Virus record (IMG/VR): IMGVR_UViG_3300036854_000045
Span: 1-35,996 of that record
DNA from: a virus
DNA length: 35,996 nt
Reading direction: 5' to 3' (one strand)
Positions 1-35,996 of this stretch are shown piece by piece; the first letter of the stretch is position 1, and each line of letters starts with the position of its first letter. The notes under the pieces are model-generated. The model was not told the DNA's origin and ran no database searches. It was given only the letters and a program-made list of their open reading frames with translations. Both the position numbers and the translations under genes were made by a program.

Positions 1-43
1 ACGATCGCCCCGCCACAACGGCGGCCATGGTGGATGGGGGGGA

Positions 44-1540
44 TCAGGCGGCGGTGCCGTACACGAGGAACTTGAACGCGCCGCTGGTGGCCACGCCCGA
101 GCCGGTCCGCCAGAACATGTACCAGCCGGCCTGCCCGGTCGGGATCGACCCGGCGGTGCCCTTGATGAGCGGCTCATACAGCATGCTGACGCCGACGCGG
201 TCGACGATGACGAACTGCTTCCAGTCGGCGTAGGCCAGCGCGACGCCGCCGGAGCCGGTCGCGGCGCTGGTGGTGTTGCGCATGTCGCTGGCCTCGTAGA
301 TGTTCTGTCCGAGGAGCTGCTCGGGGGTGCCAGCGCCGAAGTTGGCCCAGAACGAGGAACCGCCGGACTGGTCGATCGCACGGAGGGTGTTGATCCACGG
401 CAGCGACGCCATCCACCCCGCCTGGGGGGAGTTCCGGAACCGTGGCGGCAGGCTCGCCTGCACCGTGTAGACCAGCGGGGCGATGCCCGTGCCGGTGGCG
501 GTGCCGGTGGTGGCGTTGGCGGTGCCGTAGGCGCCGGGGATGAACCCGGTCGGCTGGCCGGTGCCGGTCGCACCGGTCGCGAACGCGGCGCTCTCGAGCC
601 GGTCGCGGGCGTCGGCGAGCAGGCCGGGGAGCTGCTCGCCGAAGTTGGTGTCGTCCAGCGACTCGTAGGAGCCGAAGACCCAGGCGGCGCCCTTGATGGG
701 GGTGATCTGGATCTGGCCCATGGTGGGGGTGTTGTCGGCGGCGGTGGCGGCCTCACCGATCCATGCGGCGTTCACGCCGGCCGAGTTGACGCCCTGCCAG
801 GCGTTGCTGGTGGTGGTCTCCATCCGGGCGACGCGGCGGAACGGGTTCGCGCTGCCGGCGTTGGTGAGCACGATGGTGGGGTCCAGGACGTAGGGGAGCA
901 TGAACCCGGCGGAGGCGGTACCCAGCGTCAGGGCACGCAGCCGCTGCACGCCGACGTCGGGGTCTTCCAGGTAGGCGCGGAAGGCGTCCCGGTACTCCTT
1001 GGAGCCGGTGAGCAGGATGTGCGCGGCGATCCTGGGGTTGCCGATGGCGCGGCGGGTGGCGGTCTCGGCGAAGTCGCTGGTCAGCTCGTAGCGCTTGTGG
1101 TCCTGCTCGATGAGGGTCTCCGCGCGGGAGCGGAGCTCGTCGGAGGGGACCAGCTTGGCGCGGACCCGGTCGATGTCGGCGAGCGGGTCGGTCGAGTTGC
1201 GGACGAACATCTCGGGGGCCTGCCGGGTGCGCTGCTGGGGGGTGCCGTCCTCGCGGTTGTCGGGTTGCTGGCGGGCGCGGAGGACCCGGTCGATGTCGGC
1301 CATGCGGCGCCGCAGCGGCTTGGCGCGGTCCTCGAGCTGGTCGTACTCCTGGATGATGGTGCCCTGCCAGTCGACGTCGTCCTGGGTTGGCTCCGGCAGG
1401 GCGTCCAGGGCCTGCAGTTCCGAGCGGATCGCGGCCTGCCGCGCGTCGATCTCCTGCAGGGTCCGGTAGACGTTCTGCCCCTGCGTCGGCTGGGGTGGGG
1501 ACTGCTGCGGCTGGGACTGGGTGGCGGTGTCGTCAGGCAC
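44..1540 (-). CDS. Major capsid protein, HK97 fold
   Basis: Main head shell protein, 498 residues. The first ~100 residues are Gln/Pro-rich and then strongly charged and helical, as expected for the N-terminal scaffolding (delta) coiled coil that the prohead protease removes. From about residue 165 the sequence has the look of the HK97 capsid family (alternating strands, Gly/Ala/Thr-rich, a conserved Pro-rich stretch near the C-terminus). The start is GTG; a GGAGGAGG box lies about ten bases upstream and the start overlaps the end of the protease gene by eight bases, so the two are translationally coupled. It is the last head gene in the window; connectors and tail tube should follow beyond position 1. 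Family assignment is by sequence character and gene order. Confidence 0.88.
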   Translation of the reverse strand: MPDDTATQSQPQQSPPQPTQGQNVYRTLQEIDARQAAIRSELQALDALPEPTQDDVDWQGTIIQEYDQLEDRAKPLRRRMADIDRVLRARQQPDNREDGTPQQRTRQAPEMFVRNSTDPLADIDRVRAKLVPSDELRSRAETLIEQDHKRYELTSDFAETATRRAIGNPRIAAHILLTGSKEYRDAFRAYLEDPDVGVQRLRALTLGTASAGFMLPYVLDPTIVLTNAGSANPFRRVARMETTTSNAWQGVNSAGVNAAWIGEAATAADNTPTMGQIQITPIKGAAWVFGSYESLDDTNFGEQLPGLLADARDRLESAAFATGATGTGQPTGFIPGAYGTANATTGTATGTGIAPLVYTVQASLPPRFRNSPQAGWMASLPWINTLRAIDQSGGSSFWANFGAGTPEQLLGQNIYEASDMRNTTSAATGSGGVALAYADWKQFVIVDRVGVSMLYEPLIKGTAGSIPTGQAGWYMFWRTGSGVATSGAFKFLVYGTAA

Positions 1541-2585
1541 CGATGCGACCTCCTCCGTGCTTGATCAGGAACTTTGCCCGCTGGGCTTGGAGTTCCAGAT
1601 GAGGGGGCCGAGTAGAGTGCCGCATCGGCGGCGGCTCTTCGGCGGCGGCCTCCACTTCGGAGGTGCCAGGCTCTGGCGGCTCCAATGGAGTGCCGGAGCG
1701 GAGAAGCGTGACGAGCCGTTCACGCTCGTCAGGATCAAGCATGCTCAGCATTGTGGCGATCTGCTCGGCGCGCACCCCGATGACCTCGGCGCCCGCGTAG
1801 GCGGGGAACGGGGTTGGGCCGTATTCCCGCAGGGTCGACTCCATCCGCCGCACCACCGGCAGTTTGCCGGCGTGGTCGGGGCGGAACCCGCCGCGGGGCA
1901 CGGGCGGGTCGGAGCGCAGGTACTGCCCGGAGACCGAGTAGGTGGTGAGCGTCCCCTCCTTGATCCCCTCGAGGATCTGGTCGCCGAGCTGGCCGGGGAG
2001 GTACCGGGTGCGGGTGAACAGACCGCGGCCGTCCGGGTGGATGTCCAGCGGCACCCCGACCGGCATGGAGTACAGGTCGGAGGGGGTCTTCCAGATGGTC
2101 ATGCCGTGGTTGTAGAAGACCCCGACCCGCCACGACTGGCGCCCGCCGGCGGGTGCCGCGTCGGACAGTGCCTTGTTGTACATCGTCCGGTCGTTGATCT
2201 CCTCGTAGCGACCGTCTTCGTCGTGGATCCTGGCGGACACGTCAAAGATGGTCGCGTAGGCATCGACGGTACGGCCGTCGCCGCCGGCGCGGATGGAGAT
2301 GTCCTCGAGCGGGAAGCTGCGCGTGTAGGTGGTCACCCGACCTGTCCTCCCATGGTGTCCCTTGCTTTTGTCTTCGCCCGAGTACTTGCCGGTGGCGGCA
2401 TGGCCGGCGAGTTGGCAGTAGCCCCACGCCTGCTCGGAGGTCATGTGGGCGTGCTGCATGAGCAGCCGGTGGCAGCGGGTGTGTGCGCCTTCGGTGCCCC
2501 ACCGGATTTGTGCGGCGCCCTCGCCGTGGACCCAGTAGTCGTGGAGCCGTTCGGCGTTCCCGTCGCCGGGGTGGGTGTCCGCCAT
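1533..2585 (-). CDS. Prohead maturation protease with N-terminal extension
   Basis: Cuts the capsid scaffold domain during head maturation. The protease core (about residues 85-275) carries the expected His in FYNHG (H160), the Ser region SVSGQY (S217/S219) and the REYGPTPFPAYAGA segment that corresponds to the conserved end of the HK97 protease fold. Residues 1-80 form an extra domain with a WVHGEGAAQIRWGT motif and several Cys/His, not part of the core protease; similar segments occur at the ends of head proteins in some actinophages (from memory). The C-terminal ~60 residues are Pro/Glu-rich. ATG start with GGAGG seven bases upstream. It lies directly before the capsid gene; its upstream neighbour is a lipoprotein gene on the opposite strand. 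Confidence 0.85.
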   Translation of the reverse strand: MADTHPGDGNAERLHDYWVHGEGAAQIRWGTEGAHTRCHRLLMQHAHMTSEQAWGYCQLAGHAATGKYSGEDKSKGHHGRTGRVTTYTRSFPLEDISIRAGGDGRTVDAYATIFDVSARIHDEDGRYEEINDRTMYNKALSDAAPAGGRQSWRVGVFYNHGMTIWKTPSDLYSMPVGVPLDIHPDGRGLFTRTRYLPGQLGDQILEGIKEGTLTTYSVSGQYLRSDPPVPRGGFRPDHAGKLPVVRRMESTLREYGPTPFPAYAGAEVIGVRAEQIATMLSMLDPDERERLVTLLRSGTPLEPPEPGTSEVEAAAEEPPPMRHSTRPPHLELQAQRAKFLIKHGGGRIGA

Positions 2586-2681
2586 CGGGATGTCCTCCTG
2601 ATCTACGACCGAACGGCCCTACGCGCACGGTGCGGGCGGCGCATACTGGTTGACCGACTCGTCCCGTGAAGGAGCCCCGAG

Positions 2682-3125
2682 ATGCGCGTCCCTCGAGTTG
2701 CGGCGCTGCTGGGTCTCGTCGCCCTGGTCGCCGCCGCGTGCAACCACCAGTCCGGCCGAGCGGCCCCCGTAGCCGCCACTGAGTCCGCCGCGATCCGCCC
2801 CGCCGATGTCGCCACCGTCCTGCGCGAGCACGGCTTCACCGTCGCCGGGGAGCACCCGAGTGACCCGCCCGCCATGTTCGCCCTGGAGTCCAACGACGCG
2901 ACCGTCGACGGGACCGAGGCGGGGATCGCCACGTTCGGGACCGTCCAGGGCCGGGAGGCGTGGCTGGAGATGATCGCCGGGTTCGGCCGTGCCGCTGTCG
3001 TCGGATCCGGGGACAAGCCCGGTGATCTGTGGGGCGTCAACCCGGTCAAGGAGCAGGGTGGCCTGGCGTTGGCGGCCAAGATCGCCAGGGCGATGGGTGG
3101 CCATACCACGCCGCAGGGACAGTAG
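2682..3125 (+). CDS. Putative exported lipoprotein (moron gene)
   Basis: A 147-residue protein with a textbook lipoprotein signal peptide: basic N-terminus (MRVPR), hydrophobic stretch, then a lipobox ALVAAAC with the lipidated Cys at residue 20. The mature part has no motif I recognise. A GAAGGAG box lies seven bases before the ATG. It is the only plus-strand gene in the head module, diverging from the protease gene and ending five bases before the portal stop codon, so it must have its own promoter in the 96-base gap at 2586-2681. This is the layout of a lysogenic-conversion (moron) gene. Some phage lipoproteins block superinfection; that role here is inference only. Overlapping minus-strand frames of similar length lack a signal or RBS. 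Confidence 0.72.
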   Translation: MRVPRVAALLGLVALVAAACNHQSGRAAPVAATESAAIRPADVATVLREHGFTVAGEHPSDPPAMFALESNDATVDGTEAGIATFGTVQGREAWLEMIAGFGRAAVVGSGDKPGDLWGVNPVKEQGGLALAAKIARAMGGHTTPQGQ

Positions 3126-3130
3126 TCCGG

Positions 3131-4567
3131 TCAGCTCCCGACCATCGACTTGGGCAGGGGCCGCATCTGCTTGGGTGTGGGTCCCTTCCCGTTCCCGACC
3201 TCGGGGCCTGGCTTGCGGCTGGGTCGTGGTGGTTCGCCGCTGGGGTTGCCGTCGCTGATCGCCGACGCGCCCTGCGGCACCGTACTGGCCGCTTCCCGGC
3301 CGGATTGCCCTGGCGGGGGGGCCTCCGGCGCGGCCTGCAACTGCGACACGTCCCCGGTCGCCAGGAACGCCACCGACGACTCCCGCGTGAACCCCGCCTG
3401 CACGCAGGTGAGCAGCGCCGCCGAGGAGACCTGGGCGACCTGCGCCCGTGCCGTCTCCGACTCCTGCAGGGCCGCGATATCGCTGGTGTCATACCAGAGC
3501 CGCACCCCGGCCGGCGGGATGTTGGGGACCAGCTTCTGCAGCGCCGCGCACACCCCCCGCCACAGGGGCCGCAGGGTCACGTCACCCAGGCGACGCATCG
3601 CCTGCTCGTAGACGACCGCCGCGCCACCAGGCCGTAGGCCGATCAGGACCGGGTCGACACCGGAGTCGGCGCAGATCCGGTCCGCGCCGGCACCCTGCAC
3701 CGTCGCGTAGTTCAACTGCTCCAGGGTGTTGCCCACCACGTCGGCGTCGGCGCCCTGGTCGAGCACGAGGGTGCGGAAGGCGTTCCCGGCGGCGTACTTG
3801 GCCTCCATCCGCTCCACGATCGCGTCGACCGTGTCCGGCCGCAGCCGCTGCTGGTAGCGCACCAGCATGTTCGGCGTCGCCGCATGCTCCAGGTAGGACA
3901 GCTTGTAGTTGGTCATCGCCGAGTCGGCGGTGATCTCCCGCAGGATCGGCGACACCCACGACATGCCGCGGAAGTTCGCCTTGGGGTCCGGGTAGGGGGT
4001 GAAGTGGGCGACCTCGTCCACGGGGAGGATCTGCGCCTGCTCGGACCGATCGTCCTGCCCCGGCGCGACCGCCTGGATCGGGGAGGGGTCCCAGTCGTAG
4101 CCGACGACCTCCCGCCAGTGCCCGGCCGGCCCGTGGGTCTCCTCGGAGATGATGGTGATCTGGTCGGGCGGCACCCGGACGAGCCGGTCCGGGGCGGCCT
4201 TCCAGACGTAGGCGTTCCCCGCCAGCGACACGTCCTGCTCCATCCTGGCAAGCAGCTCGCCGGTGGTGCAGCCCGGCCAGGGATGCTCGAGGACCGCAAG
4301 GTCCGGCGTGCCGTAGAGGCGCTTGTCGACCAGGGACTGCAGCTGGAAGCGGGCTTCGGAGAACAGGGCGAGGCGGACCAGGATGCACGCGAAGACGATC
4401 CCGTTGGAGGCGTAGGCGTCCTGCGCGGCGCTGACGAGGTTGGCGATGGCCTTCTCGCGGTTGGGGTCGCCCCAGGTGGACTGGTAGACGGCCGCGCCGG
4501 AGGCCATGCCCTCCCAGTAGCCCTGCCGCAGCGAGTAGCGGTCGGCGAGCCGGTCCAGCAGTCGCAC
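3131..4567 (-). CDS. Portal protein
   Basis: Forms the dodecameric ring through which DNA enters the head and to which the tail attaches. The 478-residue length fits the HK97-type portal family. Recognisable features are the N-terminal clip/wing region, the GNAYVWK segment after residue 115, the ILPVDEVAHFTPYPDP segment (portals usually have a similar I-x-HFR/P stretch), and the ICADSGVDPVLIGL region near residue 300. The C-terminal 80 residues are Pro/Gly/Lys-rich and probably disordered. The start is GTG with AGGTG six bases upstream, leaving only ~10 bases of leader after the structured region at 4618-4854. It ends five bases from the lipoprotein stop codon, with no room for a terminator. 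Confidence 0.87.
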   Translation of the reverse strand: MRLLDRLADRYSLRQGYWEGMASGAAVYQSTWGDPNREKAIANLVSAAQDAYASNGIVFACILVRLALFSEARFQLQSLVDKRLYGTPDLAVLEHPWPGCTTGELLARMEQDVSLAGNAYVWKAAPDRLVRVPPDQITIISEETHGPAGHWREVVGYDWDPSPIQAVAPGQDDRSEQAQILPVDEVAHFTPYPDPKANFRGMSWVSPILREITADSAMTNYKLSYLEHAATPNMLVRYQQRLRPDTVDAIVERMEAKYAAGNAFRTLVLDQGADADVVGNTLEQLNYATVQGAGADRICADSGVDPVLIGLRPGGAAVVYEQAMRRLGDVTLRPLWRGVCAALQKLVPNIPPAGVRLWYDTSDIAALQESETARAQVAQVSSAALLTCVQAGFTRESSVAFLATGDVSQLQAAPEAPPPGQSGREAASTVPQGASAISDGNPSGEPPRPSRKPGPEVGNGKGPTPKQMRPLPKSMVGS

Positions 4568-4617
4568 GAAAGCACCTCGGATAGACTTGTCTCAGCCGAT
4601 GGGAGTTCAGAAGGGGA

Positions 4618-4854
4618 TCCCATGAACCCTCAGAGGCGAGGGACGCCGCTTGCGCAGCGGAGTCCCGTTGGCTGTCGGCTAGGCTTAAATGCGTCCGGCT
4701 GACACCCAGGTCGGGGAGGAGGCCGCAGCCGGGTACTAGGGCAGGTCCCTAAACGGTGCGGGCAAAGGCAAGCCAGTCCCGCCGGGTCGCCCCGCCGGGG
4801 GTCCGGAGGGCTTGAGCTTGGCCGCGGCTTAAGAACGAGGCGCCGCTACGCGCC
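4618..4854 (+). ncRNA. Candidate structured RNA, possibly HEARO/omega-RNA-like
   Basis: A gene-free stretch packed with consecutive hairpins: 4640-4666 (two 5-bp helices, one G/A mismatch, 5-base loop), 4673-4680 with 4697-4704 (8 bp), 4737-4741 with 4747-4751 closed by an outer CCG/CGG, 4758-4762 with 4778-4782, 4790-4793 with 4797-4800 plus an outer CCGG pair, 4811-4817 with 4827-4833 (7 bp), and 4839-4843 with 4850-4854. The helices at 4673 and 4811 contain G-U pairs only if the plus strand is the RNA; on the minus strand these become C/A mismatches, so I assign plus. It starts with an ATGAACCC block. A long multi-helix RNA starting with ATGA recalls the HEARO/omega-RNA family that goes with IscB transposons, but no nuclease gene is adjacent and I could not run a covariance search. 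Confidence 0.5.
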
Positions 4855-4867
4855 TACTCCTCCCCGG

Positions 4868-5152
4868 TCACCTCGCCCTCCGCCACCGTTCGATCGGCTC
4901 CGGCAACACCGCATCCCGCTCGGGGGCCTGCCGCAACAGACCGTCCACCCCGACCAGCAGCGACCCGAAGATCAACATCAGCCCCAACGCCACCCGCCCC
5001 AGGATCGCCGCCCCACCCAACATCCCACCGACCGCCACGAGGACCTGGAAGGTCGGCGTGCGAGCACGGCTGCCGGCGAGGGCGAGCAGCGGCAGGAGCA
5101 GGTCGGCGAACCGTCGCCGCGCGATTCCGAAGTCGATGGATGACACGGTCAC
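4868..5152 (-). CDS. Small membrane protein, unknown function
   Basis: A 94-residue protein with two hydrophobic segments: a short one (FADLLLPLLALAG) near the N-terminus and a long Gly/Val/Leu-rich one between about residues 37 and 70, then an Arg/Glu-rich tail ending in RWRRAR. I chose the GTG five bases after the upstream stop codon; a TTG 42 bases further up would make a 108-residue form overlapping the preceding gene. It sits between the 73-residue basic protein and the structured-RNA region. No family is recognised, and the RBS is weak. Confidence 0.5.
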   Translation of the reverse strand: MTVSSIDFGIARRRFADLLLPLLALAGSRARTPTFQVLVAVGGMLGGAAILGRVALGLMLIFGSLLVGVDGLLRQAPERDAVLPEPIERWRRAR

Positions 5153-5156
5153 GGGA

Positions 5157-5378
5157 CTACTTGCCCTTGCCGGGTTTCTTCCCCGCAACCGCAATGTTCG
5201 GGTACTTCTTCCGCACGGCGGCCTTCACCTTGGCCTTCTCGGCGGGCGTGCCGTGCTGCGCCACCCGGGCCAGCGCGTTCTTGGCGTGCGCCTCGTCGTT
5301 GATCGGGTAGCGCTTGCCGGGCAGCGCAAACGACTTCTTCGGGAGCGCCTTGCGCCCCTTAGAACTCAGCGTGGCCAC
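5157..5378 (-). CDS. Small basic phage protein, unknown function
   Basis: A 73-residue, Lys-rich protein. The phrases FALPGKRYPINDEAHAKNAL and ALARVAQHGTPAEKAKVKAA match a small protein family very common in actinophages and other phages, usually near head genes; its function is not established to my knowledge. GTG start with GGGAGG six bases upstream; the stop of the preceding gene lies two bases before the start. The high charge and position between terminase and portal fit a DNA-associated or head-related role, but that is inference. Confidence 0.75.
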   Translation of the reverse strand: MATLSSKGRKALPKKSFALPGKRYPINDEAHAKNALARVAQHGTPAEKAKVKAAVRKKYPNIAVAGKKPGKGK

Positions 5379-5380
5379 GA

Positions 5381-5569
5381 CTAGCCTCCCGTCTTCTGCC
5401 CGGCCGTCACGTCGGTGTGGTTGCGCGCACCGGCGCCGTTCTCCCGCTGGAACGACGCGGCCTGCCGCTGCCGCGCCGCACTCTGCACCTCCGCCTGCGA
5501 CCGCGCGGACGCTGCCTGCCGGGCCGTCTCCGCCAGCCCCGGCGCGCTCTGGTCCGTCGTGAGCGCCAT
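5381..5569 (-). CDS. Hypothetical small protein
   Basis: A 62-residue Ala/Gln/Arg-rich protein (many AR, QAA and RQ repeats), probably largely helical. ATG start with AGGA nine bases upstream, and the start shares one base with the upstream stop (TGATG). No family recognised. It lies in the short run of small genes between terL and portal. Confidence 0.55.
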   Translation of the reverse strand: MALTTDQSAPGLAETARQAASARSQAEVQSAARQRQAASFQRENGAGARNHTDVTAGQKTGG

Positions 5570-5775
5570 CAGCGGGTCCTGTCCATGCTCATCCCCGTCG
5601 ACGACCCCTTCGGCGAACCAAACGTCCCCTGCGACTTCCGGGAACCCTGCGCCCGCTCCGCGCCACGCTTGGCCCCCGCGATCTGCGCGGTGAAGTCCGG
5701 CCCCGGACGGGCCGACTGCTGCTCACCACCCGTCGGGCCGTTCCCGATCCGGTCCTGCCTGGGTCCCGTCGCCAT
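5569..5775 (-). CDS. Hypothetical small protein
   Basis: A 68-residue polar, Gly/Arg/Ser-rich protein, probably unstructured. I chose the ATG eight bases after a GGGAGG box; a GTG three codons upstream falls directly against that box and is less likely. It lies 15 bases after the terL stop. No family recognised. Confidence 0.5.
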   Translation of the reverse strand: MATGPRQDRIGNGPTGGEQQSARPGPDFTAQIAGAKRGAERAQGSRKSQGTFGSPKGSSTGMSMDRTR

Positions 5776-5790
5776 CCCATACACCTCCCG

Positions 5791-7263
5791 CTAGACCGCC
5801 CGGACCACAATGTCATCCGGGCCCAGCTCCGTCCCGTAGGCCCCATAGCCCCACGCCGCCAGCGTGACCGCCTCCAACGGGCTCATGTCCACCGTCGGAT
5901 GCCGCCGCTCCCACGTCCACTTGTCCCGCAACGGCCGCTTGGTCGCCGCGCCCAGCGCCTGCCGCAACGGCCGCTGCGAGGTCACATCCCCAAGGTGCCG
6001 CAGCGACTTGGAATCCATGACCAGGTCGTAGAACTGCTCCGCCGCATCCGAAACCTGCCGCACCTGCGGCGCCACGACCCGCAGGCCCGCGTTCTCCAGG
6101 TCCGACACCAGACTCCCCGCGGGCCCGCCCACATCCACGACGATCGCACACGGCGACCACTGGTCGTCCAACTCGCCCATCCGCTGGGTCACCCAGCTGG
6201 TTCCCGGGCGGTGCTCCACCACCTCCACGAACAGCCGCCCGTCGCCGCGTCTGCCAGCAACCGCGATCGACGCCGACCGCTCGTCCGGTCGCACCCCGAC
6301 GGCGAACGCCACCGGGTCCTCGAGCTCGGAGTCGTTGTCCGCCAGCGCGTCCCACGCCCGCCGTGAGACGACCTGCCAAGCGTCAGTCAGGTCCGTCGGC
6401 CAGTTCCCAACCCCCAGCCGCTCCCGCGCGAACGCCTCCGGCGACAACGCCGCCCGCTCCTGGTTGACGTAGTCCAGGCTGATCCTGATCCCAAGGCTCG
6501 GGTTCGCCAGCGCCACCGCCCCAGGATCCGCCGCGGCGTAGTCCTCCTCATCCACCGACCACTCGGCGAAGAACAACGACGGGTCGTTGCCCCTGCAGCC
6601 ACGCTCCCGCACCCGCCCCAACTGGATGCTGACCTCCGTCCCCGCCGTGCCCATGTACCACACCTGCGGATTCGGCCGCGCGCTCAACGTCGGCAGCAGC
6701 GCCGCCATCGGCTCATCACTCAGGTGCTGCGCCTCATCCAGACCGATGAAATCCCCCGAGAACCCACGGCCAGACCCGGCAGAACGGGCCACAAACTGCA
6801 ACCGCTGCCCGCTCTTGAGCTCGATCATCTCGTTGCCGTTGGCGGTATACATCCGCTTCACACGACGGTCGAAATCGCGGGTGCCCTGAATCAGCCGCTG
6901 GATTCGCCGGAACGCCTCCCGCGCCGTCTTGAACTCATGCGCCGAATGCAACAACAACTGCTCATCCAGCAGGAACAGCCCGGCCAGTTCCCGGGCCTCC
7001 AGCACCGCACCCTTGCCGTTCTGCCGAGGAAGAACGCCGCCGACCTCGAACGCCGCCCACTTCCCATTGCGGCGCCGGCGCAGGCTGTGCCGCAGGATGA
7101 ACTGCTGCCATGGATCCAGGTCGAGGCTGGCCAGCGCCGCCAGTTCGATCGCGTCGTCGCCCAGCGCTGTCGAGTCGCCCGGCTCATACGGCGGCAGAGA
7201 GAGCAGGCGTGGAGTCTGGCTACCCAGCAGCCTCACGGGTGGCGCGTCGAGCACGGAGCTCAT
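5791..7263 (-). CDS. terL: Terminase large subunit
   Basis: Packaging motor: an N-terminal ATPase that pumps DNA into the head and a C-terminal RNase-H-like nuclease that cuts it. The 490-residue length is normal. The ATPase shows a Walker A variant PRQNGKG (residues 79-85), the adenine-side DPWQQFILRH motif before it (51-60), and Walker B IGLDEAQ (173-179) with catalytic E177. The nuclease half has acidic residues at AFAVGVRPDERS (near 330), IVVDVGG (near 380) and DLVMD (near 433), consistent with its metal site. The ATG overlaps the terS end by 44 bases. The family is the large actinophage type related to Terminase_1. Confidence 0.93.
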   Translation of the reverse strand: MSSVLDAPPVRLLGSQTPRLLSLPPYEPGDSTALGDDAIELAALASLDLDPWQQFILRHSLRRRRNGKWAAFEVGGVLPRQNGKGAVLEARELAGLFLLDEQLLLHSAHEFKTAREAFRRIQRLIQGTRDFDRRVKRMYTANGNEMIELKSGQRLQFVARSAGSGRGFSGDFIGLDEAQHLSDEPMAALLPTLSARPNPQVWYMGTAGTEVSIQLGRVRERGCRGNDPSLFFAEWSVDEEDYAAADPGAVALANPSLGIRISLDYVNQERAALSPEAFARERLGVGNWPTDLTDAWQVVSRRAWDALADNDSELEDPVAFAVGVRPDERSASIAVAGRRGDGRLFVEVVEHRPGTSWVTQRMGELDDQWSPCAIVVDVGGPAGSLVSDLENAGLRVVAPQVRQVSDAAEQFYDLVMDSKSLRHLGDVTSQRPLRQALGAATKRPLRDKWTWERRHPTVDMSPLEAVTLAAWGYGAYGTELGPDDIVVRAV

Positions 7264-7522
7264 CGATCCCGTCCCTCGCCTCCGGCTTCACGTCCTTGAG
7301 CAGTTCCAGCATCGTCGTCCGCAACTCCCGCGCCGCTGACGCCGCCGACCCCAACCGCTTGTCGATCGTCTCCACCGCGAACTTCCCATCACCCACACTG
7401 TCGATCGGCAGATCCAGCAGCCGGGCCAGTTCCACCGCCGACGCCGCCAGCGCCCCACCCCGCGCGTCCTTGTCCAGCCGCCGCAGGTCACGCCGCACCG
7501 CCCGCTCGACAGGACCACTCAT
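7220..7522 (-). CDS. Terminase small subunit (probable)
   Basis: Likely recognises the packaging site and delivers DNA to the large subunit. A 100-residue, charged, mainly helical protein beginning MSGPVERAVRRDLRRLD; the segment AASAVELARLLDL looks like the usual helical core. I start at the ATG with GGAGG seven bases upstream, not at an ATG 21 codons earlier that has no RBS. Identification rests mostly on its position immediately before terL and its size; no helix-turn-helix can be asserted from sequence alone. Confidence 0.65.
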   Translation of the reverse strand: MSGPVERAVRRDLRRLDKDARGGALAASAVELARLLDLPIDSVGDGKFAVETIDKRLGSAASAARELRTTMLELLKDVKPEARDGIDELRARRATREAAG

Positions 7523-7564
7523 GAGCAGCCTCCGTTCACGCGCGGGGCACCAGAGAGAGAAATG

Positions 7565-7603
7565 ACTGATGCGGCTGGGAGTCATCAGTGTCGCTGTTGC
7601 GAC
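7565..7603. promoter_or_regulatory. Paired hairpins upstream of terS
   Basis: In the ~100-base gap between the HNH gene and terS there are two adjacent perfect inverted repeats: ACTGATG (7565-7571) with CATCAGT (7583-7589), loop 11, and GTCGC (7590-7594) with GCGAC (7599-7603), loop 4. Cohesive-end or packaging sites often lie exactly here, between an HNH nuclease gene and terS, and carry dyad symmetry. They could instead be structures in the mRNA leader. The assignment as a packaging site is inference. Confidence 0.3.
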
Positions 7604-7621
7604 GGCGAGTTGAGCGCCTGC

Positions 7622-7990
7622 TCACCACCTGCGTGAATGCTGCCTACGTGCGCGGAGGGTGTTGCCGAGCTTGGCGCCGGCGCTGCGGTTGCACCAGCGG
7701 TGCTCGAGCTCGCGGGGGCCCTGGCCGCCGAAGACCCGGTCGGTCCAGTGGCCGAGGTCCAGCACGCACAGGTCGCACATGCACAGGGGGCAGGCGTGGC
7801 CTTTGCGGTGGTGGGCGCGCTGCGGGCAGGTGGTGGGGTGGAGTGGGTGGTGGGGGCAGCGTTCGGGGTGGTAGCGGGGCTGGTCGCAGCGTCGGCAGGG
7901 TGTGCCATCGACGAGGATGGCGAGCTTGTGGCGACGGTGGGTCTGGTGGTCTGCGCCGAGGCCCCGCTGGGTGGTGGTGGGTGTGGTCAT
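7622..7990 (-). CDS. HNH endonuclease next to terminase
   Basis: A 122-residue nuclease of the small HNH class. Zinc-type cysteines appear as CRRC, CPLC and CDLC, followed by the LDLGH and EHRWCNRSAGAKLG segments, the latter being the N-containing helix of the HNH fold. The usual LDLDH is LDLGH here, so the first catalytic pair is altered. HNH proteins beside terS are known to cooperate with terminase in cutting packaged DNA in some phages. ATG start overlaps the stop of the preceding membrane peptide (ATGA). A start 50 codons upstream would cover two other small genes and is rejected. Confidence 0.75.
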   Translation of the reverse strand: MTTPTTTQRGLGADHQTHRRHKLAILVDGTPCRRCDQPRYHPERCPHHPLHPTTCPQRAHHRKGHACPLCMCDLCVLDLGHWTDRVFGGQGPRELEHRWCNRSAGAKLGNTLRARRQHSRRW

Positions 7991-8088
7991 TGGCCGCTCA
8001 TCCAGTGGCCGATGGGTGACAGCCACAGCAGCCCGAACGCCACGGCGACGAGGACCCACCGCACCCACCGGGGCATCAGTCTGGCCAT
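7987..8088 (-). CDS. Tiny membrane peptide
   Basis: A 33-residue peptide: a basic N-terminus (MARLMPRWVR) and a single hydrophobic helix (WVLVAVAFGLLWL) ending in IGHWMSGQ. It overlaps the HNH start by four bases (ATGA) and the upstream gene by 13 bases. AAGGA directly abuts the ATG, so initiation probably depends on coupling. Function unknown. Confidence 0.5.
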   Translation of the reverse strand: MARLMPRWVRWVLVAVAFGLLWLSPIGHWMSGQ

Positions 8089-8216
8089 TCCTTGACCCGC
8101 TTGATGAACTCGCGGAGCACCTCAAGCGGGTCGCGCTCACCGAAGTAGAGTTCGGCTTCCCAGAGGGTCAGGTCGACCTGTGCTGCGGTGCGGTCGAACT
8201 CATCAGCGGCGCTCAT
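8076..8216 (-). CDS. Hypothetical small acidic protein
   Basis: A 46-residue acidic helical protein starting MSAADEFDRTAAQVD, with a second helix DPLEVLREFIKRVKEW. It overlaps the next gene by 13 bases. An ATG eight bases upstream is out of frame. No family recognised. Confidence 0.5.
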   Translation of the reverse strand: MSAADEFDRTAAQVDLTLWEAELYFGERDPLEVLREFIKRVKEWPD

Positions 8217-8227
8217 GGGGCATGGAC

Positions 8228-8410
8228 CTACTTGCTGCCGAAGGGTGGGCAGTTGGGGTTGGTCTGCCCGTCGTTCTGGCACTGGGTCGAGCCGTTGCTG
8301 GAGTGGCCGGAGTTGCCGACGGGGGCGTCGGCGAGGGCGCTGCCGGCGAGGCCGAGGGTGAGGATGGCGGCGGCGGTGAGGGAGATGAGGGCACGGCGGG
8401 CACGGGTCAT
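8228..8410 (-). CDS. Small secreted peptide
   Basis: A 60-residue precursor: basic N-terminus MTRARRA, hydrophobic core ISLTAAAILTLGLAGSALA, signal-peptidase site ALA|DAP, leaving a mature peptide of ~28 residues rich in Asn, Ser, Gly with two cysteines (QCQNDG and NPNCPP). GGGAGG lies three bases before the ATG and a good promoter lies ~70 bases upstream, so it can be expressed apart from the early operon. It is followed directly by the next gene with little gap. The mature part resembles small exported peptides of actinobacterial hosts more than a phage structural protein; role unknown. Confidence 0.65.
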   Translation of the reverse strand: MTRARRALISLTAAAILTLGLAGSALADAPVGNSGHSSNGSTQCQNDGQTNPNCPPFGSK

Positions 8411-8480
8411 GGTTCCTCCCGGGGTATGCGAATGCCCCTGGACACGGGGCGTCGCAGGGGCATAGTTCTGAGATAGGCAG

Positions 8481-8509
8481 ATTCTAACCCGCCGATGCAA
8501 GTGTTGCAG
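8481..8509 (-). promoter_or_regulatory. Sigma70-type promoter for secreted peptide
   Basis: Reading the minus strand, CTGCAA (plus-strand 8504-8509) is followed after exactly 17 bases by TAGAAT (8481-8486), a five-of-six match to TATAAT. Transcription would start near 8474, about 64 bases before the secreted-peptide ATG. The stretch is AT-richer than its surroundings. Not verified experimentally. Confidence 0.5.
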
Positions 8510-8541
8510 GTAGGCAGCATGATGCTGCTCGGAATCGGCTC

Positions 8542-8572
8542 AATCCGGACACCGCTGGTGCGGGTCCGGATT
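8542..8572. terminator. Strong hairpin, possible terminator
   Basis: AATCCGGAC and GTCCGGATT (9 bp) enclose a second helix CCGC/GCGG with a four-base TGGT loop and one bulged A. It lies in the 247-base gene-free gap (8411-8657) between the end of the 85-residue gene and the promoter at 8481-8509. No T-tract follows on either strand, so it may be a factor-assisted terminator (common in GC-rich bacteria) or an operator. I see nothing else in the rest of this gap. Confidence 0.4.
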
Positions 8573-8657
8573 GGTTGGCCATTGACGGCCGAGCGGTCGT
8601 GGCGCATATACACGCCGTAAGTCCGCTGCGACTCCAACACCAGATCACCCCCTCGAC

Positions 8658-8915
8658 TCACCAGAGCCTGAACACCCGCCAGAACAGGATGGCCAGCCGG
8701 TCATGGCCGTGGTCGATTAGCCAACCAGCAGCACGGTCGATGCCTTTGGTCAGCCACAGGCGGGCACGCGTTCTCCGTGGCAGAAGGCGGCGGACGGACT
8801 GTTGCTGCGCTCGGAGCCACCGTCGGTTGTCGGCGAGTGTGGCCTGTATGTGCACGCGCAGTTCCTCGGACGTGAGATGCACGAGTGGTTTGCCGGTCTT
8901 GCCGTCGAACCTCAT
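8658..8915 (-). CDS. Hypothetical basic protein
   Basis: An 85-residue protein rich in Arg and Trp: an N-terminal polar half with LTSEELRVHIQATL, a basic middle RRLLPRRTRARLW and a C-terminal amphipathic or membrane-associating part (DRLAILFWRVFRLW). The ATG overlaps the preceding stop (ATGA). No family recognised. It is the last gene before the hairpin and gap. Confidence 0.5.
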   Translation of the reverse strand: MRFDGKTGKPLVHLTSEELRVHIQATLADNRRWLRAQQQSVRRLLPRRTRARLWLTKGIDRAAGWLIDHGHDRLAILFWRVFRLW

Positions 8916-9328
8916 GCCTGTGCCACCCTCCTCGACCCGGTCTCGGATGCCCGCTCAAACGCGCGTTCCAGGTCGACCTCCAGGCCCGCGCGGAACCTAG
9001 TGCCGCATGCGGTGCAGGTGGTCCCGGTGAGCAACTGCTCAAGTTCGAACCGCCAGGGCTTGGCAAGGCGGCGGAGCTCGCGGACGAGGGGGTCCTGCAA
9101 GCGGGCGTCGAGGCCGGTGCTCGAACCGCCGAGGACGTGGACCTCGCTGGCGCCGGGGCCGTAGGCGGCGCCGCGGATGGCTTCGTCGAGTTCGGCGTGG
9201 CGTGCCTCCAGGGTCCACAGCAGGCGGGCGGCGAGGTGGTAGTCCCGTTCGGTGTCGGGCTGGTAGGCGAGGGCCTCCACGACCTGGAGGGTCCGGGCGA
9301 GGTGGTCGACGGTGGGCCGTGGACTCAC
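8912..9328 (-). CDS. Hypothetical early protein with CxxC
   Basis: A 138-residue helical, charged protein. A single Cys pair (TTCTACGTRF) near residue 115 suggests a partial zinc knuckle. GTG start chosen because GGAGG lies four to six bases upstream and it overlaps the previous stop (GTGA); a longer form would start inside the previous gene. No function recognised. Confidence 0.55.
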   Translation of the reverse strand: MSPRPTVDHLARTLQVVEALAYQPDTERDYHLAARLLWTLEARHAELDEAIRGAAYGPGASEVHVLGGSSTGLDARLQDPLVRELRRLAKPWRFELEQLLTGTTCTACGTRFRAGLEVDLERAFERASETGSRRVAQA

Positions 9329-9516
9329 CCGGCCTCCTTCTCGGCGGTGAAGCAGTACGCGCACCCCTCGTGCGGACAGCGCAGCAGCTCGTCCGCCGCC
9401 TCCTTGAGCCGGTCCAGGTCGACGTCGTTGACGCGGACGTCCTTGCCCTGCATCCGCCAGGTCGAGCGGCTGCGGAGGTAGCCGGCCAGTTCCTCACGGC
9501 CGGGGCGGAGGGTCAC
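9325..9516 (-). CDS. Hypothetical small protein with Cys cluster
   Basis: A 63-residue protein with a helix DLDRLKEAADELL followed by a compact RCPHEGCAYC cluster, a plausible metal site. GTG start with GGAGG upstream, overlapping the previous stop by four bases. Function unknown. Confidence 0.55.
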   Translation of the reverse strand: MTLRPGREELAGYLRSRSTWRMQGKDVRVNDVDLDRLKEAADELLRCPHEGCAYCFTAEKEAG

Positions 9517-9653
9517 CGGGCCTCCTCGGCGGGTGGGGCGTCAGTGAACCAGGCGTCCCACAGGTCGACGGGCGGCCGAAAGACTCGCTGACAGATTGGA
9601 CAGACGCTAGCGCCGTCGAGCTGGGCCCCGTCGTAGGGGCAGTTGCCGCTCAC
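9513..9653 (-). CDS. Mini zinc-ribbon protein
   Basis: A 46-residue protein with CPYDG and CPICQ knuckles (three cysteines at positions 5, 18 and 21), followed by an aromatic/acidic tail (WDAWFTDAPP). GTG start with GGGAGG seven bases upstream and GTGA overlap with the gene before. A metal-binding role is inferred from the knuckles; partner unknown. Confidence 0.55.
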   Translation of the reverse strand: MSGNCPYDGAQLDGASVCPICQRVFRPPVDLWDAWFTDAPPAEEAR

Positions 9654-9790
9654 CGGACCTCCCGTGGTGGATTGGCGGCGCAGGCACCGCAGTGGGTGAC
9701 CGGATGCTCCCGGGTGGGGTCGATCCACCGGCGGTGGCAGAGGGGGCAGGGTTGGGCGTTGGCGAACGCCGACGGCGGCAGGTCAGGCAT
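9650..9790 (-). CDS. Mini zinc-ribbon protein with two CxxC pairs
   Basis: A 46-residue protein with a complete four-Cys set: CPLC at residues 15-18 and CGAC at 34-37, separated by a 15-residue stretch with several His. It overlaps the downstream GTG start (GTGA) and the preceding gene by eight bases. This is a typical zinc ribbon; its target is unknown. Confidence 0.55.
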   Translation of the reverse strand: MPDLPPSAFANAQPCPLCHRRWIDPTREHPVTHCGACAANPPREVR

Positions 9791-10034
9791 GGGGCGATCC
9801 TTCCAGACGGCCGACAAGTCGCTGCAGCCGAGCTAGTCGGCGGGCGAACAGCATGGGATTGACCGCGTCCGCCACCTGATCGGCAATGAGCCGGAACGTG
9901 CCATTGCCACTCTCGCACTCGGCGGGGGAAACATCTCGGCTCGCGCAGCCTGGGTGGGCCTGGGCGTGGACCGTTTCGGCCAGCAACGAGACGGCGCCGG
10001 CAAGGGCGGCGAGCGGATGGTCAGGGTCGGGCAT
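9783..10034 (-). CDS. Hypothetical early protein
   Basis: An 83-residue, largely helical protein (AALAGAVSLLAETVHAQ and FARRLARLQRLVGRLE) with two isolated cysteines. ATG start with GGAG nine bases upstream. No family recognised. Confidence 0.5.
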   Translation of the reverse strand: MPDPDHPLAALAGAVSLLAETVHAQAHPGCASRDVSPAECESGNGTFRLIADQVADAVNPMLFARRLARLQRLVGRLEGSPHA

Positions 10035-10061
10035 GGGTGGTCTCCTCGGGCTGGGGATGGC

Positions 10062-10163
10062 TCACGTCCCACCGACTCCACCGACGAGGCGACGCCAAGT
10101 CCGCCGGGTCGGACCGGCCAGGGACAGCAGCCACGCGAGCAGGCGACGCACGGGCAGGGGCAT
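10062..10163 (-). CDS. Tiny basic peptide
   Basis: A 33-residue Arg-rich peptide with a hydrophobic first half (RRLLAWLLSLAG) and a basic second half (TRRTWRRLV). GAGGAG lies four to nine bases before the ATG. It fills the gap between two early genes; may be membrane-associated. Weak evidence beyond RBS and context. Confidence 0.4.
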   Translation of the reverse strand: MPLPVRRLLAWLLSLAGPTRRTWRRLVGGVGGT

Positions 10164-10181
10164 GGGGTCTCCTCGGGTCAG

Positions 10182-10468
10182 TCACACACGCATCGGCGGC
10201 AGGACAGTCTTCGGCGTCTTCCGGCCATGCTCGTCGTTCCACGCCTGCATGACCTTCGCCCAGCGCCGCGCACTGGCGACGTACTCCGGGTGGAAGCCGT
10301 TCTCCTCGGCGAAGTCGGCCCACGCCGCGACCGTCGTTGCCGCGCCCACGCCGCGACCGTCGTTGCCGCGATGGGGCAGCGTGCGCGGAGCAGGAACACC
10401 GGTTCGTCGTCGCGGAACCTTCCGTCGGGGTCTTGGATGTTCTGGTAGTCCAGTCGGTTGTGGAGCAT
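10182..10468 (-). pseudogene. Early gene frameshifted by a 26-bp tandem duplication
   Basis: The gene starts well (MLHNRLDYQNIQDPDGRF, GAGGAG before the ATG), but after about 40 codons the frame becomes Arg/Ser-rich nonsense and ends at 10178. The cause is a perfect tandem duplication of 26 bases. With one copy removed, the reading continues as AATTVAAWADFAEENGFHPE and on to VLPPMRV, giving a sensible 86-residue acidic/helical protein that stops at 10182. I cannot tell whether this is a real mutation, a reversible switch or an assembly error. The restored C-terminal half (FAEENGFHPEYV...) looks like a small actinophage protein of unknown function. Confidence 0.75.
10318..10369. repeat. Perfect 26-bp tandem duplication
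   Basis: Two identical adjacent 26-base copies, 10318-10343 and 10344-10369, each beginning GCCCACGCCGCG. Because 26 is not a multiple of three the second copy shifts the frame of the gene it lies in; removing either copy restores it. Confidence 0.9.
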
Positions 10469-10490
10469 GGGTCTCCTCGGGGTCGGCAGG

Positions 10491-10934
10491 TCAGGCGTAG
10501 ATCGGCTCATCGTCGTCGTCGGGAACTGGGCAGCGTCGGGCGAGTTGTGCCGCCAGTGCGTCGAGCATCTGCCGCGCCTCGGCCTTCTGCTCCCGGGTGG
10601 TTTCCGGCCGCAGGGTCTCCCGCAGGATCTCCATCGCCTGCCGGGTCTCCGGCGGCATCGGCGTGCCGCGGATCCGGCCGGTCGCCTCAAGTTCCAGGTG
10701 GCGGACCTGTTCGGCGATCTCCTGGCGCTGGACCTTGCAGGCGGCGAGGATCTCGGCGAGGAGTGGCCGCCAGCGCTGCTCGGTGCGGAGCCGACGGATG
10801 GCGAGCCAGATGTCGCCCGGGTCGAGGTGGGCGAGCTCGTCGTACCACTCGGCGGCGGTTTCAGGGCTGATCTGCTGGTCGGGCCATGATGCGTTGAGCT
10901 TGCCGACGATCTTGCGCCACTCGGGTTTGTCCAT
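10491..10934 (-). CDS. Helicase-loader-like replication protein (probable)
   Basis: A 147-residue protein. The N-terminal 60 residues follow the pattern of the G39P-type/phage helicase-loader N-terminal domain: ISPETAAEWYDELAHLD, then DIWLAIRRL and a WRPLLAEIL stretch, where the family has a conserved Trp-x-x-x-Leu, an acidic segment and a Pro before an Ile/Leu. The rest is a long charged helix. It directly follows the replication initiator, as helicase loaders often do. The start is the ATG with GAGGAGG about ten bases upstream, which overlaps the initiator gene by 74 bases. Confidence 0.6.
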   Translation of the reverse strand: MDKPEWRKIVGKLNASWPDQQISPETAAEWYDELAHLDPGDIWLAIRRLRTEQRWRPLLAEILAACKVQRQEIAEQVRHLELEATGRIRGTPMPPETRQAMEILRETLRPETTREQKAEARQMLDALAAQLARRCPVPDDDDEPIYA

Positions 10935-11895
10935 CTGCGTCCACCTCCTCTGCCCATCGCTGGAGTGCTTGGTCGGTTGCATGCATCTGCCGCGCTGCCT
11001 TGGTGGGACTCGCGCGGTTCCCGCCGCCGCGGGCGGCCGCGTCGATGAAGCTGGGCAGGGTGGCGGGGTGCTGTTCGCCGTAGTGCCAGTTCAGCAGGCC
11101 GAGCTTGATGGCGTCGGGTGGGTGGCCGGCGTCGAACGCGCCTCGGAGGTGCTTGGCGAGCTGGCCTTTGGTGCGGGGATCGAAGCCGTTGATGCCTTGT
11201 TCGTGTCGCCAGTCGATGTAGGCGGCCAGGACGGTCTGTGCGGTCTCCGGGGGTTCTAGCGGGTCGGGTGGGTTCGGTTCGGGGGTGGGGTCGGCAACGA
11301 CGACAAGGGCGGTGGAGGCGCGTCCCGAGCGCGAAGCGCGAGAGGGTGCCGGAGGCGAAGCCTCCGGAATAGGGTTCGAGTTCGAGTTCGTTCTATCGCG
11401 CGCGCGCGAGGGGATTCCCCTTGGATCCCCCTCGGGAGGGGTATCGGAGGGGTATTGGTGGTGGGCGAGTGCACCACTGGCAACGGCCGCGTCGAGGGCC
11501 TTGCCGAACGCGGGTGCGTACTGCTCGGCGGCGTCTCTGAGCAGCGCAAATAGCGGCGAGGGCGGCATGTCGGCGAGCCGGGCGATGGCGCCGGCCATCT
11601 GCTTCTCCCCGACGGGCGCCTCGTACTTGAGGGCCTTGTAGAGCAAAACCGTTTCGCTGGTGTCGTCGTAGGCGCAGAATCCGGCCTCCGCCAACCCCGA
11701 ATACCCCTCGGATACCCTTTCGATACTCCATCCGAGGTCTTGGGCGACGTAGCCGTGGGGGAGCCAGAACAGCCCCTCGCTGGTCCGGTGGGGACTGGTG
11801 AGGAGGTAGGCGCCGAGGAGCTTCTGATGGTCGGGCCATCGGCGGACCTTGGGGTCCTGCCAGTATTTCGGCGACATCTGCCGGAACTTGGCCAT
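10861..11895 (-). CDS. Replication initiator / replisome organiser (DnaD-like)
   Basis: A 344-residue protein in three parts. Residues 1-95 look like a winged-helix DNA-binding domain of phage replication organisers (QMSPKYWQDPKVRRWPD, then YVAQDLGWSIERVSEGYSGL). Residues 140-215 are a low-complexity Pro/Ser/Asn linker; its DNA contains a (CG)n run near 11398-11409 and GAGTTC hexamer repeats near 11370. Residues 220-300 form a C-terminal helical domain (LAAYIDWRHEQ ... LPSFIDAAARG) like those that recruit helicase. ATG with GGAG five bases upstream. It probably starts phage replication together with the loader that follows. Confidence 0.65.
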   Translation of the reverse strand: MAKFRQMSPKYWQDPKVRRWPDHQKLLGAYLLTSPHRTSEGLFWLPHGYVAQDLGWSIERVSEGYSGLAEAGFCAYDDTSETVLLYKALKYEAPVGEKQMAGAIARLADMPPSPLFALLRDAAEQYAPAFGKALDAAVASGALAHHQYPSDTPPEGDPRGIPSRARDRTNSNSNPIPEASPPAPSRASRSGRASTALVVVADPTPEPNPPDPLEPPETAQTVLAAYIDWRHEQGINGFDPRTKGQLAKHLRGAFDAGHPPDAIKLGLLNWHYGEQHPATLPSFIDAAARGGGNRASPTKAARQMHATDQALQRWAEEVDADGQTRVAQDRRQAQRIMARPADQP

Positions 11896-11903
11896 GGCGG
11901 CTC

Positions 11904-12134
11904 CTACGGGACCGGTGGGGCGATGGTGGATGGGTTGCCGTTGCGTCCTGCTCTGACCTTGCGCCAGTACGACGCCGGCACGGTGGAGGCCTCAAGGGCG
12001 TCGATGGCGGCGTGGAACCACGCGCCGGGCATCCGTTCGAGCTGGTCGGCGCTGGGACTCGTGGGGTGGGCGACGACGAGGCCGTTGATGGCTTCGGCGT
12101 GGTCGCGGAAGGGCACCCCGTTGCCGGTCACCAT
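11904..12134 (-). CDS. Hypothetical early protein
   Basis: A 76-residue protein; helix AEAINGLVVAH, a Trp/Phe-rich centre and a basic C-terminus. It overlaps the methyltransferase end by seven bases, so it is coupled to it. No family recognised. Confidence 0.5.
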   Translation of the reverse strand: MVTGNGVPFRDHAEAINGLVVAHPTSPSADQLERMPGAWFHAAIDALEASTVPASYWRKVRAGRNGNPSTIAPPVP

Positions 12135-14506
12135 GCCAGCACCCCCTGCAGTTCCTGGTTGCGCCGGCCGAGGACCTTCGCGGCCCGCTGCGCCTGCAGG
12201 GTCCGGTCGGTGGCCAGCCGCGAATACGGCTCGCTCAGGTCGATGGAGATCCCAATCCGGCCGAGGGCCTTTGCGACCGCCGCGGTGGTCCCCGTCCCGC
12301 CGAAGCAATCCAGGACGATGGCGGGCCTGGTGGGTGGTGGGGTCCATCCGGCCAGGTGGTACTCCCGCCAGGGGCCGACCTTCGGGCGGTTGCTGAGCCC
12401 GCGTGTCTCGGTTGGCCCCCATGAGCTGTCGAAGTTCTGTGGGCGTTTGCCGTTCATGATTGCGTCGCCGTAGCGGCTGTCTTCGCCGCTGGGTTCGCCG
12501 GTCCCTGGGTGGTTTGTGTGGGGGGTGCATTGGCACGCATACCCCAAGATCGTCGCCGTGGCCGGCTCCAGCATCGTCCCCGACGCCGGCCGTAGGTGCC
12601 CGTTCGGCTGCGTCCGGCCCTCAATGGTTGGCGACTGGCGCCAGACCATCGGCGTGCGGTCGACGACGGGAACTCGTTCGGTGCCGCACACGGTGCAGAT
12701 GCCGTTTGGTGTGAAGCCGAGGATCAATCTGCGGGGCCATTCGGTGGGAAAACTGTTGCCCGTGATGAACACCGAGCCATTGCGACGGGCGATGAACGTG
12801 CCCGTGCCGGTCTGCGGGCACCAGACGATGCCTTGATAGTGTTCGCGCGGGATCGGCGCATGAACCCCGTTCGTGCTTCGCAGGGTAATCGGTCGACCGC
12901 CCTTAGTGAGGTGGAGATACCACTTATCTGCGCCGCATCGGAGTGTGGTCTTGTAGCCGAGGCGGACGGCGATCATCTGGAGCCAGTCGAGGTTGCGGCG
13001 GTCCTTCTGGTAGATGCCGATCCGGCCATCGGGCCGACGGTGCCCGTCAGCATCGATGAACGCATCCAGGAGCGCCCGCGCATCACCCTCGGTGAGGTTG
13101 GCAAGTTCGGCAGTCAGCAACTTTTCCGGCATGAGGCGGCGGATGAACTGACCTACGCCAAGCGGCAGTCGCCACTGAACCTCAATCCACGGCCGGCCCT
13201 TCCATGTCCGATGCCGCTCTGTCCGCCGGATCTCAAGCAGGCGTCGCCAGCGTTCCCCCTGGGCGACCGGCGTGTAGTGCAGGCGGCTGAGGAGCGCATC
13301 GATCGCTGCGACTTTCTCGGGGTTGGCGGTGAGCGACTGACTTAGATAGACGCCATAGCCGTGGTACCAGCCTTCGGCGGCAACCCAGCCGCAGAGCGCG
13401 GCGAGGTCGGGCCCGATGGTCTTGGCTTGCGTGTCAGGTGCCCATTCCGCCGAGCGGGGGATGAAGTGCTGCGGGCCGAGTTGGTCGGCGGTGATGACTT
13501 CCATCGACCCGATCTGGGCATCCTGCCACCGCCGCTTGTGGACGATAGTGCGGTGGTTGGTCGTGAGACGCATGGACAGGTCGCGCTTGTCGACCGCTAC
13601 CATCTCCCCGTCGTGGTGGTAGGCGAACAGGCCGTGGAGGCGGGTCCACTCGGCGGTGCCGGTGTCGAGGTTGTAGCCGGCGACCTCCTGGCCGAGTTCG
13701 AGTTGGTCGTGCCGGAGCCAGCCGCAGCGGGTGAGGATCTCGGTCTCGGAGTCGACGCAGGCGTAATGCTGGGTGTCGATCCAGGGCGGGAGGCGGAGGG
13801 GCTCGCTGGGGATGGACCAGACCGACCCGGGCAGCTTCCCCAACGGGTTGGGCTCCCACTTCCCGAGCCAGTCCATGTTTTCCATGCCGTCGGCCGTGCC
13901 GCGCCTGTGATTATGGCCGTTACTATCGCCTCTGGCACCACCCTTGGGACGCGGCAGGTAGTCCTCGCGGAGTTCGTCAATGGCCGAGTAATACCGGGGC
14001 TGCTTCGTCAGCATGAACCAATACTCATGCGACGATCTTGGCCGGTCGGTCACGCTCTCGGGCAAGGCCGAGGGCTTGTGCCAGATGAGGTCGCGGCGGA
14101 GGATGAGGCCGAGCTGGTCGATGCAGCCGATGGCATACCGCCACGGCAGGCCAATCAGGGACTTCTGTTGGCTATCTCCGTCGGTGTTGGTGTAGCGAGG
14201 AGCGCCGCGTTCACGCTCGGGCATAAAGCTCTGCCGCTTGTCTGCGCCTCGACGGCCAAACTTGTCGCCCAAGTTAATCCAGATGACCCCGCCCGGCTTC
14301 AATACCCGCTTTAGCTCTCTGGTGACCGCCCACAGCGACTCAAGATAGGCCGCCGGGGTGGCCTCGGAGCCGACCTCGTTTTTGTGTGCTGTCTGGTAGT
14401 CGCGGAGCGCGAAATACCCGGGTGACGTGACGACGAGGTCGACGGTTTCGTCCCGGAGTGGGATGTGGAGGGCGTCGCCGCGGATGACGATGGCCTGCCC
14501 GACCAT
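12128..14506 (-). CDS. Beta-class DNA methyltransferase interrupted by an intein
   Basis: A 792-residue precursor. The methyltransferase part is residues 1-249 plus 585-792. Motif IV comes first (TSPGY, 27-31, a variant of TSPPY) and the SAM-binding motif I last (DCFGGTGTT, 733-741), the order of beta-class amino-methyltransferases (N4-cytosine or N6-adenine). Joining residue 249 to 585 rebuilds HYA-SFPTEWPRRLI, the conserved H(F/Y)A-x-FP motif just before the SAM site. I start at the ATG that shares one base with the upstream stop (TGATG); an earlier in-frame ATG would add 79 Pro/Arg-rich residues overlapping the previous gene. No matching restriction enzyme is visible, so an orphan, protective or regulatory role is likely. 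Confidence 0.85.
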   Translation of the reverse strand: MVGQAIVIRGDALHIPLRDETVDLVVTSPGYFALRDYQTAHKNEVGSEATPAAYLESLWAVTRELKRVLKPGGVIWINLGDKFGRRGADKRQSFMPERERGAPRYTNTDGDSQQKSLIGLPWRYAIGCIDQLGLILRRDLIWHKPSALPESVTDRPRSSHEYWFMLTKQPRYYSAIDELREDYLPRPKGGARGDSNGHNHRRGTADGMENMDWLGKWEPNPLGKLPGSVWSIPSEPLRLPPWIDTQHYACVDSETEILTRCGWLRHDQLELGQEVAGYNLDTGTAEWTRLHGLFAYHHDGEMVAVDKRDLSMRLTTNHRTIVHKRRWQDAQIGSMEVITADQLGPQHFIPRSAEWAPDTQAKTIGPDLAALCGWVAAEGWYHGYGVYLSQSLTANPEKVAAIDALLSRLHYTPVAQGERWRRLLEIRRTERHRTWKGRPWIEVQWRLPLGVGQFIRRLMPEKLLTAELANLTEGDARALLDAFIDADGHRRPDGRIGIYQKDRRNLDWLQMIAVRLGYKTTLRCGADKWYLHLTKGGRPITLRSTNGVHAPIPREHYQGIVWCPQTGTGTFIARRNGSVFITGNSFPTEWPRRLILGFTPNGICTVCGTERVPVVDRTPMVWRQSPTIEGRTQPNGHLRPASGTMLEPATATILGYACQCTPHTNHPGTGEPSGEDSRYGDAIMNGKRPQNFDSSWGPTETRGLSNRPKVGPWREYHLAGWTPPPTRPAIVLDCFGGTGTTAAVAKALGRIGISIDLSEPYSRLATDRTLQAQRAAKVLGRRNQELQGVLAW
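12755..13759 (-). mobile_element. Intein with LAGLIDADG homing endonuclease
   Basis: Covers residues 250-584 of the methyltransferase, 335 residues. Block A is CVDSETEILT with Cys1; block B contains TTNHRT (TxxH). The endonuclease has two LAGLIDADG-type helices: LCGWVAAEG (371-379) and LLDAFIDADG (479-488). Block F is IVWCPQTGTGTF, block G VFITGN, and the downstream residue is Ser. The penultimate residue is Gly rather than His, and block F has Cys and block G Thr in the places used by class 3 (WCT) inteins. The Trp expected two residues after the block B His is Thr here, and Cys1 is kept, so the splicing chemistry is uncertain. Confidence 0.88.
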
Positions 14507-14760
14507 CAGAGCACGCCCTTTTTGACCTGGACGGCCTGGTCGCCGCGTCCTTCGGGTCGCTGGCCGACGTCGGGGAGGCTGGGCTGGGTCGGCTTGCCTG
14601 GTTGGCAGGGTGGGCCGAGGGTGCCGTCCGGCTGGAGGCTGCGGTGAGGGACGGGGACGCGGAGTGGGGGGATGGGGTGGCCGCGGTTGACGCGGGGTTC
14701 GCGGATGGTGCGGAAGGCGACCTGCCGGCCGCAGGTGGGGCACTCGCGCCGCTCGGTCAC
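14506..14760 (-). CDS. Hypothetical protein with CPTCG knuckle
   Basis: An 84-residue Pro/Arg-rich protein starting with a Cys pair (RECPTCGRQV) and carrying one more Cys. GTG start with an AAGGGGG box about eight bases upstream and GTGA overlap with the gene before. It is translationally coupled to the methyltransferase (TGATG). Function unknown. Confidence 0.5.
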   Translation of the reverse strand: MTERRECPTCGRQVAFRTIREPRVNRGHPIPPLRVPVPHRSLQPDGTLGPPCQPGKPTQPSLPDVGQRPEGRGDQAVQVKKGVL

Positions 14761-15194
14761 GGCCCGCCCCCTTCGCTGGGCCCGGTCCGCCAGCCCATGC
14801 ACATTCCGGTCAGTGCGCCTTGGGTGGTGAAACCGCAGACGCGACAGAAACGGGGCGCGGTGGGTAGGTGGGCACGCTCAGGGTGCCCGCATTGGCAGAT
14901 GGCGGTACCTGCGGCCTTCCCGGTCCCGGTGTTGGGTTCCAGGAGGGCGGCGACCCGGTCGAGGGCGGCCTGGAGGGTCGCGTTGCTGCCGACGACGACC
15001 CGGTCGGCTGCGGCGTGCAGTGCCGCGGCGGCCTTGCGGAGGTCGGCGACCTGGTCGAGGGCGTCGGCACCCGCGATCATCGCCTCCACGATGACGGCCT
15101 GGAGGGGGAGGATCCGGGCGGCCTTGCGGAGGATGCCGGCGTGGTCGTCGGCGGGGATGGGCTCGGTGACGAGGAACGGGTCGCGGTCGCTCAT
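14757..15194 (-). CDS. Hypothetical early protein with C-terminal zinc motif
   Basis: A 145-residue protein: an N-terminal helical half (AGILRKAARILPLQAVIVEAM, ADLRKAAAALHAAADRV) and a C-terminal metal motif CQCGHPERAH followed by CRVCGF, a CxCGHx4H/CxxC arrangement I have seen in small actinophage proteins. ATG start overlapping the previous stop. Role unknown. Confidence 0.55.
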   Translation of the reverse strand: MSDRDPFLVTEPIPADDHAGILRKAARILPLQAVIVEAMIAGADALDQVADLRKAAAALHAAADRVVVGSNATLQAALDRVAALLEPNTGTGKAAGTAICQCGHPERAHLPTAPRFCRVCGFTTQGALTGMCMGWRTGPSEGGGP

Positions 15195-15424
15195 CCGCCC
15201 CCACCGTCCCCGACAGCGCTGTTCATCTCCAGTTCCGCCGCAGTGATGGCGCGGTGGTGGGCCCGCATGGCCTCGATCGTCCGGAGTTGCTTGCGTGCTT
15301 TCCAGGTCTGGTGGACGCGCTGCTGTGTTGGCTTGCTGACGAGCGCCCAGTGTTCCGGGCAGGCCAGCTTGCTTGCTGGAACCAACCGGTCGCACCCGTA
15401 CTTGGGGCAGGGGTGCTCAGCCAT
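15191..15424 (-). CDS. Small zinc-binding protein
   Basis: A 77-residue protein. The first third is a compact metal motif (CPKYGCDRLV, CPEHW) typical of actinophage mini-zinc proteins; the remainder is a basic helix. It overlaps the RecT-like gene end by eight bases, so the two are coupled. A longer upstream reading is rejected because it would run antisense-like through the recombinase tail in a Pro-rich frame. Confidence 0.55.
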   Translation of the reverse strand: MAEHPCPKYGCDRLVPASKLACPEHWALVSKPTQQRVHQTWKARKQLRTIEAMRAHHRAITAAELEMNSAVGDGGGG

Positions 15425-16439
15425 CGCCCTCACCGTTCCCGAGCAGGGTGTCCGGGGGGACCTGGCCAGCCTTCCCCGTGCTGGCTTCGGTCCCCCCGGA
15501 CTTCGGGGCCCCAGGGGCGGGGGGAGCCGCCCCTGGGGTGGTGGTGTCCACGGCGGCGGGGCCGGGGGTACCGCCGACCGCCGTGGACCACTGGACTGCT
15601 TCGGTGAACAGTTCTCGCCATTCGTCGAGTGCGCCGCGCTTGAAGTGGTGGTCCCAGTCGCCATTGGCGCGCCACACGACGTCCTTGCAGGCTTCCTGGA
15701 ATTCAGGGGTGGACCTCAGGTAGAGGCTGCGGGCTTGGCCGGGGTTCTTGAGGCCATGAATCTGTTCGAGGGTGGGCAGGTTGGCGTCCCCCGGACCAGC
15801 CGGAACCGCCGCGGCTGGTCCGGGGGAATCGTTGACGGCTTGGCCCATCTCGTCGTCGGTGTAGATCCCGGCGAGTTCCTCGGGGAACGCCTTGCGCCAT
15901 GCCAGCGCCTCGGCACACTTGGCGAGCTGGCCGGCGGGCATGGTCTCCCACATCTGCGTCGGCCGCAGGTTGCCCTTCTTGTCCTTGAACGTCTGGACGT
16001 ATTCGCCCCAGTGGGCGATGCCGACATAGCCGCGAGCATGGCCCTTGCGGAAGGCGATGACCTTCGCGGCGGACGGGTGGGCGTCGGCGAGCCACACGTC
16101 GCGCCACTGCCCGGAGTCGTCGCACCACCAGGGCCCGTCGGTGCCGTCGCGTTCGTGGGTGCGTTCGGCGACCAGGCGGAACCCGTCGATGCCGGTCTGG
16201 ATGACCATGACCTCTTCGTAATCGTTGAGTTTGCTGTTCCACTGGCGGCGTTTGACGGCGTGGATTTGCTTGACGAACGGGTCGAGCCTGCGGCGGTTGC
16301 AGACGGCGACGAAGAGGTCGAACTCGTTGTCGGTTAGGTCCTTGCAGATGGTGCGCTTGAGGAGTTCCCTGCGTGGGCCGGTGACGGGGTCGAATTGGAT
16401 GATGTTGCCGTCGTACTGGCGGAGGGCAATTTCGCTCAT
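15417..16439 (-). CDS. RecT/Bet-family single-strand annealing protein
   Basis: Anneals complementary single strands for phage recombination. A 340-residue protein whose first ~190 residues match the Bet/RecT superfamily: IQFDPVTGPRRELLKRTIC, LTDNEFDLFVAVCNRRRLDP, the QIHAVKRRQW basic patch, VMVIQTGIDGFRLVAER and the late KCAEALAWRKAFPEELAGIY segment, which is diagnostic of this family. The C-terminal third is Pro/Gly/Ala-rich. ATG start with GGAG eight bases upstream. I do not see a partner exonuclease among the neighbours; it may be one of the unknown genes or absent. Confidence 0.88.
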   Translation of the reverse strand: MSEIALRQYDGNIIQFDPVTGPRRELLKRTICKDLTDNEFDLFVAVCNRRRLDPFVKQIHAVKRRQWNSKLNDYEEVMVIQTGIDGFRLVAERTHERDGTDGPWWCDDSGQWRDVWLADAHPSAAKVIAFRKGHARGYVGIAHWGEYVQTFKDKKGNLRPTQMWETMPAGQLAKCAEALAWRKAFPEELAGIYTDDEMGQAVNDSPGPAAAVPAGPGDANLPTLEQIHGLKNPGQARSLYLRSTPEFQEACKDVVWRANGDWDHHFKRGALDEWRELFTEAVQWSTAVGGTPGPAAVDTTTPGAAPPAPGAPKSGGTEASTGKAGQVPPDTLLGNGEGDG

Positions 16440-16657
16440 TAGTTCATCTCCGGGATGTTGGCACCGAAATGGCCGACCCAACTCGGGGCCTTCGTGCGGG
16501 CGAGGATGCGTTGGAACTCCCCGGACAGGACGCAGGGGCCGCGTTGGGAATGCTGCGGATGGTCGGTCTCGGTGCAGTATTCGCAGCACAGTTCGCTTGG
16601 CGGCTCACAGGTCGTGCTGTGGAGGTCGCAGCAGATGAGATGCTCAAGCTCGGTCAT
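16439..16657 (-). CDS. Cysteine-rich early protein
   Basis: A 72-residue protein with seven Cys in its first half (LICCDLH, TTCEPP, LCCEYC, GPCVL) plus several His, likely binding one or two metal ions. AGGAG lies before the ATG, ATGA overlap with the gene before. It ends in PEMN with the GGAG that serves the RecT start, a junction repeated at 16811. Confidence 0.55.
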   Translation of the reverse strand: MTELEHLICCDLHSTTCEPPSELCCEYCTETDHPQHSQRGPCVLSGEFQRILARTKAPSWVGHFGANIPEMN

Positions 16658-16809
16658 GGTTGCTCCTGTCGGGGAAGGCGGCGGCTGCCCTTGCACCGCT
16701 GGCGGCGGTCCCGGCCGGCCTGCTTGCGGCGCAGGTAGTGGATGGCCAGGCGCCCGTCGTCCTGGAGCGGGCGGAGCCGCGCGCAGTGGTCGCAGGTCCC
16801 GTACGTCAT
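16654..16809 (-). CDS. Small basic protein with CDHC
   Basis: A 51-residue protein: CDHC near the N-terminus, one more Cys (RCKGS) and a Lys/Arg-rich helix. GGAG upstream; TGATG overlap with the previous stop. Possibly nucleic-acid-binding; function unknown. Confidence 0.5.
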   Translation of the reverse strand: MTYGTCDHCARLRPLQDDGRLAIHYLRRKQAGRDRRQRCKGSRRLPRQEQP

Positions 16810-17084
16810 CAGTTCATCTCCGGGGAATTGCTGGTGGTCTTGGCGACCGGGCCGAGGATGCGGTCCAGGCAGCCGGTGTCGCAGGCGTGGGCCTCGTGCC
16901 AGCCCTGCCACCGGCCCCGCTTGAACCCGCGTTCGGCGGCCTCGGCGAGTTCGCGCTTGTGGACGGTCCGCACGTCCTTGAGGTGCTCCTCGGCGTCGGT
17001 GGCGCGGACCCACCAGCCGAGGGCGTAGGCGACGGCGGTGACGAGGATGGCGCCGGCGAGGATGAGGAGGAGGGCGGCGGGCAT
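16809..17084 (-). CDS. Membrane-anchored early protein
   Basis: A 91-residue protein with one N-terminal transmembrane segment (about residues 3-25, ALLLILAGAILVTAVAYALG) and a charged cytoplasmic or exported tail with two Cys (HACDTGC). Its end, ...SPEMN, and the following GGAGATGAACTGATG are nearly identical to the junction at 16441. Function unknown. Confidence 0.55.
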   Translation of the reverse strand: MPAALLLILAGAILVTAVAYALGWWVRATDAEEHLKDVRTVHKRELAEAAERGFKRGRWQGWHEAHACDTGCLDRILGPVAKTTSNSPEMN

Positions 17085-17296
17085 CAGGACCCTCCTCGCA
17101 TGCCGCCGAAGCAGTACCGGCACCAGCGGTAGGCGACTCCCACTTCCGCGAGGATCTCGCGGATCTGCTCGGGGGTCTTGCCGTCGACCTGTGGCCACGG
17201 CTCGGGCCGGGCGTTGCGACGCAGGGTCTGACAGCCCGGCTTGTGGACGGCGTGGCCGCCCTGGGTGCGCACGTAGGGTCCGGTGTAGTCGTCCAT
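17084..17296 (-). CDS. Hypothetical early protein with CRYC
   Basis: A 70-residue protein with a His/Cys pair (HKPGC) and a C-terminal WCRYCFGG knuckle, a likely zinc site. A helix TPEQIREILAEVG lies between. TGATG overlap on both sides. The layout resembles small actinophage proteins of unknown function. Confidence 0.55.
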   Translation of the reverse strand: MDDYTGPYVRTQGGHAVHKPGCQTLRRNARPEPWPQVDGKTPEQIREILAEVGVAYRWCRYCFGGMRGGS

Positions 17297-17643
17297 CAGC
17301 CGCTCGCCTCCTCGGCATCGAGGGCGGCGATGGCCCGCTCGTACAGGGCGACGACGGGGGCGTTGGAGGTCTGCCGGTCGTTCCAGGAAGTGAGGTGAAC
17401 ACGGCGTGCCGTGGGATCTGCTGGCTGGATGAGGTTGCGGAGGATGTGATCGGCCTGCATGACTGCTGGGCTGGCGTGGTCTGGATCAGGCGTGCCGGTT
17501 GAAGGCGCAATCCAGATGGCCATGCTGGCGCAGACCGTGCCGGGAGGGACGGGGCCGTTCGCCCCTTTACCCCAGTGGATGCGGACCCGCTCAAGGCCCC
17601 GCTGGAGGACGGCGCGGACCTGCTGGCGCATGGTGGGGTCCAT
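17296..17643 (-). CDS. Hypothetical early protein
   Basis: A 115-residue protein with basic helices (MRQQVRAVLQRGLERVRIHW), a central VCASMAIWIAPS strand region and a final helix with DAEEASG. TGATG overlap at both ends. No family recognised. Confidence 0.5.
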   Translation of the reverse strand: MDPTMRQQVRAVLQRGLERVRIHWGKGANGPVPPGTVCASMAIWIAPSTGTPDPDHASPAVMQADHILRNLIQPADPTARRVHLTSWNDRQTSNAPVVALYERAIAALDAEEASG

Positions 17644-17819
17644 CAGCGCACCCCCTTGGCGATGGCGGGGAGTTCCACGCCGCTGATGTAGATGCGGATC
17701 TGTGCGGTTCCGCCGGGGCGGATAGGTCCGATGTTGCGGACGCCGCTGGAGATCGCGCGGATGAACTCGGTCCACCACAGGACCTCGCTGTGGTCGCCGA
17801 TGAGGCGGATGTCCACCAT
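17643..17819 (-). CDS. Hypothetical small protein
   Basis: A 58-residue protein beginning MVDIRLIGDHSEVLWWTEFI; beta-rich pattern (AQIRIYISGVEL). It ends in KGVR followed by GGGGGTGCGC..ATG, the recurring junction sequence of this operon. TGATG coupling. Function unknown. Confidence 0.5.
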   Translation of the reverse strand: MVDIRLIGDHSEVLWWTEFIRAISSGVRNIGPIRPGGTAQIRIYISGVELPAIAKGVR

Positions 17820-18055
17820 CAGCGCACCCCCTCGGCCTTGACACCGCGCAGCCCTTGGATGGCAGCCTGGATGGCGGTGTGGTCGCCGATGACGTCGTGG
17901 AGGTCGGCGAGCTGGACCGTGTAGCGGGGGTCGCGGCCGATGGCGACGGCGACCAGGCCGATCCGCAGCGTGGCCATGTCGAGGCGGCGCAGTGCGACCT
18001 CCAGGGGACCCGGGGCGGCCTGGGCCTGGGGCACGGCGACGGTGATGGGGATCAC
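17819..18055 (-). CDS. Hypothetical early protein
   Basis: A 78-residue mostly helical protein (LEVALRRLDMATLRIGLVAVAI, HTAIQAAIQGLRG). GTG start, GTGA overlap with the gene before; ends in AEGVR with the same junction sequence as its neighbours. No family recognised. Confidence 0.5.
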   Translation of the reverse strand: MIPITVAVPQAQAAPGPLEVALRRLDMATLRIGLVAVAIGRDPRYTVQLADLHDVIGDHTAIQAAIQGLRGVKAEGVR

Positions 18056-18369
18056 CCGCGCACCCCCTGGCGGCGGCGCAGCGAATAGTACGGCGGCTCG
18101 GGCGGCTCAGCGGACGGCAGGTCCGGGTGCATCCCGGCGGTGAGGGCGTCGAACTCGGCGACGGCCCAGTCGAGGTGGAGGCGGCAGGCGAGGCGGACCA
18201 AGTCGGCGCGGTTGCAGCGCCATTCCCCGCCGGGGGTGCGCCAGCCGGCCAGCTTGCCGTCGTGGAGATAGGCGACGACGGTGCGCTGGCGCACGCCGAG
18301 CGCGTGGGCGGCCTCGGCGGTGGTGAGGATGGCCAGGTGGGGTGGGGGGGCGATGAGGGTGCCGCTCAT
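18052..18369 (-). CDS. Helix-turn-helix (MerR/excisionase-like) protein
   Basis: A 105-residue protein. Residues 14-60 form a DNA-binding domain of the MerR/BldC/excisionase type: LTTAEAAHALGVRQRTVVAYL (helix-turn-helix), then HDGKLAGWRTPGGEWRCNRAD (wing with the R-x-PGG-WR signature). The C-terminal half is helical with a PPYYSLRRR tail. ATGA coupling to the next HTH gene upstream. Candidates are an excisionase partner of the integrase or an early regulator; neither is proven. Confidence 0.7.
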   Translation of the reverse strand: MSGTLIAPPPHLAILTTAEAAHALGVRQRTVVAYLHDGKLAGWRTPGGEWRCNRADLVRLACRLHLDWAVAEFDALTAGMHPDLPSAEPPEPPYYSLRRRQGVRG

Positions 18370-18629
18370 CGGCGCACCCCCGGGCCGAACTTGCCGTGGT
18401 CGCGGACCCTGGTCCGGGTCGGGTCCGACGGGCCCTGGGTGGCGGGGGTGGTGAGCCGCTCGGTGAGCGCCCGGAGGTCGTCTGCGTAGTAGCGGCGGTG
18501 CCCCCCGAGGGTGCGTTGGGTGCGGACCCCCTGGGCGTGGAGCTGGTCGTCCATGCGCTGGAGGCTGCGGGGATGCAGGCCGAGGATCTCGGCGGCCGCC
18601 CGGGAGGTGATCCACTGATCGCGGGTCAT
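18366..18629 (-). CDS. MerR-like DNA-binding protein
   Basis: An 87-residue protein with a MerR-type helix-turn-helix (ITSRAAAEILGLHPRSLQRM) followed by a wing with RTLGGHRRYYADDL, the motif typical of MerR/excisionase-like proteins. A short charged tail follows. Overlaps both neighbours by four bases. Two such proteins in a row suggests a cooperating regulator pair or an excisionase plus regulator. Confidence 0.7.
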   Translation of the reverse strand: MTRDQWITSRAAAEILGLHPRSLQRMDDQLHAQGVRTQRTLGGHRRYYADDLRALTERLTTPATQGPSDPTRTRVRDHGKFGPGVRR

Positions 18630-18910
18630 GACAAGTCCACCCCCCTCGGCCGCTGGTCGCGCTGGTCCAGGTCGCGCTGGAGGGCGTGGACCTCGACGGC
18701 CAACACGGTGGCCTTGTCCCGCCAGTACTGGCCTTCCAGGTCAGAGTTGGCGGCGAAGGCGACGACGAGGCTGACCAGCGCGTACCGCCAGTGGGTCATC
18801 AAGGCGTTCAAGATGGCGGCGACGATGGCCATGGGGATGGCGAAGGCGAGGATGCGGCGGAGCAGGCGGAAACGGTCGCCGTGTTGCCATGCCCAAACCA
18901 GGTGCTGCAT
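18626..18910 (-). CDS. Membrane protein with two segments
   Basis: A 94-residue protein with two hydrophobic helices (ILAFAIPMAIVAAILNALM and YALVSLVVAFAA) and a polar helical tail (VLAVEVHALQRDLDQRDQ). ATGA coupling downstream. Function unknown. Confidence 0.55.
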   Translation of the reverse strand: MQHLVWAWQHGDRFRLLRRILAFAIPMAIVAAILNALMTHWRYALVSLVVAFAANSDLEGQYWRDKATVLAVEVHALQRDLDQRDQRPRGVDLS

Positions 18911-19266
18911 CAGCGCACCTCCCGCTGCTGCCAGTCCGGCCGCCCGGGTGGTGGCCACATCCCGACCGAGGCGAGCACCGACCGCGCATGCGCCGCCAGG
19001 CCCTGCAGCCGCGCCGCGTCGTTCAGGTTGGCCTTGGCTGCGACGTGGAGGCGGCCGAGCTCGAGGGCGACCTCGGTCATGGGCTGGACCTGCTCCAGTT
19101 CGGCCGTGGTGGGCGGGGCGGTGTCGTCGGGTGGGTCGGGGGGCGGGGTGAATACTTCGTCGGCGAAGAGGCTGTCGAGGAAGTCGATGTCCGCCTGGCG
19201 CAGGTGCTCGGCTTCGATTTGGGCGCGGGTGGCGAACCGTCCTTTGACGCGCATCCGTTCGGTCAT
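18910..19266 (-). CDS. Hypothetical early protein
   Basis: A 118-residue protein: basic N-terminus, an acidic helix (AEHLRQADIDFLDSLFADE), a Pro-rich linker (PPPDPPDDTAPP) and a helical C-terminus. ATGA overlap with the gene before. No family recognised. Confidence 0.5.
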   Translation of the reverse strand: MTERMRVKGRFATRAQIEAEHLRQADIDFLDSLFADEVFTPPPDPPDDTAPPTTAELEQVQPMTEVALELGRLHVAAKANLNDAARLQGLAAHARSVLASVGMWPPPGRPDWQQREVR

Positions 19267-19496
19267 GGGGCACCTCCTGCGGCCTCCAAATAGGCGGCGA
19301 GGTTCCGGCAGGAGGCGCAGCCGCTGTCGGGATTTGGCGCGTGGACGCCAGCGTCGATCTCGCCCTTGACGAACTGGCGGGCGGCCTGGAGTTCGACGGC
19401 CATGGCCCGCACGGTCTCGGCGTCTGCAGCCGCGATGTAGGTGTGGCGGAGGACGGCGTCCAGGTCGACTGGTTCACGCCGCAGATTGGCGGTCAC
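19263..19496 (-). CDS. Hypothetical protein, paralogue of 26250-26483
   Basis: A 77-residue protein with a HTYIAAADAETVR core, a helical middle and a C-terminal GVHAPNPDSGCASCR metal-like motif. The gene at 26250 shares the HTYIAAADAETVR segment exactly, the GVHAPN and SGCASCR motifs and the same length. GTG start, GTGA overlap. Two copies in different operons of one phage imply a role used at two times or an old duplication. Confidence 0.6.
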   Translation of the reverse strand: MTANLRREPVDLDAVLRHTYIAAADAETVRAMAVELQAARQFVKGEIDAGVHAPNPDSGCASCRNLAAYLEAAGGAP

Positions 19497-19663
19497 GGGG
19501 CCTCCCCGATGATGTCCATGACTTCAGCGGTCAGGTCGTTGTCTGCGAGCGCCGCGCCTTCCTCGACGAGGCGGGCGATGAGGTCGCGCTGGGCGGCGTT
19601 CTGCGCCTTGAGGGTGCGGATGGTGGCCAGGTGCGCGCCCGGGTCGTCATGGATCGCGGTCAC
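19493..19663 (-). CDS. Hypothetical small protein
   Basis: A 56-residue protein, mainly one helix (LATIRTLKAQNAAQRDLIAR) with an acidic end, possibly a short coiled coil. GTG start with AGGGGG upstream and GTGA overlap. No family recognised. Confidence 0.5.
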   Translation of the reverse strand: MTAIHDDPGAHLATIRTLKAQNAAQRDLIARLVEEGAALADNDLTAEVMDIIGEAP

Positions 19664-19992
19664 GACACCCCACCCCCTACGGCCTGGTCTTCCCATGCCT
19701 GCTCGTGGGCGCAGATCGTGCAGGTCTTCCCGGTCGCGCCCTTGATGAGCGCGTGGTGGAGGCCGAGGCGCTCATCGGCACTGCGGAGTTCCTCGCGGGC
19801 GGCGCGCAGTTCGGCGGCCATCCGATCGCAGTCCTCGACGTACCAGCCGGCGATCATGGTGGCGGCTGCCTTGATGGCACTGTGGTCGCAGTTGGTGAGA
19901 TCGTGGTCGAGGACGCTGACCCGCCGCTGGACCTCGTCGAGGTCGACCTGGCCGCTGTTGCGACCCTCTTGCTCTTGCATGGAATTGGACAT
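19660..19992 (-). CDS. Hypothetical coiled-coil early protein
   Basis: A 110-residue protein with helical coiled-coil segments (VDLDEVQRRVSVLDH, DRMAAELRAAREELRSADERL) and a C-terminal CTICAHEQ motif. AGGGGGAG lies close before the ATG. The 65-base gap before it contains a 7-bp inverted repeat (CGCCGCC/GGCGGCG). Function unknown. Confidence 0.55.
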   Translation of the reverse strand: MSNSMQEQEGRNSGQVDLDEVQRRVSVLDHDLTNCDHSAIKAAATMIAGWYVEDCDRMAAELRAAREELRSADERLGLHHALIKGATGKTCTICAHEQAWEDQAVGGGVS

Positions 19993-20057
19993 ATGCTCCC
20001 CCTCGGGAGACCTTGGGATCGCCGCCGCTCTTGTCGGGGTGGGCGGCGTTCCCGCTT

Positions 20058-20297
20058 CTAGGACCGGGGTGCCTTCGTGCTCACCCCCTCCCGCCGTGCC
20101 GGCAGGGCCGCGCGGACAACCAGGGACCCGGAGTCCATGTGCTTGGACATCCACCGTTCCGGGTCGCGGCGCAGGGACGCCTCGGCCTCCCGTTCCAGGT
20201 CGGCGAGGAACCGTTCGGCGGTGCGCTGGTCCTGGCCGGCCTTGGCGAGGTTGGCGGTGGCCAGGTTGATGGCGGTCCACTCCGGCGGGTAGGTCAT
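20058..20297 (-). CDS. Hypothetical early protein
   Basis: A 79-residue helical protein (NLATANLAKAGQDQRTAERF, LEREAEASLRRD). GGAGGG lies seven bases before the ATG; ATGA overlap with the gene before. The same region overlaps a longer reading frame that is not used. No family recognised. Confidence 0.5.
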   Translation of the reverse strand: MTYPPEWTAINLATANLAKAGQDQRTAERFLADLEREAEASLRRDPERWMSKHMDSGSLVVRAALPARREGVSTKAPRS

Positions 20298-20479
20298 GAC
20301 GCCACCCTCCTGCACTCGAGGACGGCAGCCTGGACCCGCCAAGGGCCGATGCCGACGGTCAGGCCGGCGTGGGCCCGCTGGTCCTGCCAGGCGTAGAACT
20401 CGCGGTCGGCGTGCCAGCGGCGAATGAACCATCGCCAACTCAGCCCCCGGTTGGCATGCACGAAGGGCCGCCCGGTCAT
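20294..20479 (-). CDS. Hypothetical basic Trp-rich protein
   Basis: A 61-residue protein with an aromatic-rich middle (LSWRWFIRRWHADREFYAWQ). ATG start overlaps the methyltransferase stop (ATGA). No family recognised. Confidence 0.5.
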   Translation of the reverse strand: MTGRPFVHANRGLSWRWFIRRWHADREFYAWQDQRAHAGLTVGIGPWRVQAAVLECRRVAS

Positions 20480-21150
20480 GAGGCCACCGCCGATGCGAGG
20501 TGCTGACGGAGCAGGTTGCCGATGAATTCGGTGTAGGCGGGCGGAATGGCCTGGGAGAGTTCCTTCCAGGTGGCCCATGGCATGCCGAGCGCCTCCCTGC
20601 CAAGCGCGAGTTGCTCGCGCCGCGGGAAGTCCACCCCCGACTCGCCACCGCGAGTGCGGCGGCGGTCCCTGGCATGGTCGCCGTAGATTCCGATGGTCGC
20701 CTTGGCGTGATGGCAGGGTGGGACCAGCAGCGGGAAGTTCGTCTCGAACAGCCGGTGGCGGCGCAGTTCGCGGTCGTAGCCTTTGACGCCGAGGCCGAAG
20801 ACGGTTCCGCAGAGCATCACGGCGTTCGGCATCGGTGCACCGCGGACGTTCTCGATCACGTAGGGGACGCCTGCAGCCCGCAGTCGCGCCCGCGTTGGGG
20901 GCAGCAGGTCCGGGTGCTTGCGCGCATTGTGCATGACGCGCAGCGTCGTGTGCGCCTGGCAGGGCGGCGAGGCGTGGATGGCGTCGAACCCGTCCAGCGG
21001 CCAGGTGAGCGCGTCCGCCTGGTGGAACTCGAACGGGTAGTGGGGCTGGGGCTTGATGTCGACGCCGACGACCTCGAACCCGGCCCGGTGGTAGCCCATT
21101 GCCGCGCCGCCGGCGCCGCAGAACAGGTCAAGCAGGCGGGGGCGGGTCAT
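20476..21150 (-). CDS. C5-cytosine DNA methyltransferase
   Basis: A 224-residue enzyme that moves a methyl group from SAM to cytosine C5. Motif I is DLFCGAGG (8-15), the catalytic motif SPPCQ has Cys64, and motif VI is ENV at residues 100-102. The C-terminal part has the closing PPAYTEFIGNLL (203-214). It is shorter than typical (over 300), so the target-recognition region is minimal. It is the second gene of the leftward operon, after the repressor-like gene, with ATGA coupling. No restriction enzyme is visible, so the likely role is protecting phage DNA or changing host expression. Confidence 0.9.
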   Translation of the reverse strand: MTRPRLLDLFCGAGGAAMGYHRAGFEVVGVDIKPQPHYPFEFHQADALTWPLDGFDAIHASPPCQAHTTLRVMHNARKHPDLLPPTRARLRAAGVPYVIENVRGAPMPNAVMLCGTVFGLGVKGYDRELRRHRLFETNFPLLVPPCHHAKATIGIYGDHARDRRRTRGGESGVDFPRREQLALGREALGMPWATWKELSQAIPPAYTEFIGNLLRQHLASAVAS

Positions 21151-21416
21151 GAGGCTGCCCTGGCTTCCCGCAGTTTGGCGGCCAGTTCCGGCTTGCCGAG
21201 TTGCTCCCATAGCTCCGGGTCGGCTGGGGCAAGCAGGTCGTCCAGCGTGCATTCAAGTGCCCGGGCCAGGGCCTGGAGGGTGGGCAGGTTCGGGTCCTTG
21301 ACGAGGCCCGTCTCGATCCGGGACGGCTGCATGGTGTTCACCCCCGCCTTGTGCGCGAGCTGGGCCTGGGTGAGGCTGGCCCGTATGCGCAATTGCAGGA
21401 GTCGCTCGCCGTCCAA
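21147..21416 (-). CDS. XRE-family repressor/Cro-like regulator
   Basis: An 89-residue protein: helix-turn-helix LTQAQLAHKAGVNTMQPSRIE (15-35), further helices LPTLQALARALECTLDDLL completing the five-helix XRE fold, and an acidic tail. Start is TTG with AGGAG six to seven bases upstream; no ATG is available. It is transcribed away from the other regulator at 21602 with facing promoters between them, the typical layout of a lysogeny switch. Being first in the early (lytic) operon, it is a better Cro candidate than the maintained repressor. Confidence 0.75.
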   Translation of the reverse strand: MDGERLLQLRIRASLTQAQLAHKAGVNTMQPSRIETGLVKDPNLPTLQALARALECTLDDLLAPADPELWEQLGKPELAAKLREARAAS

Positions 21417-21474
21417 CCTGGTCTCCTTGTCTTGGTGCCTGTCAGGAAAACAGCACCCTATGCCGTCGTGAGAC

Positions 21475-21502
21475 TTGTACGCTAGCCCCTCGGTTCTATA
21501 CT
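21475..21502 (+). promoter_or_regulatory. Rightward promoter of immunity switch
   Basis: TTGTAC (21475-21480), 16 bases, TATACT (21497-21502; five of six to TATAAT). Start near 21509. It overlaps the leftward promoter, so only one can be used at a time. Confidence 0.5.
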
Positions 21503-21507
21503 GTCAA
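21479..21507 (-). promoter_or_regulatory. Leftward early promoter
   Basis: On the minus strand, perfect TTGACA (plus 21502-21507) is followed after 17 bases by TAGCGT (plus 21479-21484). Transcription would begin near 21472 and run into the XRE gene and the 13-kb early operon. The -35 lies within the rightward promoter region. Confidence 0.5.
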
Positions 21508-21539
21508 GGCTACTGTCACTTGACCTTGGCGGCTAGCCG
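21503..21539. promoter_or_regulatory. Operator-like inverted repeats
   Basis: Two dyads overlap the promoters: GTCAAG (21503-21508) with CTTGAC (21519-21524), and a perfect CGGCTAGCCG palindrome (21530-21539). ACTGTCA also occurs twice as a direct repeat (21500-21517). Regulator binding sites are the simplest reading; which protein binds which is unknown. Confidence 0.4.
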
Positions 21540-21547
21540 TGTATGCT
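21520..21547 (+). promoter_or_regulatory. Second rightward promoter
   Basis: TTGACC (21520-21525), 16-base spacer containing the CGGCTAGCCG palindrome, TATGCT (21542-21547). It would start near 21554, before the GAGGAG of the gene at 21602. The palindrome between -35 and -10 would allow direct repression. Confidence 0.4.
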
Positions 21548-21601
21548 TAGCCGCGTGGCTTCACAGGATGGAATCGGGGGGAGTGACCGAGAGGAGACAG
21601 G

Positions 21602-21973
21602 ATGGGAGCCCGCGAGTTCGGCCGCTGGGTCGACGAGACCATGAAGGACAAGGGCCTCGGGCCGACGAAAGTCGCGGCCAGGATCGGAGAGCTCTCAGAC
21701 GGGCGCGTGTTCGACGCGACCGGAATCAGGCTCATGCGACTTGGGCGGCGCCGGGACTACGACACGGAGCTGGTGACGCGGATCGCCAAGGCGCTCGGGG
21801 AGGACCCGCTGGTGGCGTGCAACATTGCGGGGGTGGAACCTCCGGGGTACGACCTGGAGCAGTTTCGGAGGTTTCGCGAAGCGATGATGGCGTCGGCTTC
21901 TTCTTCTGACCCGGGGATTGAAACCATGCATGGTTTGACGAGGCGGCCTGCCCTGGCGGGTCGTGCGGCATGA
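21602..21973 (+). CDS. Putative lysogeny repressor (HTH)
   Basis: A 123-residue regulator candidate. Residues 20-80 resemble a small helix-turn-helix domain (PTKVAARIGELS, TGIRLMRLGRRRDYDTELVTRIAKALGED), where the family reads 'kva..ig...vs...i.r...G'. The remainder is a variable tail. GAGGAG lies six to eleven bases before the ATG. Opposite orientation to the XRE gene with overlapping promoters argues for a repressor of the early operon and possibly the lysogenic maintenance repressor. No protease or cI-type catalytic domain is seen. Confidence 0.6.
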   Translation: MGAREFGRWVDETMKDKGLGPTKVAARIGELSDGRVFDATGIRLMRLGRRRDYDTELVTRIAKALGEDPLVACNIAGVEPPGYDLEQFRRFREAMMASASSSDPGIETMHGLTRRPALAGRAA

Positions 21974-22203
21974 CCGCCCGGACCTTCCCCGACTGGCGCA
22001 CCTACACAGAGGTGCCACCGCCAGCATCCGATGATCCGGTCGACCACCTCCGGCACACGCTCGCCAGCTTCACCGACGAACCGGACCGGGCAATGGCGCT
22101 CACCGCCACGTCGAACCTCTATGCTCCGCGGCTTCGTACGGGGCTGACTTGGGGCGATCTCCGCGCGATCCTGCGGCAACTTGAGAGCGGCGGTGCCGGA
22201 TGA
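21970..22203 (+). CDS. Hypothetical protein co-transcribed with repressor
   Basis: A 77-residue protein overlapping the regulator stop (ATGA). Helices VDHLRHTLASF and WGDLRAILRQLE. Possibly modulates the regulator; no family recognised. Confidence 0.5.
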   Translation: MTARTFPDWRTYTEVPPPASDDPVDHLRHTLASFTDEPDRAMALTATSNLYAPRLRTGLTWGDLRAILRQLESGGAG

Positions 22204-22224
22204 CCTGCGTGGTGGTGTTAGAGC

Positions 22225-22269
22225 GGCGGCGGGGTGGTGACCGGCGGCGGAGGTTGCTACCCCGCCGCC
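22225..22269. terminator. 11-bp inverted repeat after regulator genes
   Basis: GGCGGCGGGGT (22225-22235) pairs perfectly with ACCCCGCCGCC (22259-22269) across a 23-base loop. It lies just after the repressor pair. There is no T-tract; it may be a GC-rich terminator or a protein site. Confidence 0.35.
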
Positions 22270-22299
22270 CCGTCCGCCGGCCGGAACCCCTGCGGTGGG

Positions 22300-22470
22300 C
22301 GGCGTGACCCCATGTCCCCCATATTGCCTACGACCGGCCCACCCGCCCGGGTAGTTCCCGGTCACCCACTCGCCGTAAAAGGGCTTGTCCCCGTAATAGG
22401 GGCGGCATGTGCGACGCTCCCCATAGTGAACATCGCCGCATGCGAGCCCCGCCGGTCCTCCCGCTGCCCG
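22300..22470. promoter_or_regulatory. Possible attP/integrase-arm region
   Basis: Gene-free stretch immediately before the integrase with repeated short words: CCGTAAAAGGGC and, 18 bases on, CCGTAATAGGGGC (about 22372-22403), CCCCATA-type words near 22311, 22319 and 22420, and a CCCC/GGGG dyad. Phage attachment and arm sites usually lie next to int, so attP is plausible; no core can be named without the host sequence. No tRNA-like segment is recognisable. Confidence 0.25.
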
Positions 22471-22489
22471 GTGGGGCGGGGGAGCAACG

Positions 22490-23632
22490 ATGCTGCTTCG
22501 TTCCGCGTTCACCCAGTTTCCGACCCTGGTGGCGGCCGTGGCGCTGGTCGCGGCTAGCCGCCACCATCCCACCCCGGTCCTCCCACCGGCGGACCTGGCC
22601 GCGGCCATGTCCAGCGCGGTCGTGTGGGAACGCTACCGGGCCCTGCTGAAAGAGCAGGGCAAACGGCCCCGCACCATCCCCGGCTATCGGACGACCCTGT
22701 GGGGGTTCTGGGCGTTCCTCGCCAAGCGGGGCAAGACCTGGGACAAGGCCACGAAGGCGGACGCGCGGGCCTTCCTGGACCAGCCGGCCCGCGCAGGGCG
22801 GCGGCGGGGGCGGCCGTTGTCGGATCGGACCCGCCACGGCTATGGGGCCGTGCTCCGAGGGTTCTACACGACCTGCGCGCAGCAGGGCTGGCTGCCGTCG
22901 GATCGGCTGCTCGGCTTCGTCGTGCCCAAGGCGGGCAGGCCCCGGGCCCGGGGGATCCCTCTCGGGGATCTGCGCCGGGCGCTGCTGGCCGCCGAGCGGG
23001 GCGCCCCCGAGGTTGGCGTCATGGCGGACCCGCGCATGTACCTGATGCTCTGGCTCGGTTACGGCGAAGGGCTACGCGCCGCGGAGATTGCCGCCCTGCG
23101 GGTGGAGGACATCGACCTGGGCTGGCCCGCGGAGGTCCGGCCAGCCCGACGATACCTGCGGCGCCGCCGGCGGGGCCGTGAGCGGATCATCGACCCGGGG
23201 ATGCCGGGGAGCATCCTGGTCGCCGACGGCAAGGGCGGCCGCAGCCGCATGCTGCCCCTGTACCCGGAGGTCCGCGCCGCGCTGCTCCGCTGGATCGACG
23301 AGGCGGGCCTAGCCGCGACCGGGCCGCTGTTCCCCGGCCGGTTCCCGGGCCGGCCGATCGGCCACGCCTACGTCTCCCGGCTCATCAGCAGGTTCCTCCA
23401 CGACCTGGGGATCGACGAGTCCGCCCACGCGCTGCGGCACGCCTGGGCGCAGGCGCTGCTCCAGGAGGCGGGGGAAGACAGCCTGCTGACCATCGCCCGA
23501 ATGGGCGGCTGGTCGTCCACCATCCAACTCGAGCAGGTCTACGGGCTCGGCTACCAGGGTCGGGCGGCGTGGGTGCTCGCGCAGCTTCCCAATCCGAAGG
23601 ACGACGACCCGCGACGGAACGGAGGGCAATGA
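22490..23632 (+). CDS. int: Tyrosine-family integrase
   Basis: Inserts and excises the phage at its attachment site. A 380-residue recombinase: an N-terminal arm/core-binding region (WERYRALLKEQGKRPRTI through LFDQ-like helices to 130) and a catalytic domain from ~155. Active-site residues are R196 (GLRAAEI), K248 (GKGGRSR), H313 and R316 (HALRH), W341 in place of the usual second His (MGGWSS), and the nucleophile Y351 (LEQVYG). A GGGGGAG box lies before the ATG. Its end overlaps the next gene. Trp for His at that position is tolerated in some tyrosine recombinases. Confidence 0.9.
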   Translation: MLLRSAFTQFPTLVAAVALVAASRHHPTPVLPPADLAAAMSSAVVWERYRALLKEQGKRPRTIPGYRTTLWGFWAFLAKRGKTWDKATKADARAFLDQPARAGRRRGRPLSDRTRHGYGAVLRGFYTTCAQQGWLPSDRLLGFVVPKAGRPRARGIPLGDLRRALLAAERGAPEVGVMADPRMYLMLWLGYGEGLRAAEIAALRVEDIDLGWPAEVRPARRYLRRRRRGRERIIDPGMPGSILVADGKGGRSRMLPLYPEVRAALLRWIDEAGLAATGPLFPGRFPGRPIGHAYVSRLISRFLHDLGIDESAHALRHAWAQALLQEAGEDSLLTIARMGGWSSTIQLEQVYGLGYQGRAAWVLAQLPNPKDDDPRRNGGQ

Positions 23633-23805
23633 TGCCCGAATATGCGCGGCTCTGCGTCGAACCGGGCGATTACCACGACTGGACTGTGAAGAACCCCTGG
23701 GAGCCGCCCCCGCGGACGCTCATCTGCCAGAAGTGCGGCAAGCACGCGCCAGCAGCGCCATCAGATGATGACTACGAGCAGTACAAGGAGGGAGCCTCCC
23801 GATGA
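23632..23805 (+). CDS. Small zinc-knuckle protein
   Basis: A 57-residue protein with an ICQKCGKHAP motif in the middle and an acidic tail. Of two adjacent ATGs I take the second, six bases after GGAGG; the first is three bases earlier. It overlaps the integrase stop. Function unknown. Confidence 0.5.
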   Translation: MPEYARLCVEPGDYHDWTVKNPWEPPPRTLICQKCGKHAPAAPSDDDYEQYKEGASR

Positions 23806-24032
23806 CCCAGACCCGCCCCGCGCCGGCGGTGCCCACCGACCGGGAGCTCCTCGACGCGATCGGCGACCTACACGCCGCCATCGTCGAGGTCGAGCAGTGG
23901 ACCCGCGACCACGACCGCGAACGCCGCAGTGAACTACTGGCCTGGCTCAGCGGATGCCTCCCCCTCGCGTCGAGTTCGCCCGTGGTCGCCACCAACGCGG
24001 CCGCGCGGCTCCGGAAGGAGTTCCTCCCATGA
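23802..24032 (+). CDS. Hypothetical protein
   Basis: A 76-residue helical protein (DRELLDAIGDLHAAIVEVEQW) with a polar C-terminus. ATGA overlap; same operon as the integrase. No family recognised. Confidence 0.5.
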   Translation: MTQTRPAPAVPTDRELLDAIGDLHAAIVEVEQWTRDHDRERRSELLAWLSGCLPLASSSPVVATNAAARLRKEFLP

Positions 24033-24319
24033 CCCCCGAGTGCCTGGTATGGCGCAAGAGCACGCGGAGCGGCGGCAACGGCTGCGTCGAGGTCGCCTGG
24101 ACCAAATCCACCTACTGTCCCGACGGCGAATGCGTCCAGGTCGCCTGGCACGGCCCCTGTTCGGATGGCAACTGCGTCCAGATCGCCAAGCAGGGCGGCG
24201 CGTTCCTCATCCGCGACACCGACGACCCCACCGTCGTCGTGCGGGTCCGCCCCCAGTCGTGGCAGGCGTTCCTGGAGGGCATGAAAGACGGCGAGTTCGA
24301 CCAGGTCGGCGAGCCATGA
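24029..24319 (+). CDS. DUF397 protein with triplicated Cys motif
   Basis: A 96-residue DUF397-type protein. The family signature is present: VWRKSTRSGGNGCVEVA (7-23), IRDTDDPTVV (61-70) and the WQAFLEGMKDGEFD tail (78-91). Between the first and second parts the segment is expanded: CVEVAW, CVQVAW and CVQIAK occur at about residues 19, 35 and 49. A normal family member has one. DUF397 genes in Actinobacteria usually sit next to an XRE-type regulator and are thought to work with it in development or as toxin-antitoxin-like pairs; here the nearest regulators are at 21147-21973. ATGA overlap with the gene before. Confidence 0.75.
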   Translation: MTPECLVWRKSTRSGGNGCVEVAWTKSTYCPDGECVQVAWHGPCSDGNCVQIAKQGGAFLIRDTDDPTVVVRVRPQSWQAFLEGMKDGEFDQVGEP

Positions 24320-24498
24320 GTGTCCTTAAAAACGTCTACCTCGTCGTCATGGATGATCGCGGCCTGTTCGCCGTCGTCTACGACCGCAACATCGCCCGCC
24401 GCCAGGCGGAGGCGATCGGTGGGGTTGTCGCTGCGGTCCCGATCCTGGAGGACTACCGGGCCGGCAACGCTGTTGGCGAGAGAACGGGTCCGCCATGA
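24316..24498 (+). CDS. Hypothetical small protein
   Basis: A 60-residue protein with a beta-rich start (KNVYLVVMDDRGLFAVVYD) and a short helix. ATGA overlap with the DUF397 gene, so coupled with it. Might be a partner; unproven. Confidence 0.5.
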   Translation: MSVLKNVYLVVMDDRGLFAVVYDRNIARRQAEAIGGVVAAVPILEDYRAGNAVGERTGPP

Positions 24499-24602
24499 GC
24501 GGCCGCCTGCCACCCGGCGAGGAGCAATGGGGCCGCGTCATCGCCTGGTGCACGTTCGTGGCGATCCTGCTCGCCCTCGTCCTCGTGTTCGGGTCACGGT
24601 AA
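24495..24602 (+). CDS. Tiny membrane peptide
   Basis: A 35-residue peptide with one transmembrane helix (VIAWCTFVAILLALVLVFG) after a polar N-terminus. ATGA overlap with the previous gene; ends just before a TAAAAT stretch (24619-24624) that could be a -10 box for the next gene, though its -35 is weak. Confidence 0.5.
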   Translation: MSGRLPPGEEQWGRVIAWCTFVAILLALVLVFGSR

Positions 24603-24696
24603 AAGGGCCTCTGACCTGGTAAAATAGCGGTACAAGGTGGCCCCGCAGCGATGCCAGTCGCCCGGGGCCCGGCCCACACCCCCAGGAGGCATGGGC

Positions 24697-25308
24697 GTGG
24701 AATTTCTATACCTTCCGGACAGGTTCTGGAAGAAGGTCAATAAGAACGGCCCCGTCCCCAGGCACCACCCGGACCTCGGTCCGTGCTGGCTGTGGATCGG
24801 CCGGTGCGACCAGAACGGCTACGCGAACCGGACCACGATCGACAACGACAAGGACTCACCGCACCGGTTCGCCTACCGCGCGTTCATCGGGCCGATCCCG
24901 CCGCAGCTTGAGCTCGACCACCTGTGCTGCGTGCGCAACTGCGTGAACCCGTACCACTTGGAGGCGGTGACGCACGCGCTCAACCAGAAACGGATGGGCG
25001 AGTTGCAGACCCACTGCAAGTGGGGTCATCCGCTGTCGGGGAGCAATCTGTACATCAATCCCAAGACTGAGCAGCGGCACTGCAAGACCTGCAACCGTGA
25101 GCGGCAACGCAAGTTCCACGCCACCCGCCGCGCCGCCGGTGCCGCGCCGCCCGAGGACGCGCGCTGCAAGCGCGGCCATCCGTACGATGTGGATGCGTCC
25201 GGGCGGTGGTTCTGCCGGGAGTGTGGCCGGACGCGTGCCCGGGAGTGGAAACGGTGCCAGAAGGCCCGCGAGCAGGGCGGCGAGACTCCCCCGGTCGACT
25301 CCCGATAA
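24697..25308 (+). CDS. HNH homing-type endonuclease
   Basis: A 203-residue nuclease. The first half is an HNH_3-type domain: PCWLWIGRCDQNGY, RFAYRAFIGPIP, then LELDHLCCVRNCVNPYHLEAVT with the catalytic His and the C..NP.HLE pattern. Two C-terminal zinc-binding repeats follow, each with C-x-x-GHP and a CxxC (HCKWGHPL...CKTC and RCKRGHPY...CREC), which likely bind DNA. I use the GTG seven bases after GGAGG; an ATG two codons earlier would sit only one base from it. It is a free-standing gene, so a homing or phage-DNA-cutting role is possible. Confidence 0.82.
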   Translation: MEFLYLPDRFWKKVNKNGPVPRHHPDLGPCWLWIGRCDQNGYANRTTIDNDKDSPHRFAYRAFIGPIPPQLELDHLCCVRNCVNPYHLEAVTHALNQKRMGELQTHCKWGHPLSGSNLYINPKTEQRHCKTCNRERQRKFHATRRAAGAAPPEDARCKRGHPYDVDASGRWFCRECGRTRAREWKRCQKAREQGGETPPVDSR

Positions 25309-25381
25309 TGGTACTTCGGTCGTCTTTCGTTACGTGAACCACATTACGGAGGGTCCCCTACCGTCGCGTACTGCTCACTTA

Positions 25382-25675
25382 TCACCCGTCGTAGTCCACA
25401 GGTGGCCCGGTTGCCGTGCTGCTCTGCGGCGGGTCGACGTCCATGGAGACGAGGCCCTTGCAGGGGTCGGTGATGGTCTGGCTGGCAGCCGGGCGACCTT
25501 CGGAGCGTCGGATGCGGCCAGCCTGCCGTTGTGCCTTGCGGGTGGCGCCGCGTCTGGTGAACGCCCACAGCAGCCCGAGTGCGGTGACGCCGTGGGTGAC
25601 GCGGGCGTACCAGCCGAAGTGGTCGGCCTGCCAGACCTCGATCTCGATGGCGCGGCCGTGCCGTAGGTTGGTCAT
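25382..25675 (-). CDS. Hypothetical protein
   Basis: A 97-residue protein: RAIEIEVWQADHFGWYARV, a short hydrophobic stretch (GVTALGLLWAF), and a basic then polar tail. AGGTAGG precedes the ATG. It ends the accessory block and faces the HNH gene across 73 bases that hold no gene. No family recognised. Confidence 0.45.
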   Translation of the reverse strand: MTNLRHGRAIEIEVWQADHFGWYARVTHGVTALGLLWAFTRRGATRKAQRQAGRIRRSEGRPAASQTITDPCKGLVSMDVDPPQSSTATGPPVDYDG

Positions 25676-25678
25676 GGC

Positions 25679-25939
25679 CTACCTTCCGTCCTGGTCGCCG
25701 TCCCGGTGGGTCCTGGGCTGAAACGCGCGGAGGCGGAGGACCTCGTTGTGCAGGGCGATCCAGTGGGGACGTTCGTGCCACCAGCCGTGCGGGTCGGCGG
25801 CTCGGTCCCACTCCTCGACCTTCTCCCGCGCCACGGCTAGTGCGGCCTCGACGTCGGCGCAGCGGTCCCGGTAGTCCCAGTGGTGTCCGGGGTAGCCACG
25901 GACATGCTCGACGATGTCTTCGGGGACGATCTCGGTCAT
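25679..25939 (-). CDS. Hypothetical protein
   Basis: An 86-residue protein, acidic and Trp/His-rich (HHWDYRDRCADVEAALAVAREKVEEW, WHERPHWIALHNEVLRL). ATGA overlap with the gene before. Function unknown. Confidence 0.5.
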   Translation of the reverse strand: MTEIVPEDIVEHVRGYPGHHWDYRDRCADVEAALAVAREKVEEWDRAADPHGWWHERPHWIALHNEVLRLRAFQPRTHRDGDQDGR

Positions 25940-26253
25940 GATGTCTCCCGGCGGGTCCTGGGCTGGTCCTTGATGATCCACCGCTGGTGGCCGGTGCCCC
26001 TGGTGTGCGCGGCGGCCCACCCGCCACGTTCGGCCGGGGTCTCGAACACCAGGGGACTGAGGGTCTCCCCGTCGCCGCAGTCCAGGCACACCAGGATGTA
26101 GAAGGTCCCGGGGATGGCGGGGTCGGTGCGCTGGGGGCGTCGGCGGCGCCAGCGGGTCCATCGGGGTGGGTCCTCGCGGATCTCCTGGCTCTTGCGTGCC
26201 CATTCGGGGGCTTCCCACGGTGCCTCCGGGTCGGGGGTGGCGGGGTCAGTCAT
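25936..26253 (-). CDS. Hypothetical protein with CLDCG
   Basis: A 105-residue protein with a basic, Trp-rich first half and a VCLDCGDGETLSPLVF segment followed by an AHTRGTGH turn; a metal or nucleic-acid-binding role is possible. ATGA overlaps on both sides. Not recognised. Confidence 0.5.
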   Translation of the reverse strand: MTDPATPDPEAPWEAPEWARKSQEIREDPPRWTRWRRRRPQRTDPAIPGTFYILVCLDCGDGETLSPLVFETPAERGGWAAAHTRGTGHQRWIIKDQPRTRRETS

Positions 26254-26483
26254 GAGGTCACCCGGTCCACTTCGGCGAGGGCCCGGCAGCTCGCGCAGCC
26301 GCTTGAGGCGTTGGGTGCATGGACGCCGGAATTGCGTTCCGCCTGGACGAACGCGCGATAGGCGCGTAGTTCCTGAGCCATACGACGGACCGTCTCGGCA
26401 TCCGCAGCGGCGATGTAGGTGTGCCGCTCGACGGCATCCAGGTCGATCGGCTCTCGACCCAGGTCGGCGGGCAGGTCGGTCAC
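26250..26483 (-). CDS. Hypothetical protein, paralogue of 19263-19496
   Basis: A 77-residue protein nearly co-linear with the gene at 19263: REPxDLDAV, HTYIAAADAETVR, GVHAPN and SGCASCR are conserved, while the middle and ends have diverged. GTG start, GTGA overlap. Presence in both the early operon and this block links the two regions. Confidence 0.6.
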   Translation of the reverse strand: MTDLPADLGREPIDLDAVERHTYIAAADAETVRRMAQELRAYRAFVQAERNSGVHAPNASSGCASCRALAEVDRVTS

Positions 26484-26653
26484 TGGCGCTCACGCTCCCG
26501 CTGCTGCTCGTACGCCTCAAGAGCAGCCCGCAGGGCGCTATAGCGAACTACGCCGTTCAGTTCCGGCTGCGCGATGATGAGCGCCGCCATGGCCTGATAC
26601 TCAGCCTTGGATGGTTCCCGGTGTGCCTGGGTGTTGATGGGCGGATAGTTCAT
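26480..26653 (-). CDS. Hypothetical small protein
   Basis: A 57-residue, mainly helical protein (KAEYQAMAALIIAQPELN, SALRAALEAYEQQRERE). AAGGA seven bases before the ATG, ATGA overlap. No family recognised. Confidence 0.5.
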   Translation of the reverse strand: MNYPPINTQAHREPSKAEYQAMAALIIAQPELNGVVRYSALRAALEAYEQQRERERQ

Positions 26654-26760
26654 GCGACGTCCTTTACGGGGCCGAACATCTGCGCGACCGCCGGGGTGAC
26701 CTCGGCGAGCCGCCGATGCCAAATCTCGGGGAGAGCCTGGCCGATGGGCTCGTCGTTCAT
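26650..26760 (-). CDS. Tiny hypothetical protein
   Basis: A 36-residue peptide (MNDEPIGQALPEIWHRRLAE...), overlapping its neighbours by four bases at both ends, so it belongs to the same translational run. Function unknown. Confidence 0.45.
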   Translation of the reverse strand: MNDEPIGQALPEIWHRRLAEVTPAVAQMFGPVKDVA

Positions 26761-27237
26761 GATGTCCTCCGCTTGAGTCGTCTGAGTTCGGATGGGCGCC
26801 GTTCAAGCCGACCCTCAGCGAACAGTCGCCTGAGGTGATTGGCAAGCGTCGTCCAATGGATGCCCAGGACCTTCGCCATGTCCCATCGGGCCATCCCCTG
26901 TTGGTGGAGTTCGATGATGCGTTCATCTTGAGCAGCCTTGTCAGCCCATTGCGCCGGCGTACAGGACGGCCGACGACCTGGATGCCGACCGGCGTACTGG
27001 TTGTAGCGCGGGCGGAGTTCCCGGATCAGGTCGGCCTCTCGCTCGCAAGCCTGGTCCCAGGTCGATACGTGCTCGACATCCCAAGAGGCGACTAGGGGCC
27101 ACCATTCAGACCGGGCTCTATGCTCCGCTTGCCGTCGCGGGAAGTAGCCGGTCGAGCCGACGTAGAGCAGGTCGCCCTGCTCGTCATAGGCAAGGTAGAC
27201 CGCGAACTCAGCCGTCGAACTCCCCCACCTTCCTCAT
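26757..27237 (-). pseudogene. GIY-YIG nuclease gene split by a 13-bp insertion
   Basis: The reading frame of 150 codons from 27209 down encodes a GIY-YIG-like domain (FAVYLAYDEQGDLLYVGSTG, an Arg ~5 residues later, then EREADLIRELRPRYN with the catalytic Glu) and a C-terminal helix-turn-helix (QQGMARWDMAKVLGIHW). It has no start codon in frame. A start ATG at 27237 reads MRKVGEFDG and stops. Removing 13 bases between two GAGTTCG repeats joins them: MRKVGEF-AVYLAYDEQ..., giving a normal 155-residue protein. The end overlaps the next gene (ATGA), so the operon logic is intact. Whether it is inactive, switchable or an assembly error is open. Confidence 0.65.
27203..27222. repeat. 7-bp direct repeat flanking 13-bp period
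   Basis: CGAACTC (27203-27209), AGCCGT, CGAACTC (27216-27222) on the plus strand. Loss of one repeat plus spacer (13 bases) restores the GIY-YIG frame. Confidence 0.8.
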
Positions 27238-27259
27238 CCCTGTTGCCGTGCGACCTTCC

Positions 27260-27281
27260 CTGCTATCCTAACTGCTATAAC
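27260..27281 (+). promoter_or_regulatory. Promoter and direct repeats before GntR gene
   Basis: CTGCTAT occurs at 27260-27266 and again at 27272-27278, twelve bases (about one helix turn) apart; the second overlaps TATAAC (27276-27281), a plausible -10. Two turns of the same face suggest a regulator site, perhaps for the GntR protein itself. The gap 27238-27307 is also the divergent control region for the minus-strand block. Confidence 0.35.
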
Positions 27282-27307
27282 TCAGTCACAGCAAGGGAGG
27301 GAATGGG

Positions 27308-28039
27308 ATGGTCTCGCGGCGGTCGGGTCGTCCGCTTCACCTGCAGGTTGCCGATGCGCTCCGCGAGGACATCCGCCGGGGCGCCTATCCCCCGGGCGCG
27401 CGGCTGCCCAGCGAACGTGCCCTCATGGACACCTGGAAGGTCTCGCAGGGCACCATCCGTGCCGCGCTGGCGCAGCTCCGCGACGAAGGGCTGACCATCG
27501 CCTACCAGGGCCGCGGCGTCTTCATCCGGGAGCAGCTGCGGCGACGCAAGGTCGGTGCGGACACGTCCTGGCGGGGCATCCTCTCCCGGCTCGGCAAGGT
27601 CGACGCCTCGGAGATCATGGTGCGCCGCGAGCCATGTCCCGACGACATCGCCGAATTGCTGGGCCTGGAGCGCGGCACGGTGACGACCGTGCGTGAGCGG
27701 CTCCTGCGTGCCGAGGGGGAGCCGCCGGACCTGATCTCGATCTCGTGGCATCCCGACTGGATCGTGGAGCAGGCGCCCGACCTGGCCGACCCGACCAAGG
27801 GCGGGATGCGGGCCGCGCATGAGGCTCTTGGGCTGCGGCTGCACTTCTTCGACTGGGTGTCCAGTCGCATGCCGACGCAGGAGGAGCGGGAGCGGCTCGA
27901 CCTGGGGCCGGGTGACGTGGTCACCGTGCAGTACGGCGTGACCTATGACCAGGACGACCGGCCGCTCTATGCGGTGTTGCACATCGCCGCCGGCCATCGG
28001 ATCGAGTTTTCGTTCCACACGGGCGACTTGCCGTATTGA
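27308..28039 (+). CDS. GntR-family regulator with UTRA domain
   Basis: A 243-residue transcription regulator (HutC/GntR subfamily). Residues 8-72 are the winged helix: PLHLQVADALREDIRRGAYPPGARLPSERALMDTWKVSQGTIRAALAQL, then the wing (GLTIAYQGRGVFI). Residues 80-235 form a UTRA ligand-binding domain (ends with YAVLHIAAGHRIEFSF). GGGAGG lies nine bases before the ATG. In actinobacterial plasmids and integrative elements such GntR regulators control transfer and spread genes; here it leads a group of membrane and cell-wall genes. Confidence 0.88.
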   Translation: MVSRRSGRPLHLQVADALREDIRRGAYPPGARLPSERALMDTWKVSQGTIRAALAQLRDEGLTIAYQGRGVFIREQLRRRKVGADTSWRGILSRLGKVDASEIMVRREPCPDDIAELLGLERGTVTTVRERLLRAEGEPPDLISISWHPDWIVEQAPDLADPTKGGMRAAHEALGLRLHFFDWVSSRMPTQEERERLDLGPGDVVTVQYGVTYDQDDRPLYAVLHIAAGHRIEFSFHTGDLPY

Positions 28040-28049
28040 CCTCCATTGA

Positions 28050-28091
28050 GGCGTCGTGCTTTGCTTATCTAAAGCACTGAGCACTTGATGC
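28050..28091. promoter_or_regulatory. Inverted repeat after GntR gene
   Basis: GTGCTTT (28056-28062) and AAAGCAC (28071-28077) form a perfect 7-bp dyad with an 8-base loop; GGCGTC outside can pair with GATGCC further on. Could be an operator for the GntR protein or a terminator without a clear T-tract. Confidence 0.35.
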
Positions 28092-28208
28092 CGTATGGAG
28101 GGCGGCGAGGAACTACCCGTCTTCTACGGGCCCACAACTGAACAGCGCGACCTGCGGAGACATGCCCTGCAGGAGTGTGAAGCGCAGAAGTGAAGGAAGT
28201 TCCCGGGT

Positions 28209-28239
28209 GCCCGGCGGGGGGTCGGATCCCCCGCCGGGC
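28209..28239. promoter_or_regulatory. 12-bp GC stem in whiB leader
   Basis: GCCCGGCGGGGG pairs perfectly with CCCCCGCCGGGC around a 7-base loop (28221-28227). It sits 27 bases before the WhiB ATG in a 226-base gene-free leader (28040-28265) that also contains a CCTGC/GCAGG dyad. No T-run follows. Likely a terminator/attenuator or mRNA-stability element. Confidence 0.4.
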
Positions 28240-28265
28240 CTCGCATCGGAAAGGGCCCCTCTCCC

Positions 28266-28547
28266 ATGCCATCCAAGCATCCCATCCTGCCCGCGATCCG
28301 GCCAGACCCCGAGGATTGGCACGACTTGGCGCGGTGCGCCCGGCCCGGGGTCGCCGTCGACGACTACTTCTTCCCGCATAAGGGCGGCACGGCGCGGGAC
28401 GCCAAGCGGATCTGCCAGCAGTGCCCGGTCCAGGAGCCGTGCCTCAAGGAGGCCCTGGTCCTGTCGCCAGCCGATGACGAATACGGCGTGCGGGGCGGGA
28501 CAACCCCGAAGGAACGTCGGCAGATGCGCCGGGGAGCCGCGGCGTGA
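28266..28547 (+). CDS. WhiB-like iron-sulfur transcription factor
   Basis: A 93-residue WhiB-type protein, found in Actinobacteria and their phages. The four cluster-binding cysteines are present in the usual order: RCARP (single Cys), then ICQQCPVQEPCL (CxxCx5C). The following GVRGGTTPKERR turn (usually GVWGG) and basic end contact sigma factor or DNA. GGAAAGGG lies upstream of the ATG, and the leader carries a strong stem. The downstream gene begins at its stop (GTGA). Confidence 0.9.
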   Translation: MPSKHPILPAIRPDPEDWHDLARCARPGVAVDDYFFPHKGGTARDAKRICQQCPVQEPCLKEALVLSPADDEYGVRGGTTPKERRQMRRGAAA

Positions 28548-29065
28548 ACGACGAACGCGACGGCGGTGGCCTGCTCGGCGCGCTGCTGGTGGTCCTGCTG
28601 GTCGCCGGTGCGGCGAGTGGGACGGCCGGCGCGACCTCGAGCACGCGCCACCGGACCGCCCTGGCGGCCGCCCACGTCCCGGCGGTGAAGTCTGCCAGGT
28701 GCGGTCAGGCGTTCGTGCGCTCGATCGTGACCCAGGAATCCAACGGGAACTATCGGGCCGTCGGTGGTGGCCGCAGCCCGGGTGATCGTGCGCTTGGCCG
28801 CTATCAGATCCTCGCCTCGAACGTCCCCGGCTGGTCCCGGGAAGTCCTGGGCTACGCGGTCACGCCGCAGCAGTTCCTGGACTCCCCCACCATCCAGGAC
28901 AAGGTCGCGGTCGGGAAGCTGGACCGCTATTGCGCCGCGTACGGGCCGGCCGGCGCGGCGGCCGCCTGGTACTCGGGCGACCCGGGCCGCGCCAATGACT
29001 GCTCCCCCGTCTCCAACGGACCGGCGGTGTGCGAGTACGTCCGGTCGGTCCTGTCCCGCCTGTAG
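28544..29065 (+). CDS. Secreted lytic transglycosylase-like protein
   Basis: A 173-residue protein. It starts with a signal or anchor segment (LLGALLVVLLVAGAASGTAGA). The domain from ~48 has RSIVTQESNGNYRAVGG with the likely catalytic Glu64 (QES), then ALGRYQILASNVPGW, TPQQFLDSPTIQDKVAV and the closing AAAAWYSGDPG, a typical SLT/resuscitation-like fold. It would cut peptidoglycan. It is separate from the GH25 endolysin, so it may serve another purpose (for example DNA transfer or cell-wall remodelling). GTG start. Confidence 0.75.
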   Translation: MNDERDGGGLLGALLVVLLVAGAASGTAGATSSTRHRTALAAAHVPAVKSARCGQAFVRSIVTQESNGNYRAVGGGRSPGDRALGRYQILASNVPGWSREVLGYAVTPQQFLDSPTIQDKVAVGKLDRYCAAYGPAGAAAAWYSGDPGRANDCSPVSNGPAVCEYVRSVLSRL

Positions 29066-29083
29066 AGAGGGGGTGAACCCCGC

Positions 29084-29170
29084 ATGGATGCCCTGCTCGG
29101 TCCCGCCGCCGGCGTGGCCGTCGTCGTCACCGTCTGGTTCCTGCTCACCCGTGGACTGAAAGGAAAGTGA
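29084..29170 (+). CDS. Tiny membrane peptide (spread-like)
   Basis: A 28-residue peptide, almost all one helix (GVAVVVTVWFLLTRGLKGK). First of three similar peptides between transglycosylase and DUF2637 genes. GAGAGGGGG lies 13 bases upstream, a little far. Resembles small Spd proteins of actinobacterial plasmids only by size and place. Confidence 0.45.
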   Translation: MDALLGPAAGVAVVVTVWFLLTRGLKGK

Positions 29171-29174
29171 CCTC

Positions 29175-29282
29175 ATGAAACTGGACCCGCAACTGGTGGC
29201 GTGGCTGACCGAGCATGCCGCGCTGATCGGTATCGGCATCGTCGGATTCGGGGCGCTGCTGGGCAGAGTCCGCAAGGGCTAG
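29175..29282 (+). CDS. Tiny membrane peptide
   Basis: A 35-residue peptide: MKLDPQLVAWLTEHAALIG then a glycine-rich hydrophobic stretch ending RVRKG. AAGGAAAG precedes the ATG. Second of the three. Confidence 0.5.
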   Translation: MKLDPQLVAWLTEHAALIGIGIVGFGALLGRVRKG

Positions 29283-29315
29283 CCCACTCCCCCACCACAA
29301 CCCGGAGGTAGATCC

Positions 29316-29405
29316 GTGAACATCCCCGTCCCGCTGGTCATCGTGCTCGCCGTCTGGGCGCTGTTCGGCCTGTTCCTCGTCCTGCACAGCGCGACCAGGA
29401 GGTAG
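29316..29405 (+). CDS. Tiny membrane peptide
   Basis: A 29-residue peptide with a 20-residue hydrophobic core (VPLVIVLAVWALFGLFLVL). GTG start seven bases after GGAGGT. Ends two bases before the DUF2637 start. Confidence 0.5.
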   Translation: MNIPVPLVIVLAVWALFGLFLVLHSATRR

Positions 29406-29407
29406 CC

Positions 29408-30145
29408 GTGTCCTTTTGGAACTACCTTTCCAAGCCGCTGCGTGCCGGCCTGGTCATCTCGATCCTGCTGGTGCTCGTCGCCGACGCCTCGGGGTTCTTC
29501 CTGTCGTTCGTCGCGCAGAAGGAGGTCGCGTCCAACCCAGTCTTCGGCTGGGGCGACGCCGCCTGGGTGTTCCCCCTCATCGTGGACGTGGGCCTACTCG
29601 GCTGCGAGGCGGCGTTCCTGACGCTGTCGATGATGGCAGGTACCGGCTTGCAGCAGATCGGCATGGCGTTCCTGATGTTGGTGTTCGGCGGGGCGTCGGT
29701 GCTGATCAACGTCCTGCGTGTCCCGATCGACGACCGCTACATCGCCGCCGCTCCCCCGGTGATCGGCATCCTGCTGACCATCGTGCTGGCGACCGTGTTG
29801 AAGGCGCTTGCCAGTCATGTCGGGGTGTCGTGGCAGCAGGCCCCGGCGGCGCCGTCGGCGGCGTACATGCTCGGCCCAGCCGGTGGCCCGTTGCATGGCG
29901 CGATCTACCGTCCGTACCCAAGCACTTTCCCAAACGGGCAAATCGGACCCGAGTTGGGGGGGAACGGGGTGAGCAAAAAGCGCCTAGTCGAGCAGTACCT
30001 GGACGAGGAGGTGCCGCCGGAGGACCTGCGGCGGATCACTGGACGTGAGATCGCGGAGGTGCTTTCCAAGCGGGGTGTGCCGATGACCGCGCAAACCGCG
30101 AACGCGGTGTTGAAGGACTACCGCGCCGCCCAGCGTGGCCGATAG
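29408..30145 (+). CDS. DUF2637/SpdB-like membrane protein
   Basis: A 245-residue protein. Residues 12-140 contain four transmembrane helices in the DUF2637 style (LVISILLVLVADASGFFLSF, VFPLIVDVGLLGCEAAFLTL, FLMLVFGGASVLINVL, VIGILLTIVLATVLKAL). The C-terminal 60 residues form a small DNA-binding-like domain (VEQYLDEEVPPEDLRRITGREIAEVLSKRG). Such proteins occur in spread clusters of Streptomyces plasmids and integrative elements and in some phages. GTG start with AGGAG upstream. The gene ends 25 bases before a strong terminator. Confidence 0.8.
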   Translation: MSFWNYLSKPLRAGLVISILLVLVADASGFFLSFVAQKEVASNPVFGWGDAAWVFPLIVDVGLLGCEAAFLTLSMMAGTGLQQIGMAFLMLVFGGASVLINVLRVPIDDRYIAAAPPVIGILLTIVLATVLKALASHVGVSWQQAPAAPSAAYMLGPAGGPLHGAIYRPYPSTFPNGQIGPELGGNGVSKKRLVEQYLDEEVPPEDLRRITGREIAEVLSKRGVPMTAQTANAVLKDYRAAQRGR

Positions 30146-30170
30146 CGGGGGGAGTTCCCCGGAACGTGAA

Positions 30171-30202
30171 GAAGCGCCCCGAGGTGACTCTCGGGGCGCT
30201 TC
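30171..30202. terminator. Bidirectional terminator
   Basis: GAAGCGCCCCGAG (30171-30183) and CTCGGGGCGCTTC (30190-30202) form a perfect 13-bp stem with a 6-base loop between the convergent DUF2637 and lysis-side genes, ideal for stopping both transcripts. A smaller GGGG/CCCC dyad sits just before it. Confidence 0.8.
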
Positions 30203-30261
30203 TGGTCACCGGACCGGGGGGCCAGCATCGAGGGGTGGAACCTATCACGACGGTCGGACAA

Positions 30262-30558
30262 TCACCCGCGCGGTGGGGGAGGTGGGCGGCGCTGGTAGAT
30301 CTTGGACCTGGGCCGCCCCGGCGGCGGCGGGTTGCCGAGTGGGTTGCCGGTCCGCGGGCCCCGGGTCTGTTCCTTGAGGGCCTCACGGGTGAGCGGCTGC
30401 TTGTTCGGCACGCTGTACACGCCGACAGCGGTCGCCAGGGCGAGGATGACCTGGGCACCCCGCCACGGCGGGGTGTCGGGGGGGATGGTCGCGGCGACGG
30501 TGGCGGCGGTGCCGAGCAGCGCCACCAGCGTCTTGCGGATGCGCGCGAGCCGAGTCAT
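30262..30558 (-). CDS. Putative holin-type membrane protein
   Basis: A 98-residue protein with two transmembrane segments (LVALLGTAATVAATI and AQVILALATAVGVYSV) followed by a Pro/Arg-rich tail, the pattern of actinophage small membrane proteins often called holins (RVPN/SVPNK after the second helix). I begin at the ATG overlapping the previous stop (ATGA); a further ATG three codons up is also possible. It lies last in the lysis-side operon. Confidence 0.6.
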   Translation of the reverse strand: MTRLARIRKTLVALLGTAATVAATIPPDTPPWRGAQVILALATAVGVYSVPNKQPLTREALKEQTRGPRTGNPLGNPPPPGRPRSKIYQRRPPPPPRG

Positions 30559-30752
30559 GACAGGCATGCGATGTCAGGCCGGCAAGCGCGGCAGCGGCAA
30601 TCCCAGCGGTGCCCGTTCAGCTGATAGCCCGGCATCGGCATGATGGTGACCGTTCCGCCGTGGGCAAGGTCGATGTCGGTCACGCTGGTACCGTCGATCA
30701 GGTCCGCTCGGATGACGCGGCCGTACTCGTCGCAAACTTCCAACAGGTTCAT
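30555..30752 (-). CDS. Hypothetical protein with C-terminal Cys cluster
   Basis: A 65-residue protein: a small beta-like body (YGRVIRADLIDGTSVTDIDL) and a C-terminal DCRCRACRPDIAC cluster. GGAG eight bases before the ATG. Probable metal binding; function unknown. Confidence 0.55.
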   Translation of the reverse strand: MNLLEVCDEYGRVIRADLIDGTSVTDIDLAHGGTVTIMPMPGYQLNGHRWDCRCRACRPDIACLS

Positions 30753-30910
30753 GACGGCTCCCGCTGGTGGCGGCCGGCCCGGTGGCCGGCCCCGTTGTGC
30801 GTGGTGTCCCGCTGGCACACGTCACACCAGGCGGTGGTGCCCCGCAGGCCCCACACCTGTGCGACGGGCGGGCGGGGGGTCCAGCGGTTGACGGCGGCGC
30901 CGGTGGTCAT
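30749..30910 (-). CDS. Mini zinc-binding protein
   Basis: A 53-residue protein with WCDVC followed by a His-rich stretch (THNGAGHRAGRH), giving a plausible C2H2 site. ATGA overlaps with the gene after it. Function unknown. Confidence 0.5.
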   Translation of the reverse strand: MTTGAAVNRWTPRPPVAQVWGLRGTTAWCDVCQRDTTHNGAGHRAGRHQREPS

Positions 30911-30914
30911 GGCA

Positions 30915-31283
30915 TCACGCTCCCTGGTCGACGTAGCCCCGGGCGACCATCCAGGGGTACAGCTCCGACCCGTCCGGGGCGGAGATCACCCCGACGTAGC
31001 GGATGAACGTGCGCTGCTCGCGGATCTCCTTCGCCGACCCGGCGACCTGGAAGGTGTCCACGCGCACCAGCCCGTCGGGCGCGTGGGTCGAAATCCACGT
31101 CTCCAGGTCCCGCTTGGCCTGCGGCCCGGTCGGTTCGCGCAGTTCCGGGGCGCGGACGCCTTTGAGGCGGATCCACACGTAGGCGTGGGTGGAGAAGCCG
31201 AGGTCGACGTCCAGGCGGAGGGTGTCGCCGTCGTGGACGTCGACGACCCGGGCGACGGGGTAGTAGCGAACCTGGGCGGTCAT
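30915..31283 (-). CDS. Thermonuclease-like (SNase) protein
   Basis: A 122-residue protein with the staphylococcal-nuclease pattern: ARVVDVHDGDTLRLDVDLGF (HDGDT is the conserved signature with the calcium/catalytic acids), WIRLKGVRAPEL, and RTFIRYVGVIS then a C-terminal LYPWMVARGYV. The conserved Arg is R40/R44. ATGA overlap with the lysin. Found in several actinophages beside lysis genes; it may cut host nucleic acid at release. Confidence 0.75.
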   Translation of the reverse strand: MTAQVRYYPVARVVDVHDGDTLRLDVDLGFSTHAYVWIRLKGVRAPELREPTGPQAKRDLETWISTHAPDGLVRVDTFQVAGSAKEIREQRTFIRYVGVISAPDGSELYPWMVARGYVDQGA

Positions 31284-32206
31284 GGCGACGGTTGGGGTGG
31301 CTGGATGAGTGCTTCGAGGGCGTCCAGCCGCGCGGCCACGTCATCGCGGAACGCGGCGACCGCATCCGCCAGGCCGTCCACTGCGGCTTTGGTGTCCCGC
31401 TGGAGCTTCGCGTACGCCTCGGTGGTGCTGGTGGCCTCACCGCCGAGGCTGGTCGTGCCGCCGACGGTGAGGTCCTGCTTGAGGTCCCGCAGGTAGGCCA
31501 GGATGTCGTCTGCGGTTGCCATGTCGAGATCCTCCTGGACAGAGGGGGCACGCGCGCCGAGGAGCTGGCGGCGCAGGTCGGCGAGCGAACCGTAGAAGCA
31601 GTTCAGGTCGACGTTGCCGGCGATGCCTTGCACCGTGCCGCTGGAGGTGTATTGCAGCCACGCCAGCGACCCAAACCCGTGCAGGCTGGTCGGCCGGTTC
31701 GCCTCCAGCTTGGCTTCGGTCCACGGCGCCGGCAGGTAGTGGGATGGCGCCCACGGGCAGCGGGCCAGGTCCAGGCCGGCCACACTGTAGCCGTGCTTGC
31801 TCATCCACCAGGAGGGGACGTAGGCGACGGGCCAGCGGCCGATCAGCGCGTGCAGTTGGCGGGCGTAGGCGTCGACCTGCCGGACCGTCGGATGGGTCCC
31901 GTCGGCGAAGTCCTCGGCGTCCAGCATCACCAGCGTCGAGGCGGGGTCCGCGCCGGTCGCGGCCATCTCGTCCACCAGCCGCTTGGCACCGTCGGTGACC
32001 GGCTCGGACGTGCCGACGACGCCGTACGCGCCGGGGACGGGGACGCGGCCGAGCATGCCGCGCAGGTTCGCCGCGCCGCGCAGGTCCAGGGTGTTGCGCC
32101 CGACGATCATGCGGGCCAGGGCGAAGTCGTAGGAGGTCGCCGCGACCTTGGCCCAGTCGATGGTTCCCTGGTAGTGGCTGACGTCGACGCCGAGGGTGTA
32201 GGTCAT
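31280..32206 (-). CDS. GH25 endolysin (N-acetylmuramidase)
   Basis: Cell-wall lysin of 308 residues. The catalytic GH25 domain (1-215) begins GVDVSHYQGTIDW (Asp8) and contains LVMLDAEDF with the D96/E98 pair and the PVAYVPSWW strand. A C-terminal part (235-300) is an alpha-helical, charged segment, possibly a wall-binding or oligomerising tail (VDGLADAVAAFRDDVAARLDAL). No signal peptide is seen, so export would need the neighbouring membrane proteins. ATGA overlaps at both ends. Confidence 0.88.
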   Translation of the reverse strand: MTYTLGVDVSHYQGTIDWAKVAATSYDFALARMIVGRNTLDLRGAANLRGMLGRVPVPGAYGVVGTSEPVTDGAKRLVDEMAATGADPASTLVMLDAEDFADGTHPTVRQVDAYARQLHALIGRWPVAYVPSWWMSKHGYSVAGLDLARCPWAPSHYLPAPWTEAKLEANRPTSLHGFGSLAWLQYTSSGTVQGIAGNVDLNCFYGSLADLRRQLLGARAPSVQEDLDMATADDILAYLRDLKQDLTVGGTTSLGGEATSTTEAYAKLQRDTKAAVDGLADAVAAFRDDVAARLDALEALIQPPQPSP

Positions 32207-32364
32207 GCCCCGATGCTGGCGTGCAGGCCGCCGGCGGCGAGCACCGCACCCATGAACAGCGCCAGCCCTGCGGCGACCAGTTCCACCCGGCTGGTGATGC
32301 CCAGCGCGGCTAGGCCGAAGCAGATCAGGGCCGCGACGACGAGGATGACTGCGAGTAGGTCCAT
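32203..32364 (-). CDS. Small two-helix membrane protein, holin candidate
   Basis: A 53-residue protein with two transmembrane helices (LLAVILVVAALICFGLAAL and VELVAAGLALFMGAVLAAG) immediately before the endolysin and overlapping its start (ATGA). GGAG eight bases before the ATG. Size, topology and position all fit a holin; family not recognised. Confidence 0.65.
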   Translation of the reverse strand: MDLLAVILVVAALICFGLAALGITSRVELVAAGLALFMGAVLAAGGLHASIGA

Positions 32365-32375
32365 GGGATCTCCTG

Positions 32376-32822
32376 TCAGTGCGTCGGCAGACATCCGGGG
32401 TGTTGCGTTGTGGAGGGGTGGGCCGACGAGGGCGGCACCCGACACTGGGTCGTCGAGGTCGCCACCACCGTCGTGGTCGTCGTCCCTGCCGTGGTGGGCG
32501 GCACCGTCGTGGCCGGCGCCGGCAGCGTGGTCGTGGTTGGCGGCACGGTCGGCAGCGGCCGCCCCGACGTGGGCGGCACCGTCCCCGGCACGGTCTCCGG
32601 CGGACCAGCCGTGGTCGTGGTGGGGCGACCCGTCGAGGGCGGCACCGTCGCCGGTAGCGTGGTCGTGGTCGTGGTGGTGGGTGGTGGCATGCTGGACGCC
32701 GGCGGCCCAATCCCCATCGACGACGGCGGCGCACGCTGCGTCTGCGCTGGCGGCGGGGTGCTGAGCGACACGTCAACCGCCACGATCGCCAGCACCGCCG
32801 CCACCGCCAACAGTCGGGTCAA
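32376..32822 (-). CDS. Secreted Thr/Pro-rich protein
   Basis: A 148-residue protein: a signal-like segment (LLAVAAVLAIVAVDVSLS) and then long runs of Thr and Pro with repeats such as TVPP, TTTTT and TGRP, ending in a short tail with two Cys. The start is TTG overlapping the previous stop. The DNA has recurring GGCGGCAC-type words. It looks like a flexible, perhaps O-glycosylated stalk in the lysis region; function unknown. Confidence 0.55.
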   Translation of the reverse strand: MTRLLAVAAVLAIVAVDVSLSTPPPAQTQRAPPSSMGIGPPASSMPPPTTTTTTTLPATVPPSTGRPTTTTAGPPETVPGTVPPTSGRPLPTVPPTTTTLPAPATTVPPTTAGTTTTTVVATSTTQCRVPPSSAHPSTTQHPGCLPTH

Positions 32823-33172
32823 TGCGGCGGGTCCCCCGGTTCACGGCGGGTCAGCCGCATCTTGGCCCGCCCGGGCGTCAAGTACACAAACAGCAGCCAC
32901 CCCATCCACCCGACCGTCGCGCCGCGCAGGACGATCGAGATGGCCCACTGCCACCATGACCTGGCTGCGGAGACCGTGGCGGCAGGGGTGAGCAGGGCGA
33001 GGGTGAACGGGATGGCGAACCCCAGGAACGCCAGCACGCCGAGGCCAGCGATGAGACCGGCGTACCGGTCGCGGTAGCGTGGCCGGTCGATGGCCACAAA
33101 CAGCGCCAGGAAGACCAGGGCGGCGAGTGCGCCAAGGCCGGAGGTGAGCAGTAGCCAGGTCCGGTAGGCCAT
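32819..33172 (-). CDS. Multi-pass membrane protein, holin-like
   Basis: A 117-residue protein with three to four transmembrane segments (WLLLTSGLGALAALVFLALFVA, GLIAGLGVLAFLGFAIPFTLALL, VGWMGWLLFVYL) and a basic C-terminus. A common small membrane protein beside actinophage lysis genes. ATG one base after the previous stop. Confidence 0.6.
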   Translation of the reverse strand: MAYRTWLLLTSGLGALAALVFLALFVAIDRPRYRDRYAGLIAGLGVLAFLGFAIPFTLALLTPAATVSAARSWWQWAISIVLRGATVGWMGWLLFVYLTPGRAKMRLTRREPGDPPH

Positions 33173-33173
33173 C

Positions 33174-33371
33174 TCAGCGCTCCTCGAGGGCCCGCTGCAC
33201 CATCGCCACGAACGAGTCCGCGCGGGAATGGTCGCGGAGCCGGCCGATCGCGCGGATCGCCTCGGCCATCTTGCGGGCGGCCCGCTCAGCGTCGGCGCGG
33301 GCATCGTCGCGGGCCGCCTCAGCCTGCTGCCTCGCCTCGGTCGCTTCGTCGCTGGGGGGTTGCTCGGACAC
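33174..33371 (-). CDS. Hypothetical coiled-coil protein
   Basis: A 65-residue highly charged helix (AEAARDDARADAERAARKMAE) with a short C-terminal part. GTG start nine bases after GGAGG. It overlaps the gene before it by about 50 bases. Function unknown. Confidence 0.5.
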   Translation of the reverse strand: MSEQPPSDEATEARQQAEAARDDARADAERAARKMAEAIRAIGRLRDHSRADSFVAMVQRALEER

Positions 33372-33699
33372 CGCGGTTGCCCTCCGGTCTGGAGTCAAGA
33401 TGTTCGCGGAGCTTGTCGAGGCCGTCGGCGACCAGTTGGGCGGCTGCCACGGCCGCGTCGGCGCGGCGGTCGGCGACCTCGCGGGCGTCATGTTCCGCCT
33501 GTCGTGCCTGCTCGGACGCCTTGTAGGCTTCTTTCCACTCGGCGGCGGTGGCCTCGGCGCGGGCGATCTGCTTGTCCTTCTCGGCGACGAGCTGTTCGAG
33601 GGTCCGCGGGTGGATCAGCTTGTACTGCAGTAGCAGCCATAGCAGCAGCCCGAACCCGCCCAGTGGGATGAGGGCCTGCATCCAGGGTTCCACTGCCAC
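33319..33699 (-). CDS. Membrane-anchored coiled-coil protein
   Basis: A 126-residue protein with one N-terminal transmembrane helix (LIPLGGFGLLLWLLLQY, residues 10-27) and a long Glu/Ala/Arg-rich coiled coil. GTG start. Such one-helix-plus-coil proteins are frequent between tail and lysis genes; a role at the membrane during lysis is possible. Confidence 0.6.
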   Translation of the reverse strand: MAVEPWMQALIPLGGFGLLLWLLLQYKLIHPRTLEQLVAEKDKQIARAEATAAEWKEAYKASEQARQAEHDAREVADRRADAAVAAAQLVADGLDKLREHLDSRPEGNRGVRATPQRRSDRGEAAG

Positions 33700-33718
33700 C
33701 CCGCATCATGCCGATCTG

Positions 33719-34090
33719 CTAGTCAAGGGTGGCGGTGCCGACCTTGGTTGCGCCTGTGGTGGTGTAGACCGCCCGCCGGTCCGGCGAATTACTCCACATG
33801 AACCCATCGGGGCTGACCCAGGCGGCCCTGACAACCATCGTCTCTTGCGTATTGTCGATGATGACGATGTCGCCGACCTGGAAGGGGCGGCCGATGCTGG
33901 TGACCTGTACCTGGCTGGCGGGATTGGCCAGCGCCCCGGTGACGGTGAGGTCGGGGGCGACCTGCAGGGTGCCCTGCTGGATGCGGTCGGCGACGTACAG
34001 GGCCAACCCGAGGCCGGACTGGTCTTTGGAGGTGATGCGGGCGGCGAGGAGGAACGCGGCACCTACGGGTAGGTCGGCGAGGGTGGTCAT
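33719..34090 (-). CDS. Tail-region hypothetical protein
   Basis: A 123-residue beta-rich protein (GTLQVAPDLTVTGALANPASQ, FQVGDIVIIDNTQETMVV). ATGA overlap with the tail-tip-like gene before. Likely structural. No family recognised. Confidence 0.55.
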   Translation of the reverse strand: MTTLADLPVGAAFLLAARITSKDQSGLGLALYVADRIQQGTLQVAPDLTVTGALANPASQVQVTSIGRPFQVGDIVIIDNTQETMVVRAAWVSPDGFMWSNSPDRRAVYTTTGATKVGTATLD

Positions 34091-34440
34091 GCCGCGACCA
34101 GGTAGTAGCCGGTGGTGGACAGACTCGCCAGCGGCTGCACGGTGGAGTCGGAGGAGCGGCGCTCGAACACGCGGATGACGAAGGTGGTCGCGCCGACGGA
34201 GGTGACCTGCTGGCCGATGGCGATGTCGCCGCCGGAGTTGGGGGTGACGATCTGGGTGAATACCACGGTGGGGGTGAACCCGGCGCCGTGGGTGACGGTG
34301 AGGTTGCCGTTGACGTCGGTGGTGCCCGAGTAGGAGCCGATGTGGATGGTGCGGCTGGAGGCGGGGGCGGCCTGCACCAGCATGGTGTTGGTGTTGTTGG
34401 CGGTCAAAACTTCCCCTGATGCGAAATTATGACGGGCCAC
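34087..34440 (-). CDS. Tail-tip/fibre-like protein
   Basis: A 117-residue protein with beta-strand, Gly/Thr-rich texture (TIHIGSYSGTTDVNGNLTVT, HGAGFTPTVVFTQIV) as found in C-terminal parts of phage fibres. GTG start. Follows the minor tail protein. Receptor binding is possible but unproven. Confidence 0.6.
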   Translation of the reverse strand: MARHNFASGEVLTANNTNTMLVQAAPASSRTIHIGSYSGTTDVNGNLTVTHGAGFTPTVVFTQIVTPNSGGDIAIGQQVTSVGATTFVIRVFERRSSDSTVQPLASLSTTGYYLVAA

Positions 34441-34468
34441 GGGCGGTTACCTCTCGGACGGGATCGGG

Positions 34469-35996
34469 TCAGGCGAGCTGGCCGGTGTTCAATCCGGGGG
34501 CCTGGTTGAGGATGATCGGCTGGAAGCTGAACGTATCGGAGGTCGCCAGCGTCACCGTCCACGAGTCCTGGCTGATCTCATGGCTGATCCCCTCGATCAG
34601 TTCCTCCCGGTCGATGGTCCGCCCGCTTGAGTAGGTGCGGATGACCCGGATCCGGTCGAGGAAGAACAGCGGCAGCAGCGACGCCCACATGCCCTGCGCG
34701 GAGGCGTCCACGGTGACCTGCGAGACGCGGACCTGCGGGGTTTTGTACTTGCTGACCAGCCAGGACGCCATCGACAAGGAGTCGGCGTCGGTGCGCAGCA
34801 GGGTGCCGGCGCTGCTGGGGTAGGTGCGGATGCCGTATCCCTGCGGGTCGGACACGACCTGCTCGGTGCCGCCGTCGCGGGTGACCCGCGCCTGGGTGAA
34901 CAGCAGGGCGCTGTCTTTGGCGAAGTTGAGGTCGACCATGTCCACGTCGGTGCCGACATCCGACAGGGTCGCCTGCACGGTGGTGGAACGGGTGGCGAAG
35001 TAGATCCGCAGCCGGTCGTAGAAGACGATGTTGCCGCTGGCGTCCTGGTACAGCCGGCCGAGCTCAGTGTCGACCACGGCCTGCAACAGGGGCAGGGCGT
35101 TGTCGCCGAAGGTGGTCGCCTGGCAGGTGGAGTAGCCGGTGTCGATGGCGCGGAGGTTGGACGGCCAGCCGGCCGCGTCGAGGATCCGGCCGACCCGGGT
35201 GCCGGTGGTGTCGTTGTCGTAGCTGGCGCCGATGGCGCCGACACCGGCCCGGCCCAATGCTTCGAGGCCGTCGGTGCAGTTGAACGTGGTGGTGGGGTTG
35301 TCACCGTAGTTGGGGACGATCCCGGCGGTGGTGCCGTAGTACAGCGGGTAGGAGGTGCCCTGATAGTCGGCGAGGATCCACACGGGCCGGCCAAGGTCCA
35401 GGCCGGACGTGCCGCCCGGCACCCACAGCGGCAGGGTCGCGGTGAGGTTGAGCTGGGCCTGGTCGGCGTACCACGTCTCCCCGTTGGATGGCGTGGTGGT
35501 CGTCTCGAACTGGGCGACGGCGAACCCGTCCACGGGGGCCGTGCCGGACACCGACAATTGCGTCCACGACCCGCTGCCGGCGCTGGTGCCAGTCCCGTTG
35601 GTCTGGGAGTTGTAGACGAGGGAGGTGTCGAGCCAGCGGAGCACCATCCGCCATGAGCGGGTCGCCGACGCGGATTTGACGAGGACCCCGGCGGTGACCG
35701 CCTGGCCGGCGGCGACCGCGACCGCGCTGCCGGGGGCCTGCACCCAGGCGACCCCCGACCCGTCGGCGACGAACCGCAGGCTCCCGGAGCCTTCCGCGGC
35801 GACCGTGCCCGGATCGGCGGTGCCGCCGCCGCCGCTGCCCCACGACCCGATCCCACCCTCGAAGTCGGAGTCCTGCCGGTCGAGCAGGTTGGCGATGTTG
35901 TAGGGGGAGGACGGGTTGAGCGGGTCGTAGTCGCCTGAGCTGTCGTCGACGACGAACGTAGCGGTTCCCGGGGACACCTGGTCGATCTCGCCGGAC
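34469..35996 (-). CDS. Minor tail protein (cut by window edge)
   Basis: At least 509 residues; the frame is still open at the window end (...GEIDQVSPGTATFVVDD), and the words PGTATF and DYDPLNPSSPY match the start region of actinophage minor tail proteins, so the true start lies beyond 35996. The body is beta-rich with YGTTAGIVPNYGDNPTTTFNC, GWPSNLRAIDTGYS and IVFYDRLR segments typical of the tail-tip hub-associated proteins. The GTG at 35977 is probably not the start. Confidence 0.8.
   Translation of the reverse strand, partial: SGEIDQVSPGTATFVVDDSSGDYDPLNPSSPYNIANLLDRQDSDFEGGIGSWGSGGGGTADPGTVAAEGSGSLRFVADGSGVAWVQAPGSAVAVAAGQAVTAGVLVKSASATRSWRMVLRWLDTSLVYNSQTNGTGTSAGSGSWTQLSVSGTAPVDGFAVAQFETTTTPSNGETWYADQAQLNLTATLPLWVPGGTSGLDLGRPVWILADYQGTSYPLYYGTTAGIVPNYGDNPTTTFNCTDGLEALGRAGVGAIGASYDNDTTGTRVGRILDAAGWPSNLRAIDTGYSTCQATTFGDNALPLLQAVVDTELGRLYQDASGNIVFYDRLRIYFATRSTTVQATLSDVGTDVDMVDLNFAKDSALLFTQARVTRDGGTEQVVSDPQGYGIRTYPSSAGTLLRTDADSLSMASWLVSKYKTPQVRVSQVTVDASAQGMWASLLPLFFLDRIRVIRTYSSGRTIDREELIEGISHEISQDSWTVTLATSDTFSFQPIILNQAPGLNTGQLA

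Follow-up and report, generated by a model that had tools for sequence, protein, structure and literature searches.

A phage-borne family of small structured RNAs with an invariant 3′ domain, often close to tRNA genes

RNAs known from a comparable setting are GOLLD and ROOL, phage RNAs found near tRNA islands; GOLLD combines a conserved 3′ part with a variable 5′ part, and tRNAs are sometimes nested in it (PMC12286853). The catalogue of phage-encoded noncoding RNAs is poor, and the stable RNAs of the T4 and T5 tRNA arrays are annotated without function. Here we describe an RNA from IMG/VR virus record IMGVR_UViG_3300036854_000045 (the window, i.e. the whole stretch analyzed, positions 1 to 35,996) whose relatives likewise lie in phage genomes and, in many loci, close to tRNA genes. 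We assign it to a large family of RNAs that are carried by phages and act in trans, in tRNA metabolism or translation, a statement to which, mechanism included, we give a probability of about 40%. That an RNA family with the fold described below exists is, taken alone, nearly certain. The family is new, but the kind of phage RNA to which it belongs is known, if unexplained. No published description of it was found in a literature coverage that was incomplete, so that an earlier description is possible.

Borders, strand and fold of the RNA

The RNA occupies a gap between the portal gene and a short ORF, within a head-and-packaging cluster transcribed from the minus strand (portal, protease, capsid, terminase and unknown proteins in a general PHROG/Pfam family search), and is itself encoded on the opposite strand. 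The original prediction had placed a structured RNA with at least seven helices in this gap, at 4618 to 4854. The RNA is real, as homologues and compensatory pairing demonstrate, but its borders, set by comparison with relatives, are 4709 to 4869. In the fold common to these relatives, stem P1 closes the molecule, stem P2 carries a variable domain, and the 3′ hairpin, P3, is invariant; the parts in the window are as follows.

3131–4567, minus strand: portal gene, neighbor (PHROG/Pfam portal)
4709–4869, plus strand: whole structured RNA, type A member (matches of both covariance models; P1 extension)
4709–4721, plus strand: P1 5′ strand, closing stem, GGTCGGGGAGGAG (compensatory changes; pairing far longer than with the P1 3′ strands of other loci)
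4722–4727, plus strand: P2 5′ strand (double changes at all six pairs)
4728–4732, plus strand: P2a 5′ strand (GCCGG), base of a conserved GGUAC...GUGC hairpin domain (double changes at four of five pairs)
4739–4750, plus strand: P2a′ hairpin, GGG-CAGGTC-CCT (one-sided G-C to G-U changes only)
4759–4763, plus strand: P2a 3′ strand, pairing with 4728–4732
4769–4774, plus strand: P2b 5′ strand, CAAGCC (per-sequence helix search; moderate support)
4809–4814, plus strand: P2b 3′ strand, GGCTTG (per-sequence helix search; moderate support)
4823–4828, plus strand: P2 3′ strand, pairing with 4722–4727
4829–4856, plus strand: invariant 3′ domain, comprising the TTAAGAACG linker, the P3 hairpin AGGCGC-CGCTAC-GCGCCT and an A before the P1 3′ strand (fully or almost identical across 44 of 44 relatives)
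4857–4869, plus strand: P1 3′ strand, CTCCTCCCCGGTC (compensatory changes; P1 pairing)
4868–5194, minus strand: ORF without a PHROG/Pfam family match, neighbor (ORF list)

A covariance model built from type A (R1) matches the window at 4714–4864 on the plus strand (122.8 bits, E = 1.7e-28), a score that is not independent since the window is one of the 44 training rows. A second model (R2), trained on the 3′ part of type D and on no type A sequence, matches at 4795–4860 (E = 0.0017). P1 extends to 4709 and 4869, beyond both ends of the R1 match. The helices proposed for the upstream part (4618–4708) have no detected homologues, blastn gives no match over 4618–4800, and ATGAACCC, with which the RNA had been thought to begin, lies outside it. 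The density of helices, originally taken as evidence, carries no signal: the 237 nt fold like dinucleotide shuffles (z = −0.33 on the plus strand, −0.35 on the minus strand), as expected in GC-rich DNA.

The assignment of the RNA to the plus strand, against the late genes, holds on other grounds than those first offered. Across the conserved helices of the 44 relatives, G·U pairs outnumber A·C combinations by 63 to 11, which identifies plus as the RNA strand; a second line of strand evidence is that the nearest tRNAs (within 500 nt) lie on the same strand as the RNA in 36 of 36 loci. The two helices initially cited for the strand are not conserved: 4673–4680/4697–4704 lies outside the RNA, and 4811–4817/4827–4833 draws on bases that belong to P2b and P2.

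Covariation supports the fold quantitatively. In an alignment of 44 type A relatives including the window (177 columns), 93% of the cells in conserved helices can pair, and the covariation score for P1, P2, P2a, P2a′ and P3 is 0.454, against 0.06–0.11 when the partners are slid by one to three columns. Double-change cells number 189 among the 44 relatives, compared with 16–31 for slid partners and 59 on average for shuffled ones, and reside in P1, P2 and P2a. Because the P1 partner had been picked by complementarity, it was controlled by exchanging the 3′ strand between loci: true strands have a median score of 8.3 and exchanged ones of 5.0, and scores of at least 8 are reached by 56% and 2.4%, respectively. 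P2, which was not selected for, forms 5.3 contiguous pairs on average versus 2.6 with partners swapped. P3 has six pairs, of which five are invariant and hence uninformative for or against pairing. A pattern with a looser P3, in a scan that excluded only one base-pair position, returned a single stretch from the viral contigs; P3 thus resembles a binding signature more than a spacer.

Compensatory changes in P1, P2 and P2a together with the invariant P3 domain mark a new family. In the window, Rfam 15 gives nothing at the gathering score; at E ≤ 10 the sole match within this stretch is to a microRNA model, by chance. The fallback offered in the original prediction, a new phage RNA, is supported. 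Its preferred identity is not: a nuclease-free HEARO/omega guide RNA borrowing a nuclease from elsewhere is the least likely of all the explanations considered and scarcely credible. In 19 records, those of the window phage and of 18 further phages (the RNA is present in 13 of the 18), the HEARO model (RF02033) matches nowhere, even at E ≤ 10; P1 locks both ends of the molecule, and there is no sign of a variable 5′ guide. HNH endonuclease genes do recur among the genes flanking the RNA, but they occur among distant genes as well and are common in phages. Overall, the observation that started this work is partly confirmed and its interpretation partly supported.

A rival reading is a small counterpart of GOLLD and ROOL, which would assemble with copies of itself into a ring or cage through loop-loop contacts and hold tRNAs or other cargo in its variable domain. 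In line with this, types B and C have a loop in the P2 domain that could pair with the P3 loop, and in type C both loops have changed once in step (UCUG:CAGR to UCUA:UAGG); the setting is alike as well (phages, tRNA islands, a conserved 3′ and a variable 5′ part). However, the GOLLD model finds no sequence match, type A shows only weak loop pairing (with a mismatch in one AGC case) and type D none, and family members are only 86–230 nt long, so that we consider such a counterpart unlikely. Loop-loop pairing as a rule for every type is tentative at best, since it is good in type B and weak in type A, has a single covariation in type C and is absent from type D; a contact of the P2a′ loop with the P3 loop in the window RNA is likewise tentative.

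Distribution of the family among phages

In blastn searches against phages, only the 3′ end (approximately 4804–4866) found matches, at 80–97% identity and in noncoding gaps of phages infecting Arthrobacter, Microbacterium, Rhodococcus and Stenotrophomonas. Reading of the matched loci reveals that they share their 3′ block, which a stem connects to a point upstream. In the QuinnAvery and Stenotrophomonas records, a small hypothetical ORF is annotated over the matched 3′ end. The 3′ end carries the signature AAGAACGAGGCG-nCnnnnCn-CGCCUACUC, present in about 100 distinct viral contigs among the matches listed. A degenerate pattern, ACGAGGCG-N7..10-CGCCTACTC, matched at least 119 viral stretches, and among the matches listed 104 of 117 non-identical places passed a closing-stem filter; three that passed (L018, L060 and L124) resemble chance matches, and the subsequent analysis omitted them.

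Named carriers infect Arthrobacter, Microbacterium, Rhodococcus, Stenotrophomonas, Acinetobacter, Erwinia, Serratia, Salmonella, Citrobacter, Klebsiella and E. coli, and include Serratia and Erwinia jumbo phages, Ounavirinae, Chaseviridae, Stephanstirmvirinae, Lederbergvirus, Obolenskvirus and Gordonvirus. In Arthrobacter phage DevitoJr, which infects Arthrobacter sp. ATCC 21022, the RNA lies at 325–484. One covariance model and one short motif unite RNAs from phages that infect actinobacteria or proteobacteria and may be jumbo, temperate or lytic. Outside its training set, R1 finds Acinetobacter phage SR (83.7 bits) and type A members with long inserts; it scores types B and C at 54–77 bits and type D mostly at 20–31 bits. 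R2, built without type A, matches E. coli phage CUS-3 (E = 2.9e-10). That the model of one type finds the others was counted as support for a single family.

The family is essentially viral, since a strict pattern matches just one of 84,980 genomes representing bacterial and archaeal species. That match (L135:5096-5182) is a type D member on a chromosome contig of Limoniibacter endophyticus, possibly in a prophage. The exact sequence of the window RNA has no match in viral contigs, plasmids give none, and the window sequence is absent from E. coli genomes. Enterobacteria phage CUS-3 carries a divergent member between Q and holin S (L137:1896-2026). This CUS-3-type variant is common in E. coli prophages: 334 of the 5,426 complete E. 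coli genomes contain DNA resembling the locus, although partial matches may include the flank only, and 116 cover at least 80% of the query. R2 has no match in Felix O1, phiKZ, D29 or PhiPA3, in a multi-genome search run without a positive control. A blastn match in PhiPA3 was rejected as a member, as it lies within an annotated coding gene and misses the full motif. The phiKZ noncoding RNAs detected by Grad-seq (PMC8545117) were set aside as kin, phiKZ having no model match.

Comparison with the nearest relatives of the window phage suggests how the RNA came to its present site. R1 finds no match in phages whose portal is 52–71% identical to that of the window phage. In the three closest (L149, L150 and L155), DNA similarity resumes at 4564 and at about 4916–4920, on both sides of the gap. 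Given relatives in which the RNA is not found and similarity on either side, it looks like an accessory insertion in the window phage. The corresponding slot upstream of the portal gene in these three phages seemingly holds a small ORF (MSKLDELLEDLEEVR... in L149, by eye). Upstream of the RNA, at 4639–4665, the window has a strong GC-rich hairpin (GGGAC...GTCCC) without detected homologues, which could be part of the inserted cassette.

The position of the window RNA between portal and terminase genes, and of its counterparts just upstream of the terminase genes in Arthrobacter phages Elesar and QuinnAvery, would suit a packaging RNA of the phi29 pRNA kind, a branched junction with loop-loop pairing that works at the portal. 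Most loci lie elsewhere, though, many of them in tRNA arrays; the RNA was not found in the phages with 52–71% identical portals, and among lambdoids CUS-3, Huey and IME10 carry it but many others with a similar slot do not. A packaging role is very improbable.

tRNA neighborhood and proposed working

Among the matches listed, a tRNA lies within 500 nt of the RNA in 36 of 104 loci, against about 13 expected at random positions in the same loci. Gaps of 1–10 nt between RNA and tRNA, measured from P1, are frequent, and annotated genomes such as those of Citrobacter phage Tr1 and Salmonella phage SB18 have tRNAs around the members. Approximately two thirds of the 104 loci, some of them short, have no tRNA within 500 nt. 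The window belongs with these: ARAGORN finds no tRNA or tmRNA gene in it, no Rfam match marks its RNA as either, its record has no RtcB, and no sigma-70 promoter or terminator is recognizable at the RNA. Since it stands alone and against the direction of its neighbors, with neither tRNA, RtcB nor sigma-70 promoter, its expression in this particular phage is putative.

Short gaps to tRNAs, together with a short conserved core and interchangeable stems, are also what a processing element or ribozyme that cuts tRNA arrays apart would present, and one that needs no host partner would fit the breadth of hosts. We nevertheless regard this as improbable: many members are far from tRNAs, the variable domains are conserved within types far above what ribozyme stems need, and the Rfam ribozyme models give no match.

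The variable domain offers a further link to tRNAs. In type D it contains tRNA-like sequence, with a T-arm motif in 11 of 23 members versus 2 of 61 in types A–C, and an Rfam tRNA match falls inside one type D RNA; types A–C have no clear tRNA-like domain. This weakly suggests tRNA mimicry, for type D only. Just 3′ of the RNA in Stenotrophomonas virus Jojan60 lies an 83-nt stretch (L009:2583-2665) that the tmRNA model matches end to end at 61.8 bits despite a very large deletion, an oddity resembling a tmRNA or a tRNA.

Genomic neighborhood analysis weakly suggests a link to RtcB as well. The RNA ligase gene RtcB is the immediate codirectional neighbor in four contigs (L118, L029, L086 and L071) representing three subtypes, at gaps of approximately 16–101 nt, with a tRNA in between in L071. 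RtcB accounts for 4 of 128 neighbors and 0 of 118 distant genes in the same contigs, an excess that alone is not significant (approximately 0.07 by a simple binomial argument), and occurs anywhere in 4 of 40 records searched. Strand counts of flanking ORFs were discarded, a simple ORF finder being unreliable in GC-rich DNA. The rsr-yrlBA-rtcBA operon provides a precedent (PMC7790460) for the idea that the RNA is a relative or functional analogue of the bacterial Y RNA YrlA, pairing a tRNA-like domain with a protein-binding stem beside RtcB. The tRNA-like domain of type D and the four RtcB neighbors agree with it. Against it, a Ro60/TROVE gene is found in 0 of 20 records (19 chosen as carriers of the RNA, plus the window phage), and the YrlA model (RF02553) has no match over its cut-off in 20 records, only scattered low-scoring ones that are apparently tRNAs; a YrlA-like RNA is thus quite unlikely.

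The most likely role of the family is in translation or tRNA maintenance during infection. The RNA would be transcribed during infection, in tRNA arrays together with the tRNAs, from which tRNA processing would free it; upon folding, P1 would lock both ends. The invariant 3′ domain (P3 and the A-rich linker) may then dock on a component common to very different bacteria, and the variable domain, tRNA-like in type D, would work in tRNA metabolism or translation, for example as a tRNA mimic or decoy that shields phage translation from tRNA damage. Protecting phage translation when tRNAs are attacked is the most likely concrete use.

A bolder version, possible though doubtful, sees in the family a modular device shared by unrelated phage groups, in which an invariant dock on a universal component (the ribosome, a tRNA-processing factor or a translation factor are candidates) is combined with exchangeable effectors against tRNA-cleaving defenses, in places together with RtcB. 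If true, some effector domains would be tRNA mimics. The invariant core suggests a common partner, and the question is thereby testable: the 3′ domain, used as a single bait, could reveal that partner in many hosts.

Comparison with known RNAs

Several described RNAs share individual traits with the family. HEARO/omega-RNAs are likewise compact and structured, with HNH genes sometimes nearby, but their model matches at no level tried and the family RNA has no guide. The phi29 pRNA resembles the family in its branched junction with a closing stem and in possible loop-loop pairing. Unlike it, the family RNA is not confined to packaging genes, its genomic context being mostly unrelated to packaging, and searches of the window phage's close relatives did not find it.

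The Pas sRNAs of E. coli are, like some family members, small intergenic RNAs of lambdoid prophages. Their description sets them apart, with a 3′ terminator hairpin with a U tract and likely Hfq binding (PMC13192938). YrlA has a tRNA-like domain and is encoded together with RtcB (PMC7790460), traits that the family may show in type D and in the four contigs with RtcB, respectively. The family differs in its core, and in its records no Ro60 gene is found and the YrlA model has no match over its cut-off.

Small stable RNAs in tRNA arrays are annotated in T4 (rnaC and rnaD) and T5 (RNAI, RNAIII, RNAIV, RNA1, RNA2 and RNA2H), some of them as tRNA-like. Both phages lack the family motif, by reading of the sequence, and any R2 match, and kinship is not supported by sequence. 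In the T5 stretch read (28000–40000), stable RNAs lie at 2285–2645, 3809–3980 and 4839–5084 of that stretch; RNAIII, RNAIV and RNA2H, without the family motif, apparently have long terminal closing stems like P1.

Closest in kind are GOLLD and ROOL. The GOLLD model (RF02032) matches in 0 of 14 records at E ≤ 10, ROOL having been covered by the general Rfam scans only, and both differ from the family in length (over 600–800 nt), fold and conserved letters. What they have in common with it is their place in biology, as phage or prophage RNAs near tRNA islands.
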